A DNA stretch of 50,948 nt from Saprospiraceae bacterium (GTDB lineage: Bacteria; Bacteroidota; Bacteroidia; Chitinophagales; Saprospiraceae). The stretch spans positions 1 to 50,948 of the forward strand of contig JAEUUU010000077.1 in NCBI GenBank assembly GCA_016787345.1, read 5' to 3'. Under the pieces are notes generated by a model. The model was not told the DNA's origin and ran no database searches. It worked only from the letters and a program-made list of their open reading frames with translations. Of this stretch, positions 1 through 50,948 are shown piece by piece; the stretch's first letter is position 1; every line of letters starts with the position of its first letter. Made by a program: the position numbers and the translations under genes.

Positions 1-2
1 AA

Positions 3-146
3 ATCAACCGGTTCTGGGGCATTAACATCGAGACGACCCCGACTTTCAGCGCCGAAGTTGCCAATCCTTTTCAGGAGACTTTCAGTCTGGCAGTGGCCGG
101 CGGATTCAGTAATACTGTTGAATTGGGGGTATTTCGGCGGTTTTGA
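3..146 (+). CDS. C-terminal end of an outer-membrane protein (5' truncated by window edge)
   Basis: Only the last 47 codons are inside the window, in the frame that opens at base 3 and stops with TGA at 144-146. The translation alternates polar and hydrophobic residues (for example FSLAVAGGFSN, then VELGVFRRF) and ends in Phe. A C-terminal aromatic residue on an alternating strand is the usual signature of the last beta-strand of an outer-membrane barrel recognised by the BAM machinery. The protein is probably an outer-membrane barrel, but its family cannot be told from this fragment. Confidence 0.55.
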   Translation: MNRFWGINIETTPTFSAEVANPFQETFSLAVAGGFSNTVELGVFRRF

Positions 147-151
147 TGTAG

Positions 152-491
152 CACCGTAGCGCCACTGTAGCGCCGACCTCCAGGTCGGCGCTGTTGAGGG
201 CAGAAAAAACCCGCGATCTTTAACCAATGCTCCTGGCGTTTTATTCTAAATGGGCTGTGTACTAGGGAAAATATGCGGGGGTTTTTCCTTTTGTTACCCG
301 CCCCCCCCGGGCGGCCGGCGCTACAGCGGCGCTGTTACGATCCGTAGTAACCCGCGATTAATAGCCACTGTTCCGAATCGGTTTTATATGACAAGCCCGA
401 CCAGATCATTGGCTATTAATCGCGGGTCATTTCTTATCGTTGCATCGCCGACCTCGCCGACCTGGAGGTCGGCGCTACAGTAGCGCTACAG
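152..491. repeat. Palindromic, MITE/REP-like intergenic element, copy 1
   Basis: The core is bounded by identical 25-bp inverted termini at 166-190 and 455-479. Each terminus contains its own near-palindrome, GCCGACCTCCAGGTCGGC at 172-189 and its complement at 456-473. Inside lies a second imperfect palindrome, arms starting CCCGCGATTAATAGCCA at 351 and ending TTAATCGCGGG at 426. A partial, decayed half-copy of the same arm begins near 210. The same components recur at 8602-8939, so this is a dispersed family. No open frame inside looks coding. The right end lies about 10 nt before the promoter of the next gene. Confidence 0.75.
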
Positions 492-502
492 CGGAGCTGC
501 AC

Positions 503-533
503 TTGCGAATCCCGTCTTTCACCCTTATTTTTG
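503..533 (+). promoter_or_regulatory. Bacteroidota-type promoter for the HYC_CC_PP gene
   Basis: TTG at 503-505 and TATTTTTG at 526-533 are separated by 20 nt. This fits the phylum consensus TTG-N19-21-TAnnTTTG used by the Bacteroidota primary sigma factor. The start codon at 552 follows 18 nt downstream, giving a very short leader. Confidence 0.5.
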
Positions 534-551
534 CGCTAATATTCACCGATC

Positions 552-1046
552 ATGTCTTCAACAGCAAAAAAATCCTTTGTCTGGGTCTGGATAGTTGCCT
601 TGTTTACGGCGACTGTCGGGGTCAGCGTGCATCGGATTTATTGCTATTGCCTCGACAGTACATCGTATTCGTTGTTTATCTCCCCGGATGAGGAATGCGA
701 TAGGGGGCGGGATGATGCGCGGGCAATGGAGTGTTGCGCGAGCAAGGCGCCGGTTTGTGAAAAGCCTGCAAGGGCTTGTTGCGAGAAACCTGGCGAAAAT
801 GCGCCCAAAGAACACGATTGTACCCAGAAAACGACCAAGGTCTTCCAACTGAAGACCGAGTTTCTGGTGGATAAACCAATTGAAAAAACCTTTGATTTTC
901 CCCTCTGGCTAAACGATTTGCCCTTTTTTGTGCGAAAAGTTAAGCCCGCGCTTTGTGATGCGTCCGTTCATTTCAACAAAGCGCCTCCACCACCCGGGCC
1001 CTCCGGATGGCAGGTTTGTATCTATCATCAGATATTTCGCTGTTAG
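552..1046 (+). CDS. HYC_CC_PP-type small Cys-rich membrane-anchored protein
   Basis: A 164-residue protein with one N-terminal hydrophobic segment (about residues 9-26). This is followed by H27-R-I-Y-C31-Y-C33, Cys pairs at 61-62 and 76-77, and a PPPP run at 145-148 near the C-terminus. That order (HYC, CC, PP) is the signature of the family NCBI names HYC_CC_PP; I assign it from memory of that pattern. The family has no established function. The paired cysteines and the adjacent receptor gene suggest metal handling at the envelope, which is inference. The TonB receptor begins 126 nt downstream on the same strand and also carries a Cys pair, so the two probably act together. The first ATG after the promoter was taken as the start. 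Confidence 0.65.
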   Translation: MSSTAKKSFVWVWIVALFTATVGVSVHRIYCYCLDSTSYSLFISPDEECDRGRDDARAMECCASKAPVCEKPARACCEKPGENAPKEHDCTQKTTKVFQLKTEFLVDKPIEKTFDFPLWLNDLPFFVRKVKPALCDASVHFNKAPPPPGPSGWQVCIYHQIFRC

Positions 1047-1172
1047 TGCTGTTTCGATAGGCTGGCTTTCGAGCAATGTAAATCGTACGCACCCGAGCCT
1101 TCCTTGTCGCCAGGACGCCTCCTGCTGTGCGTTCCGGGATTTTTTAATTTAACAAGCACTTAATCAGCAATC

Positions 1173-3404
1173 ATGAAAAAAATAATTGTCCTGATCGGAC
1201 TGTTCATTCTCTTTTATAACCCCGCCCTTTTCTCTCAGCAACAACTTTTCGGTATCGTCACCAATGAACGGGAGGAACTACTCATCGGCGCCACCGTGCA
1301 ATGGAAAGGCACGACAACCGGTGCGATTACCGATACTGAAGGCCGTTTTTGGCTGCCGCGTCAACAAAAATCCGATACCCTACAGGTCCGTTATGTTGGC
1401 TATAATCCGGTAGAAGTGTTGGTTCTGCCGGGAGAAGACAGCATCTGGATCGAAATCAGCGGGTTCGTGGCACTGCAAACTGCAACCATCACTGCCACCG
1501 GTTTCGACAACGCTACATCGACGCTCGAAACCCGCAATGTGGAAAGCATCAACAGCCAGGAACTGCGCAAAGCGCCCTGCTGTAACCTTTCCGAGAGTTT
1601 TACGACCAACGGCACGGTCGATCTTACTTATGCCGACGCCGTCACCGGGGTGAAAGAAATACAGATGCTCGGCCTGCGTGGTGTGTACAGCCAGTTTATG
1701 ATCGAAAATCGCCCCACTTTGGGCGGTATTGCCACGCCGTTTGCCTTTGAAATGATTCCTGGCACCTGGCTCGGCAGCATACAACTGGCCAAGGGCGCCA
1801 GTACGGTGAAAAACGGCGCCGCGGGCATCACCGGCCAGGTCAACGCGGAATTGGTGAAGCCGACGAGCGACAAACCTTTGTTTGTCAATGCCTTCGGGTC
1901 GTCGGAGGGGAGGGGAGAGATCAATGTTCACCTGAACCGGAAGGGTGCGGGGCGTTTTTCCAACGGCCTTTTACTGCACGGCAGCTTTGTGGAAAATCGC
2001 TGGGACATGAATAGCGACAATTTCTACGATTCGCCCAACCGTCGCCAGTTGAACGGCCTGTACCGGCTTTTTTATGAAAGCCCGACCACCTGCGGACAAA
2101 TCAATGTACAGGCGCTGACCGACCGCCGCCTGGGGGGCCAGATCGCAACGCTCGAAGGCGGGGCGCCTCGTTTTACTGTCGATCAGCGCAACGAAAGGGT
2201 GGAAGTTTGGGGGAAAGTTGGCCGGGAAAACCTTTGGGGAAAACCCTATAACCAGATCGGGAATATGTTCTCGGCCTCCTGGCACCGTTTCGACGCAGTG
2301 TACGGCCGCAACGTGTATGCCGCCACACAGCAATCGTTGTACTGGCAAACGCTGGTGGAAACGATTTTCGGCACCACCGATCACAAGATTGTGTTTGCGC
2401 CTTCTATTCAGTACGATGATATCCGTGAGCGCGTTAATGAAGGTGTGCTCGACCGCCGCGAATTTGTGCCGGGCGCAATGGCGGAGTATACTTACAGCCG
2501 GCCCAATCTTCGCCTCGAAATGCCTGATATTGTGGTGGTTGCAGGCGCGCGCCTCGACTGGAACAGCCGCTTTCAGCGCTGGCTGTTTACGCCGCGTATG
2601 AGCGCCAAATACAATTTTTCCCAAAACAGCGTGGTGCGCGTTTCAGCCGGCCGGGGCTTCCGTTCGCCCAATCTTATGGCCGAAAATATCAGTGTGCTGG
2701 CCAGCAACAGGGCTTTGCATTTTGCCGATGATCTGGGCCTGGAAGAAGCCTGGAATTTCGGAATCAATTTTACCCAAAATTTCAAGGTGTTCGGCCGCGA
2801 CGGGAGCCTCAGTATCGATGGCTATCGCACTGATTTTCAGCGCCAGATACTGGTCGACGTAGATCAGTCGGCCACCGACGTCTTTTTTTACAACGCCACA
2901 GGATCGGCCTACGCCAGCAGCGTGCTGGCGGTGCTTCAATACAGCCCCTTGCCCGGCCTCGAACTGAAAACGGGCTATAAATGGAACGACGTGCGCGCTA
3001 CGTATGCCTCCGGCGCTTTGCGCCAACCACCCTTGCTGGCTGCCCACCGGGGCTTGTTTACCGTCGACTACACCACCCCCGGTAAAAAATGGCGCTTCAA
3101 TACCAGTACGCAGATCGTGGGGCCGCAGCGCTTGCCCGACAACGTGGGCGTGCCGCACCAGTATTTGCACGATTTTGTTCAGATCAGCCCGACGTTTGGG
3201 CTCTTGAACGCCCAGATTACACGGGCCTGGAAAAATCTTGAGGTCTACGTCGGTGGCGAAAACCTTACTGCCTACCGCCAGCATCACGCGATTATCGCTG
3301 CCAACGACCCCTGGAGCCCTTATTTCAACGGTTCGCAGGTGTGGGCGCCTATGATGGGACCGATCGGGTTTGTAGGCATGCGTTGGTCGCCTACGGGTTT
3401 GTAA
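1173..3404 (+). CDS. TonB-dependent outer-membrane receptor with carboxypeptidase-like N-terminus
   Basis: 743 residues. A signal peptide (about 1-21, ending LFSQ) is followed by a carboxypeptidase-regulatory-like beta-sandwich (about 24-100, with GATV and TDTEGRF), a plug domain (about 115-225, with MLGLRGV, IENRPTLGG and LAKGASTV) and a 22-strand-type barrel to the end. Such receptors import scarce ligands across the outer membrane using TonB energy. Cys136-Cys137 sit at the start of the plug (KAPCCNLSES), typical of a receptor subfamily often found next to HYC_CC_PP proteins. The gene follows such a protein by 126 nt, so a metal or metal-complex ligand is a reasonable but unproven guess. 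The C-terminus (RWSPTGL) lacks the terminal Phe of many barrels. Confidence 0.88.
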   Translation: MKKIIVLIGLFILFYNPALFSQQQLFGIVTNEREELLIGATVQWKGTTTGAITDTEGRFWLPRQQKSDTLQVRYVGYNPVEVLVLPGEDSIWIEISGFVALQTATITATGFDNATSTLETRNVESINSQELRKAPCCNLSESFTTNGTVDLTYADAVTGVKEIQMLGLRGVYSQFMIENRPTLGGIATPFAFEMIPGTWLGSIQLAKGASTVKNGAAGITGQVNAELVKPTSDKPLFVNAFGSSEGRGEINVHLNRKGAGRFSNGLLLHGSFVENRWDMNSDNFYDSPNRRQLNGLYRLFYESPTTCGQINVQALTDRRLGGQIATLEGGAPRFTVDQRNERVEVWGKVGRENLWGKPYNQIGNMFSASWHRFDAVYGRNVYAATQQSLYWQTLVETIFGTTDHKIVFAPSIQYDDIRERVNEGVLDRREFVPGAMAEYTYSRPNLRLEMPDIVVVAGARLDWNSRFQRWLFTPRMSAKYNFSQNSVVRVSAGRGFRSPNLMAENISVLASNRALHFADDLGLEEAWNFGINFTQNFKVFGRDGSLSIDGYRTDFQRQILVDVDQSATDVFFYNATGSAYASSVLAVLQYSPLPGLELKTGYKWNDVRATYASGALRQPPLLAAHRGLFTVDYTTPGKKWRFNTSTQIVGPQRLPDNVGVPHQYLHDFVQISPTFGLLNAQITRAWKNLEVYVGGENLTAYRQHHAIIAANDPWSPYFNGSQVWAPMMGPIGFVGMRWSPTGL

Positions 3405-3430
3405 GCGACAAAGACCGTATCTGGCACATT

Positions 3431-3702
3431 CACCCCAACGATTGTTGGAAAATCATTTCACACTACGAGCATGTTTAAATTTCAGTGCCGAGGCGAAAGC
3501 GAGCAAATTTTGTTTCAGGCAAGGCAAAATTTGCAGCCATAGCCGGGCGCCTATGGCGAAAATTTTAACGCAGCCTGAAACAAAATTTGCCGCTTGGAGC
3601 CCGGTGACTGAAATTTAAACATGCTCTAAATCGCAAAGCGCGCTAAGAACTTATGTCTTGGCGCGCTTTGCGGCTTTGGGTGCACAATTGTTCGTTGGGG
3701 TG
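3431..3702. repeat. Nested 270-bp palindromic element between convergent genes
   Basis: Three concentric perfect inverted repeats are present: CACCCCAACG at 3431-3440 with 3693-3702 (10 bp), a 20-bp pair at 3467-3486 with 3607-3626, and GCAAATTTTGTTTCAGGC at 3503-3520 with 3573-3590 (18 bp). A further hairpin, CGCAAAGCGCGC with its complement, lies at 3632-3672 inside the outer arms. The element fills most of the 352-nt gap between the receptor (ends 3404) and the opposite-strand gene (ends 3757). It could fold in either transcript and so act as a bidirectional terminator, or it may be a MITE remnant. No coding frame is evident. Confidence 0.8.
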
Positions 3703-3756
3703 AGTGGGGAATAAACGTTCCGCCGCTTTTGCGATGCATTAGAGGCATCAGAAACG

Positions 3757-5241
3757 CTATTTATTGTGCTTTAACAGCCCGTCTACGACGCTCAGTAGCC
3801 ACTGCCGGTCGGCGATCAGGTCAGATGCGTCTATATCGGTCCGTATTTTCTCCAGGCGTTTTGCGTCTCCTTTTCCCTCCGCGTGCAGGATACGCTTCAT
3901 GGTATCGGCAAAGCGTTTGTACATTTTTCTTTTGTCGGGCGGGATGTTTTTTTCGCGGAAAAAAAAGACAATGGCCGCTTCAACTTTGTTTTCGAGAAAT
4001 TCCAAAGTGCGGTAGTCTACTTTGGGGCGGCGGCTCATTTCGTAGAGAATTTTGATTTCGAGCACTTTACTTTGCAATTTATACAACATATCCTCATAGT
4101 TGGATGTCAGCAAAGTATGCAACTCGGGCTCGTATTCTTTGGTCTGGAAGTAGTAGTAGATCAGGTTGAACTGGTAGTAATCCGAGGAGGGCATGGCCCC
4201 TAGGATTTTGTCGCGATGCTCCTCGATAAAATCTTTGACCCAGACATTGTCGCCCAGTCGAAGTCCGGCCACGACGATACTGTGGAATTCTGAAGATTTG
4301 ATCAAGCCATTTATATAGATCCTGCCCGATTTCACCCTGCGTTTTTGGATCAAAAAAATCGAATGCAGGAAGGAGTAATGTCCCTGGTTTATTTGTTTAA
4401 TGCCATAGTTGCACGCAAAGATTTCCAAAGAGTTGATAAATTCTGTCGGGATCACTTTTTCGTTGTCCTGCAGGAACTCGATAAACTCTTCCAGTTTTTT
4501 GTTCTGGTCGACGGAGTTGGCGGAGTCCGATGAAAAAAGGTTGACTGCCAGCAGGAACAGTTTGCCCAAAGGTTTTTCGAAAAACCATTGCAGATGGGCC
4601 GACGACAGGTCGATGGGCAGCCAATCTTTCAGGGGTGGCAGTTTGAGGGAAACCAGTTGGTTCTGATTGAGCAGGACGCAGGTGTATCGCAATCTTTCTA
4701 CCAGGTAATATTCGTCCAGCGACTGAATGGTGTTCCAAAGATTAATATCGTCTTTTTTTTGGTTGCGGGCACTGAGAAACATGGATTCTTCCTCCTCCGA
4801 CAAAAACTGGAAATAGTAATCCTGTGGTACCCAGTTTCCGGGCTGTTCTTTCAATTTGGCAACCTGGCCGCGGCTTTGTCTGAATTTTTTTTCCATCTCG
4901 CGCTCCCGGTAAAAGCGCTGCAACAACACTTGCTGTTGCATTTCGCGTAGGTCGCGGGTTGCCATCTCGACAGCTACAAACTGACGTACAAGGTGCAGCG
5001 TGTCCGACATCAGTTTTTCCAGTTTATTGGCCACAGGCGGTTGGCCGGGAAAAATAACAGCGTATACGGTTGCCCTTGAAAGCGTGGAATCATCTTCGTC
5101 GCCGAGGTGTTCGAGTGTGTACGCTGTGAGCGTCAATACCTCCGGGCGCGCCAGGACAGTATCACGCAGGTAACTGCGCAAGCGGCGGCATTCGTCGGGC
5201 CGGAGCTGGGCGAGGAGTTCGACTAGATCGCTGTTGTGCAT
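3757..5241 (-). CDS. Unrecognised all-helical protein, 494 aa
   Basis: I do not recognise a named family. The protein has no signal peptide or membrane segment and is predicted to be almost entirely alpha-helical. It has a charged N-terminal region (about 1-140, with the basic stretch RFYREREMEKKFRQSR near 110-125) and long amphipathic helices with many Tyr, Phe and Leu, resembling TPR/HEAT-like solenoids. Such cytoplasmic helical-repeat proteins of about 500 residues are common in large Bacteroidota genomes; that comparison is impressionistic. It is divergent from the lipoprotein at 5364, with a 120-nt gap. The start at 5241 is the first ATG; nothing in the upstream sequence argues against it. 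Confidence 0.7.
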   Translation of the reverse strand: MHNSDLVELLAQLRPDECRRLRSYLRDTVLARPEVLTLTAYTLEHLGDEDDSTLSRATVYAVIFPGQPPVANKLEKLMSDTLHLVRQFVAVEMATRDLREMQQQVLLQRFYREREMEKKFRQSRGQVAKLKEQPGNWVPQDYYFQFLSEEEESMFLSARNQKKDDINLWNTIQSLDEYYLVERLRYTCVLLNQNQLVSLKLPPLKDWLPIDLSSAHLQWFFEKPLGKLFLLAVNLFSSDSANSVDQNKKLEEFIEFLQDNEKVIPTEFINSLEIFACNYGIKQINQGHYSFLHSIFLIQKRRVKSGRIYINGLIKSSEFHSIVVAGLRLGDNVWVKDFIEEHRDKILGAMPSSDYYQFNLIYYYFQTKEYEPELHTLLTSNYEDMLYKLQSKVLEIKILYEMSRRPKVDYRTLEFLENKVEAAIVFFFREKNIPPDKRKMYKRFADTMKRILHAEGKGDAKRLEKIRTDIDASDLIADRQWLLSVVDGLLKHNK

Positions 5242-5302
5242 GGAGGAGGGGGAGAGGCGGAAAAAATGCGCGCGGTAAAAGTGCTAAAATCCGTAATCGT
5301 TT

Positions 5303-5319
5303 CGCAACCTTTGGTTGCG
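5303..5319. promoter_or_regulatory. Perfect 7-bp hairpin/operator-like palindrome in divergent gap
   Basis: CGCAACC, a TTT spacer and GGTTGCG form a perfect dyad 45 nt upstream of the lipoprotein start and 62 nt upstream of the opposite gene. It includes CAACCTTTG, close to the TAnnTTTG promoter element, so it could be an operator overlapping a promoter. Low certainty. Confidence 0.3.
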
Positions 5320-5363
5320 ATAATTTCGCACCATTAAATTAATGTAAACTAATTTTTTTGTAC

Positions 5364-6155
5364 ATGAACGCCATGAAGCAATTTCGTTTTGCCATGCTGC
5401 TCTTGCTGGCAAGCGCTCTGTTCGGGCTCTCCGGCTGTGAAGCGCCTCTTTGCCGTGTGCCCAATCCACTCATAAAATTCGACCTTCCCGGCACTTCCGG
5501 GTTTTCCGTCACGTTCGACAGCATTGCTGGCACCTCAGCCGTCAACCTTAAAGTGTACGATGCTACCGGCGATCAGTTGTTCGATTTCAACGCCGCGCCC
5601 GGCCAAACCCAGGTCGTCGCTGCTCCTATGGACGGCAATACGCCCCGCCCTTTGCAACTCAGTTATTTTTACAAAAATGCCAACGGCGATACGGTTGCCG
5701 GCGACAGTATGCGCATCGACGACCGCGAAGACCTGGGCGTAATTCCGGATATGGACGTGATCATCAGCGTAACGGGCACTTGCCCCAATACGAATCAGGC
5801 GATCAATCCGGACACCGATGGCGAATGGCGGATTTTCTCCTGGGCCAATACGGATACGTTTGTTGTGTCCATGCGTCAGACCAACCCGCAGGTAGTTGAA
5901 AAACTCTGTCTGGTACCTGTACCGGGCGCCGGCGGCAGCCCCGGCACCTTGAAAGTGTTCAAAATGACCAATCAAACCTGCGTGACCAATCCGGCTACCA
6001 GCCTGATGAACGACAACCGCCTGGTGCGCGTGACCGTTTCGAACACAAGCTTCGACATCAAATCGTACGATTCGAACACGGGACTAGACCCCGAGATTCA
6101 CGTCAAAGTCAGCAGTGGCAACACGCTTTCGGTGAGCAGCAACCATTCGCAATAA
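5364..6155 (+). CDS. Exported lipoprotein of unknown function
   Basis: 263 residues with a signal peptide ending in the lipobox LSGC, so the mature protein should start at that Cys and be lipid-anchored in the envelope. The body is rich in Thr, Asn and Asp and looks like one or two beta-sandwich domains; no family is recognised. Two Cys-containing stretches (VTGTCPNT and NQTCVTN) might pair. The upstream TTG at 5358 is also in frame, but ATG at 5364 (MNAMKQF) or 5373 (MKQFRF) gives a normal signal peptide; I chose 5364. A strong terminator follows directly, so the gene is probably monocistronic. Confidence 0.72.
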   Translation: MNAMKQFRFAMLLLLASALFGLSGCEAPLCRVPNPLIKFDLPGTSGFSVTFDSIAGTSAVNLKVYDATGDQLFDFNAAPGQTQVVAAPMDGNTPRPLQLSYFYKNANGDTVAGDSMRIDDREDLGVIPDMDVIISVTGTCPNTNQAINPDTDGEWRIFSWANTDTFVVSMRQTNPQVVEKLCLVPVPGAGGSPGTLKVFKMTNQTCVTNPATSLMNDNRLVRVTVSNTSFDIKSYDSNTGLDPEIHVKVSSGNTLSVSSNHSQ

Positions 6156-6175
6156 CGCCGTTTCCATCAACAGAG

Positions 6176-6219
6176 GCTGCCTCACAAGTCTGACTTATGA
6201 GGCAGCTTTTTTCTTTTTT
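6176..6219 (+). terminator. Rho-independent terminator after the lipoprotein gene
   Basis: A 9-bp stem GCTGCCTCA/TGAGGCAGC with a 13-nt loop is followed by a T-rich tract (6207-6219). It lies 21 nt after the lipoprotein stop and ends 5 nt before the next ATG, separating the two transcription units. Confidence 0.85.
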
Positions 6220-6224
6220 AAATT

Positions 6225-7019
6225 ATGGCAGCTAACAGAAAATCAGGCGCATTCTGGGTTAAAAACTACAATAACGCCAATGGAAGAACCAACCTCGACA
6301 ACACGTGCTTAAATGCAACGGGTTTTTGCACGACGTTGGGTATACCCAATACTTTTAACAAAGGCGATAGCGAGGCGCTGGCAAGGGGGATTGAAGACAG
6401 TGCGAATGGCGGGCAGGACGACCAGGTCGCCGAGCGGGCCGATATCGTTTATTTCAGCGGCCATGCCGACAGTAACAGCCTGTATTTTACACCCAATGCA
6501 GCGGCTTCTGACGACCGTATTGCCTTGCGGCGGGAAATCAAACTGGGGCACGATAAGACCAAGTGGTTGATACTCGATTGCTGCCATGTGCTCAAACGCT
6601 GCGACGACCCTTATACAAATTGTCCTGGCCGACCCCTGGCGCAGTATACGGATCGTATGTACAAGTCGTGGCAGGTCATTTTTCACGGGTTGCGGTATCT
6701 GTTGGGCTTTGATACCTTGTGTCACGATTACAGCGACCGGGGCACTCGTTTTGCCACGTATCTCAAACAAGGCGAGTATATCCGGGAAGCCTGGCGGCTG
6801 GCTTGCCTGGAAACTGAACACGACGTCAATGTGCGTTGCGCTTTTCTTCACCCCGGAATCGAAGCTGATGCGATTCATTTTGACAGGTGGACGGACCAAA
6901 ATATTGGCCGCGAAACAGCCATATCGCAGCGAATCATGAATGGCGAGCTGGCTACCGAGCTCCCTTTTTCCTATCTCAGCATGCCTTGCGGTACGCAGCC
7001 GCAGAACTGTCCATCTTAA
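6225..7019 (+). CDS. Caspase-like protein, DUF6345-like
   Basis: 264 residues without a signal peptide. The caspase-type dyad is visible: His80 in VYFSGHAD and Cys120 in WLILDCCHVL (Asp118-Cys119-Cys120), each ending a hydrophobic beta-strand. The following block (HGLRYLLGF, then RFATYLKQGEYIREAWRLAC) matches the pattern I know from DUF6345 proteins, where a GHG strand, a DxC strand and a Gly/Phe-rich 'GLH..LGF' segment occur in this order. Proteins of this fold cleave peptide bonds; the substrate is unknown. The next gene starts 11 nt downstream and resembles the N-terminal half of DUF6345 proteins, so the two appear to be a split version of one protein. Family assignment is by motif recognition only. 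Confidence 0.65.
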   Translation: MAANRKSGAFWVKNYNNANGRTNLDNTCLNATGFCTTLGIPNTFNKGDSEALARGIEDSANGGQDDQVAERADIVYFSGHADSNSLYFTPNAAASDDRIALRREIKLGHDKTKWLILDCCHVLKRCDDPYTNCPGRPLAQYTDRMYKSWQVIFHGLRYLLGFDTLCHDYSDRGTRFATYLKQGEYIREAWRLACLETEHDVNVRCAFLHPGIEADAIHFDRWTDQNIGRETAISQRIMNGELATELPFSYLSMPCGTQPQNCPS

Positions 7020-7029
7020 TGCAATTTCT

Positions 7030-8052
7030 ATGGCAGCAAAGCAGACCAAAGACGTTTCACAAGCCAAGGTGTTGAACTATCAGCCTTTTGGCAGTCCTTC
7101 CGAAATGATCATAAAAACGACCAAGCCATACGGCCTGTTCAACCGCCTGTTCAAATGGAGCTATGGCTTTCCTTCCCGTGTGCCGGTGTTTGAGGCGCAC
7201 AACAAGGCGCTGGAATCGGGTGACACCGATGCGTTTTTGAAAAACAAGTTGAACGAGTATGGCAACAAACTCGCCTTTCCCAACGGAAGCGAGTTGAAAG
7301 AATACGACGACCGTTTTGCATTGGAATACAAAAGCAGGGTGCTCCAGGTGTATCGCGCCAGCGATGCCGTGTTGTACTACGACCGTGATCTTGCCGGCCC
7401 TGCCGGTCCGGAATTTGCACAGGAGTTGCCGGCTGAGCAAGCTGCCGCACTCAAAGCGCATGCCCAGTTAGTTGATCTGGGCTTCAAATCGGACAACGAC
7501 ACCTATGCCCGGTACCTCGGGGCCGACTATACGGTGGCCATCAGAGACGAAGGCAACGGCGCTGCTCCGGAAGTGCTTCGCACGGAAACCAAAGCGATGT
7601 ACGGGTTTGTGCTGGATGGCCTGCCGGTATTTGGCGCGGGAGGGAAAATGCAGTGCAGTTATGTGCGCAACAATTTGGAAATGAGCGAGATGTTGTCTTT
7701 TTGGCGACAACCGACCGAAGGACTTGATGGCAAACCGAGAGTTTTAAATACGCGGAAATTGATTGGCCCGGTGTGTGCATTGTTCAAACTGGCATGGCGA
7801 AAACGGTTTTTCAGAATCGTATTGTTGCATTGGGCCCGATTGCGCATTACCGGTTTCCAGTTGGGCTATTTTGCCGCACCGCCCTTTATCGTTCAAAAAA
7901 ACTACATACCGGTGTACAGGATCAGAGGCTCGATCAAACCGAGAAAAGAGGAGGCATACGAATTTGCGTATTACGTCCCTGCGGTTCGGTTCAGTACCCA
8001 GGAAAAACTAGCGATCGGTTGGCCTTTTAATTCGGGCGCAATCATCGAATAG
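7030..8052 (+). CDS. Partner of the caspase-like protein, resembles the DUF6345 N-terminal region
   Basis: 340 residues, no signal peptide. An earlier in-frame ATG exists at 6940, but it would overlap the upstream gene by 80 nt and add an implausible sequence; ATG at 7030 gives an 11-nt gap and was chosen. Two stretches recall the N-terminal part of DUF6345 proteins: GLPVFGAGGKMQCSY and the Tyr/Pro-rich block YFAAPPF...KNYIPVYRIRG. The C-terminus (EEAYEFAYYVPAV) is predicted beta. The likely role is a regulatory or substrate-binding subunit for the caspase-like protein. That is inference from linkage and resemblance. No obvious terminator follows. Confidence 0.6.
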   Translation: MAAKQTKDVSQAKVLNYQPFGSPSEMIIKTTKPYGLFNRLFKWSYGFPSRVPVFEAHNKALESGDTDAFLKNKLNEYGNKLAFPNGSELKEYDDRFALEYKSRVLQVYRASDAVLYYDRDLAGPAGPEFAQELPAEQAAALKAHAQLVDLGFKSDNDTYARYLGADYTVAIRDEGNGAAPEVLRTETKAMYGFVLDGLPVFGAGGKMQCSYVRNNLEMSEMLSFWRQPTEGLDGKPRVLNTRKLIGPVCALFKLAWRKRFFRIVLLHWARLRITGFQLGYFAAPPFIVQKNYIPVYRIRGSIKPRKEEAYEFAYYVPAVRFSTQEKLAIGWPFNSGAIIE

Positions 8053-8071
8053 CAAGAACACCTACGGCTTC

Positions 8072-8354
8072 CCGGTAAAAACCAGAATTTCTGTAATTGG
8101 CACGGCCAACACAGGAGCCCCATCTTTGTATCATAATCGCAGCAAGGAGCGCCCCCGCCAGCCCCGCATAAATTATTTACCCTGGAGACCACCCTCTTAA
8201 AACCATCCTCTTAAAACCACCCCGCGCCCGGCAAACGCCGTTGATCTGCACCCCATGGTCGGGGCGTTTGCAAAAGGGCAGGGGAGGACCGCCGGTAAAA
8301 GTGAAATTTTCTGTAATTGGTAGGTAGGATCGAACCGGCGCAACTTTGTACCAT
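8072..8354 (+). promoter_or_regulatory. Two phased promoter-like modules in a gene-free stretch
   Basis: Two 63-nt modules at 8072-8134 and 8292-8354 share CCGGTAAAA at their start, CTGTAATTGG at offset 20 and TTTGTA at offset 54, with identical spacing in both. The TTG inside CTGTAATTGG lies 21 nt before CATCTTTG or CAACTTTG, which approximates the Bacteroidota promoter. No convincing gene follows either copy. The non-coding stretch 8053-8940 otherwise holds only the tandem repeat at 8459 and the palindromic element at 8602. Confidence 0.45.
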
Positions 8355-8458
8355 CAAACAGTTCATCCTGTATAGCCCAGTCTAATCCGCTCTGCCATTT
8401 GAAAACAAATAACCTTTTCAAAGCCTATATCCTCAACCCCCTTTTCACTTCATGGTAA

Positions 8459-8534
8459 CCCCAATTAACCAAACCCCAAATTACCACTTACCCCAATTAA
8501 CCACTTACCCCAATTAACCAGCCCCAATCAACCA
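8459..8534. repeat. Degenerate tandem repeat, 17-nt unit
   Basis: Units of the type CCACTTACCCCAATTAA follow each other at about 8485-8518, with shortened CCCCAATTAACC copies on both sides. It is a low-complexity intergenic repeat of the same general kind as the short tandem repeats elsewhere in the window. Confidence 0.65.
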
Positions 8535-8601
8535 TCCGACGGCTAAACCCTCAGCCACCCGAACTCCCGATCTCTGATTCAACAGGGTGAGGGAGTTTTT
8601 T

Positions 8602-8939
8602 CTGTAGCGCCGCTGTAGCGCCGCTGTAGCGCCGACCTCCAGGTCGGCGAGGCTGAGCGCAGAAAAAACCCGCGATTATTAGCCAATGCTCCTGTCGTTT
8701 TAAGCGGTCTTCGCTTGGAGCAATAGTTAATAATCGCGGGTTGCTATTTCTTGTAGTCTCGCCGCTGTAGCGCCGACCTCCAGGTCGGCGTTGTTGAGAG
8801 CAGAAAAAACCCGCGATTATTAACCAATGCTCCTGGCGTTTTTAAGCAGTATTCGCTTGGAGCAATAGCTAATAATCGCGGGTTGTTACTTCTCGTATCC
8901 TCGCCGACCTGGAGGTCGGCGCTACAGGCGGCGCTACAG
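8602..8939. repeat. Palindromic, MITE/REP-like intergenic element, copy 2
   Basis: The 25-bp termini are the same as in the element at 152-491, here at 8625-8649 and inverted at 8902-8926, with an additional direct copy at 8766-8790. Between them sit two tandem imperfect stem-loops at 8669-8740 and 8810-8882, each with arms of about 24 nt beginning CCCGCGATTATTA. The left edge carries a three-fold TGTAGCGCCGC run (8602-8630). The right edge ends 1-2 nt before the atpG stop codon (8941-8943), so the element abuts the end of the ATP synthase operon. Confidence 0.8.
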
Positions 8940-8940
8940 A

Positions 8941-9837
8941 TTACCCTTCGAGGGCAGCAGCGCCGCCCACGATTTCGAGCAATTCTTTGGTGATACTTTC
9001 CTGACGGGCTTTGTTGTAGCTGATTTTCAGCGTTTTCAGCATCTCTTCGGCATTCTCCGTGGCTTTGTCCATTGCGGTCATACGGGCGCCGTGTTCGGAG
9101 GCATGTGTATCGAGCAGGGTTTTATGGAACTGCAACTGCAGGATGCTGGGCACGAGGGTTTCGAGCAGACCTTGCTGATCGGGCTCGAAGATGTAGTCAG
9201 CCTTGGTTTTTTTCTTCACCGCAGGGTTTACGGGTGTTTTGGGCACAGGCAACCAGGGTTCTACCGTGGGGTATTGTGTGGCTGCGTTGCGGAAGTGGCC
9301 GTAGACGATATCGATAGCGTCGTATTTACCGCCCGAGAATTCATCCATCAATTTGCGGGCAACGGCGCTCGAGTTGTCGTATATCAGGTTGTCGAACAGC
9401 GTAATGTGGTCGGTATTGTATTTCAGATCGGAGAAACGGCGGCGGAAGTAATCGTAGCCTTTTTTACCGATAAACAAGACCGTCACGTTGCCGTTGCGCC
9501 GTTGTTCTGCGTAACGGAGATTAATGTGCGCAACGGCTTCTTTGTTGATATTGGTGTTAAAAGCACCTGCCAGACCGCGATTGGACGTCACAACCACCAC
9601 CAGAGCGTTTTTTACGTCGCGGGCTTTGCCAAACGAGGTATTGGCATCGCCGTCTAGATTCGACAGGATATTGGAAAGCATCCGGTTCAATCGATCCGCG
9701 TAGGGGCGCATTTGCGTAATGGCATTTTGCGCTTTGCGCAGCTTGGCCGCCGAAACCATTTTCATGGCTTTGGTGATTTGCTGCGTATTGATCACGGACT
9801 TGATGCGTTCGCGGACTTCTTTTAAGCCTCCGGCCAT
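8941..9837 (-). CDS. atpG: ATP synthase F1 gamma subunit
   Basis: 298 residues. The N-terminal helix GGLKEVRERIKSVINTQQITKAMKMVSAAKL and the C-terminal helix (MDKATENAEEMLKTL...LEIVGGAAAL) are the conserved ends of the gamma coiled-coil shaft that rotates inside the alpha3beta3 head. The segment TSNRGLAGAFN is also typical. Length is normal for Bacteroidota gamma subunits. It is the last gene of a minus-strand atp operon in this window, 123 nt after atpA. The palindromic element immediately beyond its stop codon is likely to lie in the transcript 3' end. Confidence 0.97.
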   Translation of the reverse strand: MAGGLKEVRERIKSVINTQQITKAMKMVSAAKLRKAQNAITQMRPYADRLNRMLSNILSNLDGDANTSFGKARDVKNALVVVVTSNRGLAGAFNTNINKEAVAHINLRYAEQRRNGNVTVLFIGKKGYDYFRRRFSDLKYNTDHITLFDNLIYDNSSAVARKLMDEFSGGKYDAIDIVYGHFRNAATQYPTVEPWLPVPKTPVNPAVKKKTKADYIFEPDQQGLLETLVPSILQLQFHKTLLDTHASEHGARMTAMDKATENAEEMLKTLKISYNKARQESITKELLEIVGGAAALEG

Positions 9838-9846
9838 CTTTGAAAA

Positions 9847-9962
9847 GTTGAGGATGTAAGGATGGGAGGATTTGAGGATTTGAGGATTTGAGGATTTGAG
9901 GATTCCGATAATTTACATGTCTGAATCTTCAAATCCTCGAATCCTCGAATCCTCGAATCCTC
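9847..9962. repeat. Inverted arrays of an 8-nt repeat (GAGGATTT type) between atpA and atpG
   Basis: The atpA-atpG spacer consists mostly of GAGGATTT units (about 9866-9904) followed, after 24 nt, by the opposite-strand form TCCTCGAA repeated to 9962. The last unit overlaps the atpA stop codon (complement of 9961-9963). The two arrays can pair into a long hairpin in the operon transcript. The same unit recurs at 24323-24357 and 33477-33520. Confidence 0.8.
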
Positions 9963-11550
9963 AATTTTTCTTGTATTGCGCTGCCATATCGGCGGCCAGC
10001 TCCTTCATTTTGGAGAGGCTGGCGTCTTCAAGTTTGCCTTTGCGGAATTCTTCCAGGACCTGGGGCATTTCTTGCTCCATTTTCATCAGGAAGAGTTCTT
10101 CAAATTCGCGCACTTTTTCGAGCGGAACGTCGCGGAGCAGGTTATTGGTGCCGAGGTAGATGATGGCGACCTGTTTTTCCACGGGTACCGGTGAGTATTG
10201 CGGTTGTTTCAGGATTTCCACGTTGCGGGCGCCTTTCGACAATACGGCCTGGGTAGCGGCATCGAGGTCGGAGCCGAATTTGGCAAAAGCCTCGAGTTCG
10301 CGGTACTGGGCCTGGTCGAGTTTGAGCGTACCGGCTACTTTTTTCATCGATTTGATCTGTGCGTTACCACCTACGCGGCTTACCGAGATACCTACGTTGA
10401 TGGCGGGGCGCACACCCGAGTTGAAGAGGTTCGACTCGAGGAAGATCTGACCGTCGGTGATGGAGATTACGTTGGTCGGGATATAAGCCGATACGTCGCC
10501 GGCCTGCGTTTCGATGATGGGGAGTGCCGTGAGCGAACCGCCGCCTTTAATCAGGCCGGCGTTTACCAGACTGTCCGGGAGGTTGTTCATTTGTTTGGCC
10601 ACACCGTCGTCGTTGATGACCTTGGCCGCGCGCTCGAGCAAGCGGCTGTGGAGGTAGAACACGTCGCCGGGGTACGCTTCGCGGCCCGGGGGGCGGCGGA
10701 GCAGCAGCGATGCTTCGCGGTAGGCAACGGCCTGCTTGGAGAGGTCGTCGTAGATAATAAGGGCAGGGCGACCCGTATCGCGGAAAAATTCGCCGATAGC
10801 GGCGCCGGAGAACGGGGCGTAGAATTGCAGCGGAGCGGGATCGGAAGCCGAGGCCGATACGATGGTTGTGTAGGCCATAGCGCCATATTCTTCGAGAATA
10901 CGGGCAACCTGGGCCACCGTGGAGGCTTTCTGGCCGCAAGCGACGTAGATGCAGTACACCGGCTCACCGCGCTCGTAGAATTCCTTCTGGTTAATAATGG
11001 TGTCGATAGCAATGGCAGATTTGCCCGTCTGACGGTCGCCGATAATCAGCTCGCGCTGGCCGCGGCCGATCGGAATCATGGCGTCAATAGCCTTGATACC
11101 GGTTTGCAGCGGCTCGTTTACCGGCTGGCGGTAGATAACGCCGGGCGCTTTGCGCTCCAGGGGCATCTCGTACTTCGGTCCGGTGATCGGGCCTTTGCCG
11201 TCGATGGGCTGGCCGAGCGGGTTGACGACACGACCAACGAAGCCTTCGCCGACCTCGATCGAAGCGATCTGGCCGGTGCGCTTAACGATCGAGCCTTCGT
11301 GGATACCGTCGGAAGCGCCCATGAGCACGACGCCCACGTTGTCTTCTTCGAGGTTCAACACGATGGCGCGTACGCCGTTTTCGAATTCAACCAATTCGCC
11401 GGATTGTGCGCTGTTGAGGCCGTACACGCGGGCGATACCGTCGCCCACTTGCAATACCGTGCCCACTTCTTCCAGATTGGTGTCGGCTCCGAAGCCGGAC
11501 AATTGTTGTTTCAGGATCGCCGAGATTTCTTCCGGTCTGACGTCTGCCAT
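9961..11550 (-). CDS. atpA: ATP synthase F1 alpha subunit
   Basis: 529 residues, full length. The Walker A motif GDRQTGKS is at 171-178. Flanking conserved blocks include [13 protein letters not shown] (107-119), [10 protein letters not shown] and the catalytic-interface segment SISVSRVGG with the alpha Arg finger. Alpha subunits hold the non-catalytic nucleotide sites of the F1 head. The ATG at 11550 is supported by the conserved start ([17 protein letters not shown]). Upstream lies a 205-nt spacer filled with short repeats before atpH, an unusually large gap for an atp operon. Confidence 0.98.
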
Positions 11551-11554
11551 ATTG

Positions 11555-11754
11555 TTAATGTGCTAATGAGTTAATATGCTAATGTGCTAATGGGGTGATA
11601 TGCTAATGTGTTAGTGTGCTAATAAGTTAATATGCTAATGTGCTAATATACTCGAATTACTAATGGGCAATGTTTACTTGCGAAAGAAGTGTAAAACTAG
11701 AATCGTCCACACCCGCCCATTAGCAAATTAGCACATTAAAAAATTAGCACATTA
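11555..11754. repeat. Inverted arrays of a 9-nt repeat (GTGCTAAT type) between atpH and atpA
   Basis: Degenerate GTGCTAATG/ATGCTAAT units run from about 11559 to 11650. The opposite-strand form (TTAGCACATTA) appears at 11720-11754 and ends one base before the atpH stop codon (complement of 11756-11758). A unique 60-nt segment separates them. The arrangement can fold into a hairpin in the operon transcript. The same unit fills the atpE-atpF spacer. Confidence 0.8.
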
Positions 11755-11755
11755 T

Positions 11756-12316
11756 TTAGAATTCTCTGATATACAGGTTTTTGGAGAATTGGGTTTTCAA
11801 TTCTTCGAGTTTGTGCGCGACAGAAGCATCATAACGCTTCTGGTTGAATTCGAGTACGAAGCCGCCGATCAATTCAGGATCAACTTTCGTCTCGATATCG
11901 AGGGTAGTGGTTGTAACGCCACTGTCGAGGATTCTTTTCTGCAGATCGGCCAGTACGGCTTCGCTGACGGGCGCGGCGGTGGTCAGGCGCACCGAAGTGA
12001 TACCTTTCAGCGCTTTGTACTGTGCGACGAACTCAGCAGCGATTTCCGGGATATATCCTTCGCGGCCTTTATTGACCAGCAAGTGAAGGTAAGCCAGGGT
12101 AAGCGCGTCGATTTTGCCTTTAAAGAGCGCGTCGAGCACAGCCTGTTTTTTATCGGTATGCACGATTGGGCTTTTCAGCAGCAGGTAGAGCTCGCGGTGT
12201 TTGGCCGCTTCACGCAGGCTGTGCACGTCGTTGCTCACGGCTTCGAGTTTGTTTTGCTCGATAGCGAGGTCGATCAGCGACTTGGCGTAACGGGTGGCAA
12301 TTCTGGTAACCGACAT
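11756..12316 (-). CDS. atpH: ATP synthase F1 delta subunit (peripheral stalk)
   Basis: 186 residues. The N-terminal helical domain (ATRYAKSLIDLAIEQ...) and the conserved C-terminal motif (VDPELIGGFVLEFNQKRYDASV) identify the delta/OSCP subunit that joins the stator stalk to the top of F1. It starts 4 nt after the atpF stop codon, a typical translationally linked pair. Length is normal for the family. Confidence 0.95.
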   Translation of the reverse strand: MSVTRIATRYAKSLIDLAIEQNKLEAVSNDVHSLREAAKHRELYLLLKSPIVHTDKKQAVLDALFKGKIDALTLAYLHLLVNKGREGYIPEIAAEFVAQYKALKGITSVRLTTAAPVSEAVLADLQKRILDSGVTTTTLDIETKVDPELIGGFVLEFNQKRYDASVAHKLEELKTQFSKNLYIREF

Positions 12317-12320
12317 GCGC

Positions 12321-12833
12321 TTAGTTCAATTTCATGTTATCCACCAGGCTTTTGGCATAGGCAACCTGTTCGGGGTTGTTGGCCAGTTCCTTGCGGAGGA
12401 TTTTTTCAGCAATTTCAATAGCCAGTTGGCCTGCCTTGTTTTTCAGGTCGACCATGGCGGCATTTTTCTGATTTTCAATGTCTTGCATGGCGCTTTCCAC
12501 TTTACGCTTGTATTCGGCGTTGGCGCGCTCTTTTGCTTCGGCAATGATTTCGTCTTTGGCGTCTTTGGCTTCTTTCAGGATTTGCGAACGCTCTTCACGG
12601 GCCTGAGCCAGTAATTTTTCGTTTTCTGCCTGCAGATTAGCCATTTCGGCGCGGGCCAGTTTGGCCTGGTCGAGGGCATCCTGAATATCGGTTTCGCGTT
12701 TTTTGAGCGATTCAGCGATCGGCTTGAACGCGAAACGGCTCATCAAAAACCAGAAAATCAGGAAGATAAGGGTCGTCCAGAAAAGAAGACCAGGTTCGGG
12801 TTTGATGACTGAAAAGTCGGCCAGGAAAAGCAT
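12321..12833 (-). CDS. atpF: ATP synthase F0 b subunit (peripheral stalk)
   Basis: 170 residues. A single N-terminal membrane helix (about 13-33, LLFWTTLIFLIFWFLMSRFAF) is followed by a long charged helix (about 40-150) that forms the dimeric stator stalk; the coiled coil is visible as repeated Ala/Glu/Lys heptads. A single b-type gene is present, with no b' paralogue. It lies between atpE, 146 nt upstream, and atpH, 4 nt downstream. Confidence 0.96.
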   Translation of the reverse strand: MLFLADFSVIKPEPGLLFWTTLIFLIFWFLMSRFAFKPIAESLKKRETDIQDALDQAKLARAEMANLQAENEKLLAQAREERSQILKEAKDAKDEIIAEAKERANAEYKRKVESAMQDIENQKNAAMVDLKNKAGQLAIEIAEKILRKELANNPEQVAYAKSLVDNMKLN

Positions 12834-12837
12834 ATAA

Positions 12838-12905
12838 TGAATGTGCTAATGTGCTAATTAGACAATGTGCTAAGGTGCTAATGGGGTTAATGCGCTAATG
12901 GGGGG
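12838..12905. repeat. Short tandem repeat (GTGCTAAT type) between atpE and atpF
   Basis: GTGCTAAT-like units with variants such as GCGCTAAT and GTGCTGAT fill the region immediately upstream of the atpF start, in one orientation only. It is the same family as the atpH-atpA spacer. Confidence 0.7.
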
Positions 12906-12979
12906 TGTGCTGATTGCAAGAAGAAAACGCCGGGCCATTGCGTCGCCAACCGCTTCGCGCCGGCCCGGTAAACGTTTCT

Positions 12980-13216
<237 letters not shown>

Positions 13217-13234
13217 TCAGTTGATAAACAAGGC

Positions 13235-14551
13235 TTAATGGTGGTGCGGCTCTTCGATTGCGGTGCCGATATACACTGCCGACAACATCGTAAAGATGAA
13301 GGCTTGCAGGAAGGCAACCAGCAATTCGAGGGTCATCATAAACAGCGTCAGCGGAATGGAAGCGGCAGCGCCGGCCATCGATCCGCCAAAACTTTCCCCG
13401 GCTTTGCCGAAGATGAAAATCAGGCTGACAAAGCTCAGAATCACGATGTGACCCGCGGTAATATTGGCAAAAAGACGCAACAGAAGGGTGAACGGTTTCA
13501 GGAAGATACCGAGCACCTCGATGGGCGTCAGGATGAATATTTTCAAAACGGCCGGCACGCCGGGCATCCACAAAGTGTGCTCCCAGAAATGCTTGTTGGC
13601 GCTGAAAGTCGAGATAATGAAGGTCAGCAGGGCCAGCACGATCGTCACCGAAATATTGCCGGTTACGTTGGCACTGCCCGGGAAGAACGGTACCTGACCG
13701 ATCAGGTTAAGGCCCAGAATGAAGAAGAAGGCCGAAAGGAGGTAGGGCAGGTATTTCTCGTACTTGGGGCCGATGTTCGGCTTGGCCACCTCGTCGCGAA
13801 TGAAGGTCACGAGCGGCTCGAGGAAGTTTTGCAGGCCTTTCGGGGCGTGGCCCTGGGTGCGCACGGCCGATTTGGCGGCCGAACGGAACAAAAGGAACAG
13901 CACCAGGGCGGTGAGCAGCATGGTGAAAACGTTGCGGGTCACCGAAAAATCGTAAAAGCTGGTGATGCCGCCGCCCATAATGCCGCCGTCGTAGGTGGTT
14001 TTGGCGTCGAGCGGTTCGCAATTACCATTAATGATGGCGTTGTAGCGAATTTTCTTTTTGCCTTTCTCCTCGATTTCCTGATGGGTATAGTCGCTCACCT
14101 GAAACTCGCCGTGCATTAAGGCGGTATTGGTCAGGCGCATAATATTGCCGTGGACCAGCACATAACCCTCTTTCGAGTTTTCACCGTTTCCGTGGTGGTG
14201 CGGGTGAAACGCCGAAGTGGTCGTCAGCGTCCAGCCATGGCCGGGAGCGTAAAGGATGCAGGGGAGGTGGAGATAAGTATTGCCCAGAATATGGATGGCG
14301 TTGGCATCGGCGATGTGGTGAACGGCATTTTCACCGGCATTAAATTCGCCTTCTTCCGAGAGGGAATGACCGCAATCGTGTCCTCCATGGGCGGTGGTAT
14401 CGCTGTGATCGGTGGCGTGTTCGTCGGGTGTTGCGGCGGCGGGGTGCTCCGTTTGCTGTTGAGGGTGATGTGATTCACCGTGCTGGGCGAAAGCGAAAAC
14501 ACTTAATCCGCTGAAAACCAGTGCGATCCAAAACTTGCGAAAGGCTGTCAT
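13235..14551 (-). CDS. atpB: ATP synthase F0 a subunit with long His-rich exported N-terminus
   Basis: About 438 residues from the ATG at 14551, which gives a proper signal peptide (MTAFRKFWIAL...AFAQ). The in-frame ATG at 14578 lies almost at the predicted transcription start and was not chosen. The C-terminal half is the classic a subunit, with membrane helices and the segment LLRLFANITAGH, whose Arg is essential for proton transfer. The N-terminal 190 residues are unusual: a His/Glu/Asp-rich stretch (AQHGESHHPQQQTEH...HDCGHS) then a soluble domain. The length exceeds the 230-260 residues of most bacteria. Extended a subunits occur in Bacteroidota; the function of the extension is unknown. 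This is the first gene of the operon; no atpI precedes it. Confidence 0.95.
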   Translation of the reverse strand: MTAFRKFWIALVFSGLSVFAFAQHGESHHPQQQTEHPAAATPDEHATDHSDTTAHGGHDCGHSLSEEGEFNAGENAVHHIADANAIHILGNTYLHLPCILYAPGHGWTLTTTSAFHPHHHGNGENSKEGYVLVHGNIMRLTNTALMHGEFQVSDYTHQEIEEKGKKKIRYNAIINGNCEPLDAKTTYDGGIMGGGITSFYDFSVTRNVFTMLLTALVLFLLFRSAAKSAVRTQGHAPKGLQNFLEPLVTFIRDEVAKPNIGPKYEKYLPYLLSAFFFILGLNLIGQVPFFPGSANVTGNISVTIVLALLTFIISTFSANKHFWEHTLWMPGVPAVLKIFILTPIEVLGIFLKPFTLLLRLFANITAGHIVILSFVSLIFIFGKAGESFGGSMAGAAASIPLTLFMMTLELLVAFLQAFIFTMLSAVYIGTAIEEPHHH

Positions 14552-14586
14552 ACTTTTGCTGAGGAGGCTGTTCTCCAAATCGGCGG

Positions 14587-14594
14587 CAAAAGTA
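14587..14594 (-). promoter_or_regulatory. TAnnTTTG promoter element of the atp operon
   Basis: On the minus strand this reads TACTTTTG, a perfect TAnnTTTG box. It would start transcription about 30 nt before the atpB ATG at 14551. A poly-T stretch takes the place of a clear TTG box upstream. Confidence 0.5.
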
Positions 14595-14732
14595 CGGCGA
14601 CCTTTCCGTTTTAAAAAACCGGAAAAAAACTTTTTCAGAAAAAAATAGGGCGAGAGGAAAAAAAATCAGGGCTTGGCCAAACTTAATTTGGGTAGCCTGC
14701 TTTTCAAGACTCCAACCGGCGGATTTTTTAAC

Positions 14733-14766
14733 AAAAAAACCGCCCTCACAGGAGGAGTGAGGGCGG
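14733..14766 (-). terminator. Rho-independent terminator, minus strand
   Basis: A perfect 10-bp stem CCGCCCTCAC/GTGAGGGCGG with a 7-nt loop is flanked by an A-run at 14733-14739, which becomes the T-tract in minus-strand RNA. It lies 33 nt beyond the stop of the T9SS-tail gene and upstream of the atp promoter. Confidence 0.88.
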
Positions 14767-14798
14767 TCATCATGGGATAATATCGGGTAAAAGGCGGA

Positions 14799-15107
14799 TT
14801 AGTACATGATCAGCCGGCGAACGGCGGACCCGAATGCTGTTTCCAGCAGGTAAGTATAAATGCCCGGTTGCCGGAGATCGGTCCGGGAGAGTCGTAACTG
14901 GTTGTCGCCTGCTTCACCGGCGGTTGTCCGGGTGCTGACTTCGCGGCCATCGGCGTCGAAAAAACGCAGCGTTACGTCGGTAGCCTCTGGGAGCCGGAAG
15001 CGGAGCATGGTCATTTCAATGAACGGGTTCGGTGTGTTTGGCAGGAGTTCCAGACCATTGGATGCGGCAGCATGACCAAGGTGGAAAGACGGATGAAGAT
15101 TACTCAT
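14799..15107 (-). CDS. Short protein consisting of a T9SS type A sorting domain-like unit
   Basis: 102 residues from the ATG at 15107 (MSNLHPSFHLG). Longer in-frame starts up to 15248 would add an unconvincing sequence. Residues from about 20 onward match the T9SS type A C-terminal domain: LLPNTPNPFIEMTMLRF, then VTLRFFDADGREV, then PGIYTYLLE, ending RRLIMY. In normal cargo this domain follows a large catalytic or binding part and directs secretion through the type IX system. Here no signal peptide and no cargo domain are visible, so the gene may be a fragment or a free sorting-domain protein. The strong terminator downstream shows it is a defined transcription unit. Confidence 0.6.
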   Translation of the reverse strand: MSNLHPSFHLGHAAASNGLELLPNTPNPFIEMTMLRFRLPEATDVTLRFFDADGREVSTRTTAGEAGDNQLRLSRTDLRQPGIYTYLLETAFGSAVRRLIMY

Positions 15108-15348
15108 AGTACACTTTGCGCGCTTGAAAGCCGGCGGGCAATCAAAAAGGCGACGATTTTGGATAAAAAATGAGATTACAAAAAGCATTTGGCGCTGTGC
15201 GCCGCTATACGGGAAATGCTGTTTGATCAAAGCCAAAAGCCGTGCCATTTTCTTTCAAAAGGACTTTAATGCGGCTGCATTTGAAAAAAATTAGGGAAAT
15301 CCCCGAATACGCCCCCGGAATAGCCCTGAATGGAGAGAAGAATTTTTA

Positions 15349-15379
15349 TTGGACAAGCCGATATCGACATGTACTTTTG
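15349..15379 (+). promoter_or_regulatory. Promoter of tRNA-Gly
   Basis: TTG at 15349-15351 and TACTTTTG at 15372-15379 are 20 nt apart, matching TTG-N19-21-TAnnTTTG. The tRNA begins 12 nt downstream. Confidence 0.75.
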
Positions 15380-15391
15380 CTGACCAATTCT

Positions 15392-15464
15392 GCGGAAATA
15401 GCTCAGTTGGTAGAGCACTAGCTTCCCAAGCTGGGGGTCGCGAGTTCGAGTCTCGTTTTCCGCT
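15392..15464 (+). tRNA. tRNA-Gly (anticodon CCC)
   Basis: The cloverleaf can be traced by eye: acceptor GCGGAAA/TTTCCGC, D arm GCTC...GAGC, anticodon stem CTAGC/GCTGG with loop TTCCCAA (anticodon CCC), and T arm GCGAG-TTCGAGT-CTCGT. CCA is not encoded. A consensus promoter precedes it and a long terminator hairpin follows 3 nt later. Confidence 0.95.
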
Positions 15465-15467
15465 CCT

Positions 15468-15523
15468 GTTTCAAAAAAAATACCGCAAGGACGATCAACG
15501 CCTTTGCGGTATTTTTTTGAAAC
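15468..15523. terminator. Bidirectional terminator after tRNA-Gly
   Basis: GTTTCAAAAAAAATACCGCAA at 15468-15488 pairs with its near-perfect complement at 15504-15523. The core TACCGCAA/TTGCGGTA is flanked by A and T runs on either side, so it can terminate both the tRNA transcript and the opposite-strand gene that ends at 15540. Confidence 0.85.
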
Positions 15524-15539
15524 AGAAAATTCGGCCGAC

Positions 15540-18038
15540 CTACCGGGCAATTTCAACTTTTCGGTAAACAATAGTTTGTCCGTCAGGACCCGTCAAATGA
15601 AGCAGATAGAGCCCGTTCGGCAGGTTTGATACCTCAAAACTGGACACTCCCATGAAACCAGTCTGCCTCACCAGCCTCCCGGTCAGGTCAAATAAACTGG
15701 CCATACCGCTGAAATTGCCGGCCTGTTCAACTTCCCAAAACAAGCTGCTCCCGGTCGGATTGGGGTATACGCGCACGGCTGGCGTGGCTTGCAGGGCCGG
15801 GTTACCAGAGCCGGATACCAGATTTTCCAGCGACGCCGAATAAACACCCCGGCCATGCGTACCGGCATACAAACGCCGGGTCGATTGCCTGATTTTCAGA
15901 TCGAACACGTACACATTGGGCAGGCCCGTGCCGAACGGCTGCCAGTCGATTTGATCGGCATCGGTGAAATACACGCCGATATCGGTGCCCACAAACAGGT
16001 AGTTGGTCAATGAATCATACAAGATGCAATTGAGCGGTACATTGGGCAATTCGCCGGAAATATTGACCCAGGGCAGGCCTCCGGTCGTGCTTCGATACAC
16101 TTTTTTGTGGTCGCTGTAGCCGCTTTTGCAAACCCAGATGCGGTTGGGATCGGCAGGATGGATCGCGATACGGGTGATGTCTTCGCTGCCGGGCAGGGTT
16201 TGGGCCGACCAGTATTGCCCGCCGTTGAGGGTGCGATAGAGTTTGTTCTGCCAGCTCGCGACGATAATATTGGTATCGCTTGGCGCGTAGGCGATGTCGC
16301 GCAATTTGTTGTTGACGTCGCCGGTCAGGTTGTCGCTGATTTTGTGAAAAGTATTGCCGCGGTCGAAGGTGCGGTATACGTCGTGAAACCCGAACAGGAG
16401 TGTTTTGCGATTTTTCGGGTTCAGGATAAAAGGAGTAACCCAGTCGCCCGAGGGGTCGTCAGGCAAATTGTCGCTGATCGTGCTATACGTCTCGAACCCG
16501 TCGAACGAACGGTAGATGGCATTGCCGCCATAGTATTCCGTGTAAAGGATATACCCGTTTACCGGGTCGATGGCCTGTACCATGGCATCGCCGCCATTGG
16601 TATGTTTCCAGGTGTTATCGGGCTTGCGCAACCAGCCGCCGTTGTCTTGCGAGCCGGCAGCAAGGCGCAGGGGGCCGTATTCGGATACGGCTACCCGGTA
16701 AAACTGGGCGATACCCAGACCGTTGGACAAATCTGTCCATTGACCGGAAGGTTCTTCGTATTTATACACGCCGCCATCATTGCAAAAGAACAGTTCGTAC
16801 GGATTGTGCGGGTTGTAGCCAATGTGGTGCACGTCGGCATGTACTTCGGGGTGAATGCCGTCGTCGTACCAGTGCGTGATAGCGTTCCAGGTAAGTCCGC
16901 CGTCGTGAGAAGCGTGTACCACTACATTGGAGGTGTAAACGAGGTTGGTGTCGGTTTGGGAAAAACTGAAAATGAAATCTTCCGGCATCTCGGACCGGAA
17001 GGTATAACTGGCCCCGGCATCGGTAGAGCGGTAAAATCGTTTGCCGTTGGAACAACGCAGGCCGACCCAGTCGGGGTTGGCGATGGTGACTGCCAGCCGG
17101 ATGTCGTTGTAGGGGAAGTCGAAATTGGTCGTTTGAGTCCAGTTGGACCCGCCGTCGGTGGAGCGCAGCGCCTGACTGGCGCCCCAGTAATCGTGCCGCG
17201 CAGCATACAAGGTATTCGGATCGCCGGGCCGGAATTTGACGTCGGTAAATTCACCGCTAAGCAACGTCGTCCAGTTGGCTCCGCCGTCGCTTGTGCGCAG
17301 CAGGCCGTCGTTGGTTGCGGCGACAAGCGTTTGCGGGTCTGTGGGGCTCATTTCCAGCGCATAGATGACTTTCCCCTGCGCCAGTTCCCAACTCAATCCA
17401 CTGGGGTTCCAACTCAGTCCGCCATCGGTCGATTTGTACACGCCGAGGTTGTATTGCCACCAGCCGATTTTATCGCCCAAAGAAATATAAAGTGTGTCGG
17501 GGTGCTGGTAGTCGATGAGAATGACTCCGACCGGAAGGTAAGGCAACTGGTCGCCGAGGGCTTGCCAGTTTTGGCCGCCATCGGTCGTGCGCCAGATGCC
17601 GCCGTCGGGCGTGCCGAGGTAAAAAAGATTGGGATTGCTTGGGTGAAATGCGATGTGTTTGGTGCGTCCCATTCCCCAATAACCGCTGTTAGGATTTTCA
17701 GTGGGACCCTCATGTTCCCATTGGGAATTGGCGCTTCGTTGGCTACTCAGTGTCGCCTGCGCCTGTCGAAAGGCATCCCATTGGGCTTTCATGTCAGGTA
17801 TCTGTCCGTCGGGAGTGACCCGATCGCGCCAAAACCATTTCCAGCGTTGGTACTTAACCCATTCGTTGTCGGGGCATTCATTGTCGGGGTGAAATTCTTC
17901 TTCAAACCAGGCATCGAGTGTAGCACAAACTTCATTGAAGGATTTACCGCGCAGTTCCGGATCGGAATAAGGGAGGTTTTGGGCGAAAAAAGGGCTGGAA
18001 AGCAGGAGGAGCGCCGAGGCGAGCAAAAACTTTGTCAT
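15540..18038 (-). CDS. Secreted BNR/sortilin-type beta-propeller protein with T9SS sorting tail
   Basis: About 832 residues from the ATG at 18038, which starts a clear signal peptide (MTKFLLASALLLLSSPFFAQ). The body contains repeated Asp-box blades such as TTDGGQNW, STDGGLSW, TSDGGANW and STDGGSNW, characteristic of sialidase/VPS10-like propellers. The C-terminus is a type A T9SS sorting domain (VRVYPNPTGSSLFWEVEQ, then LPNGLYLLHL). The protein should be exported by Sec and then by the type IX system to the surface or medium. Asp-box propellers bind or hydrolyse glycans or act in adhesion; no catalytic sialidase set was identified, so enzymatic function is open. Confidence 0.85.
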   Translation of the reverse strand: MTKFLLASALLLLSSPFFAQNLPYSDPELRGKSFNEVCATLDAWFEEEFHPDNECPDNEWVKYQRWKWFWRDRVTPDGQIPDMKAQWDAFRQAQATLSSQRSANSQWEHEGPTENPNSGYWGMGRTKHIAFHPSNPNLFYLGTPDGGIWRTTDGGQNWQALGDQLPYLPVGVILIDYQHPDTLYISLGDKIGWWQYNLGVYKSTDGGLSWNPSGLSWELAQGKVIYALEMSPTDPQTLVAATNDGLLRTSDGGANWTTLLSGEFTDVKFRPGDPNTLYAARHDYWGASQALRSTDGGSNWTQTTNFDFPYNDIRLAVTIANPDWVGLRCSNGKRFYRSTDAGASYTFRSEMPEDFIFSFSQTDTNLVYTSNVVVHASHDGGLTWNAITHWYDDGIHPEVHADVHHIGYNPHNPYELFFCNDGGVYKYEEPSGQWTDLSNGLGIAQFYRVAVSEYGPLRLAAGSQDNGGWLRKPDNTWKHTNGGDAMVQAIDPVNGYILYTEYYGGNAIYRSFDGFETYSTISDNLPDDPSGDWVTPFILNPKNRKTLLFGFHDVYRTFDRGNTFHKISDNLTGDVNNKLRDIAYAPSDTNIIVASWQNKLYRTLNGGQYWSAQTLPGSEDITRIAIHPADPNRIWVCKSGYSDHKKVYRSTTGGLPWVNISGELPNVPLNCILYDSLTNYLFVGTDIGVYFTDADQIDWQPFGTGLPNVYVFDLKIRQSTRRLYAGTHGRGVYSASLENLVSGSGNPALQATPAVRVYPNPTGSSLFWEVEQAGNFSGMASLFDLTGRLVRQTGFMGVSSFEVSNLPNGLYLLHLTGPDGQTIVYRKVEIAR

Positions 18039-18056
18039 GGATGGATAATTATCCGG

Positions 18057-18064
18057 CAAAATTA
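18057..18064 (-). promoter_or_regulatory. TAnnTTTG element upstream of the propeller gene
   Basis: On the minus strand this reads TAATTTTG, 18 nt before the chosen ATG at 18038. No good TTG box is evident, so the assignment rests on one element. Confidence 0.4.
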
Positions 18065-18153
18065 AAATTACCGGTGAAAGCCTTGTGCCGGGGCGCCGAT
18101 ATTGTCCGGGATTAGCCGTTCGGGCTTACGGGCATATCCCGTACCTTGGCAGG

Positions 18154-18936
18154 ATGTTGCGCAGTAGTTTATACATGATTCTCGGCTTTGTTTCAACGGT
18201 CATTCTGATGGCCGGTTGTGGGGATCGGTCGATCGAAGCGCCCGCAGGGGATTGGGCGGCGCAATACGAATACTTTCCGTTGTCTGTGGGGCAATCGCTG
18301 ACCTACCAGGTGGACAGTGTCATTTTTGACCCTGCATCGGGAGGGGTTGCCCGCGACACCAGCCGTACTTTTTTGCGGGAAGTGATCGTCGATACCTTCC
18401 TGGACGCAACCGGTGAATTGGCCTATGTGATTGAGCGCTGGGAGCGGCAATCCCATAACGCTGATTGGTTGTTCAAAAATGTTTGTTCGGCTACGCGCTC
18501 CGAGCGTCAGGCCGTCAGGACGGAGGATAATCTGCGATACATGCGGCTTGTTTTTCCGATGGACGAACGCAGCGCCTGGAACGGCAATGCCGCTATTGAT
18601 CCTGCCCAGGAAATCCAGCTCGCCGGAGAGACCCTGCGGCCGTTTGCCGGATGGGTGTATCGGGTAGATGTCATCGGGGTACCCGGACAGGCTGGTGCTT
18701 TCTCCTTCGACTCCACATTGGTTGTTACCGAAGTGGACGAGGATAATCTGGTTGAAAAGCGTTTTTCCCGTGCCGTTTACGCCAAAGGTGTTGGCCTGGT
18801 GTACAGGGAGCAGTGGATTCTGGATTCGCAATACTGCAATCTGGTACCTTTGCCCCCCGATTGCGCCACAAAACCCTGGGTAGAAAAGGCGGAGAAGGGC
18901 TTTATCGTTCAAATGAAAATTATTGAATTTCAATGA
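18154..18936 (+). CDS. Lipoprotein of unknown function upstream of rimM
   Basis: About 260 residues from ATG 18154; a second ATG at 18175 is also possible. The signal peptide ends in the lipobox LMAGC, so the product should be lipid-anchored. The mature part starts with a Tyr/Phe-rich motif (EYFPLSVGQSLTYQVDS) seen in many Bacteroidota lipoproteins of unknown function, and appears to be a beta-sandwich. TACCTTGG just before the start is a weak promoter match. The stop overlaps the rimM leader by design: rimM begins 3 nt later, so the two are co-transcribed. Confidence 0.68.
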   Translation: MLRSSLYMILGFVSTVILMAGCGDRSIEAPAGDWAAQYEYFPLSVGQSLTYQVDSVIFDPASGGVARDTSRTFLREVIVDTFLDATGELAYVIERWERQSHNADWLFKNVCSATRSERQAVRTEDNLRYMRLVFPMDERSAWNGNAAIDPAQEIQLAGETLRPFAGWVYRVDVIGVPGQAGAFSFDSTLVVTEVDEDNLVEKRFSRAVYAKGVGLVYREQWILDSQYCNLVPLPPDCATKPWVEKAEKGFIVQMKIIEFQ

Positions 18937-18939
18937 GTT

Positions 18940-19464
18940 ATGGCAACACAGCAGTATGTCAATATTGGATTTACCCGAAAAACGCATGGCGTAAAGGGTG
19001 AGTTGAAGTGCTCTATCGAAGAAGCCTACGAAGAAATCGTCGAGAAAAAAGGTCGGGTATTTCTGGATATCAGAGGTCGCAAGGTGCCCTATTTCGTGGA
19101 ATCGATTCGGGGCGCAGGTGAGCCGATCGTCAAGTTTGAAGAGGTGACCAATCGCGAACAGGCGTTGTTGTTGCAGACCCGCGACATCTTCCTGCTGGAA
19201 TCGGATTTGCCCAGAGGTTTTCAGGTGGAAGAAGAAGAGTCTCTGAAATACGCCTATGTGAAGGGCTTTCATCTTATTGATCAAACGGTTGGGGATCTTG
19301 GCGTTATCGCGGATGTAGTCGAGATGCCGCAACAGGAACTGGCGGTATTGCATTACCTGGGACGGGAAATCATGATTCCTCTGAACGAGCATTTCGTTGT
19401 CTCAATTGATGCCGAAAGCAAAAAAGTCACAACCGACTTGCCGGAGGGCCTTCTGGATATGTAG
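18940..19464 (+). CDS. rimM: 16S rRNA processing protein RimM
   Basis: 174 residues, the usual length. The N-terminal GFTRKTHGVKGELKC motif (10-24) is the hallmark of RimM, which binds ribosomal protein S19 and helps mature the 30S head. The C-terminal PRC-barrel is visible with DLGVIADVVEMPQQELAVL and the conserved IPLNEHFV segment. In many bacteria rimM sits with rpsP and trmD; here it follows a lipoprotein by 3 nt, so the canonical operon is broken. A weak 6-bp stem at 19474-19492 may end the transcript. Confidence 0.93.
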   Translation: MATQQYVNIGFTRKTHGVKGELKCSIEEAYEEIVEKKGRVFLDIRGRKVPYFVESIRGAGEPIVKFEEVTNREQALLLQTRDIFLLESDLPRGFQVEEEESLKYAYVKGFHLIDQTVGDLGVIADVVEMPQQELAVLHYLGREIMIPLNEHFVVSIDAESKKVTTDLPEGLLDM

Positions 19465-19519
19465 GAGAAAATGCCCTAAAATACCGTTAGGGTTGTATGA
19501 AAAAGACGGATTTCATTCC

Positions 19520-22225
19520 TCAGAAACTGTGGTCCCAGGTGAATAAGAAAAAGGGGCGTACCGCGACTATGCCGGTATTAATCTGGTAAAAATCGTCGGA
19601 AAGCCCTTGTTCGAACAAGCGCGTGTTCAGGAGGTTAAAGCCGCTTAACTGGAAGAAACTTCGCCATCGGGGTACGAACCAGGAGCAGACGCCGTCGGCA
19701 GCCCAGAATACCATAGGCGGCACGCCGGCAGAACGGGTATCGGCACGGTACAGATTTAATTTTATGTCCAGCTTTGGGGTCGGTTCGATGGTTATCGTAA
19801 GAGCGGAGGACCAAAAACGGGTTGACAAATTGGTCCGGACGCCATCCGTTTGATTGATGGACGTGTAAAGTAGAAACTGGTTAGTCAGGATGCCATTGAC
19901 CCAGCCGTCGAAGCCCGTGCCGTAGGTCAATGTGCCGCTCATCGTTCTGGAATCCAGGGTTCGCAGTGCATCGGTGTTGACCCGGCTTTGGCCGCGGCTG
20001 CTGGACAGGTCGATACCGAGTTCAACACGCGAACTGATGAACGGGAAAAAACGACTGACCGATCCATCCATTGAATATCGCACCGCCGGTGCGGGGCGGA
20101 AACCTTCCTGAATAGACAGATACGGGTCGATGTCAAATCGATTACCGAAGGCTTCGGGTGCGTAGCGGGCCGAAGCGCCTAGGTTCCAGGCGAATTGTTT
20201 GACGGGGTCGTTGAACCGATAGTGGATTCGCCCTTTATGCCCTGGCAATAACGAATAATCAGGCCAGCCTCGCCGAAGGCTTTGGTAGTCGGTAAACAGC
20301 GGTGATCTGAATACCTGGGTGATGAAGGGCACATCGAGGTCGTATTGATAAGAAATATCCAGGCTGTTGTACGAATCGGGCTCGTAACGCAAGTAAAAAG
20401 AAGACTCCGGCGCCCAGTAGGTCGGATCGTGTTGCGTGTCGCTCAATACCTGAATCCGGGTGATTCGCAAACGGAGGCGCGAATAGATCGGGCCCCATGT
20501 CCGTGCAACAGAACCGCTGGAATACCACTTCTGTACGGTCAGGTTTTCATTTCGGGCGCCGGCGCCGGCGGGTTGCCAGGTTTCGTTGGCGTTGTTACGC
20601 AGGGTGAAGCCGGAATAGAGTCGTTCGTTTCTGTGGTGGTAACCGGCGTCAAAGGACCAGTTAAAACGCCAGGCTTTGTGTAGCCAGCGGACGTAAGTGC
20701 TTCCCACGTTTTGCCGGTATCGGCAATCTTGTGTAAGTTGCGTAAAACCAGAATCCGCCATGAAAAAGAGCGAATAGTATGGGTATTCGCTGGTCAACGC
20801 GCTGTTGTTGTGGCAATCGGCATATTTCGCTGAAACCAACAGTGTATTGGTTGAGTCAAGCTGGGTTGTATATTCAAAAGCGGCAAAGCCGGTGCTGTTT
20901 TTATCCTCTTGATCTGTGTTGATTTTTTGATCTGCGGCAGCGCTTTGTCGTGAATAAAGGGCGCTAAATTGTTGCGGAGCGCCTTCCATTTTCACGAACC
21001 CGCGCAACAGGTGGCGTCCGTCTGGTGCTGCCCATTCCGTTTCGGCCTGTGCATTGAACAGGTTGCCGGTATGCCGTTGGGTTTTTGATTCCGTAATCTG
21101 CAACAATTCTGAATCGAGCAGGTAACGCGTATCGGATCGTGCGTCTTGCCGGATCGCTTCACGTCCGGCCCAGGCGGACAAGCGGATTTTTCCGGTAGGG
21201 GAGAATGGGAGGATATGCCCCAGGAATAACAACCCCGTTCGGTTGGCTTGCGTAAAGGGCGCCGGCAGACCGTTTTGTTCCATCGCGGGGCGATTGACCG
21301 GCGATTGCGACCGAAGCGGATTGTCCTGCAGATTGCTGCCGCCGGCATTCAGGTCTCTACCAAAGGAGGAGATGTTGCCCAGGCTGTTTTCCCCGGTATT
21401 ATTGGCGTTGCCGATCAGATAAAGTTTGTCTTTTCGGCTCAAACTGAATAGATTGAGGTGCAGGAAGCCCTTGACATCATCGCCGTATCCGCTGCCGACG
21501 ACCATGCTTCCCGAATTGGCGCGTTTCTTTTCTTCTTTGAAAACCAGGTTGAGTACCAGTCGGTCGGATTCCTGAAAACGTTTCATCAACGGATTGTCCT
21601 GATAGTTTTGGATGGCCTGTATCCTGGCAATGTTGTTGGCCCGCACATTCCGGGTGGCCAGTTGGTAGTTGGCGCCAAACAGATCATCGCCCTCGATCAT
21701 AACTTTTTCCACGGGTTGGCCATTGAGCGATATGGTTCCGTTTTCGTTGACTTTTATACCCGGCAGTTTTTTGAGCAAGTCTTCTACGGAAAACTCCGTG
21801 CTGTCGGAGAACGATGCGGCGTTGTATTCGATGGTATCGTTTCGGACCACAACCGGCAGCGCATCTTCCCTTATCACGACTTCGCGAAGGGGCATGCCGA
21901 TGGGTGTCAGGGTGATGTCGACCGGATGTTCCCAATCCGGTCTGGCCAACGGGACGGTTTGACCGATGTAGCCCAGGCAGCGGGCTGAGATTAGTAGGCT
22001 GTCGGTATTGGTCTGGAACGACAACCGAAATGAACCCGACTCATTGGCTGTGGTATAGGTTATCACGGCGCCGTCGAGATAGCTAACAGCGACTGTAGCA
22101 AATGCAACCGGAGATCCTGTACTATCCCGTATAAAACCTTGCAAGATTTGCCCCTTGCAGATGAAACTAAGCAGGGCCATTCCGGCTATGGTAAAGCCAA
22201 AACGGTAGAGTTGGGCAGATGACAT
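19520..22225 (-). CDS. TonB-dependent receptor-like outer-membrane barrel protein
   Basis: About 901 residues from the ATG at 22225 (MSSAQLYRFG). An upstream TTG at 22237 is less likely. A signal peptide is followed by a carboxypeptidase-like domain (GFIRDSTGSPVAFATV) and a plug-like domain with VEDLLKKLPGIKVNENGTISLNG and VEKVMIEGDDLFG. A large barrel follows, ending in HSF with the terminal Phe expected for BAM insertion. This is the outer-membrane beta-barrel family often paired with GLPGLI proteins, and indeed the GLPGLI gene ends 12 nt upstream. The ligand is unknown; export or uptake of a peptide is a possibility given the neighbours, but only inference. Confidence 0.85.
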   Translation of the reverse strand: MSSAQLYRFGFTIAGMALLSFICKGQILQGFIRDSTGSPVAFATVAVSYLDGAVITYTTANESGSFRLSFQTNTDSLLISARCLGYIGQTVPLARPDWEHPVDITLTPIGMPLREVVIREDALPVVVRNDTIEYNAASFSDSTEFSVEDLLKKLPGIKVNENGTISLNGQPVEKVMIEGDDLFGANYQLATRNVRANNIARIQAIQNYQDNPLMKRFQESDRLVLNLVFKEEKKRANSGSMVVGSGYGDDVKGFLHLNLFSLSRKDKLYLIGNANNTGENSLGNISSFGRDLNAGGSNLQDNPLRSQSPVNRPAMEQNGLPAPFTQANRTGLLFLGHILPFSPTGKIRLSAWAGREAIRQDARSDTRYLLDSELLQITESKTQRHTGNLFNAQAETEWAAPDGRHLLRGFVKMEGAPQQFSALYSRQSAAADQKINTDQEDKNSTGFAAFEYTTQLDSTNTLLVSAKYADCHNNSALTSEYPYYSLFFMADSGFTQLTQDCRYRQNVGSTYVRWLHKAWRFNWSFDAGYHHRNERLYSGFTLRNNANETWQPAGAGARNENLTVQKWYSSGSVARTWGPIYSRLRLRITRIQVLSDTQHDPTYWAPESSFYLRYEPDSYNSLDISYQYDLDVPFITQVFRSPLFTDYQSLRRGWPDYSLLPGHKGRIHYRFNDPVKQFAWNLGASARYAPEAFGNRFDIDPYLSIQEGFRPAPAVRYSMDGSVSRFFPFISSRVELGIDLSSSRGQSRVNTDALRTLDSRTMSGTLTYGTGFDGWVNGILTNQFLLYTSINQTDGVRTNLSTRFWSSALTITIEPTPKLDIKLNLYRADTRSAGVPPMVFWAADGVCSWFVPRWRSFFQLSGFNLLNTRLFEQGLSDDFYQINTGIVAVRPFFLFTWDHSF

Positions 22226-22237
22226 GATCAATATCAA

Positions 22238-23002
22238 TTAATTGTCAATTTCAATGGCGCCGGGTACACGCGAGACGCTTATTTTCGAACCTTTTGCTTT
22301 TGATTCTTTTTCCCAGTTTTCCATATATTTTCTCTCCTCTGCCCTCAATTCAGCATAATTTATGTCTAAATATTTACCACGTGGAGGTTGTATGGTTTTG
22401 CCCAAAGTTGGAGAAAATTCAAGTTTGGAGAATAGAAACTCTACCTGCCCGTCCAAGGACTTTGCTTCAAGAATAAGACCTGGCAATCCTCCCAATTTAT
22501 AAGGCCCGGATGGGATAGGAATGTCCGGAGCAAACCATGCTTCGTAGGTTCTTCCTCTGAATACTCCCGTGGCTTTTTGGCATTTATATGGCCCCAAACG
22601 TTTGTAGTCGGTTGACATTTGCCAATCAATACCACCGAGCGTATCTCTGACGACTACAGGTCTGTTTTCAATTATTGTATTGGTTTTATAATATATCTGC
22701 CGTTCATGGTGCAGCTTCAAAAAGGGGAACCCTTCCGGATCGCCTACGTCGTTTACGTTAATGCCATCATCAGCGTCATAAGAAATGTTTCCTTTGGGAG
22801 CGGATTCATTTATGTAAAGTGAACGGCTGGCATTGAAGTACAAGACTGTTGTTCCGTTCATATGAGCAAAGTAGGGTGACTTGTTCCTTTGTTCGTAAAC
22901 GACTTTGCCTACGGGTATGCTGTCGGCTGAAATCAACGAGGCTCTTTGTGCAAAAAGATGTATTGCGCCAGCGACAAAGATGATCGCCAAATAATATTTC
23001 AT
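22238..23002 (-). CDS. GLPGLI family protein
   Basis: 254 residues from ATG 23002, with a signal peptide (MKYYLAIIFVAGAIHLFAQ). An earlier ATG at 23065 would bury it. The family-defining motif is present exactly: YKLGGLPGLILEA, preceded by the conserved AWFAPDIPIPSGPY and by Cys-containing YKCQKATGVFRGR. GLPGLI proteins are exported Bacteroidota proteins of unknown function, almost always next to a barrel receptor. Here the receptor follows by 12 nt and a small Cys-rich exported peptide precedes it by 87 nt, suggesting a three-gene unit. Confidence 0.9.
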   Translation of the reverse strand: MKYYLAIIFVAGAIHLFAQRASLISADSIPVGKVVYEQRNKSPYFAHMNGTTVLYFNASRSLYINESAPKGNISYDADDGINVNDVGDPEGFPFLKLHHERQIYYKTNTIIENRPVVVRDTLGGIDWQMSTDYKRLGPYKCQKATGVFRGRTYEAWFAPDIPIPSGPYKLGGLPGLILEAKSLDGQVEFLFSKLEFSPTLGKTIQPPRGKYLDINYAELRAEERKYMENWEKESKAKGSKISVSRVPGAIEIDN

Positions 23003-23089
23003 ATTGTGGTTGATTGAATGATGATAGAAAAGGGGTAATGTCCCATACAAAATTGCATGGGACATTTACGTTGCAGGCACTGTCTCGCT

Positions 23090-23362
23090 TTAATCGTTAC
23101 CCTGGTTTTCATCTTTTTTCGGCCCGCCGCATCCTTGCTTTTCAAGTTCTTCCATCAGTTCCTCGCGGGCGTCTTCGCAGTCTTCTGCGATCTTGCAGAA
23201 CATCAATTCTTTGCAAATTTTGCAGACAATGCACGGGAGCACCGTCGCTTCAGCGGTATTAGGCTCCACGCCGGACGGAATCGCCGTATCCACCGGCGGA
23301 TTCGTTGCAAATGCCAGCGTAGCGGCGAAAACGAAAGCGAGTACAAACATGAGTTTTTTCAT
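23090..23362 (-). CDS. Small exported Cys-rich peptide
   Basis: 90 residues: a signal peptide (MKKLMFVLAFVFAATLAFA), a spacer rich in Pro/Thr/Glu (21-40), then six cysteines at 44, 47, 50, 56, 62 and 78 in the pattern C-x2-C-x2-C-x5-C-x5-C-x15-C. The acidic helix EDAREELMEELEKQ lies before the last Cys and a charged tail after it. No known family was recognised. The Cys pattern allows metal binding or disulfide knots. It lies upstream of the GLPGLI and receptor genes and downstream of an HTH gene on the same strand, so it may be the ligand or substrate of that system. Confidence 0.65.
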   Translation of the reverse strand: MKKLMFVLAFVFAATLAFATNPPVDTAIPSGVEPNTAEATVLPCIVCKICKELMFCKIAEDCEDAREELMEELEKQGCGGPKKDENQGND

Positions 23363-23476
23363 AACGGAAAATAGATTTGATTGAACGCCTACTCTTTACA
23401 GGATTTTCGGCTTCCTCCTTTTTACAAGGGCAAATCTGAAAGACCGGAATCCCAAAAAATGAGACTGAAATTTTTT

Positions 23477-23695
23477 TTATAATTTTAAATCAAAAGGCTC
23501 CTCATAGTAATAGGTCTGCCGGTCTTTTTCATAAGCGATCGGCGCCCCCATAGAACGTAAATCGTCGAGATGACGAAACAGGGTGGAACGCGATACCGCC
23601 ATTCGATCAGCCAGGTCTTTTGGCGATCCCGTTGATTTCATACGGATCAGATTGTGCAACCGTTTGATGCGATTAACGTGGTCGAAGAATGTCAT
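23477..23695 (-). CDS. Short helix-turn-helix protein (HTH_11/WYL-type N-terminal domain)
   Basis: 72 residues, essentially one winged helix-turn-helix: RIKRLHNLIRMKSTGSPKDLADRM followed by the recognition helix SRSTLFRHLDDLRSMG and a short wing (IAYEKDRQTYYYEE). This is the DNA-binding part of DeoR/WYL-type regulators without their sensor domain. Such short HTH proteins in Bacteroidota often lie next to small exported peptides. It is 115 nt upstream of the Cys-rich peptide on the same strand and probably regulates it. A possible TATATTTG box on the same strand lies at 23856-23863. Confidence 0.72.
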   Translation of the reverse strand: MTFFDHVNRIKRLHNLIRMKSTGSPKDLADRMAVSRSTLFRHLDDLRSMGAPIAYEKDRQTYYYEEPFDLKL

Positions 23696-24054
23696 AAGTC
23701 AGAAGATTGGATGAGCCGAACAGGGTGCAAGCCAACCAGGTACCGCCCGATGCATTTCGGACTATACCAGGCTGTTCAGTAAGGCGGTATTTAATCTGGC
23801 GTTTGACAATCCCCGGATTCGGCAGGCAGTAAGTACCCGGGGCGGATGTTGCGAACAAATATAATCGGGCAGTACGCCGGCAGCGCTTCCCCCGATAAAA
23901 AAAACTTCAACGAATTAGTACTCAACTCATTGATTATCTAGCCTAAAATCCCGATATTTTTTTAAAGTTAAAAAAGACAAATAGTTGAACTAAAGTCTTT
24001 TCTGCTTCGTTTTTGATCGGTCAACTCCACTTTTAACCAATCAATATTCCCTCC
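23696..24054. other. Divergent intergenic region between the HTH and mini-TonB genes
   Basis: No gene is visible in these 359 nt. Two features stand out: a minus-strand TATATTTG box at 23856-23863, and a 7-bp hairpin AAAAGAC/GTCTTTT at 23972-24001, which sits in the leader of the plus-strand gene that starts at 24055. The rest is AT-rich and unremarkable. Confidence 0.4.
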
Positions 24055-24249
24055 ATGCACTATCTGACCGAACGCAATGAGCGTCAAAGCCGCCAGTCGG
24101 CATTCGTGATGGCCGTACTCCTGCACCTCGGCCTGATCGCCGCCCTCTACCTCCTGACGATGCAGGAGCCCTCATCGCACAATAACCCTGTGCCGATCAA
24201 AAAAACAGAACAACCCGCCGCCAACGACGGCCGAACCGCCGCGCGTTGA
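24055..24249 (+). CDS. Tiny TonB-like single-pass membrane protein
   Basis: 64 residues. A charged cytoplasmic start (MHYLTERNERQSRQ) leads to one membrane helix (about 16-35, AFVMAVLLHLGLIAALYLLT), then a short Pro/Lys-rich periplasmic tail. The layout matches the N-terminal anchor of TonB energy transducers (short basic tail, helix containing His, Pro-rich segment) but without the C-terminal domain that contacts receptors. It may be a truncated tonB or a small regulator of the ExbBD motor. A strong terminator follows 25 nt after the stop, supporting a real gene. Confidence 0.55.
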   Translation: MHYLTERNERQSRQSAFVMAVLLHLGLIAALYLLTMQEPSSHNNPVPIKKTEQPAANDGRTAAR

Positions 24250-24273
24250 ACGGTTTTACCCTCCTGAATAACA

Positions 24274-24317
24274 AAGCCGCGCCCCGGATCTTCCGGATGC
24301 GCGGCTTCGTTTTTTTT
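24274..24317 (+). terminator. Rho-independent terminator after the mini-TonB gene
   Basis: The stem AAGCCGCG/CGCGGCTT at 24274-24307, with an inner CCGGA/TCCGG extension, is followed after two bases by eight T residues at 24310-24317. Confidence 0.88.
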
Positions 24318-24322
24318 GATGA

Positions 24323-24357
24323 TGAGGATTCGAGTATGCGAGGATACGAGGATTTGA
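24323..24357. repeat. Short tandem repeat (GAGGATTT/GAGTATGC type)
   Basis: Four degenerate 8-nt units (GAGGATTC, GAGTATGC, GAGGATAC, GAGGATTT) directly follow the terminator. They belong to the same family as the repeats at 9847-9962 and 33477-33520. Confidence 0.6.
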
Positions 24358-24428
24358 AAAAAGGGTTATTCCTGCTCCCGGCAATTCTTGAAAATGCGCA
24401 AACCGCTGATTTCCAGAGGTGAATTTAT

Positions 24429-24503
24429 CACTCATCGCTCATCACTCATCGCTCATCACTCATCACTCATCGCTCATCACTCATCGCTCATCGCTCATCG
24501 CTC
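24429..24503. repeat. Heptanucleotide tandem array CTCATC[A/G] overlapping a stop codon
   Basis: About ten copies of the 7-nt unit CTCATCA/CTCATCG run from 24429 to 24503. The array continues into the minus-strand DUF4249 gene, so that its stop codon (complement of 24495-24497) and last codons are made of repeat units. Confidence 0.85.
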
Positions 24504-25343
24504 AATAATAGTCGTGTCTCGATCGTAGGCCAGACATGTAAAGATGCCCAACGGATTGCCCGATCCGCTCACGTTGCTTTTGATGGGCGAAGGCTGGGCA
24601 AAAGGATTGAGATTGGCGACCACGGCCAACTGGTAACTTTCAATATAATTGTAATAATCTTCGGAGATGTGAAATACCGTGTTGAAAACGGTGTCGCCTT
24701 CCGATAATTCGTAACCTGTGCCGAAAGCAATCACTTTCTCCTGTGAAGTACGGTCGGAAAAGATAAAATCCTGATCCGGAATACTGTCCAGACTTCCATA
24801 ATTCAACAAGCGGCGATAATAGTTCCGGGAGCCCAGATCGTCGGTGATATAGGTCAGCATCCGGGCAAGGGAGTCGGCATCCGGTTTCCACTGTACCACC
24901 AGACTGTCGATAGGCACAGCGGGCAACAGGGTCGTTTGGCTGCTGATGGTTTTGCCGTCGGCGAGTACGATATTGAGCCGAAATTCGGTGCCCGGCACTG
25001 CAGGCACCAGGTTGGGATGGAAATAATTGTAGATTTTGAACGGATTCAGTTCGGGAAAAAGACCGTTTTGCAGCGTATCCGTTTTGCCGTCATAACTGAT
25101 GGTGACCACGGCGCCGTCTAGCAGGGTGTTTTGCAGGAAATTGGAGTCCAGCCCGAATTCATCGAAAAAAGCATAGCTCTGCGTCAGCAGCAAGCGGAAC
25201 GGTTTCCCGGGCTCGAGATAACATTCCACCACGGGCTGGCGCTCGTATGCCGGCAGTTCAATCTCTACGTCGCGCGTGAGGTTGCAAGAAGCGGCGCCAA
25301 AGAACAGCACCGGTACGATATAAGACAGGATATTGATTTTCAT
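24495..25343 (-). CDS. DUF4249 lipoprotein, partner of a TonB receptor
   Basis: 282 residues. The signal peptide ends at GAASC, a lipobox, so the product is lipid-anchored. The mature part shows DUF4249 features: the early segment RQPVVECYLEPGKPFRLLLTQS, a central beta-rich domain and the C-terminal motif KSNVSGSGNPLGIFTC. DUF4249 proteins accompany SusC/FecA-like receptors and probably form a surface-exposed lid or ligand-binding partner; no ligand is known. The receptor gene lies immediately upstream (ends 25384), so the two are in one operon. The last residues and stop codon are encoded by the heptamer repeat, implying that the repeat has altered or defined the C-terminus. Confidence 0.85.
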   Translation of the reverse strand: MKINILSYIVPVLFFGAASCNLTRDVEIELPAYERQPVVECYLEPGKPFRLLLTQSYAFFDEFGLDSNFLQNTLLDGAVVTISYDGKTDTLQNGLFPELNPFKIYNYFHPNLVPAVPGTEFRLNIVLADGKTISSQTTLLPAVPIDSLVVQWKPDADSLARMLTYITDDLGSRNYYRRLLNYGSLDSIPDQDFIFSDRTSQEKVIAFGTGYELSEGDTVFNTVFHISEDYYNYIESYQLAVVANLNPFAQPSPIKSNVSGSGNPLGIFTCLAYDRDTTIIER

Positions 25344-25383
25344 TGTTTTATCAATTTTTGCTCACCAGAGTCAGCGCGGTTAG

Positions 25384-27717
25384 TTAAAATTTGAAATTCC
25401 AGGTTACGCTGGGCAAAACGGGGAACAGCGATACCTGTTTGGCTTGAATGCGGGTAGGGGTTTCCGGCCCGCCGTCGCCAAATGCGGGTTCGAGATTGGA
25501 GTCGATGTAAAGAAAATACGGGTTGCGGCGGTCGGTGGCGTTGTACACACTGATGGTAAGGTCGCTTTCGCCCCATTTGGGGAAAAACTTGCACACGGCG
25601 CCTACATCGAGTCGCATGTACGGCGGTACCCGAAAGGTGTTGCGCGGTCCGTAAATCGGCACGACCGTCTGAAAACTGGCGCCGGGCACGTCTTGCAGCG
25701 TGTAGCGGCCGGAGGGCAGCCAGCTGACATAACCCGAGGTGTAACTCCAGGTGGAGGTGAGTTGCCAGCGGCGATTCAATTTGTAAATCCCGACGATGTT
25801 GAGGTTGTGACGGGTATCGAAACGGGGCGGGAAATAGCCGCCTTCGTTGATGTCGGGGAAATCACCGCGCCGCACCCAGGCCAGGGTATACCCGATCCAG
25901 CCGGTGAGCCGCCCTTCTTTTTTCTCAATTTCCAGTTCGAGCGGGCTGTAAGCATAGCCCCGGCCGATCGCCAGCTGGTTCTCCAGTTCCGAATCGTTGC
26001 CAAACAGCTCGGCGCCGTCTTTGAAGTCTACCTGGTTTTGTAGCCATTTATACCAGGCTTCCCAGGTAATCAGAATCTGGTCGTTGACCAGATAAGTGGT
26101 GCCGATGGCCACTTGGTCGCTGATTTCCGGCTTCACGCCTTCTGTGCTGGGGTACCAGATGTCGGTCGGCAACGACAGGCCGCTCGACGCCAGCAGGTGC
26201 ACGTACTGGTACATGCGCGTGTACGAGCCTTTGAACGACCAGCGGTCGCTGATGGCGTAATTGGCCGCCATACGCGGCTCAAATCCCCAGTAGAACGCCG
26301 GATCGTTTTGCCAGGCCGACAAACGGGCGCCGTAGTTGAGTTTGAGGTTTTTGTTCACGGCCCATTCGTCGGCCACGTAAAGGCCGTATTCCATGCCGCT
26401 AAAGTTCTGGCCGGATTCAAAGTTGATCTGACCATCGTCGCTGCCGGCTTTCAGGCGGGCTACATCGAAGCCGTGCCAGGTGGCATTGGCGCCAAAGCGG
26501 ATCGTGTGTTCATTGGAGGGCTGGTAGTAAAAGTCGATCTTAGTGTTTGCGTCTTTTACGTTGGAACCCAGGCTGAAAGAGAAACCGGTCAGGATGTTCC
26601 GGATGCGGTAGCGATAGTCGGAGAAGGTAAACGTGGTGTTGGAAAACAATTTGGGGCCGAAAATGTGGTTCCAGCGGGCGGTTCCCGTGGCGTTGCCCCA
26701 GTCGAAAAGAAAGTTGAAATTCTCGTCGTCGAAGGTGAACACGTCGCGACCGAAGTAGCCGCTCAAAAACAGGCGGTCTTTTTCCGACAGGGTGAAATTG
26801 ACTTTTGTGTTGAGGTCGTAGAAATAATAATCTGGAATCTTGTTGTATTCGGGGTCGTCTGCATTGGCCCTGTTGATGCCTCGTGTGATGAGGTCGGCAT
26901 ACGTGCGGCGTCCGCTGACGATAAACGACGATTTGTCTTTCTGAATCGGGCCTTCCAGCGTCAAACGGCTGGCAATCAGGCCCAAACCACCCGATCCGCT
27001 GAATTTTTGATTGTTGCCTTCTTTCATGCGCACGTCGATGACCGACGACAATCGGCCGCCATACTGCGCCGGAAAGCCGCCTTTATACACTTTAAGGTCT
27101 TTGACGGCATCGGAATTGAAGGTGCTGAAAAAACCGAACAGGTGATTGGCGTTGTACACCACCGCCTCGTCGAGCACGATCAGGTTTTGATCGCTGTTGC
27201 CGCCGCGCACAAACAGGCCGGTGGTGCCCTCCGCGCCCGGGGTGATACCTGGCTTCAGTTGCAGAATTTTGATCACGTCCACCTCGCCGAGCAGGGCCGG
27301 CAACGCCTTGGCTTCGCGGGTACTGATGGTCGAGACCGACATTTCCGTGCTTCTTACTTTTTCTTCCAGCGGATTGGCCTTGATCACCACCTCATTGAGG
27401 ATGGCGCCCGCGGGGCTGAGCGATACGTCCAGTTTGATGCTGCCCGCCGCGGGTTTGATGCGCCGGAACTCGGTCTGGTAGCCGATGTAACTGAATTTCA
27501 GGGTGATGGAATCTTTCCCGGCCGGCAGGCTGATCGAGTAAAAACCATACTCGTTGCTCACGTTGCCCTTGCCCAGCCCGACGGCTTCCACCGTGGCGCC
27601 GATCAGGGTTTCGCCGTTGAGGGCATCTTTCAGCGCCCCGCTGATCGTCACGTTCGTCTGGGCAGGCGCGACAAAGGCAAATAGCAGTAGTACGAAGGGA
27701 AGAAAGGTTTTTTTCAT
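25384..27717 (-). CDS. TonB-dependent receptor with carboxypeptidase-like domain
   Basis: 777 residues from ATG 27717, chosen because it begins a proper signal peptide (MKKTFLPFVLLLFAFVAPAQ); an in-frame ATG at 27819 adds an unlikely leader. Order: carboxypeptidase-like sandwich (TVSGALKDALNGETLIGATV type), plug domain with LPALLGEVDVIKILQLKPG and GLFVRGGNSDQNLIVLDEA, then a barrel ending in WNFKF. The plug motif EGTTGLFVRGG is characteristic of receptors linked to DUF4249. The downstream DUF4249 gene begins 40 nt later. The substrate is not evident from sequence. Confidence 0.92.
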   Translation of the reverse strand: MKKTFLPFVLLLFAFVAPAQTNVTISGALKDALNGETLIGATVEAVGLGKGNVSNEYGFYSISLPAGKDSITLKFSYIGYQTEFRRIKPAAGSIKLDVSLSPAGAILNEVVIKANPLEEKVRSTEMSVSTISTREAKALPALLGEVDVIKILQLKPGITPGAEGTTGLFVRGGNSDQNLIVLDEAVVYNANHLFGFFSTFNSDAVKDLKVYKGGFPAQYGGRLSSVIDVRMKEGNNQKFSGSGGLGLIASRLTLEGPIQKDKSSFIVSGRRTYADLITRGINRANADDPEYNKIPDYYFYDLNTKVNFTLSEKDRLFLSGYFGRDVFTFDDENFNFLFDWGNATGTARWNHIFGPKLFSNTTFTFSDYRYRIRNILTGFSFSLGSNVKDANTKIDFYYQPSNEHTIRFGANATWHGFDVARLKAGSDDGQINFESGQNFSGMEYGLYVADEWAVNKNLKLNYGARLSAWQNDPAFYWGFEPRMAANYAISDRWSFKGSYTRMYQYVHLLASSGLSLPTDIWYPSTEGVKPEISDQVAIGTTYLVNDQILITWEAWYKWLQNQVDFKDGAELFGNDSELENQLAIGRGYAYSPLELEIEKKEGRLTGWIGYTLAWVRRGDFPDINEGGYFPPRFDTRHNLNIVGIYKLNRRWQLTSTWSYTSGYVSWLPSGRYTLQDVPGASFQTVVPIYGPRNTFRVPPYMRLDVGAVCKFFPKWGESDLTISVYNATDRRNPYFLYIDSNLEPAFGDGGPETPTRIQAKQVSLFPVLPSVTWNFKF

Positions 27718-28023
27718 AAAAATAGATGGCAGGAGTGCCCGCACAGGGCGTTGGAAAGAAAGGCTGATTAACAGGCGCCAAAAAACTTTGTTCGGCAAAC
27801 CTGGTATTTTAAAGCGCAATGGAAAACAAGATTCGACGAAGCGGGCCAGACTGTCGATTTTGCAGACGATTTTACAGACACCAATGTTTCACAAGATGTG
27901 TGTTTATTTGGCAGGGTTGGCTGTAAAGCATGAAAAACCAAATATTGTCCTTTAATGCTACATTAATGCCTCCCGGCCGGCCATTCAAATACCTTATCTT
28001 TCGGCCTTTATCTTCATTGAATT
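27718..28023. other. Divergent intergenic region, receptor and prmA
   Basis: No gene is visible. TATCTTTC at 27995-28002 is a near-match to the TAnnTTTG promoter box, 21 nt before the prmA start. No hairpin or repeat of note was found in the remainder. Confidence 0.35.
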
Positions 28024-28848
28024 ATGGACTACTGGAAATACACCCTCCTGACCGATACCGACACGGCCGAACTCTTGCTGGCCTGGCTGTCTGACTCCGC
28101 ATTCGATACTTTTGAAGAAGTCTCCGAAGGTTTGGCCGCTTATTTGCCGGCCAAAGAAGACCAGATTGCTGCCGAACAGGCACTCGCCGACCTGCAGCAA
28201 CAGTTCGATTTTCGCTGGGAAAAACAACTCATTCCGGCCCAAAACTGGAACGCCCTCTGGGAATCCAATTTTGATCCGGTCATCGTCGGCGATTTTTGCG
28301 CCGTGCGCGCCGATTTTCACCCGCCGCAAACGGGCGTCCGGCACGAACTGGTCATCAACCCCAAGATGGCATTCGGCACCGGCCACCACGAAACGACCTG
28401 GATGTGCCTCGCCGCCCTCGAACACCTGCCTGTCGCCGGCGCGCACTTGCTCGACTACGGTTGCGGCACGGGCATCCTCGCCATCCTGGCCGCCCGCCTC
28501 GGCGCCAGCGACATCGAAGCTGTCGACATCGAAGAGGAGTCATGGCGCAATACGCTGGAAAACAGTGCTCTGAATGGCGTGGCCGACCAGGTGATCGCGC
28601 GTTGCGGCACCCTCGACGACGTGCAGGGCAACAGTTTCGACGGCATCCTGGCCAATATCAATCGCCACATCATCCTGGATTCGCTGCCACGCCTCGCCAC
28701 GCTGCTGCGCCCCGGCGGCTGGTTGCTGGTATCCGGTATTCTTCGCGATGATGAAGACATCGTAACCGAGGCCGCACGCTCGGCCGGTTTTGCGCACCGT
28801 ACAACCCGCCAGCGCGGCAATTGGCTTTGTATCGAATTTACACGTTAA
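28024..28848 (+). CDS. prmA: Ribosomal protein L11 methyltransferase
   Basis: 274 residues. The SAM-binding motif DYGCGTG is at 144-150, preceded by the PrmA signature NPKMAFGTGHHETT (112-125) and followed by the conserved GILANINRHII segment that replaces the NPPY of other methyltransferases. The N-terminal 70 residues form the L11-recognition domain. PrmA trimethylates L11 on the large ribosomal subunit. Length is slightly below the 290-300 typical of proteobacteria, normal for Bacteroidota. The gene downstream on the same strand begins 80 nt later. Confidence 0.94.
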   Translation: MDYWKYTLLTDTDTAELLLAWLSDSAFDTFEEVSEGLAAYLPAKEDQIAAEQALADLQQQFDFRWEKQLIPAQNWNALWESNFDPVIVGDFCAVRADFHPPQTGVRHELVINPKMAFGTGHHETTWMCLAALEHLPVAGAHLLDYGCGTGILAILAARLGASDIEAVDIEEESWRNTLENSALNGVADQVIARCGTLDDVQGNSFDGILANINRHIILDSLPRLATLLRPGGWLLVSGILRDDEDIVTEAARSAGFAHRTTRQRGNWLCIEFTR

Positions 28849-28928
28849 ATATCCGGCCCGTTGCGCCATTTTTTGGGAAATTCCGCGTTGTTAAACCCGT
28901 TTTTCAGCCAAAACTTTATCCTGCTCCT

Positions 28929-31900
28929 ATGATCGCTCGTTACGCTGCCTTCGTATCCTTTTACCTCCTGATCTGCTGCTCCTTTCAAACCGGACAGGCG
29001 CAGACCACCGCTTTTTTCCCGGATAAACCGGATGAATTTGTGCCAAAACTGGGCGAATTTATGACCGCATCCAAGCGCCCCGACATGGAGGAGGCTTTTC
29101 AAGTGTTTAAAAAAAATTACAAAAGCGGCCGGTTCAGTCCGGCCGACATGGCACGGGTGATTAAAGTTTCCAATATGCTGGCCGAGCAAAAACTTACGGC
29201 TTTTCCTTACTATAAAAACTACATCAACGCCGTTTCGGCCGTGCGCAACGATCCCGATACGGCACTTTTTAACCGCTGGTTCGGGTTTACCGAACAAACC
29301 CTGGGCGGGCTCGGCGCCGGAAAGGCCAAACCGATCGGGCAATACCTGCAGTTTTCCGTCGACTTCCTCGAAACCCGCTCGCTGCGCCTCGGCGAGGCCG
29401 GCGCCGTCAACTGGAAAATCAAAGGCGGGCAATTTGCCTTTGCCTACGAAGACGAAAAACCGCTGCTGCGCTGCTCCAACGTCAACCTGATCGGGGTGCG
29501 CGGCGTCGACTCGGTGGAGGTCATCGCCACTTCGGGGGTTTATATGCCTTTCGACAATATCTGGCGGGGCGAGGGCGGCCGGGTGACCTGGCAGGAGGCC
29601 GGACTGGATTCAACGGTGTATGCCGTCATGAGCCGGTACAAAATTGAGACCACCAAGCCGCTTTTTTCCTGCGATACAGTCCACCTGTATTATCCGCTTT
29701 ATTTCCCGCAGGGACCAATCAAAGGCAAGTTTGAAAACAATGTGGTGGTACAGTCAAAAGGGCAGACCGTGCAGTATCCGCGTTTCGAATCATTTGACAA
29801 GACATTGAAAATTAATAAAATAGGGGAGGGTGTCGAATACATTGGCGGCTTCAAACTTTGGGGAAGTTCGGTGTACGGTTACGGTATTCCCGCCGAACCG
29901 GCGCGCCTGACGGTGTTCAACAAAAAACGGCAACGCATCTTCTACGGCACTTCCCAACTCTTCATTATCAAGCGGGAAGACCGCATCGTATCGGAGGGGG
30001 TCGACGCCAAATTGTACATGGACGACGACAGTCTTTTCCACCCGGCGGCCTTTTTCCGACTCGATATCAAAAACCAGGTGATCGACCTGTCGCGCGGAGA
30101 AAAAGGTTCGGAACGCAACCCGTTCTTTTCCTCGTTTTATAATATGAACCTCGACGTGGAGAAAATCTCCTGGTATGTCAACCAGGACTCGCTCGAAATC
30201 GGTTCCCGACCCGGCATGACCAAAGGGGTGGCACAAACCGTGCGTTTTGAAAGCAGCAACCGATACGACCCCAGCGAATACGTCCGCCTGCAAAATATCA
30301 GCGACCGCAACCCGGTGGCAACGCTGTACACACTTTGGCTGGAAAAAACCAAGACCGATATGACCAAAGAGATGATTGTGTCGGACAACGAATTCGCCCG
30401 GGCGCTCAACCCCAAATTCGATTATTCCAGTATCCAGACCCTGCTGGCCGAAATGGTGGCCAAGGGTTTTATTAATTATTATTTCGACCGGCACGAGATC
30501 GAACTGCGCGACAAACTGGTTCACTACGCCCTCGCCAGCCAGGGTAAAAAAGACTATGATTCTATCAATATCGAGTCGACGAGTACCGGTTCCAATGCCG
30601 AGTTGAACCTGAAAACCAAGGAAACCCGGATTTTTGAAGTCGACAAACTGGAACTCAGCGGTCGGCAGAAAGTAGCTGTCAAGCCCAATGAAAAAGAACT
30701 GACCCTGCTCGAAAACCGCGATATGCGTTTTGGCGGGCGCCTTTTTGCCGGCTTTGCCTTGTTCGAAGGCAAAGACATGCACTTTACCTACGACAAGTTT
30801 CAGGTCGAGTTCGACTCGGTGCGCCACCTCGATTTTTACCTGCCTACCGGTGAAAAAGACCCCAAAACCGGCGCCCCACAGGCTACGGCCATGAACTCCA
30901 CCGTCGAACTGGTGACGGGTATCCTGCTCGTCGACGCACCCAACAACAAATCGGGTAAAGTCGATCTCGAAATTTTCCCTTCCCTGCAATCCAAAAAGCC
31001 CTCGTTCGTCTTTTATGACCACCCTTCCATTAAAGCCGGGCAGTACAAGCGCGATTCTTTTTACTTCAAACTCGACCCCTTCTCGTTCAACGGCCTCGAC
31101 AGTTACACCGCCGATCGCCTGAAATTCAAGGGAGAAATGCAGTCGGCCGAAATTTTCCCGGTATTCAAAGAGACCATCATTGTACGGGAGGAAGACAAAT
31201 CCTTCGGCTTTATCCACAAAACGCCCGCTGCCGGCTACCCCACTTATTCCAAAAAGGGCACCTACACCGGCGCCGTCGACCTCAGCAACAAAGGCTTTTT
31301 GGGACAAGGAAAGGTGGAATATCTGACGGCCGACATCGAATCGGAAGACATCGTTTTTTTGCCCAAACAAATGACCTGTACCGCTAAAAAATTCTTCATG
31401 GAAGAAGACCGCAACAGCGCCGTAAAAGTGCCCCAGGCGCGCGGTCAGGACGTACAGGTCAACTGGCTGCCTTACCGCGACTCCATGTACGTACAAAGTA
31501 AAGCCAAGGCTTTCGACTTGTTCAAAGCCGAGGGATATACCCACAACGGTGTGCTGATTCTCACGCCTTCCGGTCTGAAAGGCCGCGGCGAATTCGAATG
31601 GGCCGGCGGTAAACTGACCTCCAAAATCATTTCCTATGGCCCCTTCCAGGCCAGCGCCGATACCGCCGACCTCCAGATCAAAGCCCTCGACGGGGCCGGT
31701 ATCGCGTTCGATTCGCGCAACGTGGACGGCGAGCTCGATTTCGATGCGCAGACCGGTATTTTCAAAGCCAATTCCGAAACCGCCACGACGACGCTGCCGC
31801 TCGACCAGTACAAGACCTCTATGAACGAATTTACCTGGGACATGCGCGCGCAGACAATCACCTTCAAAAGCGATGAGCGAAAACCAGGCGTCTTCGTATC

Positions 31901-33467
31901 AATCGATCCTGGCCGCGACAGCCTCAGTTTTACGGGTAAAACAGCATTTTACGACATGAAAACCAACCTGCTCAAAATCGGCGGGGTGACGGTGATCAAG
32001 TCGGCCGACGCATTTATATACCCCGAAACCGGCGATATCGAAATTCAGGAAGGCGGCAAAATGACCGAACTGAAAAACGCCCGCATCGTGGCCGACACCC
32101 TGTCGAAATACCACACCATCGACAGCGCCACGGTCGAGATCGTCGGTAAAAAGCTGTTCAAAGCCACCGGCTACTATCAATACAACATCCCCGGCTACCA
32201 GCAGGAGGTGTTTTTCAACGACATCATCGGCGAACGCCGCGGCCCGGGTACGCAGGCGACCAAAAACGTGCTGACCACCGCGAGCGGCGACCTGGCAGAA
32301 AAAGATTCTTTCCGGATGGACGTAAAAACCTTGTTCCGGGGCAAAATTATCCTCAAATCAAACCAGCAAAACCTGCGTTTTGAAGGCTTTTCCCGCCTCG
32401 ATGCCGACAAACTGCCCAATACACAATGGTTTGTGGTGTACACGGAAGTTGACAAAAACGACCCCACGATCCGGATTAAAAATGCCAAAAACGCCGAAGA
32501 CGAACCCCTTGTTACCGGTTTTTACCTTTCCAAGGACGTAGGCGAATGTTATCCGCGCATCCTGTTGCCGCCCTATGCCCGCGTCGATCGCGCTTTGCTC
32601 AATTGTAAGGACGTGTACAAGTACGACGCTAAAACCGACCGTTTTACCTTCGGCGATTCGATCAAAGTGGCAGGCCAAAGCCTGCGCGGCAGCAAAATGG
32701 TGTTCGACAACCGCGTCGGAACCGTACAGGGCGAAGGACCGCTGAATATCGGCTCCGGTCTGAAATACATGAAAGTCACCACTGCCGGCCGCCTGAGATC
32801 GGATTACAACAAACCAGACTCGGTGTTCCACACGGTCACGGGCGAGTTCCTGAGCGGTATCGAAATTACCTTGCCGAAGGTGCTCATGGAGGCCATGCTC
32901 AACGACATCCGCGCGGCCAGTTTCGACGCTCCGCCGGTGGCGTATGCGCAGCACGGCCCCTTTTATCAGGCCGCGCTCGATGAGTTCGTGAGCGATGAAA
33001 AAGACCGGGCCGAGGCGCAGGAAAACCTGAAAAACGGTTTGTTCAACCTGCCGCGCAAAGACAACAAATACACGATCATGCTGGGCCGCCATACGGTCTT
33101 GTGGAATGACGAGTACCAGTCGTTCGTCAGTACTGAAGACAAGATTCCCATGATTTCGCTCAATGGCGAGCCTATCGGCAAAACATTTACTTCCTACGTG
33201 GAATACCGGATGCCGGGCAATGAAGACGACCGTTTTTACCTCTACATCCGGGTTTCGCCCGAATTATGGTACTTTTTTGGTTATCAGGCCGGCGCCCTCA
33301 ACGTGGTTTCCGGCAGCACCCGCTTCAATGACCTGCTGGTGGGCATGAAACCCAAGGACCTGCAAATCAAGATGCCCGACGGACAAACCTACGAGATCGT
33401 ACCCGCCAATCCCTCACTGGCCGACGCATTCGTCAACCGCGTCAAGGCCGGCAGGACGAAGCAGTGA
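28929..33467 (+). CDS. Giant exported protein of unknown function, 1512 aa
   Basis: The ATG at 28929 begins a signal peptide (MIARYAAFVSFYLLICC...GQAQ); an in-frame ATG at 28821 overlaps prmA and was not used. No family is recognised. The N-terminal 100 residues are helical (FMTASKRPDMEEAFQVFKKN). The rest is predicted beta, with many short repeats of the type 'x-G-x-G-x-x-x-Y' and alternating strands (for example KINKIGEGVEYIGGFKLWG and GRGEFEWAGGKLTSK). The pattern loosely recalls LptA/OstA-like or AsmA-like beta-folds. That is only an impression. No T9SS tail or terminal Phe is present, so a periplasmic location is plausible. Strand and length make it a real gene. Confidence 0.8.
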   Translation: MIARYAAFVSFYLLICCSFQTGQAQTTAFFPDKPDEFVPKLGEFMTASKRPDMEEAFQVFKKNYKSGRFSPADMARVIKVSNMLAEQKLTAFPYYKNYINAVSAVRNDPDTALFNRWFGFTEQTLGGLGAGKAKPIGQYLQFSVDFLETRSLRLGEAGAVNWKIKGGQFAFAYEDEKPLLRCSNVNLIGVRGVDSVEVIATSGVYMPFDNIWRGEGGRVTWQEAGLDSTVYAVMSRYKIETTKPLFSCDTVHLYYPLYFPQGPIKGKFENNVVVQSKGQTVQYPRFESFDKTLKINKIGEGVEYIGGFKLWGSSVYGYGIPAEPARLTVFNKKRQRIFYGTSQLFIIKREDRIVSEGVDAKLYMDDDSLFHPAAFFRLDIKNQVIDLSRGEKGSERNPFFSSFYNMNLDVEKISWYVNQDSLEIGSRPGMTKGVAQTVRFESSNRYDPSEYVRLQNISDRNPVATLYTLWLEKTKTDMTKEMIVSDNEFARALNPKFDYSSIQTLLAEMVAKGFINYYFDRHEIELRDKLVHYALASQGKKDYDSINIESTSTGSNAELNLKTKETRIFEVDKLELSGRQKVAVKPNEKELTLLENRDMRFGGRLFAGFALFEGKDMHFTYDKFQVEFDSVRHLDFYLPTGEKDPKTGAPQATAMNSTVELVTGILLVDAPNNKSGKVDLEIFPSLQSKKPSFVFYDHPSIKAGQYKRDSFYFKLDPFSFNGLDSYTADRLKFKGEMQSAEIFPVFKETIIVREEDKSFGFIHKTPAAGYPTYSKKGTYTGAVDLSNKGFLGQGKVEYLTADIESEDIVFLPKQMTCTAKKFFMEEDRNSAVKVPQARGQDVQVNWLPYRDSMYVQSKAKAFDLFKAEGYTHNGVLILTPSGLKGRGEFEWAGGKLTSKIISYGPFQASADTADLQIKALDGAGIAFDSRNVDGELDFDAQTGIFKANSETATTTLPLDQYKTSMNEFTWDMRAQTITFKSDERKPGVFVSIDPGRDSLSFTGKTAFYDMKTNLLKIGGVTVIKSADAFIYPETGDIEIQEGGKMTELKNARIVADTLSKYHTIDSATVEIVGKKLFKATGYYQYNIPGYQQEVFFNDIIGERRGPGTQATKNVLTTASGDLAEKDSFRMDVKTLFRGKIILKSNQQNLRFEGFSRLDADKLPNTQWFVVYTEVDKNDPTIRIKNAKNAEDEPLVTGFYLSKDVGECYPRILLPPYARVDRALLNCKDVYKYDAKTDRFTFGDSIKVAGQSLRGSKMVFDNRVGTVQGEGPLNIGSGLKYMKVTTAGRLRSDYNKPDSVFHTVTGEFLSGIEITLPKVLMEAMLNDIRAASFDAPPVAYAQHGPFYQAALDEFVSDEKDRAEAQENLKNGLFNLPRKDNKYTIMLGRHTVLWNDEYQSFVSTEDKIPMISLNGEPIGKTFTSYVEYRMPGNEDDRFYLYIRVSPELWYFFGYQAGALNVVSGSTRFNDLLVGMKPKDLQIKMPDGQTYEIVPANPSLADAFVNRVKAGRTKQ

Positions 33468-33476
33468 GTTTTTTTT

Positions 33477-33520
33477 GTTGAGGATGCGAGGATTTGAGGA
33501 TGCGAGGATGCGAGGATTTG
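33477..33520. repeat. Short tandem repeat (GAGGATGC/GAGGATTT type)
   Basis: Five 8-nt units alternate GAGGATGC and GAGGATTT, beginning about 10 nt after the stop codon of the giant exported protein. Same family as at 9847 and 24323. Confidence 0.75.
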
Positions 33521-33560
33521 ACCGGGTTGTTGCCTCGGTCTATGACGCTTGACAGATAAA

Positions 33561-33602
33561 TGCGAAGGCCGCAGAGAATTTTACTTCTCTGCGGCCTTCG
33601 CA
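33561..33602. terminator. Perfect 18-bp hairpin downstream of the giant gene
   Basis: TGCGAAGGCCGCAGAGAA at 33561-33578 and its exact complement at 33585-33602 are separated by a 6-nt loop (TTTTAC). There is no T-tract, so it may act as a Rho-dependent or mRNA-protecting structure rather than a classic terminator. Confidence 0.65.
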
Positions 33603-33650
33603 TTGTTGCGTGACGATGTCTCGCCAGGGTCAAAGCAGGGTCGCAGCCAT

Positions 33651-33863
33651 AAAAAAAACAGCCCTCCGCCCCTTCTCATTTGAAAGGGCAGGAGGGCCCC
33701 CGCCTTCGGTTTTCTTGCTGCCGGCTTTCCGGCAGTTCCTTTCGGATATGTCTTGTGGGCAATGCCCTTTGTTTTCTCTAAGCAGGCTGTGTCCAGCCAG
33801 TGTATTGATTTTCCAAACGCTAAAAAAAGTAAGGTATTACAAGGAAGCGGCGGAAAGTGCTTT
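33651..33863 (-). ncRNA. Candidate structured small RNA, minus strand
   Basis: On the minus strand a TAACTTTG box (33870-33877) could start a transcript near 33863. About 200 nt later comes an intrinsic terminator: stem GCCCTCC/GGAGGGC at 33661-33697 followed by a T-run (A-run on the plus strand at 33651-33659). In between are further hairpins, such as CTGCCGG/CCGGCAG near 33718 and GGCTG/CAGCC. The nearest minus-strand gene ends 547 nt upstream, too far for this to be its terminator. No coding frame is convincing. The TTG box is at a non-standard distance, so the call is tentative. The whole gap 33468-34243 has no gene. Confidence 0.35.
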
Positions 33864-34243
33864 TTATTTCAAAGTTATACTACTGCAGGTCAAAGCTTAG
33901 GGTTGTTGGAATTATGAATAACCTGCTGTGGGAAACCGTAATTACTGCGAAGGAAGAAAATTGAATGGTTGCTTGGCGTTCCGTTCAATCGTTGTGCAAA
34001 TAAACGTACTTTTTTCCATTCCTGATACACTTTCCTTGCAAAAGCGTCAAAAAACCGCGCTTCACGATTGACGATTTTTTAAAAAGTATGGCCTCTGTTT
34101 GTCAACCTATTAATGACAATGGGGTAAAACCTAGGTTTTTGCACCGAAAAGCGGATCGATTTTGAAAATTCACTAAAAATTAATTTCCGTAAATATTTTT
34201 TAGGAAGCGGTCGGTTTTTCAAGGAAGCGGCGGTAAAATCGGG

Positions 34244-35236
34244 TTAAGCGGCGGAAATTTCAGGGAAAGCGGTGCGCACGTCGATGCTTTCCGCACACTC
34301 AAAATGCCCCTTCGGACAGGCTTTGAAACCGTGTAAGCCGCAAGGCCGGCAGTCGATGCGCAGGGGTGTTTCCAGCACGATCCGGTCGTCGGACAAAGGG
34401 GTGAAACCGAAGGCCGGTATGGTGGAACAAAAAAAGGCGGTGACCGGCGCATTAACGGCCGAAGCAAAATGGAGCGGCGCCGAATCATTGACGAAATTGC
34501 GCCGTGCATCGCGCATGAGCGCTGCCGATTCCAAAAAACTCAATTCTCCCGCCGTGTTGAACATACCCGGTCTTTGCGCTGCCTGGATGATTGCTGCACA
34601 GGCTTCGCGGTCGGCCGGCCCGCCCAGCAGAAAGATCAATGCATCGTGGGGCAGTAAAGCGGCGAGTTTGACCCACTGATGGGCCGGTAATTGTTTGGTA
34701 AACCATACGGAGGTCGGCGCCATGCAATAATAAGGGCGTCCGCCAGCGAGTATTCGGGCGCGTTCGAAATGCGCAGGGGCAGGGTAAAGGCGGGGGGCTT
34801 GCCCGGATTCGTCGGTCAGATAGCGGATCAGGTCCAGGTTGCGATCGACCTCGTGCCGACCGTCGCCAATGCGATGCGATACCGACCGCTTAAACAGAAA
34901 GGAGAATGGATTTTTGTTGAAGCCAGTAGTTTGACGCGCGCCGGAAAATGCAGTCAAAAAACCGGAAGCGGCAAAGCGCTGGCAATTGACGACCAGGTCG
35001 TAACGCTCGTGTCGTATTTGTCGCCAAATCCGGTACAAACTGACGTATTTCTCCTTTTTTTTATCCCAAACCAGCACTTGTCGCAAATGCGGATGCCCTG
35101 TCAGTAAAGATTCGTTGCCGCGTCGCACGAGCAGGTCGATCGCAGCATCGGGGTAAAAGCGGCGCAGTTTTTCCACCAGCGGAGTGGCCAGTACTACGTC
35201 GCCGATAAATGCCGTCTGGATGATCAGGATGGTCAT
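34244..35236 (-). CDS. Glycosyltransferase family 9 (LPS heptosyltransferase-like)
   Basis: 330 residues from ATG 35236 (MTILIIQTAFIGDVVLATP), a start with the GT9 signature 'GDVVLATPL'. The C-terminal half shows the donor-site motifs WVKLAALLPHDALIFLLGGPADREAC and FVNDSAPLHFASAVNAPVTAFF. The Cys-rich tail (DCRPCGLHGFKACPKGHFEC) is a known variant in GT9 proteins of this phylum. It should add ADP-heptose or a related sugar to lipopolysaccharide core at the cytoplasmic face. It follows the response-regulator gene by 30 nt on the same strand. Confidence 0.87.
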   Translation of the reverse strand: MTILIIQTAFIGDVVLATPLVEKLRRFYPDAAIDLLVRRGNESLLTGHPHLRQVLVWDKKKEKYVSLYRIWRQIRHERYDLVVNCQRFAASGFLTAFSGARQTTGFNKNPFSFLFKRSVSHRIGDGRHEVDRNLDLIRYLTDESGQAPRLYPAPAHFERARILAGGRPYYCMAPTSVWFTKQLPAHQWVKLAALLPHDALIFLLGGPADREACAAIIQAAQRPGMFNTAGELSFLESAALMRDARRNFVNDSAPLHFASAVNAPVTAFFCSTIPAFGFTPLSDDRIVLETPLRIDCRPCGLHGFKACPKGHFECAESIDVRTAFPEISAA

Positions 35237-35266
35237 GCCACAAAGGTGCGGCAAAGGCGGGAAAAA

Positions 35267-35965
35267 TCAACGCCAACTGGCCGTGGCATCGCGCTGAACT
35301 GTTTGCAGGTAATATTTGACCAGGCCGGCCACGTTCTTCATTTTGAGTTTGAGCAGCATATTGCGTTTGTGCGTCTCCACGGTGCGCGGACTGAGGTAGA
35401 GCAAACGCGCGATTTCCTGATTGCTTTTTTCTTCCGCCACGAAATGCAGGATCTCCAGTTCGCGCTTGGTGAGCGCCGGCGCGTTGACGCGAAGGGAAAG
35501 TGCCGGCTCGGGCGCCGGATGTGTGTCGACCACGATATTGCGCACACCGGCAGCAGCATCGCGGGAGAAATAACGTTGTCCGTTCATGACCTGGCGCAAA
35601 GCCTCGGCCAGTTCGTCGGCTTGCAGTGTTTTGACCAGATAGCCGGCGGCGCCGGCGCGGATCATTTCGGCGATGGAACGGGCATCGGCCGCGGCCGACA
35701 AGGCGATGATGCGGGTGCGGGGAAGCAGGCGATGTATCTGCCGCGCGGCTTCCGGACCGGGCAGCAGCGGCAACTGCGTTTCCAGAAGGACCAGGTCGGG
35801 TTGCAAACGCGCTGTTTCTGCAACCAGTTGGTCTCCGTTGGCGGCTTCTCCAATCACGAGCACCTTGGGGTATTCCAGACGATGCAAGAGGGTGATGACC
35901 CCCAGCCGGAACAAGGGATGCGCATCGGCAAGTAAAACTTTAATCGGGCGGGAAGGATTTTTCAT
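35267..35965 (-). CDS. NarL/LuxR-type response regulator lacking the phospho-acceptor Asp
   Basis: 232 residues: a receiver domain (7-128), a linker, and a LuxR-type helix-turn-helix (165-212; LTKRELEILHFVAEEKSNQEIARLLYLSPRTVETHK). The receiver deviates at key sites: Glu62 occupies the phospho-acceptor position (VLLETQLP in place of VLLDxxMP), and the acidic pair is Asp14-Ala15 instead of Asp-Asp. The conserved Ser90 and Lys112 are present. A Glu in this position can mimic phosphorylation, so the protein may be constitutively active or switched by another mechanism. No histidine kinase lies nearby. It is followed by a GT9 gene 30 nt downstream. Confidence 0.88.
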   Translation of the reverse strand: MKNPSRPIKVLLADAHPLFRLGVITLLHRLEYPKVLVIGEAANGDQLVAETARLQPDLVLLETQLPLLPGPEAARQIHRLLPRTRIIALSAAADARSIAEMIRAGAAGYLVKTLQADELAEALRQVMNGQRYFSRDAAAGVRNIVVDTHPAPEPALSLRVNAPALTKRELEILHFVAEEKSNQEIARLLYLSPRTVETHKRNMLLKLKMKNVAGLVKYYLQTVQRDATASWR

Positions 35966-36070
35966 CGGTTATTGTCTTGCCAGAAGGCGGGCAAAAACCA
36001 TACCAGCGGAGTTTTTGCGCTGAGGCGGGAGTCGCGGCGGAAAAAAACTTAACACAGACTGAAAAAAACA

Positions 36071-36101
36071 TTTGCAAATATCTCCGACGACTTTACCTTT
36101 G
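36071..36101 (+). promoter_or_regulatory. Promoter of tRNA-Leu
   Basis: TTTG at 36071-36074 and TACCTTTG at 36094-36101 are 19 nt apart, a perfect match to the Bacteroidota consensus. The tRNA starts 26 nt downstream. Confidence 0.85.
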
Positions 36102-36127
36102 CCCCGCTTTTGAAACAAACCTCTTTT

Positions 36128-36211
36128 GCGGGAATGGCGGAATTGGTAGACGCACACGTTTCAGGGGCGTGCGCCTTCACGGGCATGCGAGTTCGAGTCT
36201 CGCTTCCCGCA
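36128..36211 (+). tRNA. tRNA-Leu (anticodon CAG)
   Basis: An 84-nt class II tRNA: acceptor GCGGGAA/TTCCCGC, D loop with AATTGGTAGAC, anticodon stem CACGT/GCGTG with loop TTCAGGG (anticodon CAG), a long variable arm (GCCTTCACGGGC) and T arm GCGAG-TTCGAGT-CTCGC. CCA is not encoded. A promoter precedes and a terminator follows. Confidence 0.95.
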
Positions 36212-36214
36212 CAG

Positions 36215-36246
36215 AAAAAAGGTCGTCCGAAAGGATGGCCTTTTTT
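36215..36246 (+). terminator. Terminator after tRNA-Leu
   Basis: AAAAAAGGTCGTCC and GGATGGCCTTTTTT pair with one mismatch around a 4-nt loop, ending in six T residues. It lies 4 nt after the tRNA. Confidence 0.88.
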
Positions 36247-36299
36247 GTTTTATCCCGATCAGATTGCGTTTTTTTGAGCCGGATTTTTCCGCCCTTGCC

Positions 36300-36959
36300 A
36301 TGGAACTGATCGTCACCCAGGACGGCTCTCACTCTGTATTTTCCAGTCGCTTCGGCGTCACTTACCACTCCAAATTCGGGGCGGTAACCGAATCGGCGCA
36401 CGTGTTTATCAATGCCGGCTTGCGTTACAAGGCTGCCGTACAGCACGAGATTGCCCTGCTGGAAGTAGGTTTCGGTTCCGGTTTGAATGCCTTTATGACC
36501 TGGCTGGAAGCCGAACGCCGCAACCTGCGGGTGCGCTACACGGCGCTGGAGGCGTTCCCGCTCGACGAAACCGAAGCCGCGCAGTTCAATTTTGCCGAAC
36601 AACTCGGCGTGCCCGACCGGCAGGAAGATTTTATGGCGCTGCACCGCTGTCCCTGGGGCGAGCCTGTCGTGCTGTCCGAGGCGTTCACCTTTGAAAAGCG
36701 TCTGCAGACGCTGGAAAGTTTTGCCTCGCCTCCGCTTTTCGATCTGGTGTATTTCGATGCCTTCGCGCCCCAGGCCCAGCCCGAACTCTGGACGGAAGAG
36801 ATTTTCACTGCCCTGTATGCCGCTATGCGGCCCGAAGGCGTGCTGGTAACCTATTGCGCCCAGGGCCACTTCAAACGAACCCTGAAAAAAGCAGGATTCG
36901 AAGTGGAGCGCCTGCAAGGTCCGCCCGGCAAACGGGAAATGACCCGGGCGCTGAAATGA
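36300..36959 (+). CDS. mnmD: tRNA 5-methylaminomethyl-2-thiouridine methyltransferase MnmD
   Basis: 219 residues from ATG 36300; an earlier in-frame ATG at 36264 overlaps the terminator region and is unlikely. The SAM motif LLEVGFGSGLNAF (53-65) and the family hallmark DAFAPQAQPELW identify the MnmD/DUF752 methyltransferase. It is equivalent to the N-terminal half of E. coli MnmC without the FAD domain. It methylates the nm5s2U34 wobble base of tRNAs. It is placed between two tRNA genes, which fits its role but may be coincidence. Confidence 0.87.
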   Translation: MELIVTQDGSHSVFSSRFGVTYHSKFGAVTESAHVFINAGLRYKAAVQHEIALLEVGFGSGLNAFMTWLEAERRNLRVRYTALEAFPLDETEAAQFNFAEQLGVPDRQEDFMALHRCPWGEPVVLSEAFTFEKRLQTLESFASPPLFDLVYFDAFAPQAQPELWTEEIFTALYAAMRPEGVLVTYCAQGHFKRTLKKAGFEVERLQGPPGKREMTRALK

Positions 36960-37013
36960 AGGCCGTCTTTTCTTTTTTGTAAATTTATTTAGGAAATACG
37001 GATTGCATTGTTG

Positions 37014-37021
37014 TATCTTTG
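37014..37021 (+). promoter_or_regulatory. TAnnTTTG promoter element of the initiator tRNA
   Basis: TATCTTTG, a perfect TAnnTTTG box, ends 12 nt before the tRNA start at 37034. The -33 region around 36985 is T-rich (TTTATTT) without an exact TTG. Confidence 0.7.
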
Positions 37022-37066
37022 CAGCCGCTAAATCGCGGAGTGGAGCAGTTGGTAGCTCGTCGGGCT

Positions 37067-37717
37067 CAATACTGTAAAATCAAGCGGTTGATGAATACCA
37101 AACAAAAAGGTGACATAGCAGAGCAGACAGTTGTTCTGTATGCCTTGAAACGAGGTTGGGAAGTTCTGAAACCTGTTGGAGACAGACTTCCTTATGATCT
37201 TGTGTTTGACATCCAAGGTGTTTTAGTGAAGGTTCAGGTAAAGCTTGCGTGGTTTGACGTCAAAAGACAAAATTACGTGGTCGATACCAGGCGAACCAAA
37301 ACTAACCGCCGAGTGATGATTCGAGACAACTACACTGCGAATGATTTTGATTTCGCCGTGATTGTCCTTGAAAATCTTGATGTCTTCTATGTCATGCCTT
37401 GCGAAATATTCATCAGCTACGGCAGCGAAATACACTTGGTCGAAGCCGACAAGCGGCAGCGAAAACCGAAATCTTCGGAGTTTCGAAACGCTTGGGACTT
37501 AATTTTACAATGGGCTGTTCCGAAAGAAATTTCGGAATGATTTTCTGTCAAATTCGGGGAAGCCTGTAGTGTGGTAATCCCGAGCCAAGTCCTCAAAAGT
37601 TTGAGGAAAGGTGTAGAGACTTAATGGCAGACATCCTACCTCTTGAAAAAGAGCGGATGAAGAGAAAGTCCAGACCAACAAACCCTTTCAAGGGGCAACG
37701 AAAGTTGTAGTGGTACG
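37067..37717 (+). mobile_element. Group I intron in tRNA-fMet, with an internal endonuclease gene
   Basis: 651 nt. After the endonuclease stop codon the catalytic core can be traced: P4 CGGG (37555-37558) with CCCG (37579-37582); P6 arm CCTCAAA (37591) with TTTGAGG (37600-37606); P7 GACTT (37618-37622) with AAGTC (37666-37670); P8 CATCC/GGATG with inner CTCTT-GAAA-AAGAG (37632-37659); P9 CCCTT/AAGGG (37683-37694); and a GAAA-capped hairpin CAAC/GTTG (37696-37707). The last intron base is G. P1 and the internal guide sequence were not identified confidently. The elements and order are those of group I introns; I have not assigned a subgroup. Confidence 0.88.
37091..37540 (+). CDS. Intron-encoded homing endonuclease, PD-(D/E)XK type, I-Ssp6803I-like
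   Basis: 149 residues from ATG 37091, which lies 24 nt inside the intron. The family signature is present: KQKGDIAEQ at 4-12, LPYDLVFD at 33-40 and VKVQVK at 46-51. As I recall, the catalytic set of I-Ssp6803I, the enzyme of the cyanobacterial tRNA-fMet intron, is Glu11, Asp36, Gln49 and Lys51; all four fall at exactly these positions here. The enzyme would cut intronless tRNA-fMet genes at the anticodon region so that the intron is copied in. Base composition is visibly more AT-rich than flanking genes, consistent with transfer. All catalytic residues are intact, so it is probably active. Confidence 0.88.
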   Translation: MNTKQKGDIAEQTVVLYALKRGWEVLKPVGDRLPYDLVFDIQGVLVKVQVKLAWFDVKRQNYVVDTRRTKTNRRVMIRDNYTANDFDFAVIVLENLDVFYVMPCEIFISYGSEIHLVEADKRQRKPKSSEFRNAWDLILQWAVPKEISE

Positions 37718-37762
37718 CATAACCCGAAGGTCGTAGGTTCAAGTCCTGCCTCCGCCACAAAG

Positions 37763-37794
37763 AAAAAGCCTCGTCGGTCCGACGGGGCTTTTTT
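37763..37794 (+). terminator. Terminator after the initiator tRNA
   Basis: AAAAAGCCTCGTCGG and its near-complement GACGGGGCTTTTTT form a stem around a short loop and end in six T residues, 5 nt after the tRNA. Readable in both directions, so it may also serve the opposite-strand gene ending at 37819. Confidence 0.88.
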
Positions 37795-37818
37795 GTTTTC
37801 AACTGGGGCTTTTCTCCC

Positions 37819-38646
37819 TCACTTATCCCCCCTTTTCCGATAATTATTCACCAGCACCCAATGCGCCACGCCCGGCAGCAGGCGGTTGACCCAGTAGTTG
37901 ATTCTGCCGATGCCCGAAAAGACACGTTGTTTTTCGCGCCGCAGCAACATGCGCCGGATGGCGGGCGTGACGACCTCGATGCGCTGGGGCGTGGGACCGC
38001 CGCTCACAACCGGCCGCGGGATGGGCTGGCCCTGGGCGTCGTACACGGTTTTTTCCTGGTCGGTTTCCGTGAGACCGATGAAGGCTACGCCCACATGGAT
38101 GCCCGTGTCGTGCAACTCGATGCGCAGCGATTCGGCCAGGGAGGCCAGAGAGCGCTTCGATGCGGCGTAGACGGCATTGAGGGGCAGGCCATGAAAGGCG
38201 GCGATACTGCTCATAAACAGCACGGAACCGCGCGTTTGGCGCAAGTGGGGCAGCGCTGCCTGGGTCGTCCAGGTCGCACCCCAGAAATTGATGTCCATGA
38301 TCCGGCGCAGGGCATGCGGGTCCGATTGCTCCACGGTGCCCCACATGTTCATGCCGGCGTTGTTGATCAGGATGTCGATGCGGCCGAAACTGGCCACCGA
38401 TTCTTCTATTAGGCGCTGGCAACTGGCGGGATCGGCTACGTCGCCGGGGATGGCGAGCACCCGGCCGCCGGCTTGGCCGATTTGCTGGGCCGCGCTTTCG
38501 AGGCGCTCGGGGTTGCGGCCGTTGAGCACGATGTGGGCGCCCATTGCGGCCAGTTCGGCAGCTACCCGCAGGCCGATGCCCAGGGTGGAGCCGGTGATGA
38601 CGACGACTTTGTCGTTAAAAAATGCTTTTTCGTGTTCAGGGTACAT
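37819..38646 (-). CDS. Short-chain dehydrogenase/reductase
   Basis: 275 residues. Classical SDR motifs: cofactor-binding TGSTLGIG (18-25), NNAG (95-98), catalytic Ser146/147 in FMSSIA, and Tyr160-xxx-Lys164 (YAASK). Asn42-Gly-Arg44 after the second strand suggests NADP preference. The C-terminal 60 residues, with Arg-rich VTPAIRRMLLRREK, form an extra helical region that may contact membranes. It oxidises or reduces an alcohol/carbonyl; the substrate cannot be inferred. Its first 11 bases overlap the end of the CPBP gene, so the two are translationally coupled. It is the last gene of a three-gene operon. Confidence 0.9.
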   Translation of the reverse strand: MYPEHEKAFFNDKVVVITGSTLGIGLRVAAELAAMGAHIVLNGRNPERLESAAQQIGQAGGRVLAIPGDVADPASCQRLIEESVASFGRIDILINNAGMNMWGTVEQSDPHALRRIMDINFWGATWTTQAALPHLRQTRGSVLFMSSIAAFHGLPLNAVYAASKRSLASLAESLRIELHDTGIHVGVAFIGLTETDQEKTVYDAQGQPIPRPVVSGGPTPQRIEVVTPAIRRMLLRREKQRVFSGIGRINYWVNRLLPGVAHWVLVNNYRKRGDK

Positions 38647-39358
38647 AACGGATGTCGGGATGATTGCGGAGGGAAAACCATTCGTTCGACAAAGACAATA
38701 CCACGTGCACCAGCACGGCGACCCAGATGGTGCCGGTTTGCAGGGTCACGACGCACAAGACGCTGCCCAGGATGATCGCTCCGATGCCTTCTGTGAGGCG
38801 TTTGGGGACGTGTACCAGCGCATAAATCGCGGTATTGACGGCAATGGCAGCGCCCACGCCGAAGGCGCGATAACAACTGAACAACAGAAACCCGCGAAAG
38901 ATCAGTTCGTAGGCGACCAGATAGGCCACCCAACTCAGGGCGCTGTACAACAACGTACGGCGGTCCCAAACCGGCTTTCTGATCTCCGGATACATGGCCA
39001 GGCTTTCGGCTTTGCGGGCGCCGATCCAGGAAAGTGCCAGCGAAAGGGCGGAAAGCCCCAGCGTCCACCAGAGGTCGAGCAGGCTGAGCCGGGCCGACCA
39101 GCCGAAATCCTCGCCGCCGCGGCCCAGCCAGCCCCAGAAAACAAGGGCGGGCAGGATACCGAAACCCAGGATGCCGACGCCCCGCTGGAGATAAATTTTG
39201 CGTGCCTGGCCTTCCTCTGCGCCGTATCGGGCCGACAGGCGGGGTACGAGCGTCGGACTGCTGACCGTGGCCCAGAATGCAATGAATGCCAGCGTAGTGA
39301 TAGATACGGCCAGTGCCGCATCGAAATGGTCGGGAGTGGGAAAATATTCGTTCAACAT
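38636..39358 (-). CDS. CPBP-family intramembrane metalloprotease
   Basis: 240 residues, mostly membrane helices (about seven). The CPBP motifs are visible: Tyr150-Glu151-xxx-Arg155 (AYELIFRGF; the usual first Glu of EExxxR is Tyr), His183 in YALVHVPK, and His218 with Asn225 in LVHVVLSLSN. These place catalytic residues in the membrane as in Rce1-type proteases. Roles range from CAAX-like cleavage to bacteriocin self-immunity. Whether the Tyr at the first Glu position abolishes activity is uncertain; similar substitutions occur in the family. It lies between the epimerase (24 nt upstream) and the SDR gene. Confidence 0.82.
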   Translation of the reverse strand: MLNEYFPTPDHFDAALAVSITTLAFIAFWATVSSPTLVPRLSARYGAEEGQARKIYLQRGVGILGFGILPALVFWGWLGRGGEDFGWSARLSLLDLWWTLGLSALSLALSWIGARKAESLAMYPEIRKPVWDRRTLLYSALSWVAYLVAYELIFRGFLLFSCYRAFGVGAAIAVNTAIYALVHVPKRLTEGIGAIILGSVLCVVTLQTGTIWVAVLVHVVLSLSNEWFSLRNHPDIRYVP

Positions 39359-39382
39359 TATTGCTCCGGATGGTTTGGCAGG

Positions 39383-40438
39383 TCAGATACTCGCTTTTTC
39401 GTACTGAAGGTCGGTGCTTGCTTCCGTTTCTTCGTTTTTGTACCCCGAAACATAACCGTTTTGGTTGAACCACGTCATGGCGTCGGCCACGGCCTGTTCG
39501 ATGGGGCGTTGAGGCAGGTGGAGTTCACGCACGGCTTTGGCGGGCGAGTAGTAAAAGCCTGCGCAGGCCACACGGCTCATTTTATAGGAAATCGTGGGCA
39601 GTTTGCCGCGCAAAAAGGCCCAGAACGAACTCAAAGCGCCGAAGGCTTTGATCAAAAAGTCGGGATAGCGCATTTTGGGCGGGTCAATGTTCATCACGCC
39701 TGCCATAAGCTGGAAGGCGCTTTTGTAGTCCATGTTTCGATTGCCCAAGATATAGGCTTCGCCCACGGGACCGGATTCGAGTGCTGCAATGATTCCTTCC
39801 GCCACGTCGAGCACGTGAACGTAGTTGCGTCCGCCGCTGGCGAATCCGGGTATTTTGCCGTTGTACAGGGCCACCAGCATCGAACCCGAACTGGGTTTGG
39901 CATCGTATGCGCCCAGCATGAAGGTGGGGCAGACGGTCAGTGCCGGCAATCCGCGCTCCTGCACGGCTTTTTGCACGGCCTGATAGGCCATCAGTTTGGA
40001 ATGATGGTAGTCCATGCCGAAGGGTTCGCAGGCATAAGGCGTGGTTTCGTCGCCCGGTTGTTCGAGGGTGCCATAACCGAAGATGTTGGCAGATGCGACG
40101 TACACCATTTTCTGCACGCCGTGCGCCAGGGCCGCGTTGATAACGTGCTGTGTACCATCCACATTCACCTTGTGGATCATCGGATGGCGAGCGGGTAAAA
40201 CGCTGGTATTGGCGCCGGCGTGAATGACATAATCGCAGTCGGCCATTGCCGATTCCACTTCTTCGTACGACAAAAGATTGCCCCTGCGTATTTCCAGCAA
40301 GGGATGTGAGGGCAGATGTTTTACGGATTCGTGGGCCGGTACGAAAGCAGTGATCCGGTAGCCGCGTTGAAGGAGTTCCCGGGTCAAATTGTGGCCTAAC
40401 AGGCCATTGGCGCCGGTCAAAAAAACATGGTGAATCAT
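39383..40438 (-). CDS. NAD-dependent epimerase/dehydratase (extended SDR)
   Basis: 351 residues. The Rossmann motif GANGLLG (9-15) is followed by the active-site set Ser116 (YVASANIFG), Tyr144 and Lys148 (YHHSK). The segment NVDGTQHVINAALAHGVQKMVYVAS is typical of the dihydroflavonol-4-reductase/3-beta-HSD-like branch. The protein would act on a sugar nucleotide, steroid-like or isoprenoid alcohol; this cannot be decided here. It is the first gene of the minus-strand operon with the CPBP protease and the SDR. The gap to the divergent LanB-domain gene is 299 nt. Confidence 0.88.
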   Translation of the reverse strand: MIHHVFLTGANGLLGHNLTRELLQRGYRITAFVPAHESVKHLPSHPLLEIRRGNLLSYEEVESAMADCDYVIHAGANTSVLPARHPMIHKVNVDGTQHVINAALAHGVQKMVYVASANIFGYGTLEQPGDETTPYACEPFGMDYHHSKLMAYQAVQKAVQERGLPALTVCPTFMLGAYDAKPSSGSMLVALYNGKIPGFASGGRNYVHVLDVAEGIIAALESGPVGEAYILGNRNMDYKSAFQLMAGVMNIDPPKMRYPDFLIKAFGALSSFWAFLRGKLPTISYKMSRVACAGFYYSPAKAVRELHLPQRPIEQAVADAMTWFNQNGYVSGYKNEETEASTDLQYEKASI

Positions 40439-40676
40439 AAAAGGTGGTTAGAATTCCAGGGAATACCATCCCTTTGCCTGATAGCGGGAAAGGTGTTTCG
40501 TTTTGTCGCGCAAATGTTGTTAACAGCAAGCAGTTTGTTGATGACGGTCGTCACTGTTTTGCCAATAATGGGCAGTCGGATTTCATGCAAGGCGCTTGGA
40601 GCGCACAATATGCAGCGGCTGACGGAGAAAAAATAGCCGGCTCGGGATTATTCCAAAATTCTGCGCCCCCGCATCG

Positions 40677-40684
40677 TACCTTTC
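40677..40684 (+). promoter_or_regulatory. Near-consensus TAnnTTTG element upstream of the LanB-domain gene
   Basis: TACCTTTC differs from TAnnTTTG only in the last base and lies 53 nt before the chosen ATG at 40738. No other gene or repeat is visible in the 299-nt divergent region 40439-40737. Confidence 0.4.
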
Positions 40685-40737
40685 GCCCTCATTCATACCT
40701 CCGTGTCCGACAAAATCTGGTTACTGAATTTGTGATT

Positions 40738-41550
40738 ATGCCGAAGTGGCTTTCTTACCATATCCAACCGCTTGAGACGCCCGATGTTTTCCTGGCTCGC
40801 GGCCTGAAACCTTTCCTCGAACAATACGTCTGGTCGACGCCCGGTGCGCGCGCTTTTTTCGTGCGACAGGAAGTTGAACATGGCCCCGAAATCCGCCTGA
40901 GGTTGCACGGGCAACCCGACTGGACGGACAATACGCTTCGCCCGGCCGTACAGGAGTGGTTTGCCAGTCGAGGCGCGATCACAGAAGCGGAGTACCACCC
41001 CGAACCGGAGCGTTTCGGCGGCGACGATGCCCTGAAACTGGCCGAAGAGCACTTTCACCTCTCTACACGGGTCGTTCTCGAGCGCCTGGCCAGACCCTAC
41101 ACCCACGGCGATGCCTTGTTTGATGCGCTTCGCCTCGACGTCATCACTGCTTTTTCGGCGCAGATGATCCGTATGCAGGCCGCCCGGTATTTTGGCCGGC
41201 TTTGCGACCAGTGGCTGCCTTTGTTTTTTCGCCCGGAGGGGGAAGAAGTGCCGGCCGATCATCACTTTTCACATGTTGTAAAAGAGAGTTTCAGTCAAAG
41301 CCTCGACATGCAGCGCGACGACATCAAAGCCGCGCTGGATGGCCTGTGGAATGCATTGGCGGATAAAAAATTCGACCAGGAACAACCCGAGTGGCAACGC
41401 TGGCTCCGCGGCAACGACCTCATTTTCAAAGCCTTCGGAGACGACCTCGAAAAAGCGCTGCCCAGCCTGATCCACCTTACGCACAACCGCCTGGGCGTCA
41501 ATAATCAGGACGAAGTGTACTTGCTGTACGTGCTTTCGGAAACCTTGTGA
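40738..41550 (+). CDS. Orphan LanB-type elimination-domain (thiopeptide-type bacteriocin biosynthesis) protein
   Basis: 270 residues from ATG 40738; an in-frame ATG at 40444 would add 98 residues of no recognisable sequence across the promoter region. The pattern is that of the C-terminal (glutamate-elimination) domain of class I lantibiotic dehydratases: a start WLSYHIQP, then AFFVRQEVEHGPEIRLRLHG (39-58), then YHPEPERFGGDDALKLAEEHF (86-106). In full systems this domain removes glutamate from tRNA-activated Ser/Thr to make dehydroamino acids in a peptide. No full LanB, cyclase or precursor peptide lies beside it. It may work on a distant peptide or have been recruited elsewhere. The stop codon is the first base triplet of a 48-bp inverted repeat. 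Confidence 0.78.
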   Translation: MPKWLSYHIQPLETPDVFLARGLKPFLEQYVWSTPGARAFFVRQEVEHGPEIRLRLHGQPDWTDNTLRPAVQEWFASRGAITEAEYHPEPERFGGDDALKLAEEHFHLSTRVVLERLARPYTHGDALFDALRLDVITAFSAQMIRMQAARYFGRLCDQWLPLFFRPEGEEVPADHHFSHVVKESFSQSLDMQRDDIKAALDGLWNALADKKFDQEQPEWQRWLRGNDLIFKAFGDDLEKALPSLIHLTHNRLGVNNQDEVYLLYVLSETL

Positions 41551-41704
41551 ATTTATTGGTTATTTGGTGAGTTGGTGAATTGGTTATAATAGGGGTATTT
41601 CTGCTCTCGGCAGGGTATTCATTCGTCAAATAAAACCGAAGTTGAGAGCAGGAACGCCCCTATTATAACCAATTCACCAACTCACCAAATAACCAATAAA
41701 TTCA
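41548..41704. repeat. 48-bp perfect inverted repeat spanning two convergent stop codons
   Basis: The left arm (41548-41595) begins with TGA, the stop of the LanB-domain gene, and continues ATTTATTGGTTATTTGG. The right arm (41657-41704) is its exact reverse complement and ends with the TCA that is the stop of the convergent hydrolase gene. A further partial match (CTGCTCTC/GAGAGCAG) lies inside. The arms are built of degenerate units such as TTGGTGAA and TTGGTTAT. It likely folds as a long hairpin in both transcripts. Confidence 0.9.
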
Positions 41705-42565
41705 TTCCTCAAGAAACTCTCTGATCAACTCCCCGATCATTTCATGTTGCAGCCGGTGGCCGAGGCCTTGTGTTTCAATCAGTCTGGCATTCCAGGCTTT
41801 GGCGATGGCCATCCCTTCGGCCAGTGGCGCCACATCGTCGTCGCGGTCGTGGATGACCAGTCCGCGCACGTCGGTCAGTGAAGCGGCTTTGCCTTCAACC
41901 GAATAAGCTTCAATGGGAATGCCGCCCTGGCGCAGGATTTGATTGCCGACGGCGCCGAGGACCTGTTCGTTGAGGCCCAGCAGGGCGCCGAAGTCGCGCA
42001 GAACGCGGGAGGATTCGGCAAAAGAAGCCATTACCACGGCTTTTTGTACCCTGGGCGCTCCGAAAGCAGCCATACCCATGATGACCGCGGCCCCGCCCAG
42101 CGAGTGGCCGACCAGCGCATAGGGCACGCCTTTTTGTGCCACAAAAGCACTCAATACCCGGCTGAACAAGGGCAGGTTGATGACGTTTCCGCCCGAACGC
42201 CCGTGCGCAGGTGCATCGAAGGCCATGACCGTATAGCCGGCTTCCAGCAGTTCGGGTACGTATTTGCGCCATCGGCCGCTGTGCGACTCCCAGCCGTGCA
42301 GTAGTAATACACTGCGATTCAGGGATTTACCGACCGGCAGCCAGGTATAGGCACTGATCGCTATGTTTTCCAGCAGCAAGGTTTCCGCCTGAGCCCGGTT
42401 CAGGAAGTCGCGGTCTTCGACCCGAATATTCTGGCGCCGGGGAGTGCAGAAAAGCCGGAATGCCGCACGGCCGGCCAGGGCAGGGGAGACCCGGCCAAGG
42501 GTGTTGATCATGCGTCCGATGCGGCGGACTTTTTGTAAAAAAGCTTCCGAATGGTGCTGAGACAT
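41702..42565 (-). CDS. Alpha/beta hydrolase
   Basis: 287 residues without a signal peptide. The nucleophile elbow GHSLGG places Ser155. The oxyanion-hole motif HGWESHSGRW is at 90-99, acidic residues lie in IHDRDDDVAP (238-247), and the catalytic His is His270 (GLGHRLQ). It is a typical serine hydrolase/esterase fold; the substrate is unknown. The start MSQHHSEAF sits 3 nt from the end of the upstream outer-membrane protein gene, so they share an operon. The stop codon is part of the 48-bp inverted repeat. Confidence 0.88.
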   Translation of the reverse strand: MSQHHSEAFLQKVRRIGRMINTLGRVSPALAGRAAFRLFCTPRRQNIRVEDRDFLNRAQAETLLLENIAISAYTWLPVGKSLNRSVLLLHGWESHSGRWRKYVPELLEAGYTVMAFDAPAHGRSGGNVINLPLFSRVLSAFVAQKGVPYALVGHSLGGAAVIMGMAAFGAPRVQKAVVMASFAESSRVLRDFGALLGLNEQVLGAVGNQILRQGGIPIEAYSVEGKAASLTDVRGLVIHDRDDDVAPLAEGMAIAKAWNARLIETQGLGHRLQHEMIGELIREFLEE

Positions 42566-42567
42566 TT

Positions 42568-43896
42568 TTATTCAAAACGCCGTTTGTAGAACCAGGTGTT
42601 GTCGTTGAGGGTAAATCCGACGGTGAGCCGGACGTACGTTTCCTCGATTGGAGATTTTGCGCCCAGTTTGCCTACCTCTACGGCGGCATTGATAAAGGAA
42701 GTCTGCTGACGGGGCAGGATCAGGGGTAAGCCCAGTCCGAGTGTCAGGCCGATCTCGTCGAAGTCGACACCGGTATCGGTGCGGGGGTCCTGGCGGTAAT
42801 AAGCGCCGGCCCGGTAACGCACGCGTTTCATGTACCGGTTGTAGGAAGCGTAATCGGGGGTGTATTCGAGACCGCCCGAGAGCGAGATGGTGTTGCGGTA
42901 CTCACGGGCTGCCGGGCGGGCTTCGTTTTTGTATCCCGACCAGTTTTCGAGCCCGAACTGCATGCCGGCTTTGAATTTCGTTCCTCCAACGTATTGAATA
43001 CCAAGGGTAAATGACGAGGGGAGGGTGATTGTCCGGTCGGCGTCCTGTTCAAAGGCGAGCGTATCGAGGTTGGTATAGCCGTTGGCTGCCGGGCGGCCGC
43101 GGAAGCGCAGGATATCCGTGGAGGCGTTGAGTTTGTGGTTACCTTCGGCAGTAGCGCCCAGGGTAATCCAGCGTGTGGGCAGGGTTTTTTCCTGGTCGGC
43201 GTATCGGAGCACGAAGTCGTGCTGCACGCCGAGATTCCAGACCAGTCCCCTGATGGCCACCTCATCGCGGAACACATCGCTGAATGTCGGCAGGCTGTCG
43301 TTGAAGTCGGCGCGGGACTCGTAGGTGGCTTCACCGAATTGCCAGCCCAGGTTGAGCCCCACCGAGGTGTGTTTGTAGCGTACGGCGTTGCTCCAGTTGA
43401 GTCGGTAGGTACCGCCGTTGCCTTCAAAGGAGTTGGTTACTTCGCCGAGTTGGGGCAGGGTGTCGCGGGTTTGGATGTTGTATCCGACGAGCGAATAGGG
43501 CGTCAGGGTAAATCCCATGCCGAATTGCCAGGGCGACTGTTTGCGGTCGAGGATTTCGTTGATGGGGCTTTTAAGCGTGAAGCCGAGGCCCAGATAGCCC
43601 AGGTTGCCCGTCCAGGTACTGAGCGAGGAATTGCCCGACTGGTAGTTGCTGTTTTTTGCAAAAATACCTACGTCCAGCGTGGTGGTACGCAGGGATGCGA
43701 AGGATGCCGGGTTGAGGATATTAAGGTGAAAGGGGTCGTGACTGGCCGTGGTTTGGCCGCCCCAGCCGGCCTGGTTGGCAAAGTATTGCGGCAACAGGTC
43801 GCCGATGCCGTATTGGGAGTAGGGCGAGTTTTGTTTGGGTTGGGCCAGCAAGGCGGCGGAGAAAAGCAGCAGCAAGCCGAGGAAGGAAAGTCGCAT
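42568..43896 (-). CDS. Conserved outer-membrane beta-barrel protein next to coaX
   Basis: 442 residues with a signal peptide (MRLSFLGLLLLFSAALLAQ). The mature N-terminus (NSPYSQYGIGDL, then GWGGQTTASHDPFHLNILNPAS) is characteristic of a Bacteroidota outer-membrane family related in layout to FadL/PorV-type barrels. The remainder alternates beta-strands. The function has not been established, as far as I know. Its neighbour coaX 46 nt upstream is a commonly conserved partner. The C-terminus ends in Phe-Glu (RRFE), not a free aromatic residue. Confidence 0.72.
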   Translation of the reverse strand: MRLSFLGLLLLFSAALLAQPKQNSPYSQYGIGDLLPQYFANQAGWGGQTTASHDPFHLNILNPASFASLRTTTLDVGIFAKNSNYQSGNSSLSTWTGNLGYLGLGFTLKSPINEILDRKQSPWQFGMGFTLTPYSLVGYNIQTRDTLPQLGEVTNSFEGNGGTYRLNWSNAVRYKHTSVGLNLGWQFGEATYESRADFNDSLPTFSDVFRDEVAIRGLVWNLGVQHDFVLRYADQEKTLPTRWITLGATAEGNHKLNASTDILRFRGRPAANGYTNLDTLAFEQDADRTITLPSSFTLGIQYVGGTKFKAGMQFGLENWSGYKNEARPAAREYRNTISLSGGLEYTPDYASYNRYMKRVRYRAGAYYRQDPRTDTGVDFDEIGLTLGLGLPLILPRQQTSFINAAVEVGKLGAKSPIEETYVRLTVGFTLNDNTWFYKRRFE

Positions 43897-43942
43897 AGTG
43901 TCAGAAACCGGGTTTTAGCGTGCCGGTAATAAGCAGATTGGG

Positions 43943-44671
43943 TTATGTTGTCAGGTTGAACGTCAGTATATTATGCAATCCGTAGAGGATCAGGTCGGGT
44001 TCGAGGATGGTGTCGGGGCGGTTCAGGAATTGTTGGACAAATTCGGCATCGCCGCCGGTGAGAATGATGGTCAGTTGGCCGAATTGTTGTTCAAATTGTC
44101 GTATAAATCCTTCGATTTCAAAGATGGCGCCGCGCAAGGCGCCGTTTTGCAAAGCGGTGCTTGTGCTGTTGCCGATGTTGTCGGCCGGCATTTCCAGCGG
44201 TACTTCGGGCAGTCGAGCGGTGAAGTGGTGCATGGCCTGTATCCGCATCAGCAGTCCGGGGGCGATATTGCCGCCGAGGTATACGGCGTTGGCGTCGATC
44301 AGTTCGTATTTGATACAAGTGCCGCAGTCGATCACCAGGCAGTGCCGGCCGGGGAATAACGCCAGGGCGCCTGCTGCCGCTGCCAGCCGGTCTTTTCCGA
44401 GTGTTTCGGGCGTCCGGTAGGCGTTGCGGAAGGGCAGGGGAGTGTGGTGAAGGAGTTCGAAGGCTTGGAAATGGTCGGATAAATCCTGGCGCAGGCCTTG
44501 GTCGTCGTCGGCAACGGATGAAAAGATAGCGCCGTCGATTGCGGCGTTATGGGTCCATTGGCGCAGGGTTTCGGCCGACCAGTGTTGCCCGACCGTTTTA
44601 CGGGCCAGTCGCCGGCCGTCGAAGAGGCCGATCTTGGTTCGGGTATTGCCGATGTCGATAACGAGGTGCAT
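43943..44671 (-). CDS. coaX: Type III pantothenate kinase
   Basis: 242 residues. The ASKHA-fold motifs are all present: DIGNTRTKIG (6-15), GKDRLAAAAGA in the middle, and VIDCGTCIKYELID, followed by LGGNIAPGL and LTGGDAEF. CoaX catalyses the first step of coenzyme A synthesis and needs a monovalent cation. The family is the usual pantothenate kinase in Bacteroidota, so it is probably the essential one. It is the upstream gene of the outer-membrane protein and hydrolase, and begins 73 nt after the sigma factor gene. Confidence 0.95.
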   Translation of the reverse strand: MHLVIDIGNTRTKIGLFDGRRLARKTVGQHWSAETLRQWTHNAAIDGAIFSSVADDDQGLRQDLSDHFQAFELLHHTPLPFRNAYRTPETLGKDRLAAAAGALALFPGRHCLVIDCGTCIKYELIDANAVYLGGNIAPGLLMRIQAMHHFTARLPEVPLEMPADNIGNSTSTALQNGALRGAIFEIEGFIRQFEQQFGQLTIILTGGDAEFVQQFLNRPDTILEPDLILYGLHNILTFNLTT

Positions 44672-44744
44672 GTGTTCCGGAGCGGGCGCGAAGTTCCGCT
44701 TTTTTAGCAGAAAATTCTGCGCTGCGCTCCGGAGACGGCAGGAA

Positions 44745-45608
44745 TTAACCCAGGTAAGATTTCAGCGCCTTGCTGGATTTGCGCAGACGGCGGATGGCGC
44801 GTTCCTTGATTTGTCGCACCCGTTCGCGGGTGAGGCCGTAGAGTTCGGCGATTTCTTCGAGGGTGAGCGCCTGGTAGCCTTTGAGGCCGTAGTACGAGGC
44901 GATGACCTCCATTTCGCGTGGGGAAAGCATGGCCAGGCCGTGGGCGACTTCTTCCCGCAGCGATTCGGCCATAAGATTGAGGTCGGGTTCGGGGGCGTCG
45001 TCGGAAGAATACAGGTCGAGCATGGTAGCGTCGCTGTCTTCCGAATTGGCAATGGGCGCGTCGAGCGATACGTGCCGCACGGTGCTGAGCATCATGGTTT
45101 GTACTTCTCGGGGCGACATATCGAGCAAATCGGCGAGTTCTTCGTCGGTAGGGTCGCGTTCGGCGAGCTGAACGAAGTGGATATACGCTTCATTCACCTT
45201 GTTGTAGGAGCCGACTTTATTGAGCGGCATACGTACGATCCGGCTGTTTTCGACGATGGCCTGCAGGATGCTCTGGCGAATCCACCAGACGGCATAAGAG
45301 ATGAATTTGAAGCCCTTGGTTTCGTCGAAACGTTTGGCTGCCTTGATGAGGCCCACGTTGCCCTCGTTGATGAGGTCGGAGAGGCTGAGGCCCTGGTTTT
45401 GGTATTGTTTGGCGACGGACACGACAAAGCGGAGGTTGGCCTCGGTCATGCGTTCGAGTGCATCCTGATCGCCTTCGCGGATACGGCGAGCCAGTACAGC
45501 CTCCTCGTCGGGGGTGAGCAGCTGGATTTTGCCGATATCGTTGAGGTATTTTTCCAGCGCGAGGCTCTCGCGGGAGGTAATTTTATGGGTGATTTTGAGT
45601 TGACGCAT
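44745..45608 (-). CDS. rpoD: Primary sigma factor (sigma-70/RpoD, short Bacteroidota type)
   Basis: 287 residues from ATG 45608 ([15 protein letters not shown]), the conserved Bacteroidota start. An in-frame ATG at 45743 would add 45 unconserved residues. Regions 1.2, 2 ([50 protein letters not shown]), 3 and 4 ([29 protein letters not shown]) are in order; region 1.1 and the non-conserved insert of E. coli RpoD are absent. This is the sigma factor that recognises TTG-N19-21-TAnnTTTG, the promoter type seen before the tRNA genes in this window. Confidence 0.95.
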
Positions 45609-46100
45609 GGTGTACTGCGTTAGTGTTGCCGTTTTAAAACGTTTGAAAGAAATAAAGTTTCCTTCTTCGGCTGAAAATTTTGCATTGACCTTGATTTTCA
45701 GGGAAAAAGCCGGATTAAAATTCAGGGGGAAAAGGTAGCGCAATACTGCCGATTATCCGGGAAAAAGGTGTCATAAAACGTCCGAACGCTGCCTGGCGCA
45801 TGCCGGTATTTTTCCAAGATTAAGTTTTATCGAAAAGTTGGACGGCAGAAGCGGTTTTTTGGGCTGAGGGGCCTACTTTTGTCCTGTTGTTTTTAATCCT
45901 TATAATAATCTCATGACTAGTTTGGCAGTGTCCCTGTTGCTTCACTTTTGAACCTGTGGTTGTTTCTTAGACAGGTTTATTTTCAAAAAAGTTTGCTGGC
46001 CGCACCAAAATAGTCAGTCTCCCAAGTCTGATTGATTTTGTTCACTCCGAAACATTCTTGTCAGCCGATACAGGCGCAAGGTGTTTCAAATCCTGATTTT
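45609..46100. other. Divergent intergenic region, sigma factor and giant surface protein
   Basis: No gene is visible in these 492 nt. A plus-strand TACTTTTG box at 45874-45881 matches TAnnTTTG, but no TTG box is at the right distance. The remaining sequence is AT-rich with no clear repeat or hairpin. Confidence 0.35.
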
Positions 46101-49100
46101 ATGCGGAATTATTCTACTGCCTTTTCCCTTAAATCTTTGCTTTTGCCGCTTATGGCGTTTGGATTCCTTCCGCTTTTCGGCGGCAATGAACACCCGCCAT
46201 TTATGGCGCCCTGTGCCGACCTTTTCATCTCGGAATACGTGGAAGGGTCGGGCAACAACAAGGCTATCGAAATTTACAACCCTACCGCGTCCACGATTAC
46301 GCTGACGGGCAACTACCAATTGAAGTTTTATTTCAACGGCTCGGGAACTGCCAGTACCACGATTAACCTGACCGGTACGATCGCGCCATATGATGTGTAC
46401 GTCGTATGCGACGATAATTCCAACGCAGGCATACTGGCCGTGGCCGACTTGATTTCCACTGCCAGTTTTTTCAATGGCGACGATGCAGTGGAATTGTTCA
46501 AAAACAGCACTGCAACCGTTCTGGATGTGATCGGCCAGATTGGTTTCGATCCCGGCACCGAATGGGGTACGGGTCTTACTTCCACGGCTGACAACACGCT
46601 GCGGCGAAAATCGGCGATCAATATGGGCGATGTGAACGGCGCCGATGCGTTCGATCCGAGCATTGAATGGGACGGGTTTGCCCAGGACAATATCGACAAC
46701 CTGGGGATGCATACCAGTGCTTGTGCCGTCTGCGATATTACCAGCGTCACGTTTAACAACGTCAGCGCCTGCAACGACAACGGCACCTCCGATCCGTCCG
46801 ACGATTTTTTTACGGCCGACGTGGTGGTTAATTTTGTCAATCCCCCAGCTTCGGGCGATCTGCAAATCGAGCCGGGCGGCGATGCCATCGGTACGTATTC
46901 CATTCCGGTGGGCAGCCTTGTGGGTAATTCGCACACCTTCACCGGGGTACAGTTGAAAGCGGATGGCACCCAGACAGTTATTGAAGTAGAGTTTTCGGTG
47001 CCGGCCAATCAATGCGTCCAGACTCAGGTAGGCCCGACGGTGTCATCCTGTTCTCCCGTTTGTGATATTACCAGCGTCACGTTTAACAACGTCAGCACCT
47101 GCAACGATAACGGAACTTCTGATCCTTCCGACGACTATTTTACAGCCGACGTGGTGGTTAATTTTGTCAATCCCCCGGCCTCTGGCGATCTGCAAATCGA
47201 GCCGGGCGGCGATGCCATCGGTACGTATTCTATTCCGGTGGGCAGCCTCATAGGTAATTCTCACACCTTCACCGGGGTACAATTGAAAGCAGACGGCACC
47301 CAGACGTTGATTGAAGTCGAGTTTACCGTGCCGCCAAATCAATGCGTTCAAACGCAGGTTGGCCCGACGGTGAGCAGCTGTTCCTCTGCCGGATGCGACC
47401 TGACCGATGCCGGCCTGGCCGATGTGCACTGCGAAGACAACAACGAAACCGGAAACAATTCTTCCGATGATTATATCTGGTTTCAACTTACTCCTGCGGG
47501 CGTCAATGTAGGTACCGGCTACAACGTGACGGTTAGTAGCGGCTCCGTTCTCCTCAATGGTTCCATACCGCCCAATGACGTCCCTTACGGTATTACCAGT
47601 TCTTTCCGCCTTCAGGCCGGTTCTGCCGGTGCTGGCGACGTGACAGTAACGATCACTGACGTGGCCGACCCGAATTGTACGATCTCGGTATTGGTCGAAG
47701 ATCCCGGTTCTTGTTCTTCTCCCAACTGTTTCCTGGATGGCACTTGTCCGCCCCAACCCTCGGGCACTTACGATTGCAACAATCCACTGCCTGCACCGGC
47801 TACCACAGTAGCGGAATTCGAAGCCCTGGGCGGAGATATCGGCGGCGAACCCTGCGGTACGGTGGTCGTGACTTCCACGACGGCGTCAATCAATAATTGC
47901 ACGACTACCTCGGTTGCCCGCACCTATTTTATATTTGACGATGCGGACAACAACGGCGAATATGACACAGATGAGACTTCTTTTACCTGTGTACTCAATT
48001 ATACCTATCAGCCCGACCAAACCCCGCCGACCCTGAACGGGCCGTTCCCGGGCGGTATTTCACTCGATTGCGGCGATCCGCTACCGACGCCGCCGACCCT
48101 GACAGCCACCGACAATTGCGGCTCGGCCTCGGTCACTTATGCCCAAACCATGGAACCGGCCGGTTGCCCGCAGGAGAAATTCCTCTACCGCACCTGGACG
48201 CCGGTTGACGCCTGCAATATCTCGGGCCTGCCTTACACGCAAACCATTACGATTACCGACGATACCGCCCCGGTATTCAACCAGCCGCTTCCGCAGGACC
48301 AAACGATCGCCTGCGGCGCCCCGATCCCGACGCCGGCTATCGTGACCGCTTCCGATGATTGCGATCCTGGCAATGTGGCCCCGGTGATCTGGATCAATGA
48401 AATCCACTACGACAACACGGGTACAGATGTGGGCGAATTTGTTGAAGTTGCCGGCACGGCCGGTCTCGACCTGACCCAATACGCCATTGTCCTCTACAAC
48501 GGCAACGGTGGCAATGCATACGACACCGACAACCTTGTCGGAACGATCGACGACGAAGGAAACGGCACCGGCGCTGTGGCGTTGTTTTACCCGGCGAACG
48601 GTATTCAAAATGGCACGCCCGACGGCGTTGCGCTGATTCGCCTGCCCAATACGGTGATCCAGTTCCTGAGCTATGAGGGGGCATTCCTGGCGACCGATGG
48701 CCCTGCAGCGGGTATAACTTCGCAGAATATCCCCGTTTTGGAATTGGGTACGGAAGCCGCCGGCCTGTCGATCCAGTTGACCGGAAGCGGCGACGAATAT
48801 GCAGACTTCACCTGGGTGGGCCCGCTCGACGATTCTCCCGGTACGCTCAACACCAACCAGACCGTTCAGCCTCAAATGGGTGTGATTACGGCAACTATGG
48901 AAGAAAGCACCATGATGGGTTCCTGCACGGGTTCTTTGATCATCAAACGTACCTACACGGCTACCGATGCCTGCGGCAACCCCAGTGTTTATACCCAAAC
49001 CATCAACGTAGTTGACAACGTCGCGCCGGTGTTCGCGCCGCCGCTCCCGCAAAATATTACGATTGCCTGCAATGCCCCGGTGCCGCCGGCGCCCACGCTG

Positions 49101-50948
49101 GTCGCCATTGATGCTTGCAGCCAGGCCATGCCCCAAGTGTGGATCAATGAAATCCACTACGACAATACCGGCGCCGATCAGGGCGAGTTTATTGAAATCG
49201 CCGGACAGGCCGGAACCGACCTGTCGCAGTACAGCCTGGTACTTTACAACGGCAGCACCGGCAATATGGGGGGCACCTATAATACTTTAGTACTCTCCGG
49301 CCTGATCGATAACGAAAGCAATGGCCATGGCGCAATTTCTTTCGGCTATCCGCAAGACGGTATCCAGAACGGACCTTCTGATGGCATCGCTTTGGTAAAG
49401 GGAGGTATGGTACTCCAGTTCCTCAGTTACGAAGGCGTGATGACGGCCGTCGGCGGTCCGGCCAATGGTCAGGTTTCAACCGACATCGGGGTTGCCGAAA
49501 CGGGTGCCGACCCGGCCGGTTTATCTCTGCGCCTTACGGGCAATGGCAACCAGTACAGCGCCTTTACCTGGAATGCGCCAGCTGCTGCCACACCAGGCTC
49601 AATCAATCAGGGCCAAACTTTTACGCCGATTCAAAACGGTATTCCGGTCACCTTTACCGAAACCATGGCCCCCGGCAACTGCCCGCAAAACAAAACGATC
49701 ACCCGCACCTGGAAAGCAAGCGACGCTTGCGGAAACATGGTGCAGCATACCCAAACCATTTCGGTGGTCGACAATGTCGCCCCCACCATTGTTTGCCAAA
49801 ACGTCACCGTCAACCTCGATATCTTCGGTAATGCAAGCGTGACGCAAGCCCAACTGATTCAGTCGCTCAGTGATAACTGTGCCGCGGCCAATACTATTAC
49901 GGTGACGCCGGCCGGTCCGTTCAACTTCACCTGCGCCCAACAGGGAACAACGCAACCCGTGACACTGACCGCAACCGATCCTTGTAATAACTCTTCCAGT
50001 TGTACAGCGCTGGTGACGATCAATCCGTTTGTTCGTTGTACGCCGGTTATCCTGATTGTCGATCCTTGTGTTTGTAAAAATAATGCGACAACCCTGACGA
50101 ATGGTCAGTTTGGCGAACGCATTAAGGTGGAATCGCTGGCTGGTCAAACCTGGACGGTAACGGCTGTTTCCGGTTTGTTCTCAACCGCCAGCGTGCAGCC
50201 GCCCGGCGCCCCCACGCCGATTGCCATTGGCACTATTTTGCAACAAATCCCTGCCAATAGCGGCGATTACTATCTGGAAGGTATCCACGTCGATGCTCTT
50301 GGTTATTCGGTTACGGTACAAAACAACCTTGGCCAAAGCCTCACCATCGGCAACCAGTGCGCTTATCCCAATCCTTCAATCACCTCCGATCTTTCTGGCC
50401 CCTTCTGCCTGTTCTCCGACCCGGTCGACCTGACGGGCACGCCTGGCGATGCGAACATCGTGTCGGCGGTATTCACGGTCAACGGGGTACAAACGACGAC
50501 TTTCAATCCCAGCCAGGGTGTTGGTCAATACGAGATCGTGTACACGGTCGACGGCGGCTTGCCGAAAGCCGCCAGCCCGAACGATCCGGGCTGTATCCAG
50601 TCGGTCAAAACCTACGTGAACGTGGTCGCCACACCCTCGTCGCTGGTCTGCAACGACCTGGTGATCGTGTCGGTGGATGAGAACTGCGAAGCGGAGATCA
50701 ACCCGGACATGATCCTGGAAGGTTCATACGGCTGCTACGACGACTACATCGTGGAAATCGACAAAACCCTGCCGTACGGCAACGGTCCCTGGGTACCGGG
50801 CTTTGTCAACGTCAACGACCTTGGCAAAACCTACCAGGTTCGGGTGACGCACCTGATCAGCGGCAACAAATGCTGGGGTAACATCAAGGTGGAAGACAAA
50901 CTGGCGCCGGTGCTGGAATGCACGGACATCGATCTGAACTGCGCCATC
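46101..50948 (+). CDS. Giant exported modular protein with lamin-tail-like and HYR-like repeats (3' truncated by window edge)
   Basis: 1616 codons without a stop from ATG 46101 to the window end. After a signal-like N-terminus ([16 protein letters not shown]) comes a lamin-tail-like domain (about 33-200: [19 protein letters not shown]). Two near-identical 110-residue units beginning [12 protein letters not shown] follow, then HYR-like beta-sandwich repeats with the motif DNVAPVF...CxxPxPTPxxVTAxDxC. Two more lamin-tail-like domains ([12 protein letters not shown], about 763 and 1013) lie inside HYR-like repeats. Many cysteines suggest disulfides. In this phylum such proteins are usually exported by T9SS and carry a sorting tail, which here would be beyond the window. 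Probable role: surface adhesion or calcium-dependent structure; inference. Confidence 0.85.
46731..47390 (+). repeat. Two in-frame 330-bp tandem repeats within the giant gene
   Basis: Units at 46731-47060 and 47061-47390 encode 110 residues each, both beginning with [10 protein letters not shown] and ending near VGPTVSSCS. They differ by scattered, mostly third-position changes, so the duplication is recent or kept uniform by recombination. Confidence 0.9.

Follow-up and report, generated by a model that had tools for sequence, protein, structure and literature searches.

A group I intron carrying a gene of the I-Ssp6803I endonuclease family very probably splits the initiator tRNA gene of a Saprospiraceae bacterium (Bacteroidota), where it would splice and home as a long-standing resident of the family, cycling through gain, decay and loss; splicing and cutting are predictions from the sequence. 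The element is well formed and of a known type, in a phylum context that is new. It lies in a window of 50,948 nucleotides (the whole stretch of DNA analysed, contig JAEUUU010000077.1). An earlier annotation made from the letters of the window (the sequence-only reading) had assumed a Bacteroidota-type host, in agreement with the nearest named record, a Saprospiraceae MAG that is 95.9% identical over 6.4 kb. The main features of the locus are as follows.

37014..37021, + strand: promoter-like -7 box TATCTTTG upstream of the tRNA, read in the sequence
37034..37066, + strand: initiator tRNA 5' exon, ending ...GGGCU (ARAGORN intron mode; empty-site comparison)
37067..37717, + strand: group I intron, 651 nt (RF00028, ARAGORN, aligned introns, empty sites in G754 and G700)
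37091..37540, + strand: predicted homing endonuclease ORF, 149 aa, PD-(D/E)XK, I-Ssp6803I family (PF11645, structure 2ost)
37718..37757, + strand: initiator tRNA 3' exon, CCA not encoded (ARAGORN intron mode; empty-site comparison)
37764..37796, + strand: terminator-like hairpin and T run 3' of the tRNA (the terminator scan lists 37776-37789 plus tail)

ARAGORN in intron mode, run on 36901-37900, reported one tRNA-Met(cat) that spans 37034-37758 and is interrupted at 33/34 by an intron of 651 nt. Run without introns, it found no tRNA at 37034-37758 and gave a tRNA-Gly and a tRNA-Leu alone for the whole window. By our reading, the mature 73-mer is made of 37034-37066 and 37718-37757, with the intron at 37067-37717. 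Bacterial initiator tRNAs are marked by a CAU anticodon, three G-C pairs in the anticodon stem, a 1-72 mismatch, and a purine at 11 with a pyrimidine at 24. When folded, the spliced 73-mer takes a tRNA shape that leaves position 1 unpaired and has a GGG/CCC anticodon stem, and ARAGORN, the fold and reading by eye together give the CGGGCUCAUAACCCG arm, unpaired C1/C72 and A11-U24. A U precedes the 5' splice site and the last intron base is a G; a 5' splice site after CUCA was ruled out, as the intron would then lack its terminal G. Empty orthologous sites were found in two genomes of the same genus, with exon matches ending at the junction: 100% over 57 nt and 97.9% over 48 nt in G754, and 98.2% over 56 nt and 96.4% over 55 nt in G700. 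Together with the ARAGORN result, these sites bear out the earlier claim that the exons join exactly into an initiator tRNA, with insertion between U33 and C34, a U before the intron and a G at its end.

The Bacteroidota -7 consensus is TAnnTTTG, and the bases at 37014..37021 are identical before the intact initiator tRNA gene of G754; a sigma-70 scan listed nothing at this place. Terminator-like sites numbered four in the 1-kb stretch, as against 1.4 in shuffles, a difference that is weak on its own. Elsewhere in the window, a DUF805b RNA (RF02914) was detected on the minus strand at 23386-23420 (48.6 bits, gathering score 35.6).

The Rfam scan that had been proposed as a check of the intron gave an RF00028 match at 37491-37692 with 62.3 bits (gathering score 50, E 1.7e-13). 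As in group I introns generally, the splice-site U is paired to a guide G, the intron ends in G, and a conserved P3-P8 core with covariation is present, P7 itself being invariant. All 45 introns listed have C as first base, G as last base and GGGC ahead of the core. The pairings are listed below with their covariation.

37063..37068, + strand: P1 5' strand over the splice site, with 37511-37516 (internal guide, U.G wobble at the site); fold of both strands joined without the ORF
37073..37080, + strand: P1 extension 5' strand, with 37502-37509; fold of both strands joined without the ORF
37518..37537, + strand: P2 hairpin; 8/8 pairs covary
37544..37549, + strand: P3 5' strand, with 37626-37631; 5/6 pairs covary, 99.6% of cells paired
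within 37554..37583, + strand: P4 (37554-37558 with 37579-37583); 1/5 pairs covary, the others invariant or with one-sided changes
within 37554..37583, + strand: P5 (37562-37564 with 37573-37575); 1/3 pairs covary, the others invariant or with one-sided changes
37584..37612, + strand: P6 (37584-37586 with 37610-37612) and P6a; 1/3 and 3/3 pairs covary, respectively
37618..37621, + strand: P7 5' strand (G-binding site region), with 37667-37670; invariant in 39/39
37632..37659, + strand: P8 (37632-37636 with 37655-37659); 3/5 pairs covary
37674..37676, + strand: P9.0 5' strand, with 37712-37714, immediately ahead of the three terminal bases; 3/3 pairs covary, 100% of cells paired
37696..37707, + strand: second P9 hairpin CAAC-GAAA-GTTG; 4/4 pairs covary, 100% of cells paired

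The tested structure was written by hand from the window sequence (48 named pairs) and compared across 39 cores from the 45 introns, with L051, L059, L118, L120, L135 and L136 left out. Both-side changes occurred in 33 of the 48 pairs, and 94.4% of cells were paired. Covariation is well beyond chance, as none of 500 shuffles reached the observed value on any of the five measures, and slid structures reached at most 48.0% of cells paired. One P9 hairpin was poorly paired in the alignment (51.9% of cells), which we attribute to its variable length. The core pairings P4, P6, P7, P8 and P9 named by the sequence-only reading are thus all present, P7 being invariant and therefore without covariation support of its own, and P1, P2, P3, P5 and P9.0 are present in addition. 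For the P1 extension, the longest helix averaged 8.4 over 41 introns, whereas exchanging the partners gave 6.9, and 7.5 in the best of 200 exchanges. Both P1 and its extension span the ORF in their pairing, which places the ORF in the loop of P1.

The 149-aa ORF matched PF11645 with E 2.3e-48 and, over nearly its whole length, structure 2ost with E 2.4e-59; 2ost is labelled 'putative endonuclease' and is, we assume, the structure of I-Ssp6803I. Across the aligned rows, E11 (37/38), D36 (39/39), Q49 (38/38) and K51 (39/39), presumably the catalytic residues, are kept. The family match and these putative active-site residues point to membership in the PD-(D/E)XK family of I-Ssp6803I, in keeping with the I-Ssp6803I-like endonuclease claimed earlier. 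Codons 138-149 of the ORF double as the 3' strands of P1 and P2. Compared to the ORF of L051, a locus from a separate MAG with the same intron, dN was 0.0115 and dS 0.076, based on 11 changes only.

A count of initiator tRNA copies, also proposed in the sequence-only reading, found no intact second one in the draft genome (191 contigs, 94.3% complete). The exact CGGGCTCATAACCCG, the intact initiator arm, is absent from this draft; with up to two mismatches it occurs at 10 places, and the pattern reversed as a control at 18. Of 31 tRNA matches 30 were typed, and these lack expected tRNAs such as Ile(GAT) and Trp; given this and the draft state, an intact initiator copy could have gone unseen. 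In a sample of 100 family genomes, the intact arm was found in none of the 13 with a detected initiator-tRNA intron (G000, G006, G010, G014, G015, G020, G046, G051, G055, G058, G071, G079 and G093), as against 73 of the remaining 87 (Fisher p 2.8e-9); the other 14 of these 87, with no detected intron, likewise lack the exact arm. The RF00028 intron search scored only 17-18 candidates per genome, so some introns may have been missed. Within the genus, 30 of 42 genomes have an intact arm. The exact arm was also absent from all nine genomes behind L051-L059, where the pattern misses the variant arms of L055 and L059. Intact CAU tRNAs adjoining the split gene in L055 and L057 were considered as initiators and, by eye, are not.

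A dead ribozyme or a pseudogene, with another intact initiator tRNA doing the job, could hide in a draft genome searched with an exact pattern that is blind to gaps and to variant arms (as in G046, L055 and L059). This explanation deserves scarcely any credence, as the two exons together give a full initiator tRNA fold, the window core forms the named pairings, and no intact arm was found in the genome with the same intron at L051 or in any of the 13 intron-bearing genomes.

Two further tRNAs of this genome are interrupted. A second group I intron (L001, G000:C4, about 1083-1839; 71.4 bits) lies in a tRNA with a non-initiator CAU anticodon, Ile2-like by eye and mislabelled Gln by ARAGORN; its 151-aa ORF is HNH-like by eye, with no Pfam family above cut-off. 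The third (L003, G000:C73, complement 1407-1757) is a 265-nt intron in tRNA-Leu(UAA), and no intact Leu(UAA) was found among the 30 typed tRNA matches. In the family sample, 23 of 100 genomes had RF00028 matches (L072-L099). Among the 30 intron loci L001, L003 and L072-L099, ARAGORN puts nine in tRNA-Leu(UAA) and labels four of CAU type as Gln; the Leu(UAA) introns L095 and L099 contain ORFs of 159 and 153 aa. At several initiator loci, the ARAGORN labels Leu(caa), Pro and Ser did not fit and gave way to identities read from the exons. The PF11645 relatives L041, L042 and L048, which adjoin a split tRNA-Arg(tct) called by ARAGORN, were rejected as intron-borne: no RF00028 match was found there even at E 0.01, so the tRNA-Arg(tct) call may be spurious. 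The enzymes of L041 and L048 are about 26% identical to the window enzyme, and that of L042 is below the cut-off used.

Tandem scars of the initiator tRNA 3' half were also observed (L175:4405-4711, L176:4660-4744, L038:2245-2323 and L120), in which a short palindrome, TCCGCC...GGCGGA, stands in place of the anticodon stem and a terminator-like hairpin follows. G700 has a GIY-YIG gene (PF01541, E 6.4e-18) between scars, and G543 has a similar ORF and a scar, both seen by eye and the scar passed over by the script. This arrangement may represent another tRNA-targeting element.

The proposed mechanism begins with the intron guide, which would base-pair with the 5' exon over the anticodon loop. 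An external G would attack after U33, and the exons would be joined at C34. The enzyme in the P1 loop would be translated from unspliced RNA and would cut uninterrupted initiator tRNA genes at the anticodon region, whereby the intron would be copied in; going by a 2001 title, Bonocora and Shub reportedly described an enzyme family specific for this tRNA anticodon region. In relatives with a downstream gene, a cut would copy intron and gene together. Over longer times, the element would have resided in the family while passing through gain, decay and loss.

The sequence-only reading had taken this intron and enzyme to be known from cyanobacteria. The element is not limited to these: it is also present in proteobacterial and Patescibacteria MAGs. 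A search of genome contigs gave nine loci, from a Saprospiraceae MAG, a MAG named only Bacteroidetes, Deltaproteobacteria, Snowella, Azambacteria, Phormidium, Uhrbacteria, Muproteobacteria and one more Patescibacteria MAG. The enzyme or its remnants occurred in 27 of 398 family genomes sampled; the count was 2 of 395 for the phylum sample, one being this genome, and 11 of 291 for the cyanobacterial (Snowella phylum) sample, where the relatives have 54-70% identity to the window enzyme. A search for close relatives on mobile elements gave 24 phage records, all below 60% identity and none covering 80% of the query at one place; plasmids gave none, and IMG/VR gave two pattern matches and no relative.

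For the enzyme tree, 39 rows were used and the C-tail was left out. The window enzyme clusters with other enzymes of its own family, whose 22 rows need two changes, and a single family clade is not rejected (AU p 0.63); the phylogeny proposed as a check of transfer thus groups the enzyme at home. In the rest of the tree, cyanobacteria are mixed with Deltaproteobacteria, Patescibacteria and a Bacteroidota genome from a different family, and this mixing of phyla makes an old exchange between phyla, in one direction or the other, likely.

In the core tree, also of 39 rows, the window core is sister to that of the same-genus genome G769 (support 98/97), the nearest core being 87.2% identical; the ORF of G769 is a remnant with its middle lost. 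The family's 25 rows need three changes, and the tree is otherwise weak, including the branch between the bulk of the family rows and the bulk of the cyanobacterial ones (68/91); its family side also holds two Patescibacteria rows, one of Deltaproteobacteria and one of a Bacteroidota from another family. In a further same-genus genome, G777 (L143, G777:C61), the flanks match the window locus and the initiator site holds an intron of a different lineage. Its core joins cyanobacterial introns (96/99; 74.1% to L129) on a long branch (0.92), for which reason its placement is unsure, and the family locus L105 is nearly as close (72.2%). The family without G777 is not rejected as one clade (AU p 0.38). 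With G754 and G700 empty, G769 decayed and G777 holding another intron, presence, decay and absence alternate within one genus.

Cyanobacterial enzymes of 54-70% identity, the joining of the G777 core to cyanobacterial introns on flanks shared with the window locus, and the weak, mixed branch between family and cyanobacteria would all suit a recent jump of intron and enzyme from the cyanobacterial pool into this Bacteroidota genome. Such a jump is very improbable, since the nearest rows of both the window enzyme and the window core are family members, and the long branch of G777 and the closeness of L105 reduce the value of G777 as a witness. The earlier proposal of transfer between phyla is likely to hold for an old exchange; a recent cyanobacterial origin of the window's copy is not supported by the trees.

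The position of the endonuclease gene was tabulated for 46 loci, one per genome as far as we could tell. It is intact inside the intron in 19; in 12 it is intact and lies downstream of an intron that has no ORF and measures 242-340 nt; it is broken inside in 6, broken downstream in 4, and broken beside an uninterrupted initiator tRNA in 2 (G585 and, in the cyanobacterial sample, G819). A gene with a stop after residue 128 (G051) was still classed as intact. Three loci were unresolved: in G559 the contig ends after the 5' exon and ORF, in G551 no exons were found, and in G506 (L139, L178; G506:C37) an intact endonuclease gene lies 9 kb from an interrupted initiator tRNA on the same strand. The pattern that intact genes occur only with an interrupted tRNA has just the two uninterrupted cases as its basis. 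One starred core clade in genus g7 (100/99) contains genomes with no gene (G006), a downstream gene (G774), an inside gene (G734) and a remnant (G768). An endonuclease gene inside, downstream or decayed at the same tRNA, once within a single genus, is new here, and an outside position at the initiator tRNA was not reported among the literature matches listed.

In collaborative homing, a free-standing endonuclease cuts the insertion site of an ORF-less intron. This arrangement, an ORF-less intron with a nearby free-standing gene, is found in 12 of the 46 loci, all of them relatives; the window locus, with its gene inside the intron, is not of this type. The downstream genes might instead be free-standing neighbours of the tRNA by chance, with no intron partners, and some are indeed far off (in G869 by 817 nt beyond the start of exon 2, in G543 by 548 nt, and in G506 by 9 kb). 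We find this hardly credible, as 13 of 16 downstream genes begin no more than 170 nt from where exon 2 starts (searched on the gene's own strand), the genes are closely related to the intron-encoded enzyme, and one lineage has a ribozyme fossil.

This fossil came from a comparison of 17 downstream tails with 18 inside tails, using 300 shuffles of two-base blocks. In most of the downstream genes compared, similarity ends at residue 138-140, the point at which the inside gene runs into ribozyme sequence. The tail of the cyanobacterial L133 after residue 137 matches inside-gene tails, that is, P1/P2/P3/P4 sequence: its best local score of 34 (with L101) was reached in 0 of 300 shuffles, and 37 of 51 ungapped positions are identical to L053 by hand count. 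The ribozyme fossil indicates that the gene left an intron in this cyanobacterial lineage, and by its tail sequence the outside gene of L133 came out of an intron. The related tails of L132, L136, L129 and L138 are singly weaker. The tail of the dead copy in G585 was next best after L133 (2 of 300 shuffles on best score, 58 on mean). Shuffle counts out of 300 on best score and mean were 9 and 8 for L102, 13 and 7 for L132, 15 and 32 for L129, 35 and 3 for L136, 111 and 10 for L138, 15 and 130 for L109, 20 and 203 for L120, and 27 and 51 for L108; the remaining tails had higher counts on both measures, and fossils outside L133 are only suggestive. By eye, no 5' exon relics were seen upstream of downstream genes.

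On the enzyme tree, gene position changes at least eight times without the C-tail and six times with it. The starred branches force only two changes, and downstream genes as one clade give AU p 0.065, so repeated moves are favoured and not forced. We consider it close to an even chance, if slightly below, that collaborative homing operates on the chromosome at the initiator locus of the family, with a single endonuclease gene that both enters and leaves the intron; composite mobile introns would then undergo disassembly as well as assembly. Disassembly might be favoured because a ribosome on the inside gene traverses the guide and the P2 stem, clashing with splicing of an essential tRNA; we infer such a conflict between inside-gene translation and splicing.

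With no second copy found, an essential initiator tRNA would depend here on predicted RNA self-splicing. The phylum is unexpected for the element: a literature search, with subscription papers mostly outside its coverage, found no report of an initiator tRNA intron in Bacteroidota. The tRNAscan-SE 2.0 paper explains a missing fMet or Ile2 gene by group I introns in 36 bacterial genomes, which may include Bacteroidota (PMC8450103). Another paper covers tmRNA group I introns, some of them in Bacteroidia (PMC11915505), so that this intron class is already in print for the phylum. Inside gene, outside gene, gene remnants, no gene, and intron-less tRNA with a dead gene form a natural series, which allows direct testing of the proposed pathway of mobile-intron assembly, the reverse step being evidenced in one lineage. 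Furthermore, the cost of such dependence could well be studied in this host, where introns split three tRNAs.

The closest known system is the tRNA-fMet intron of Synechocystis PCC 6803, of 655 nt with a 150-aa ORF (PMC1995217). The I-Ssp6803I intron and the window element share host gene, similar size, enzyme family and the match to structure 2ost. They differ in host phylum, in that two more tRNAs of the present genome carry group I introns, and in that relatives of the window element show the gene outside the intron. The group I introns of bacterial tRNA-Ile2, tRNA-Leu(UAA) and tRNA-Arg are of the same class and lie in different tRNAs; those in Arg(TCT) and Leu(TAA) are mentioned in PMC4853749. 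A review describes collaborative homing for two phages (PMC3984707). The downstream variant of the relatives, known here from sequence, resembles it in having an ORF-less intron with an endonuclease gene nearby; compared to the phage cases as given there, this variant is chromosomal, sits at a tRNA gene and, in one lineage, shows that the gene moved out of the intron.
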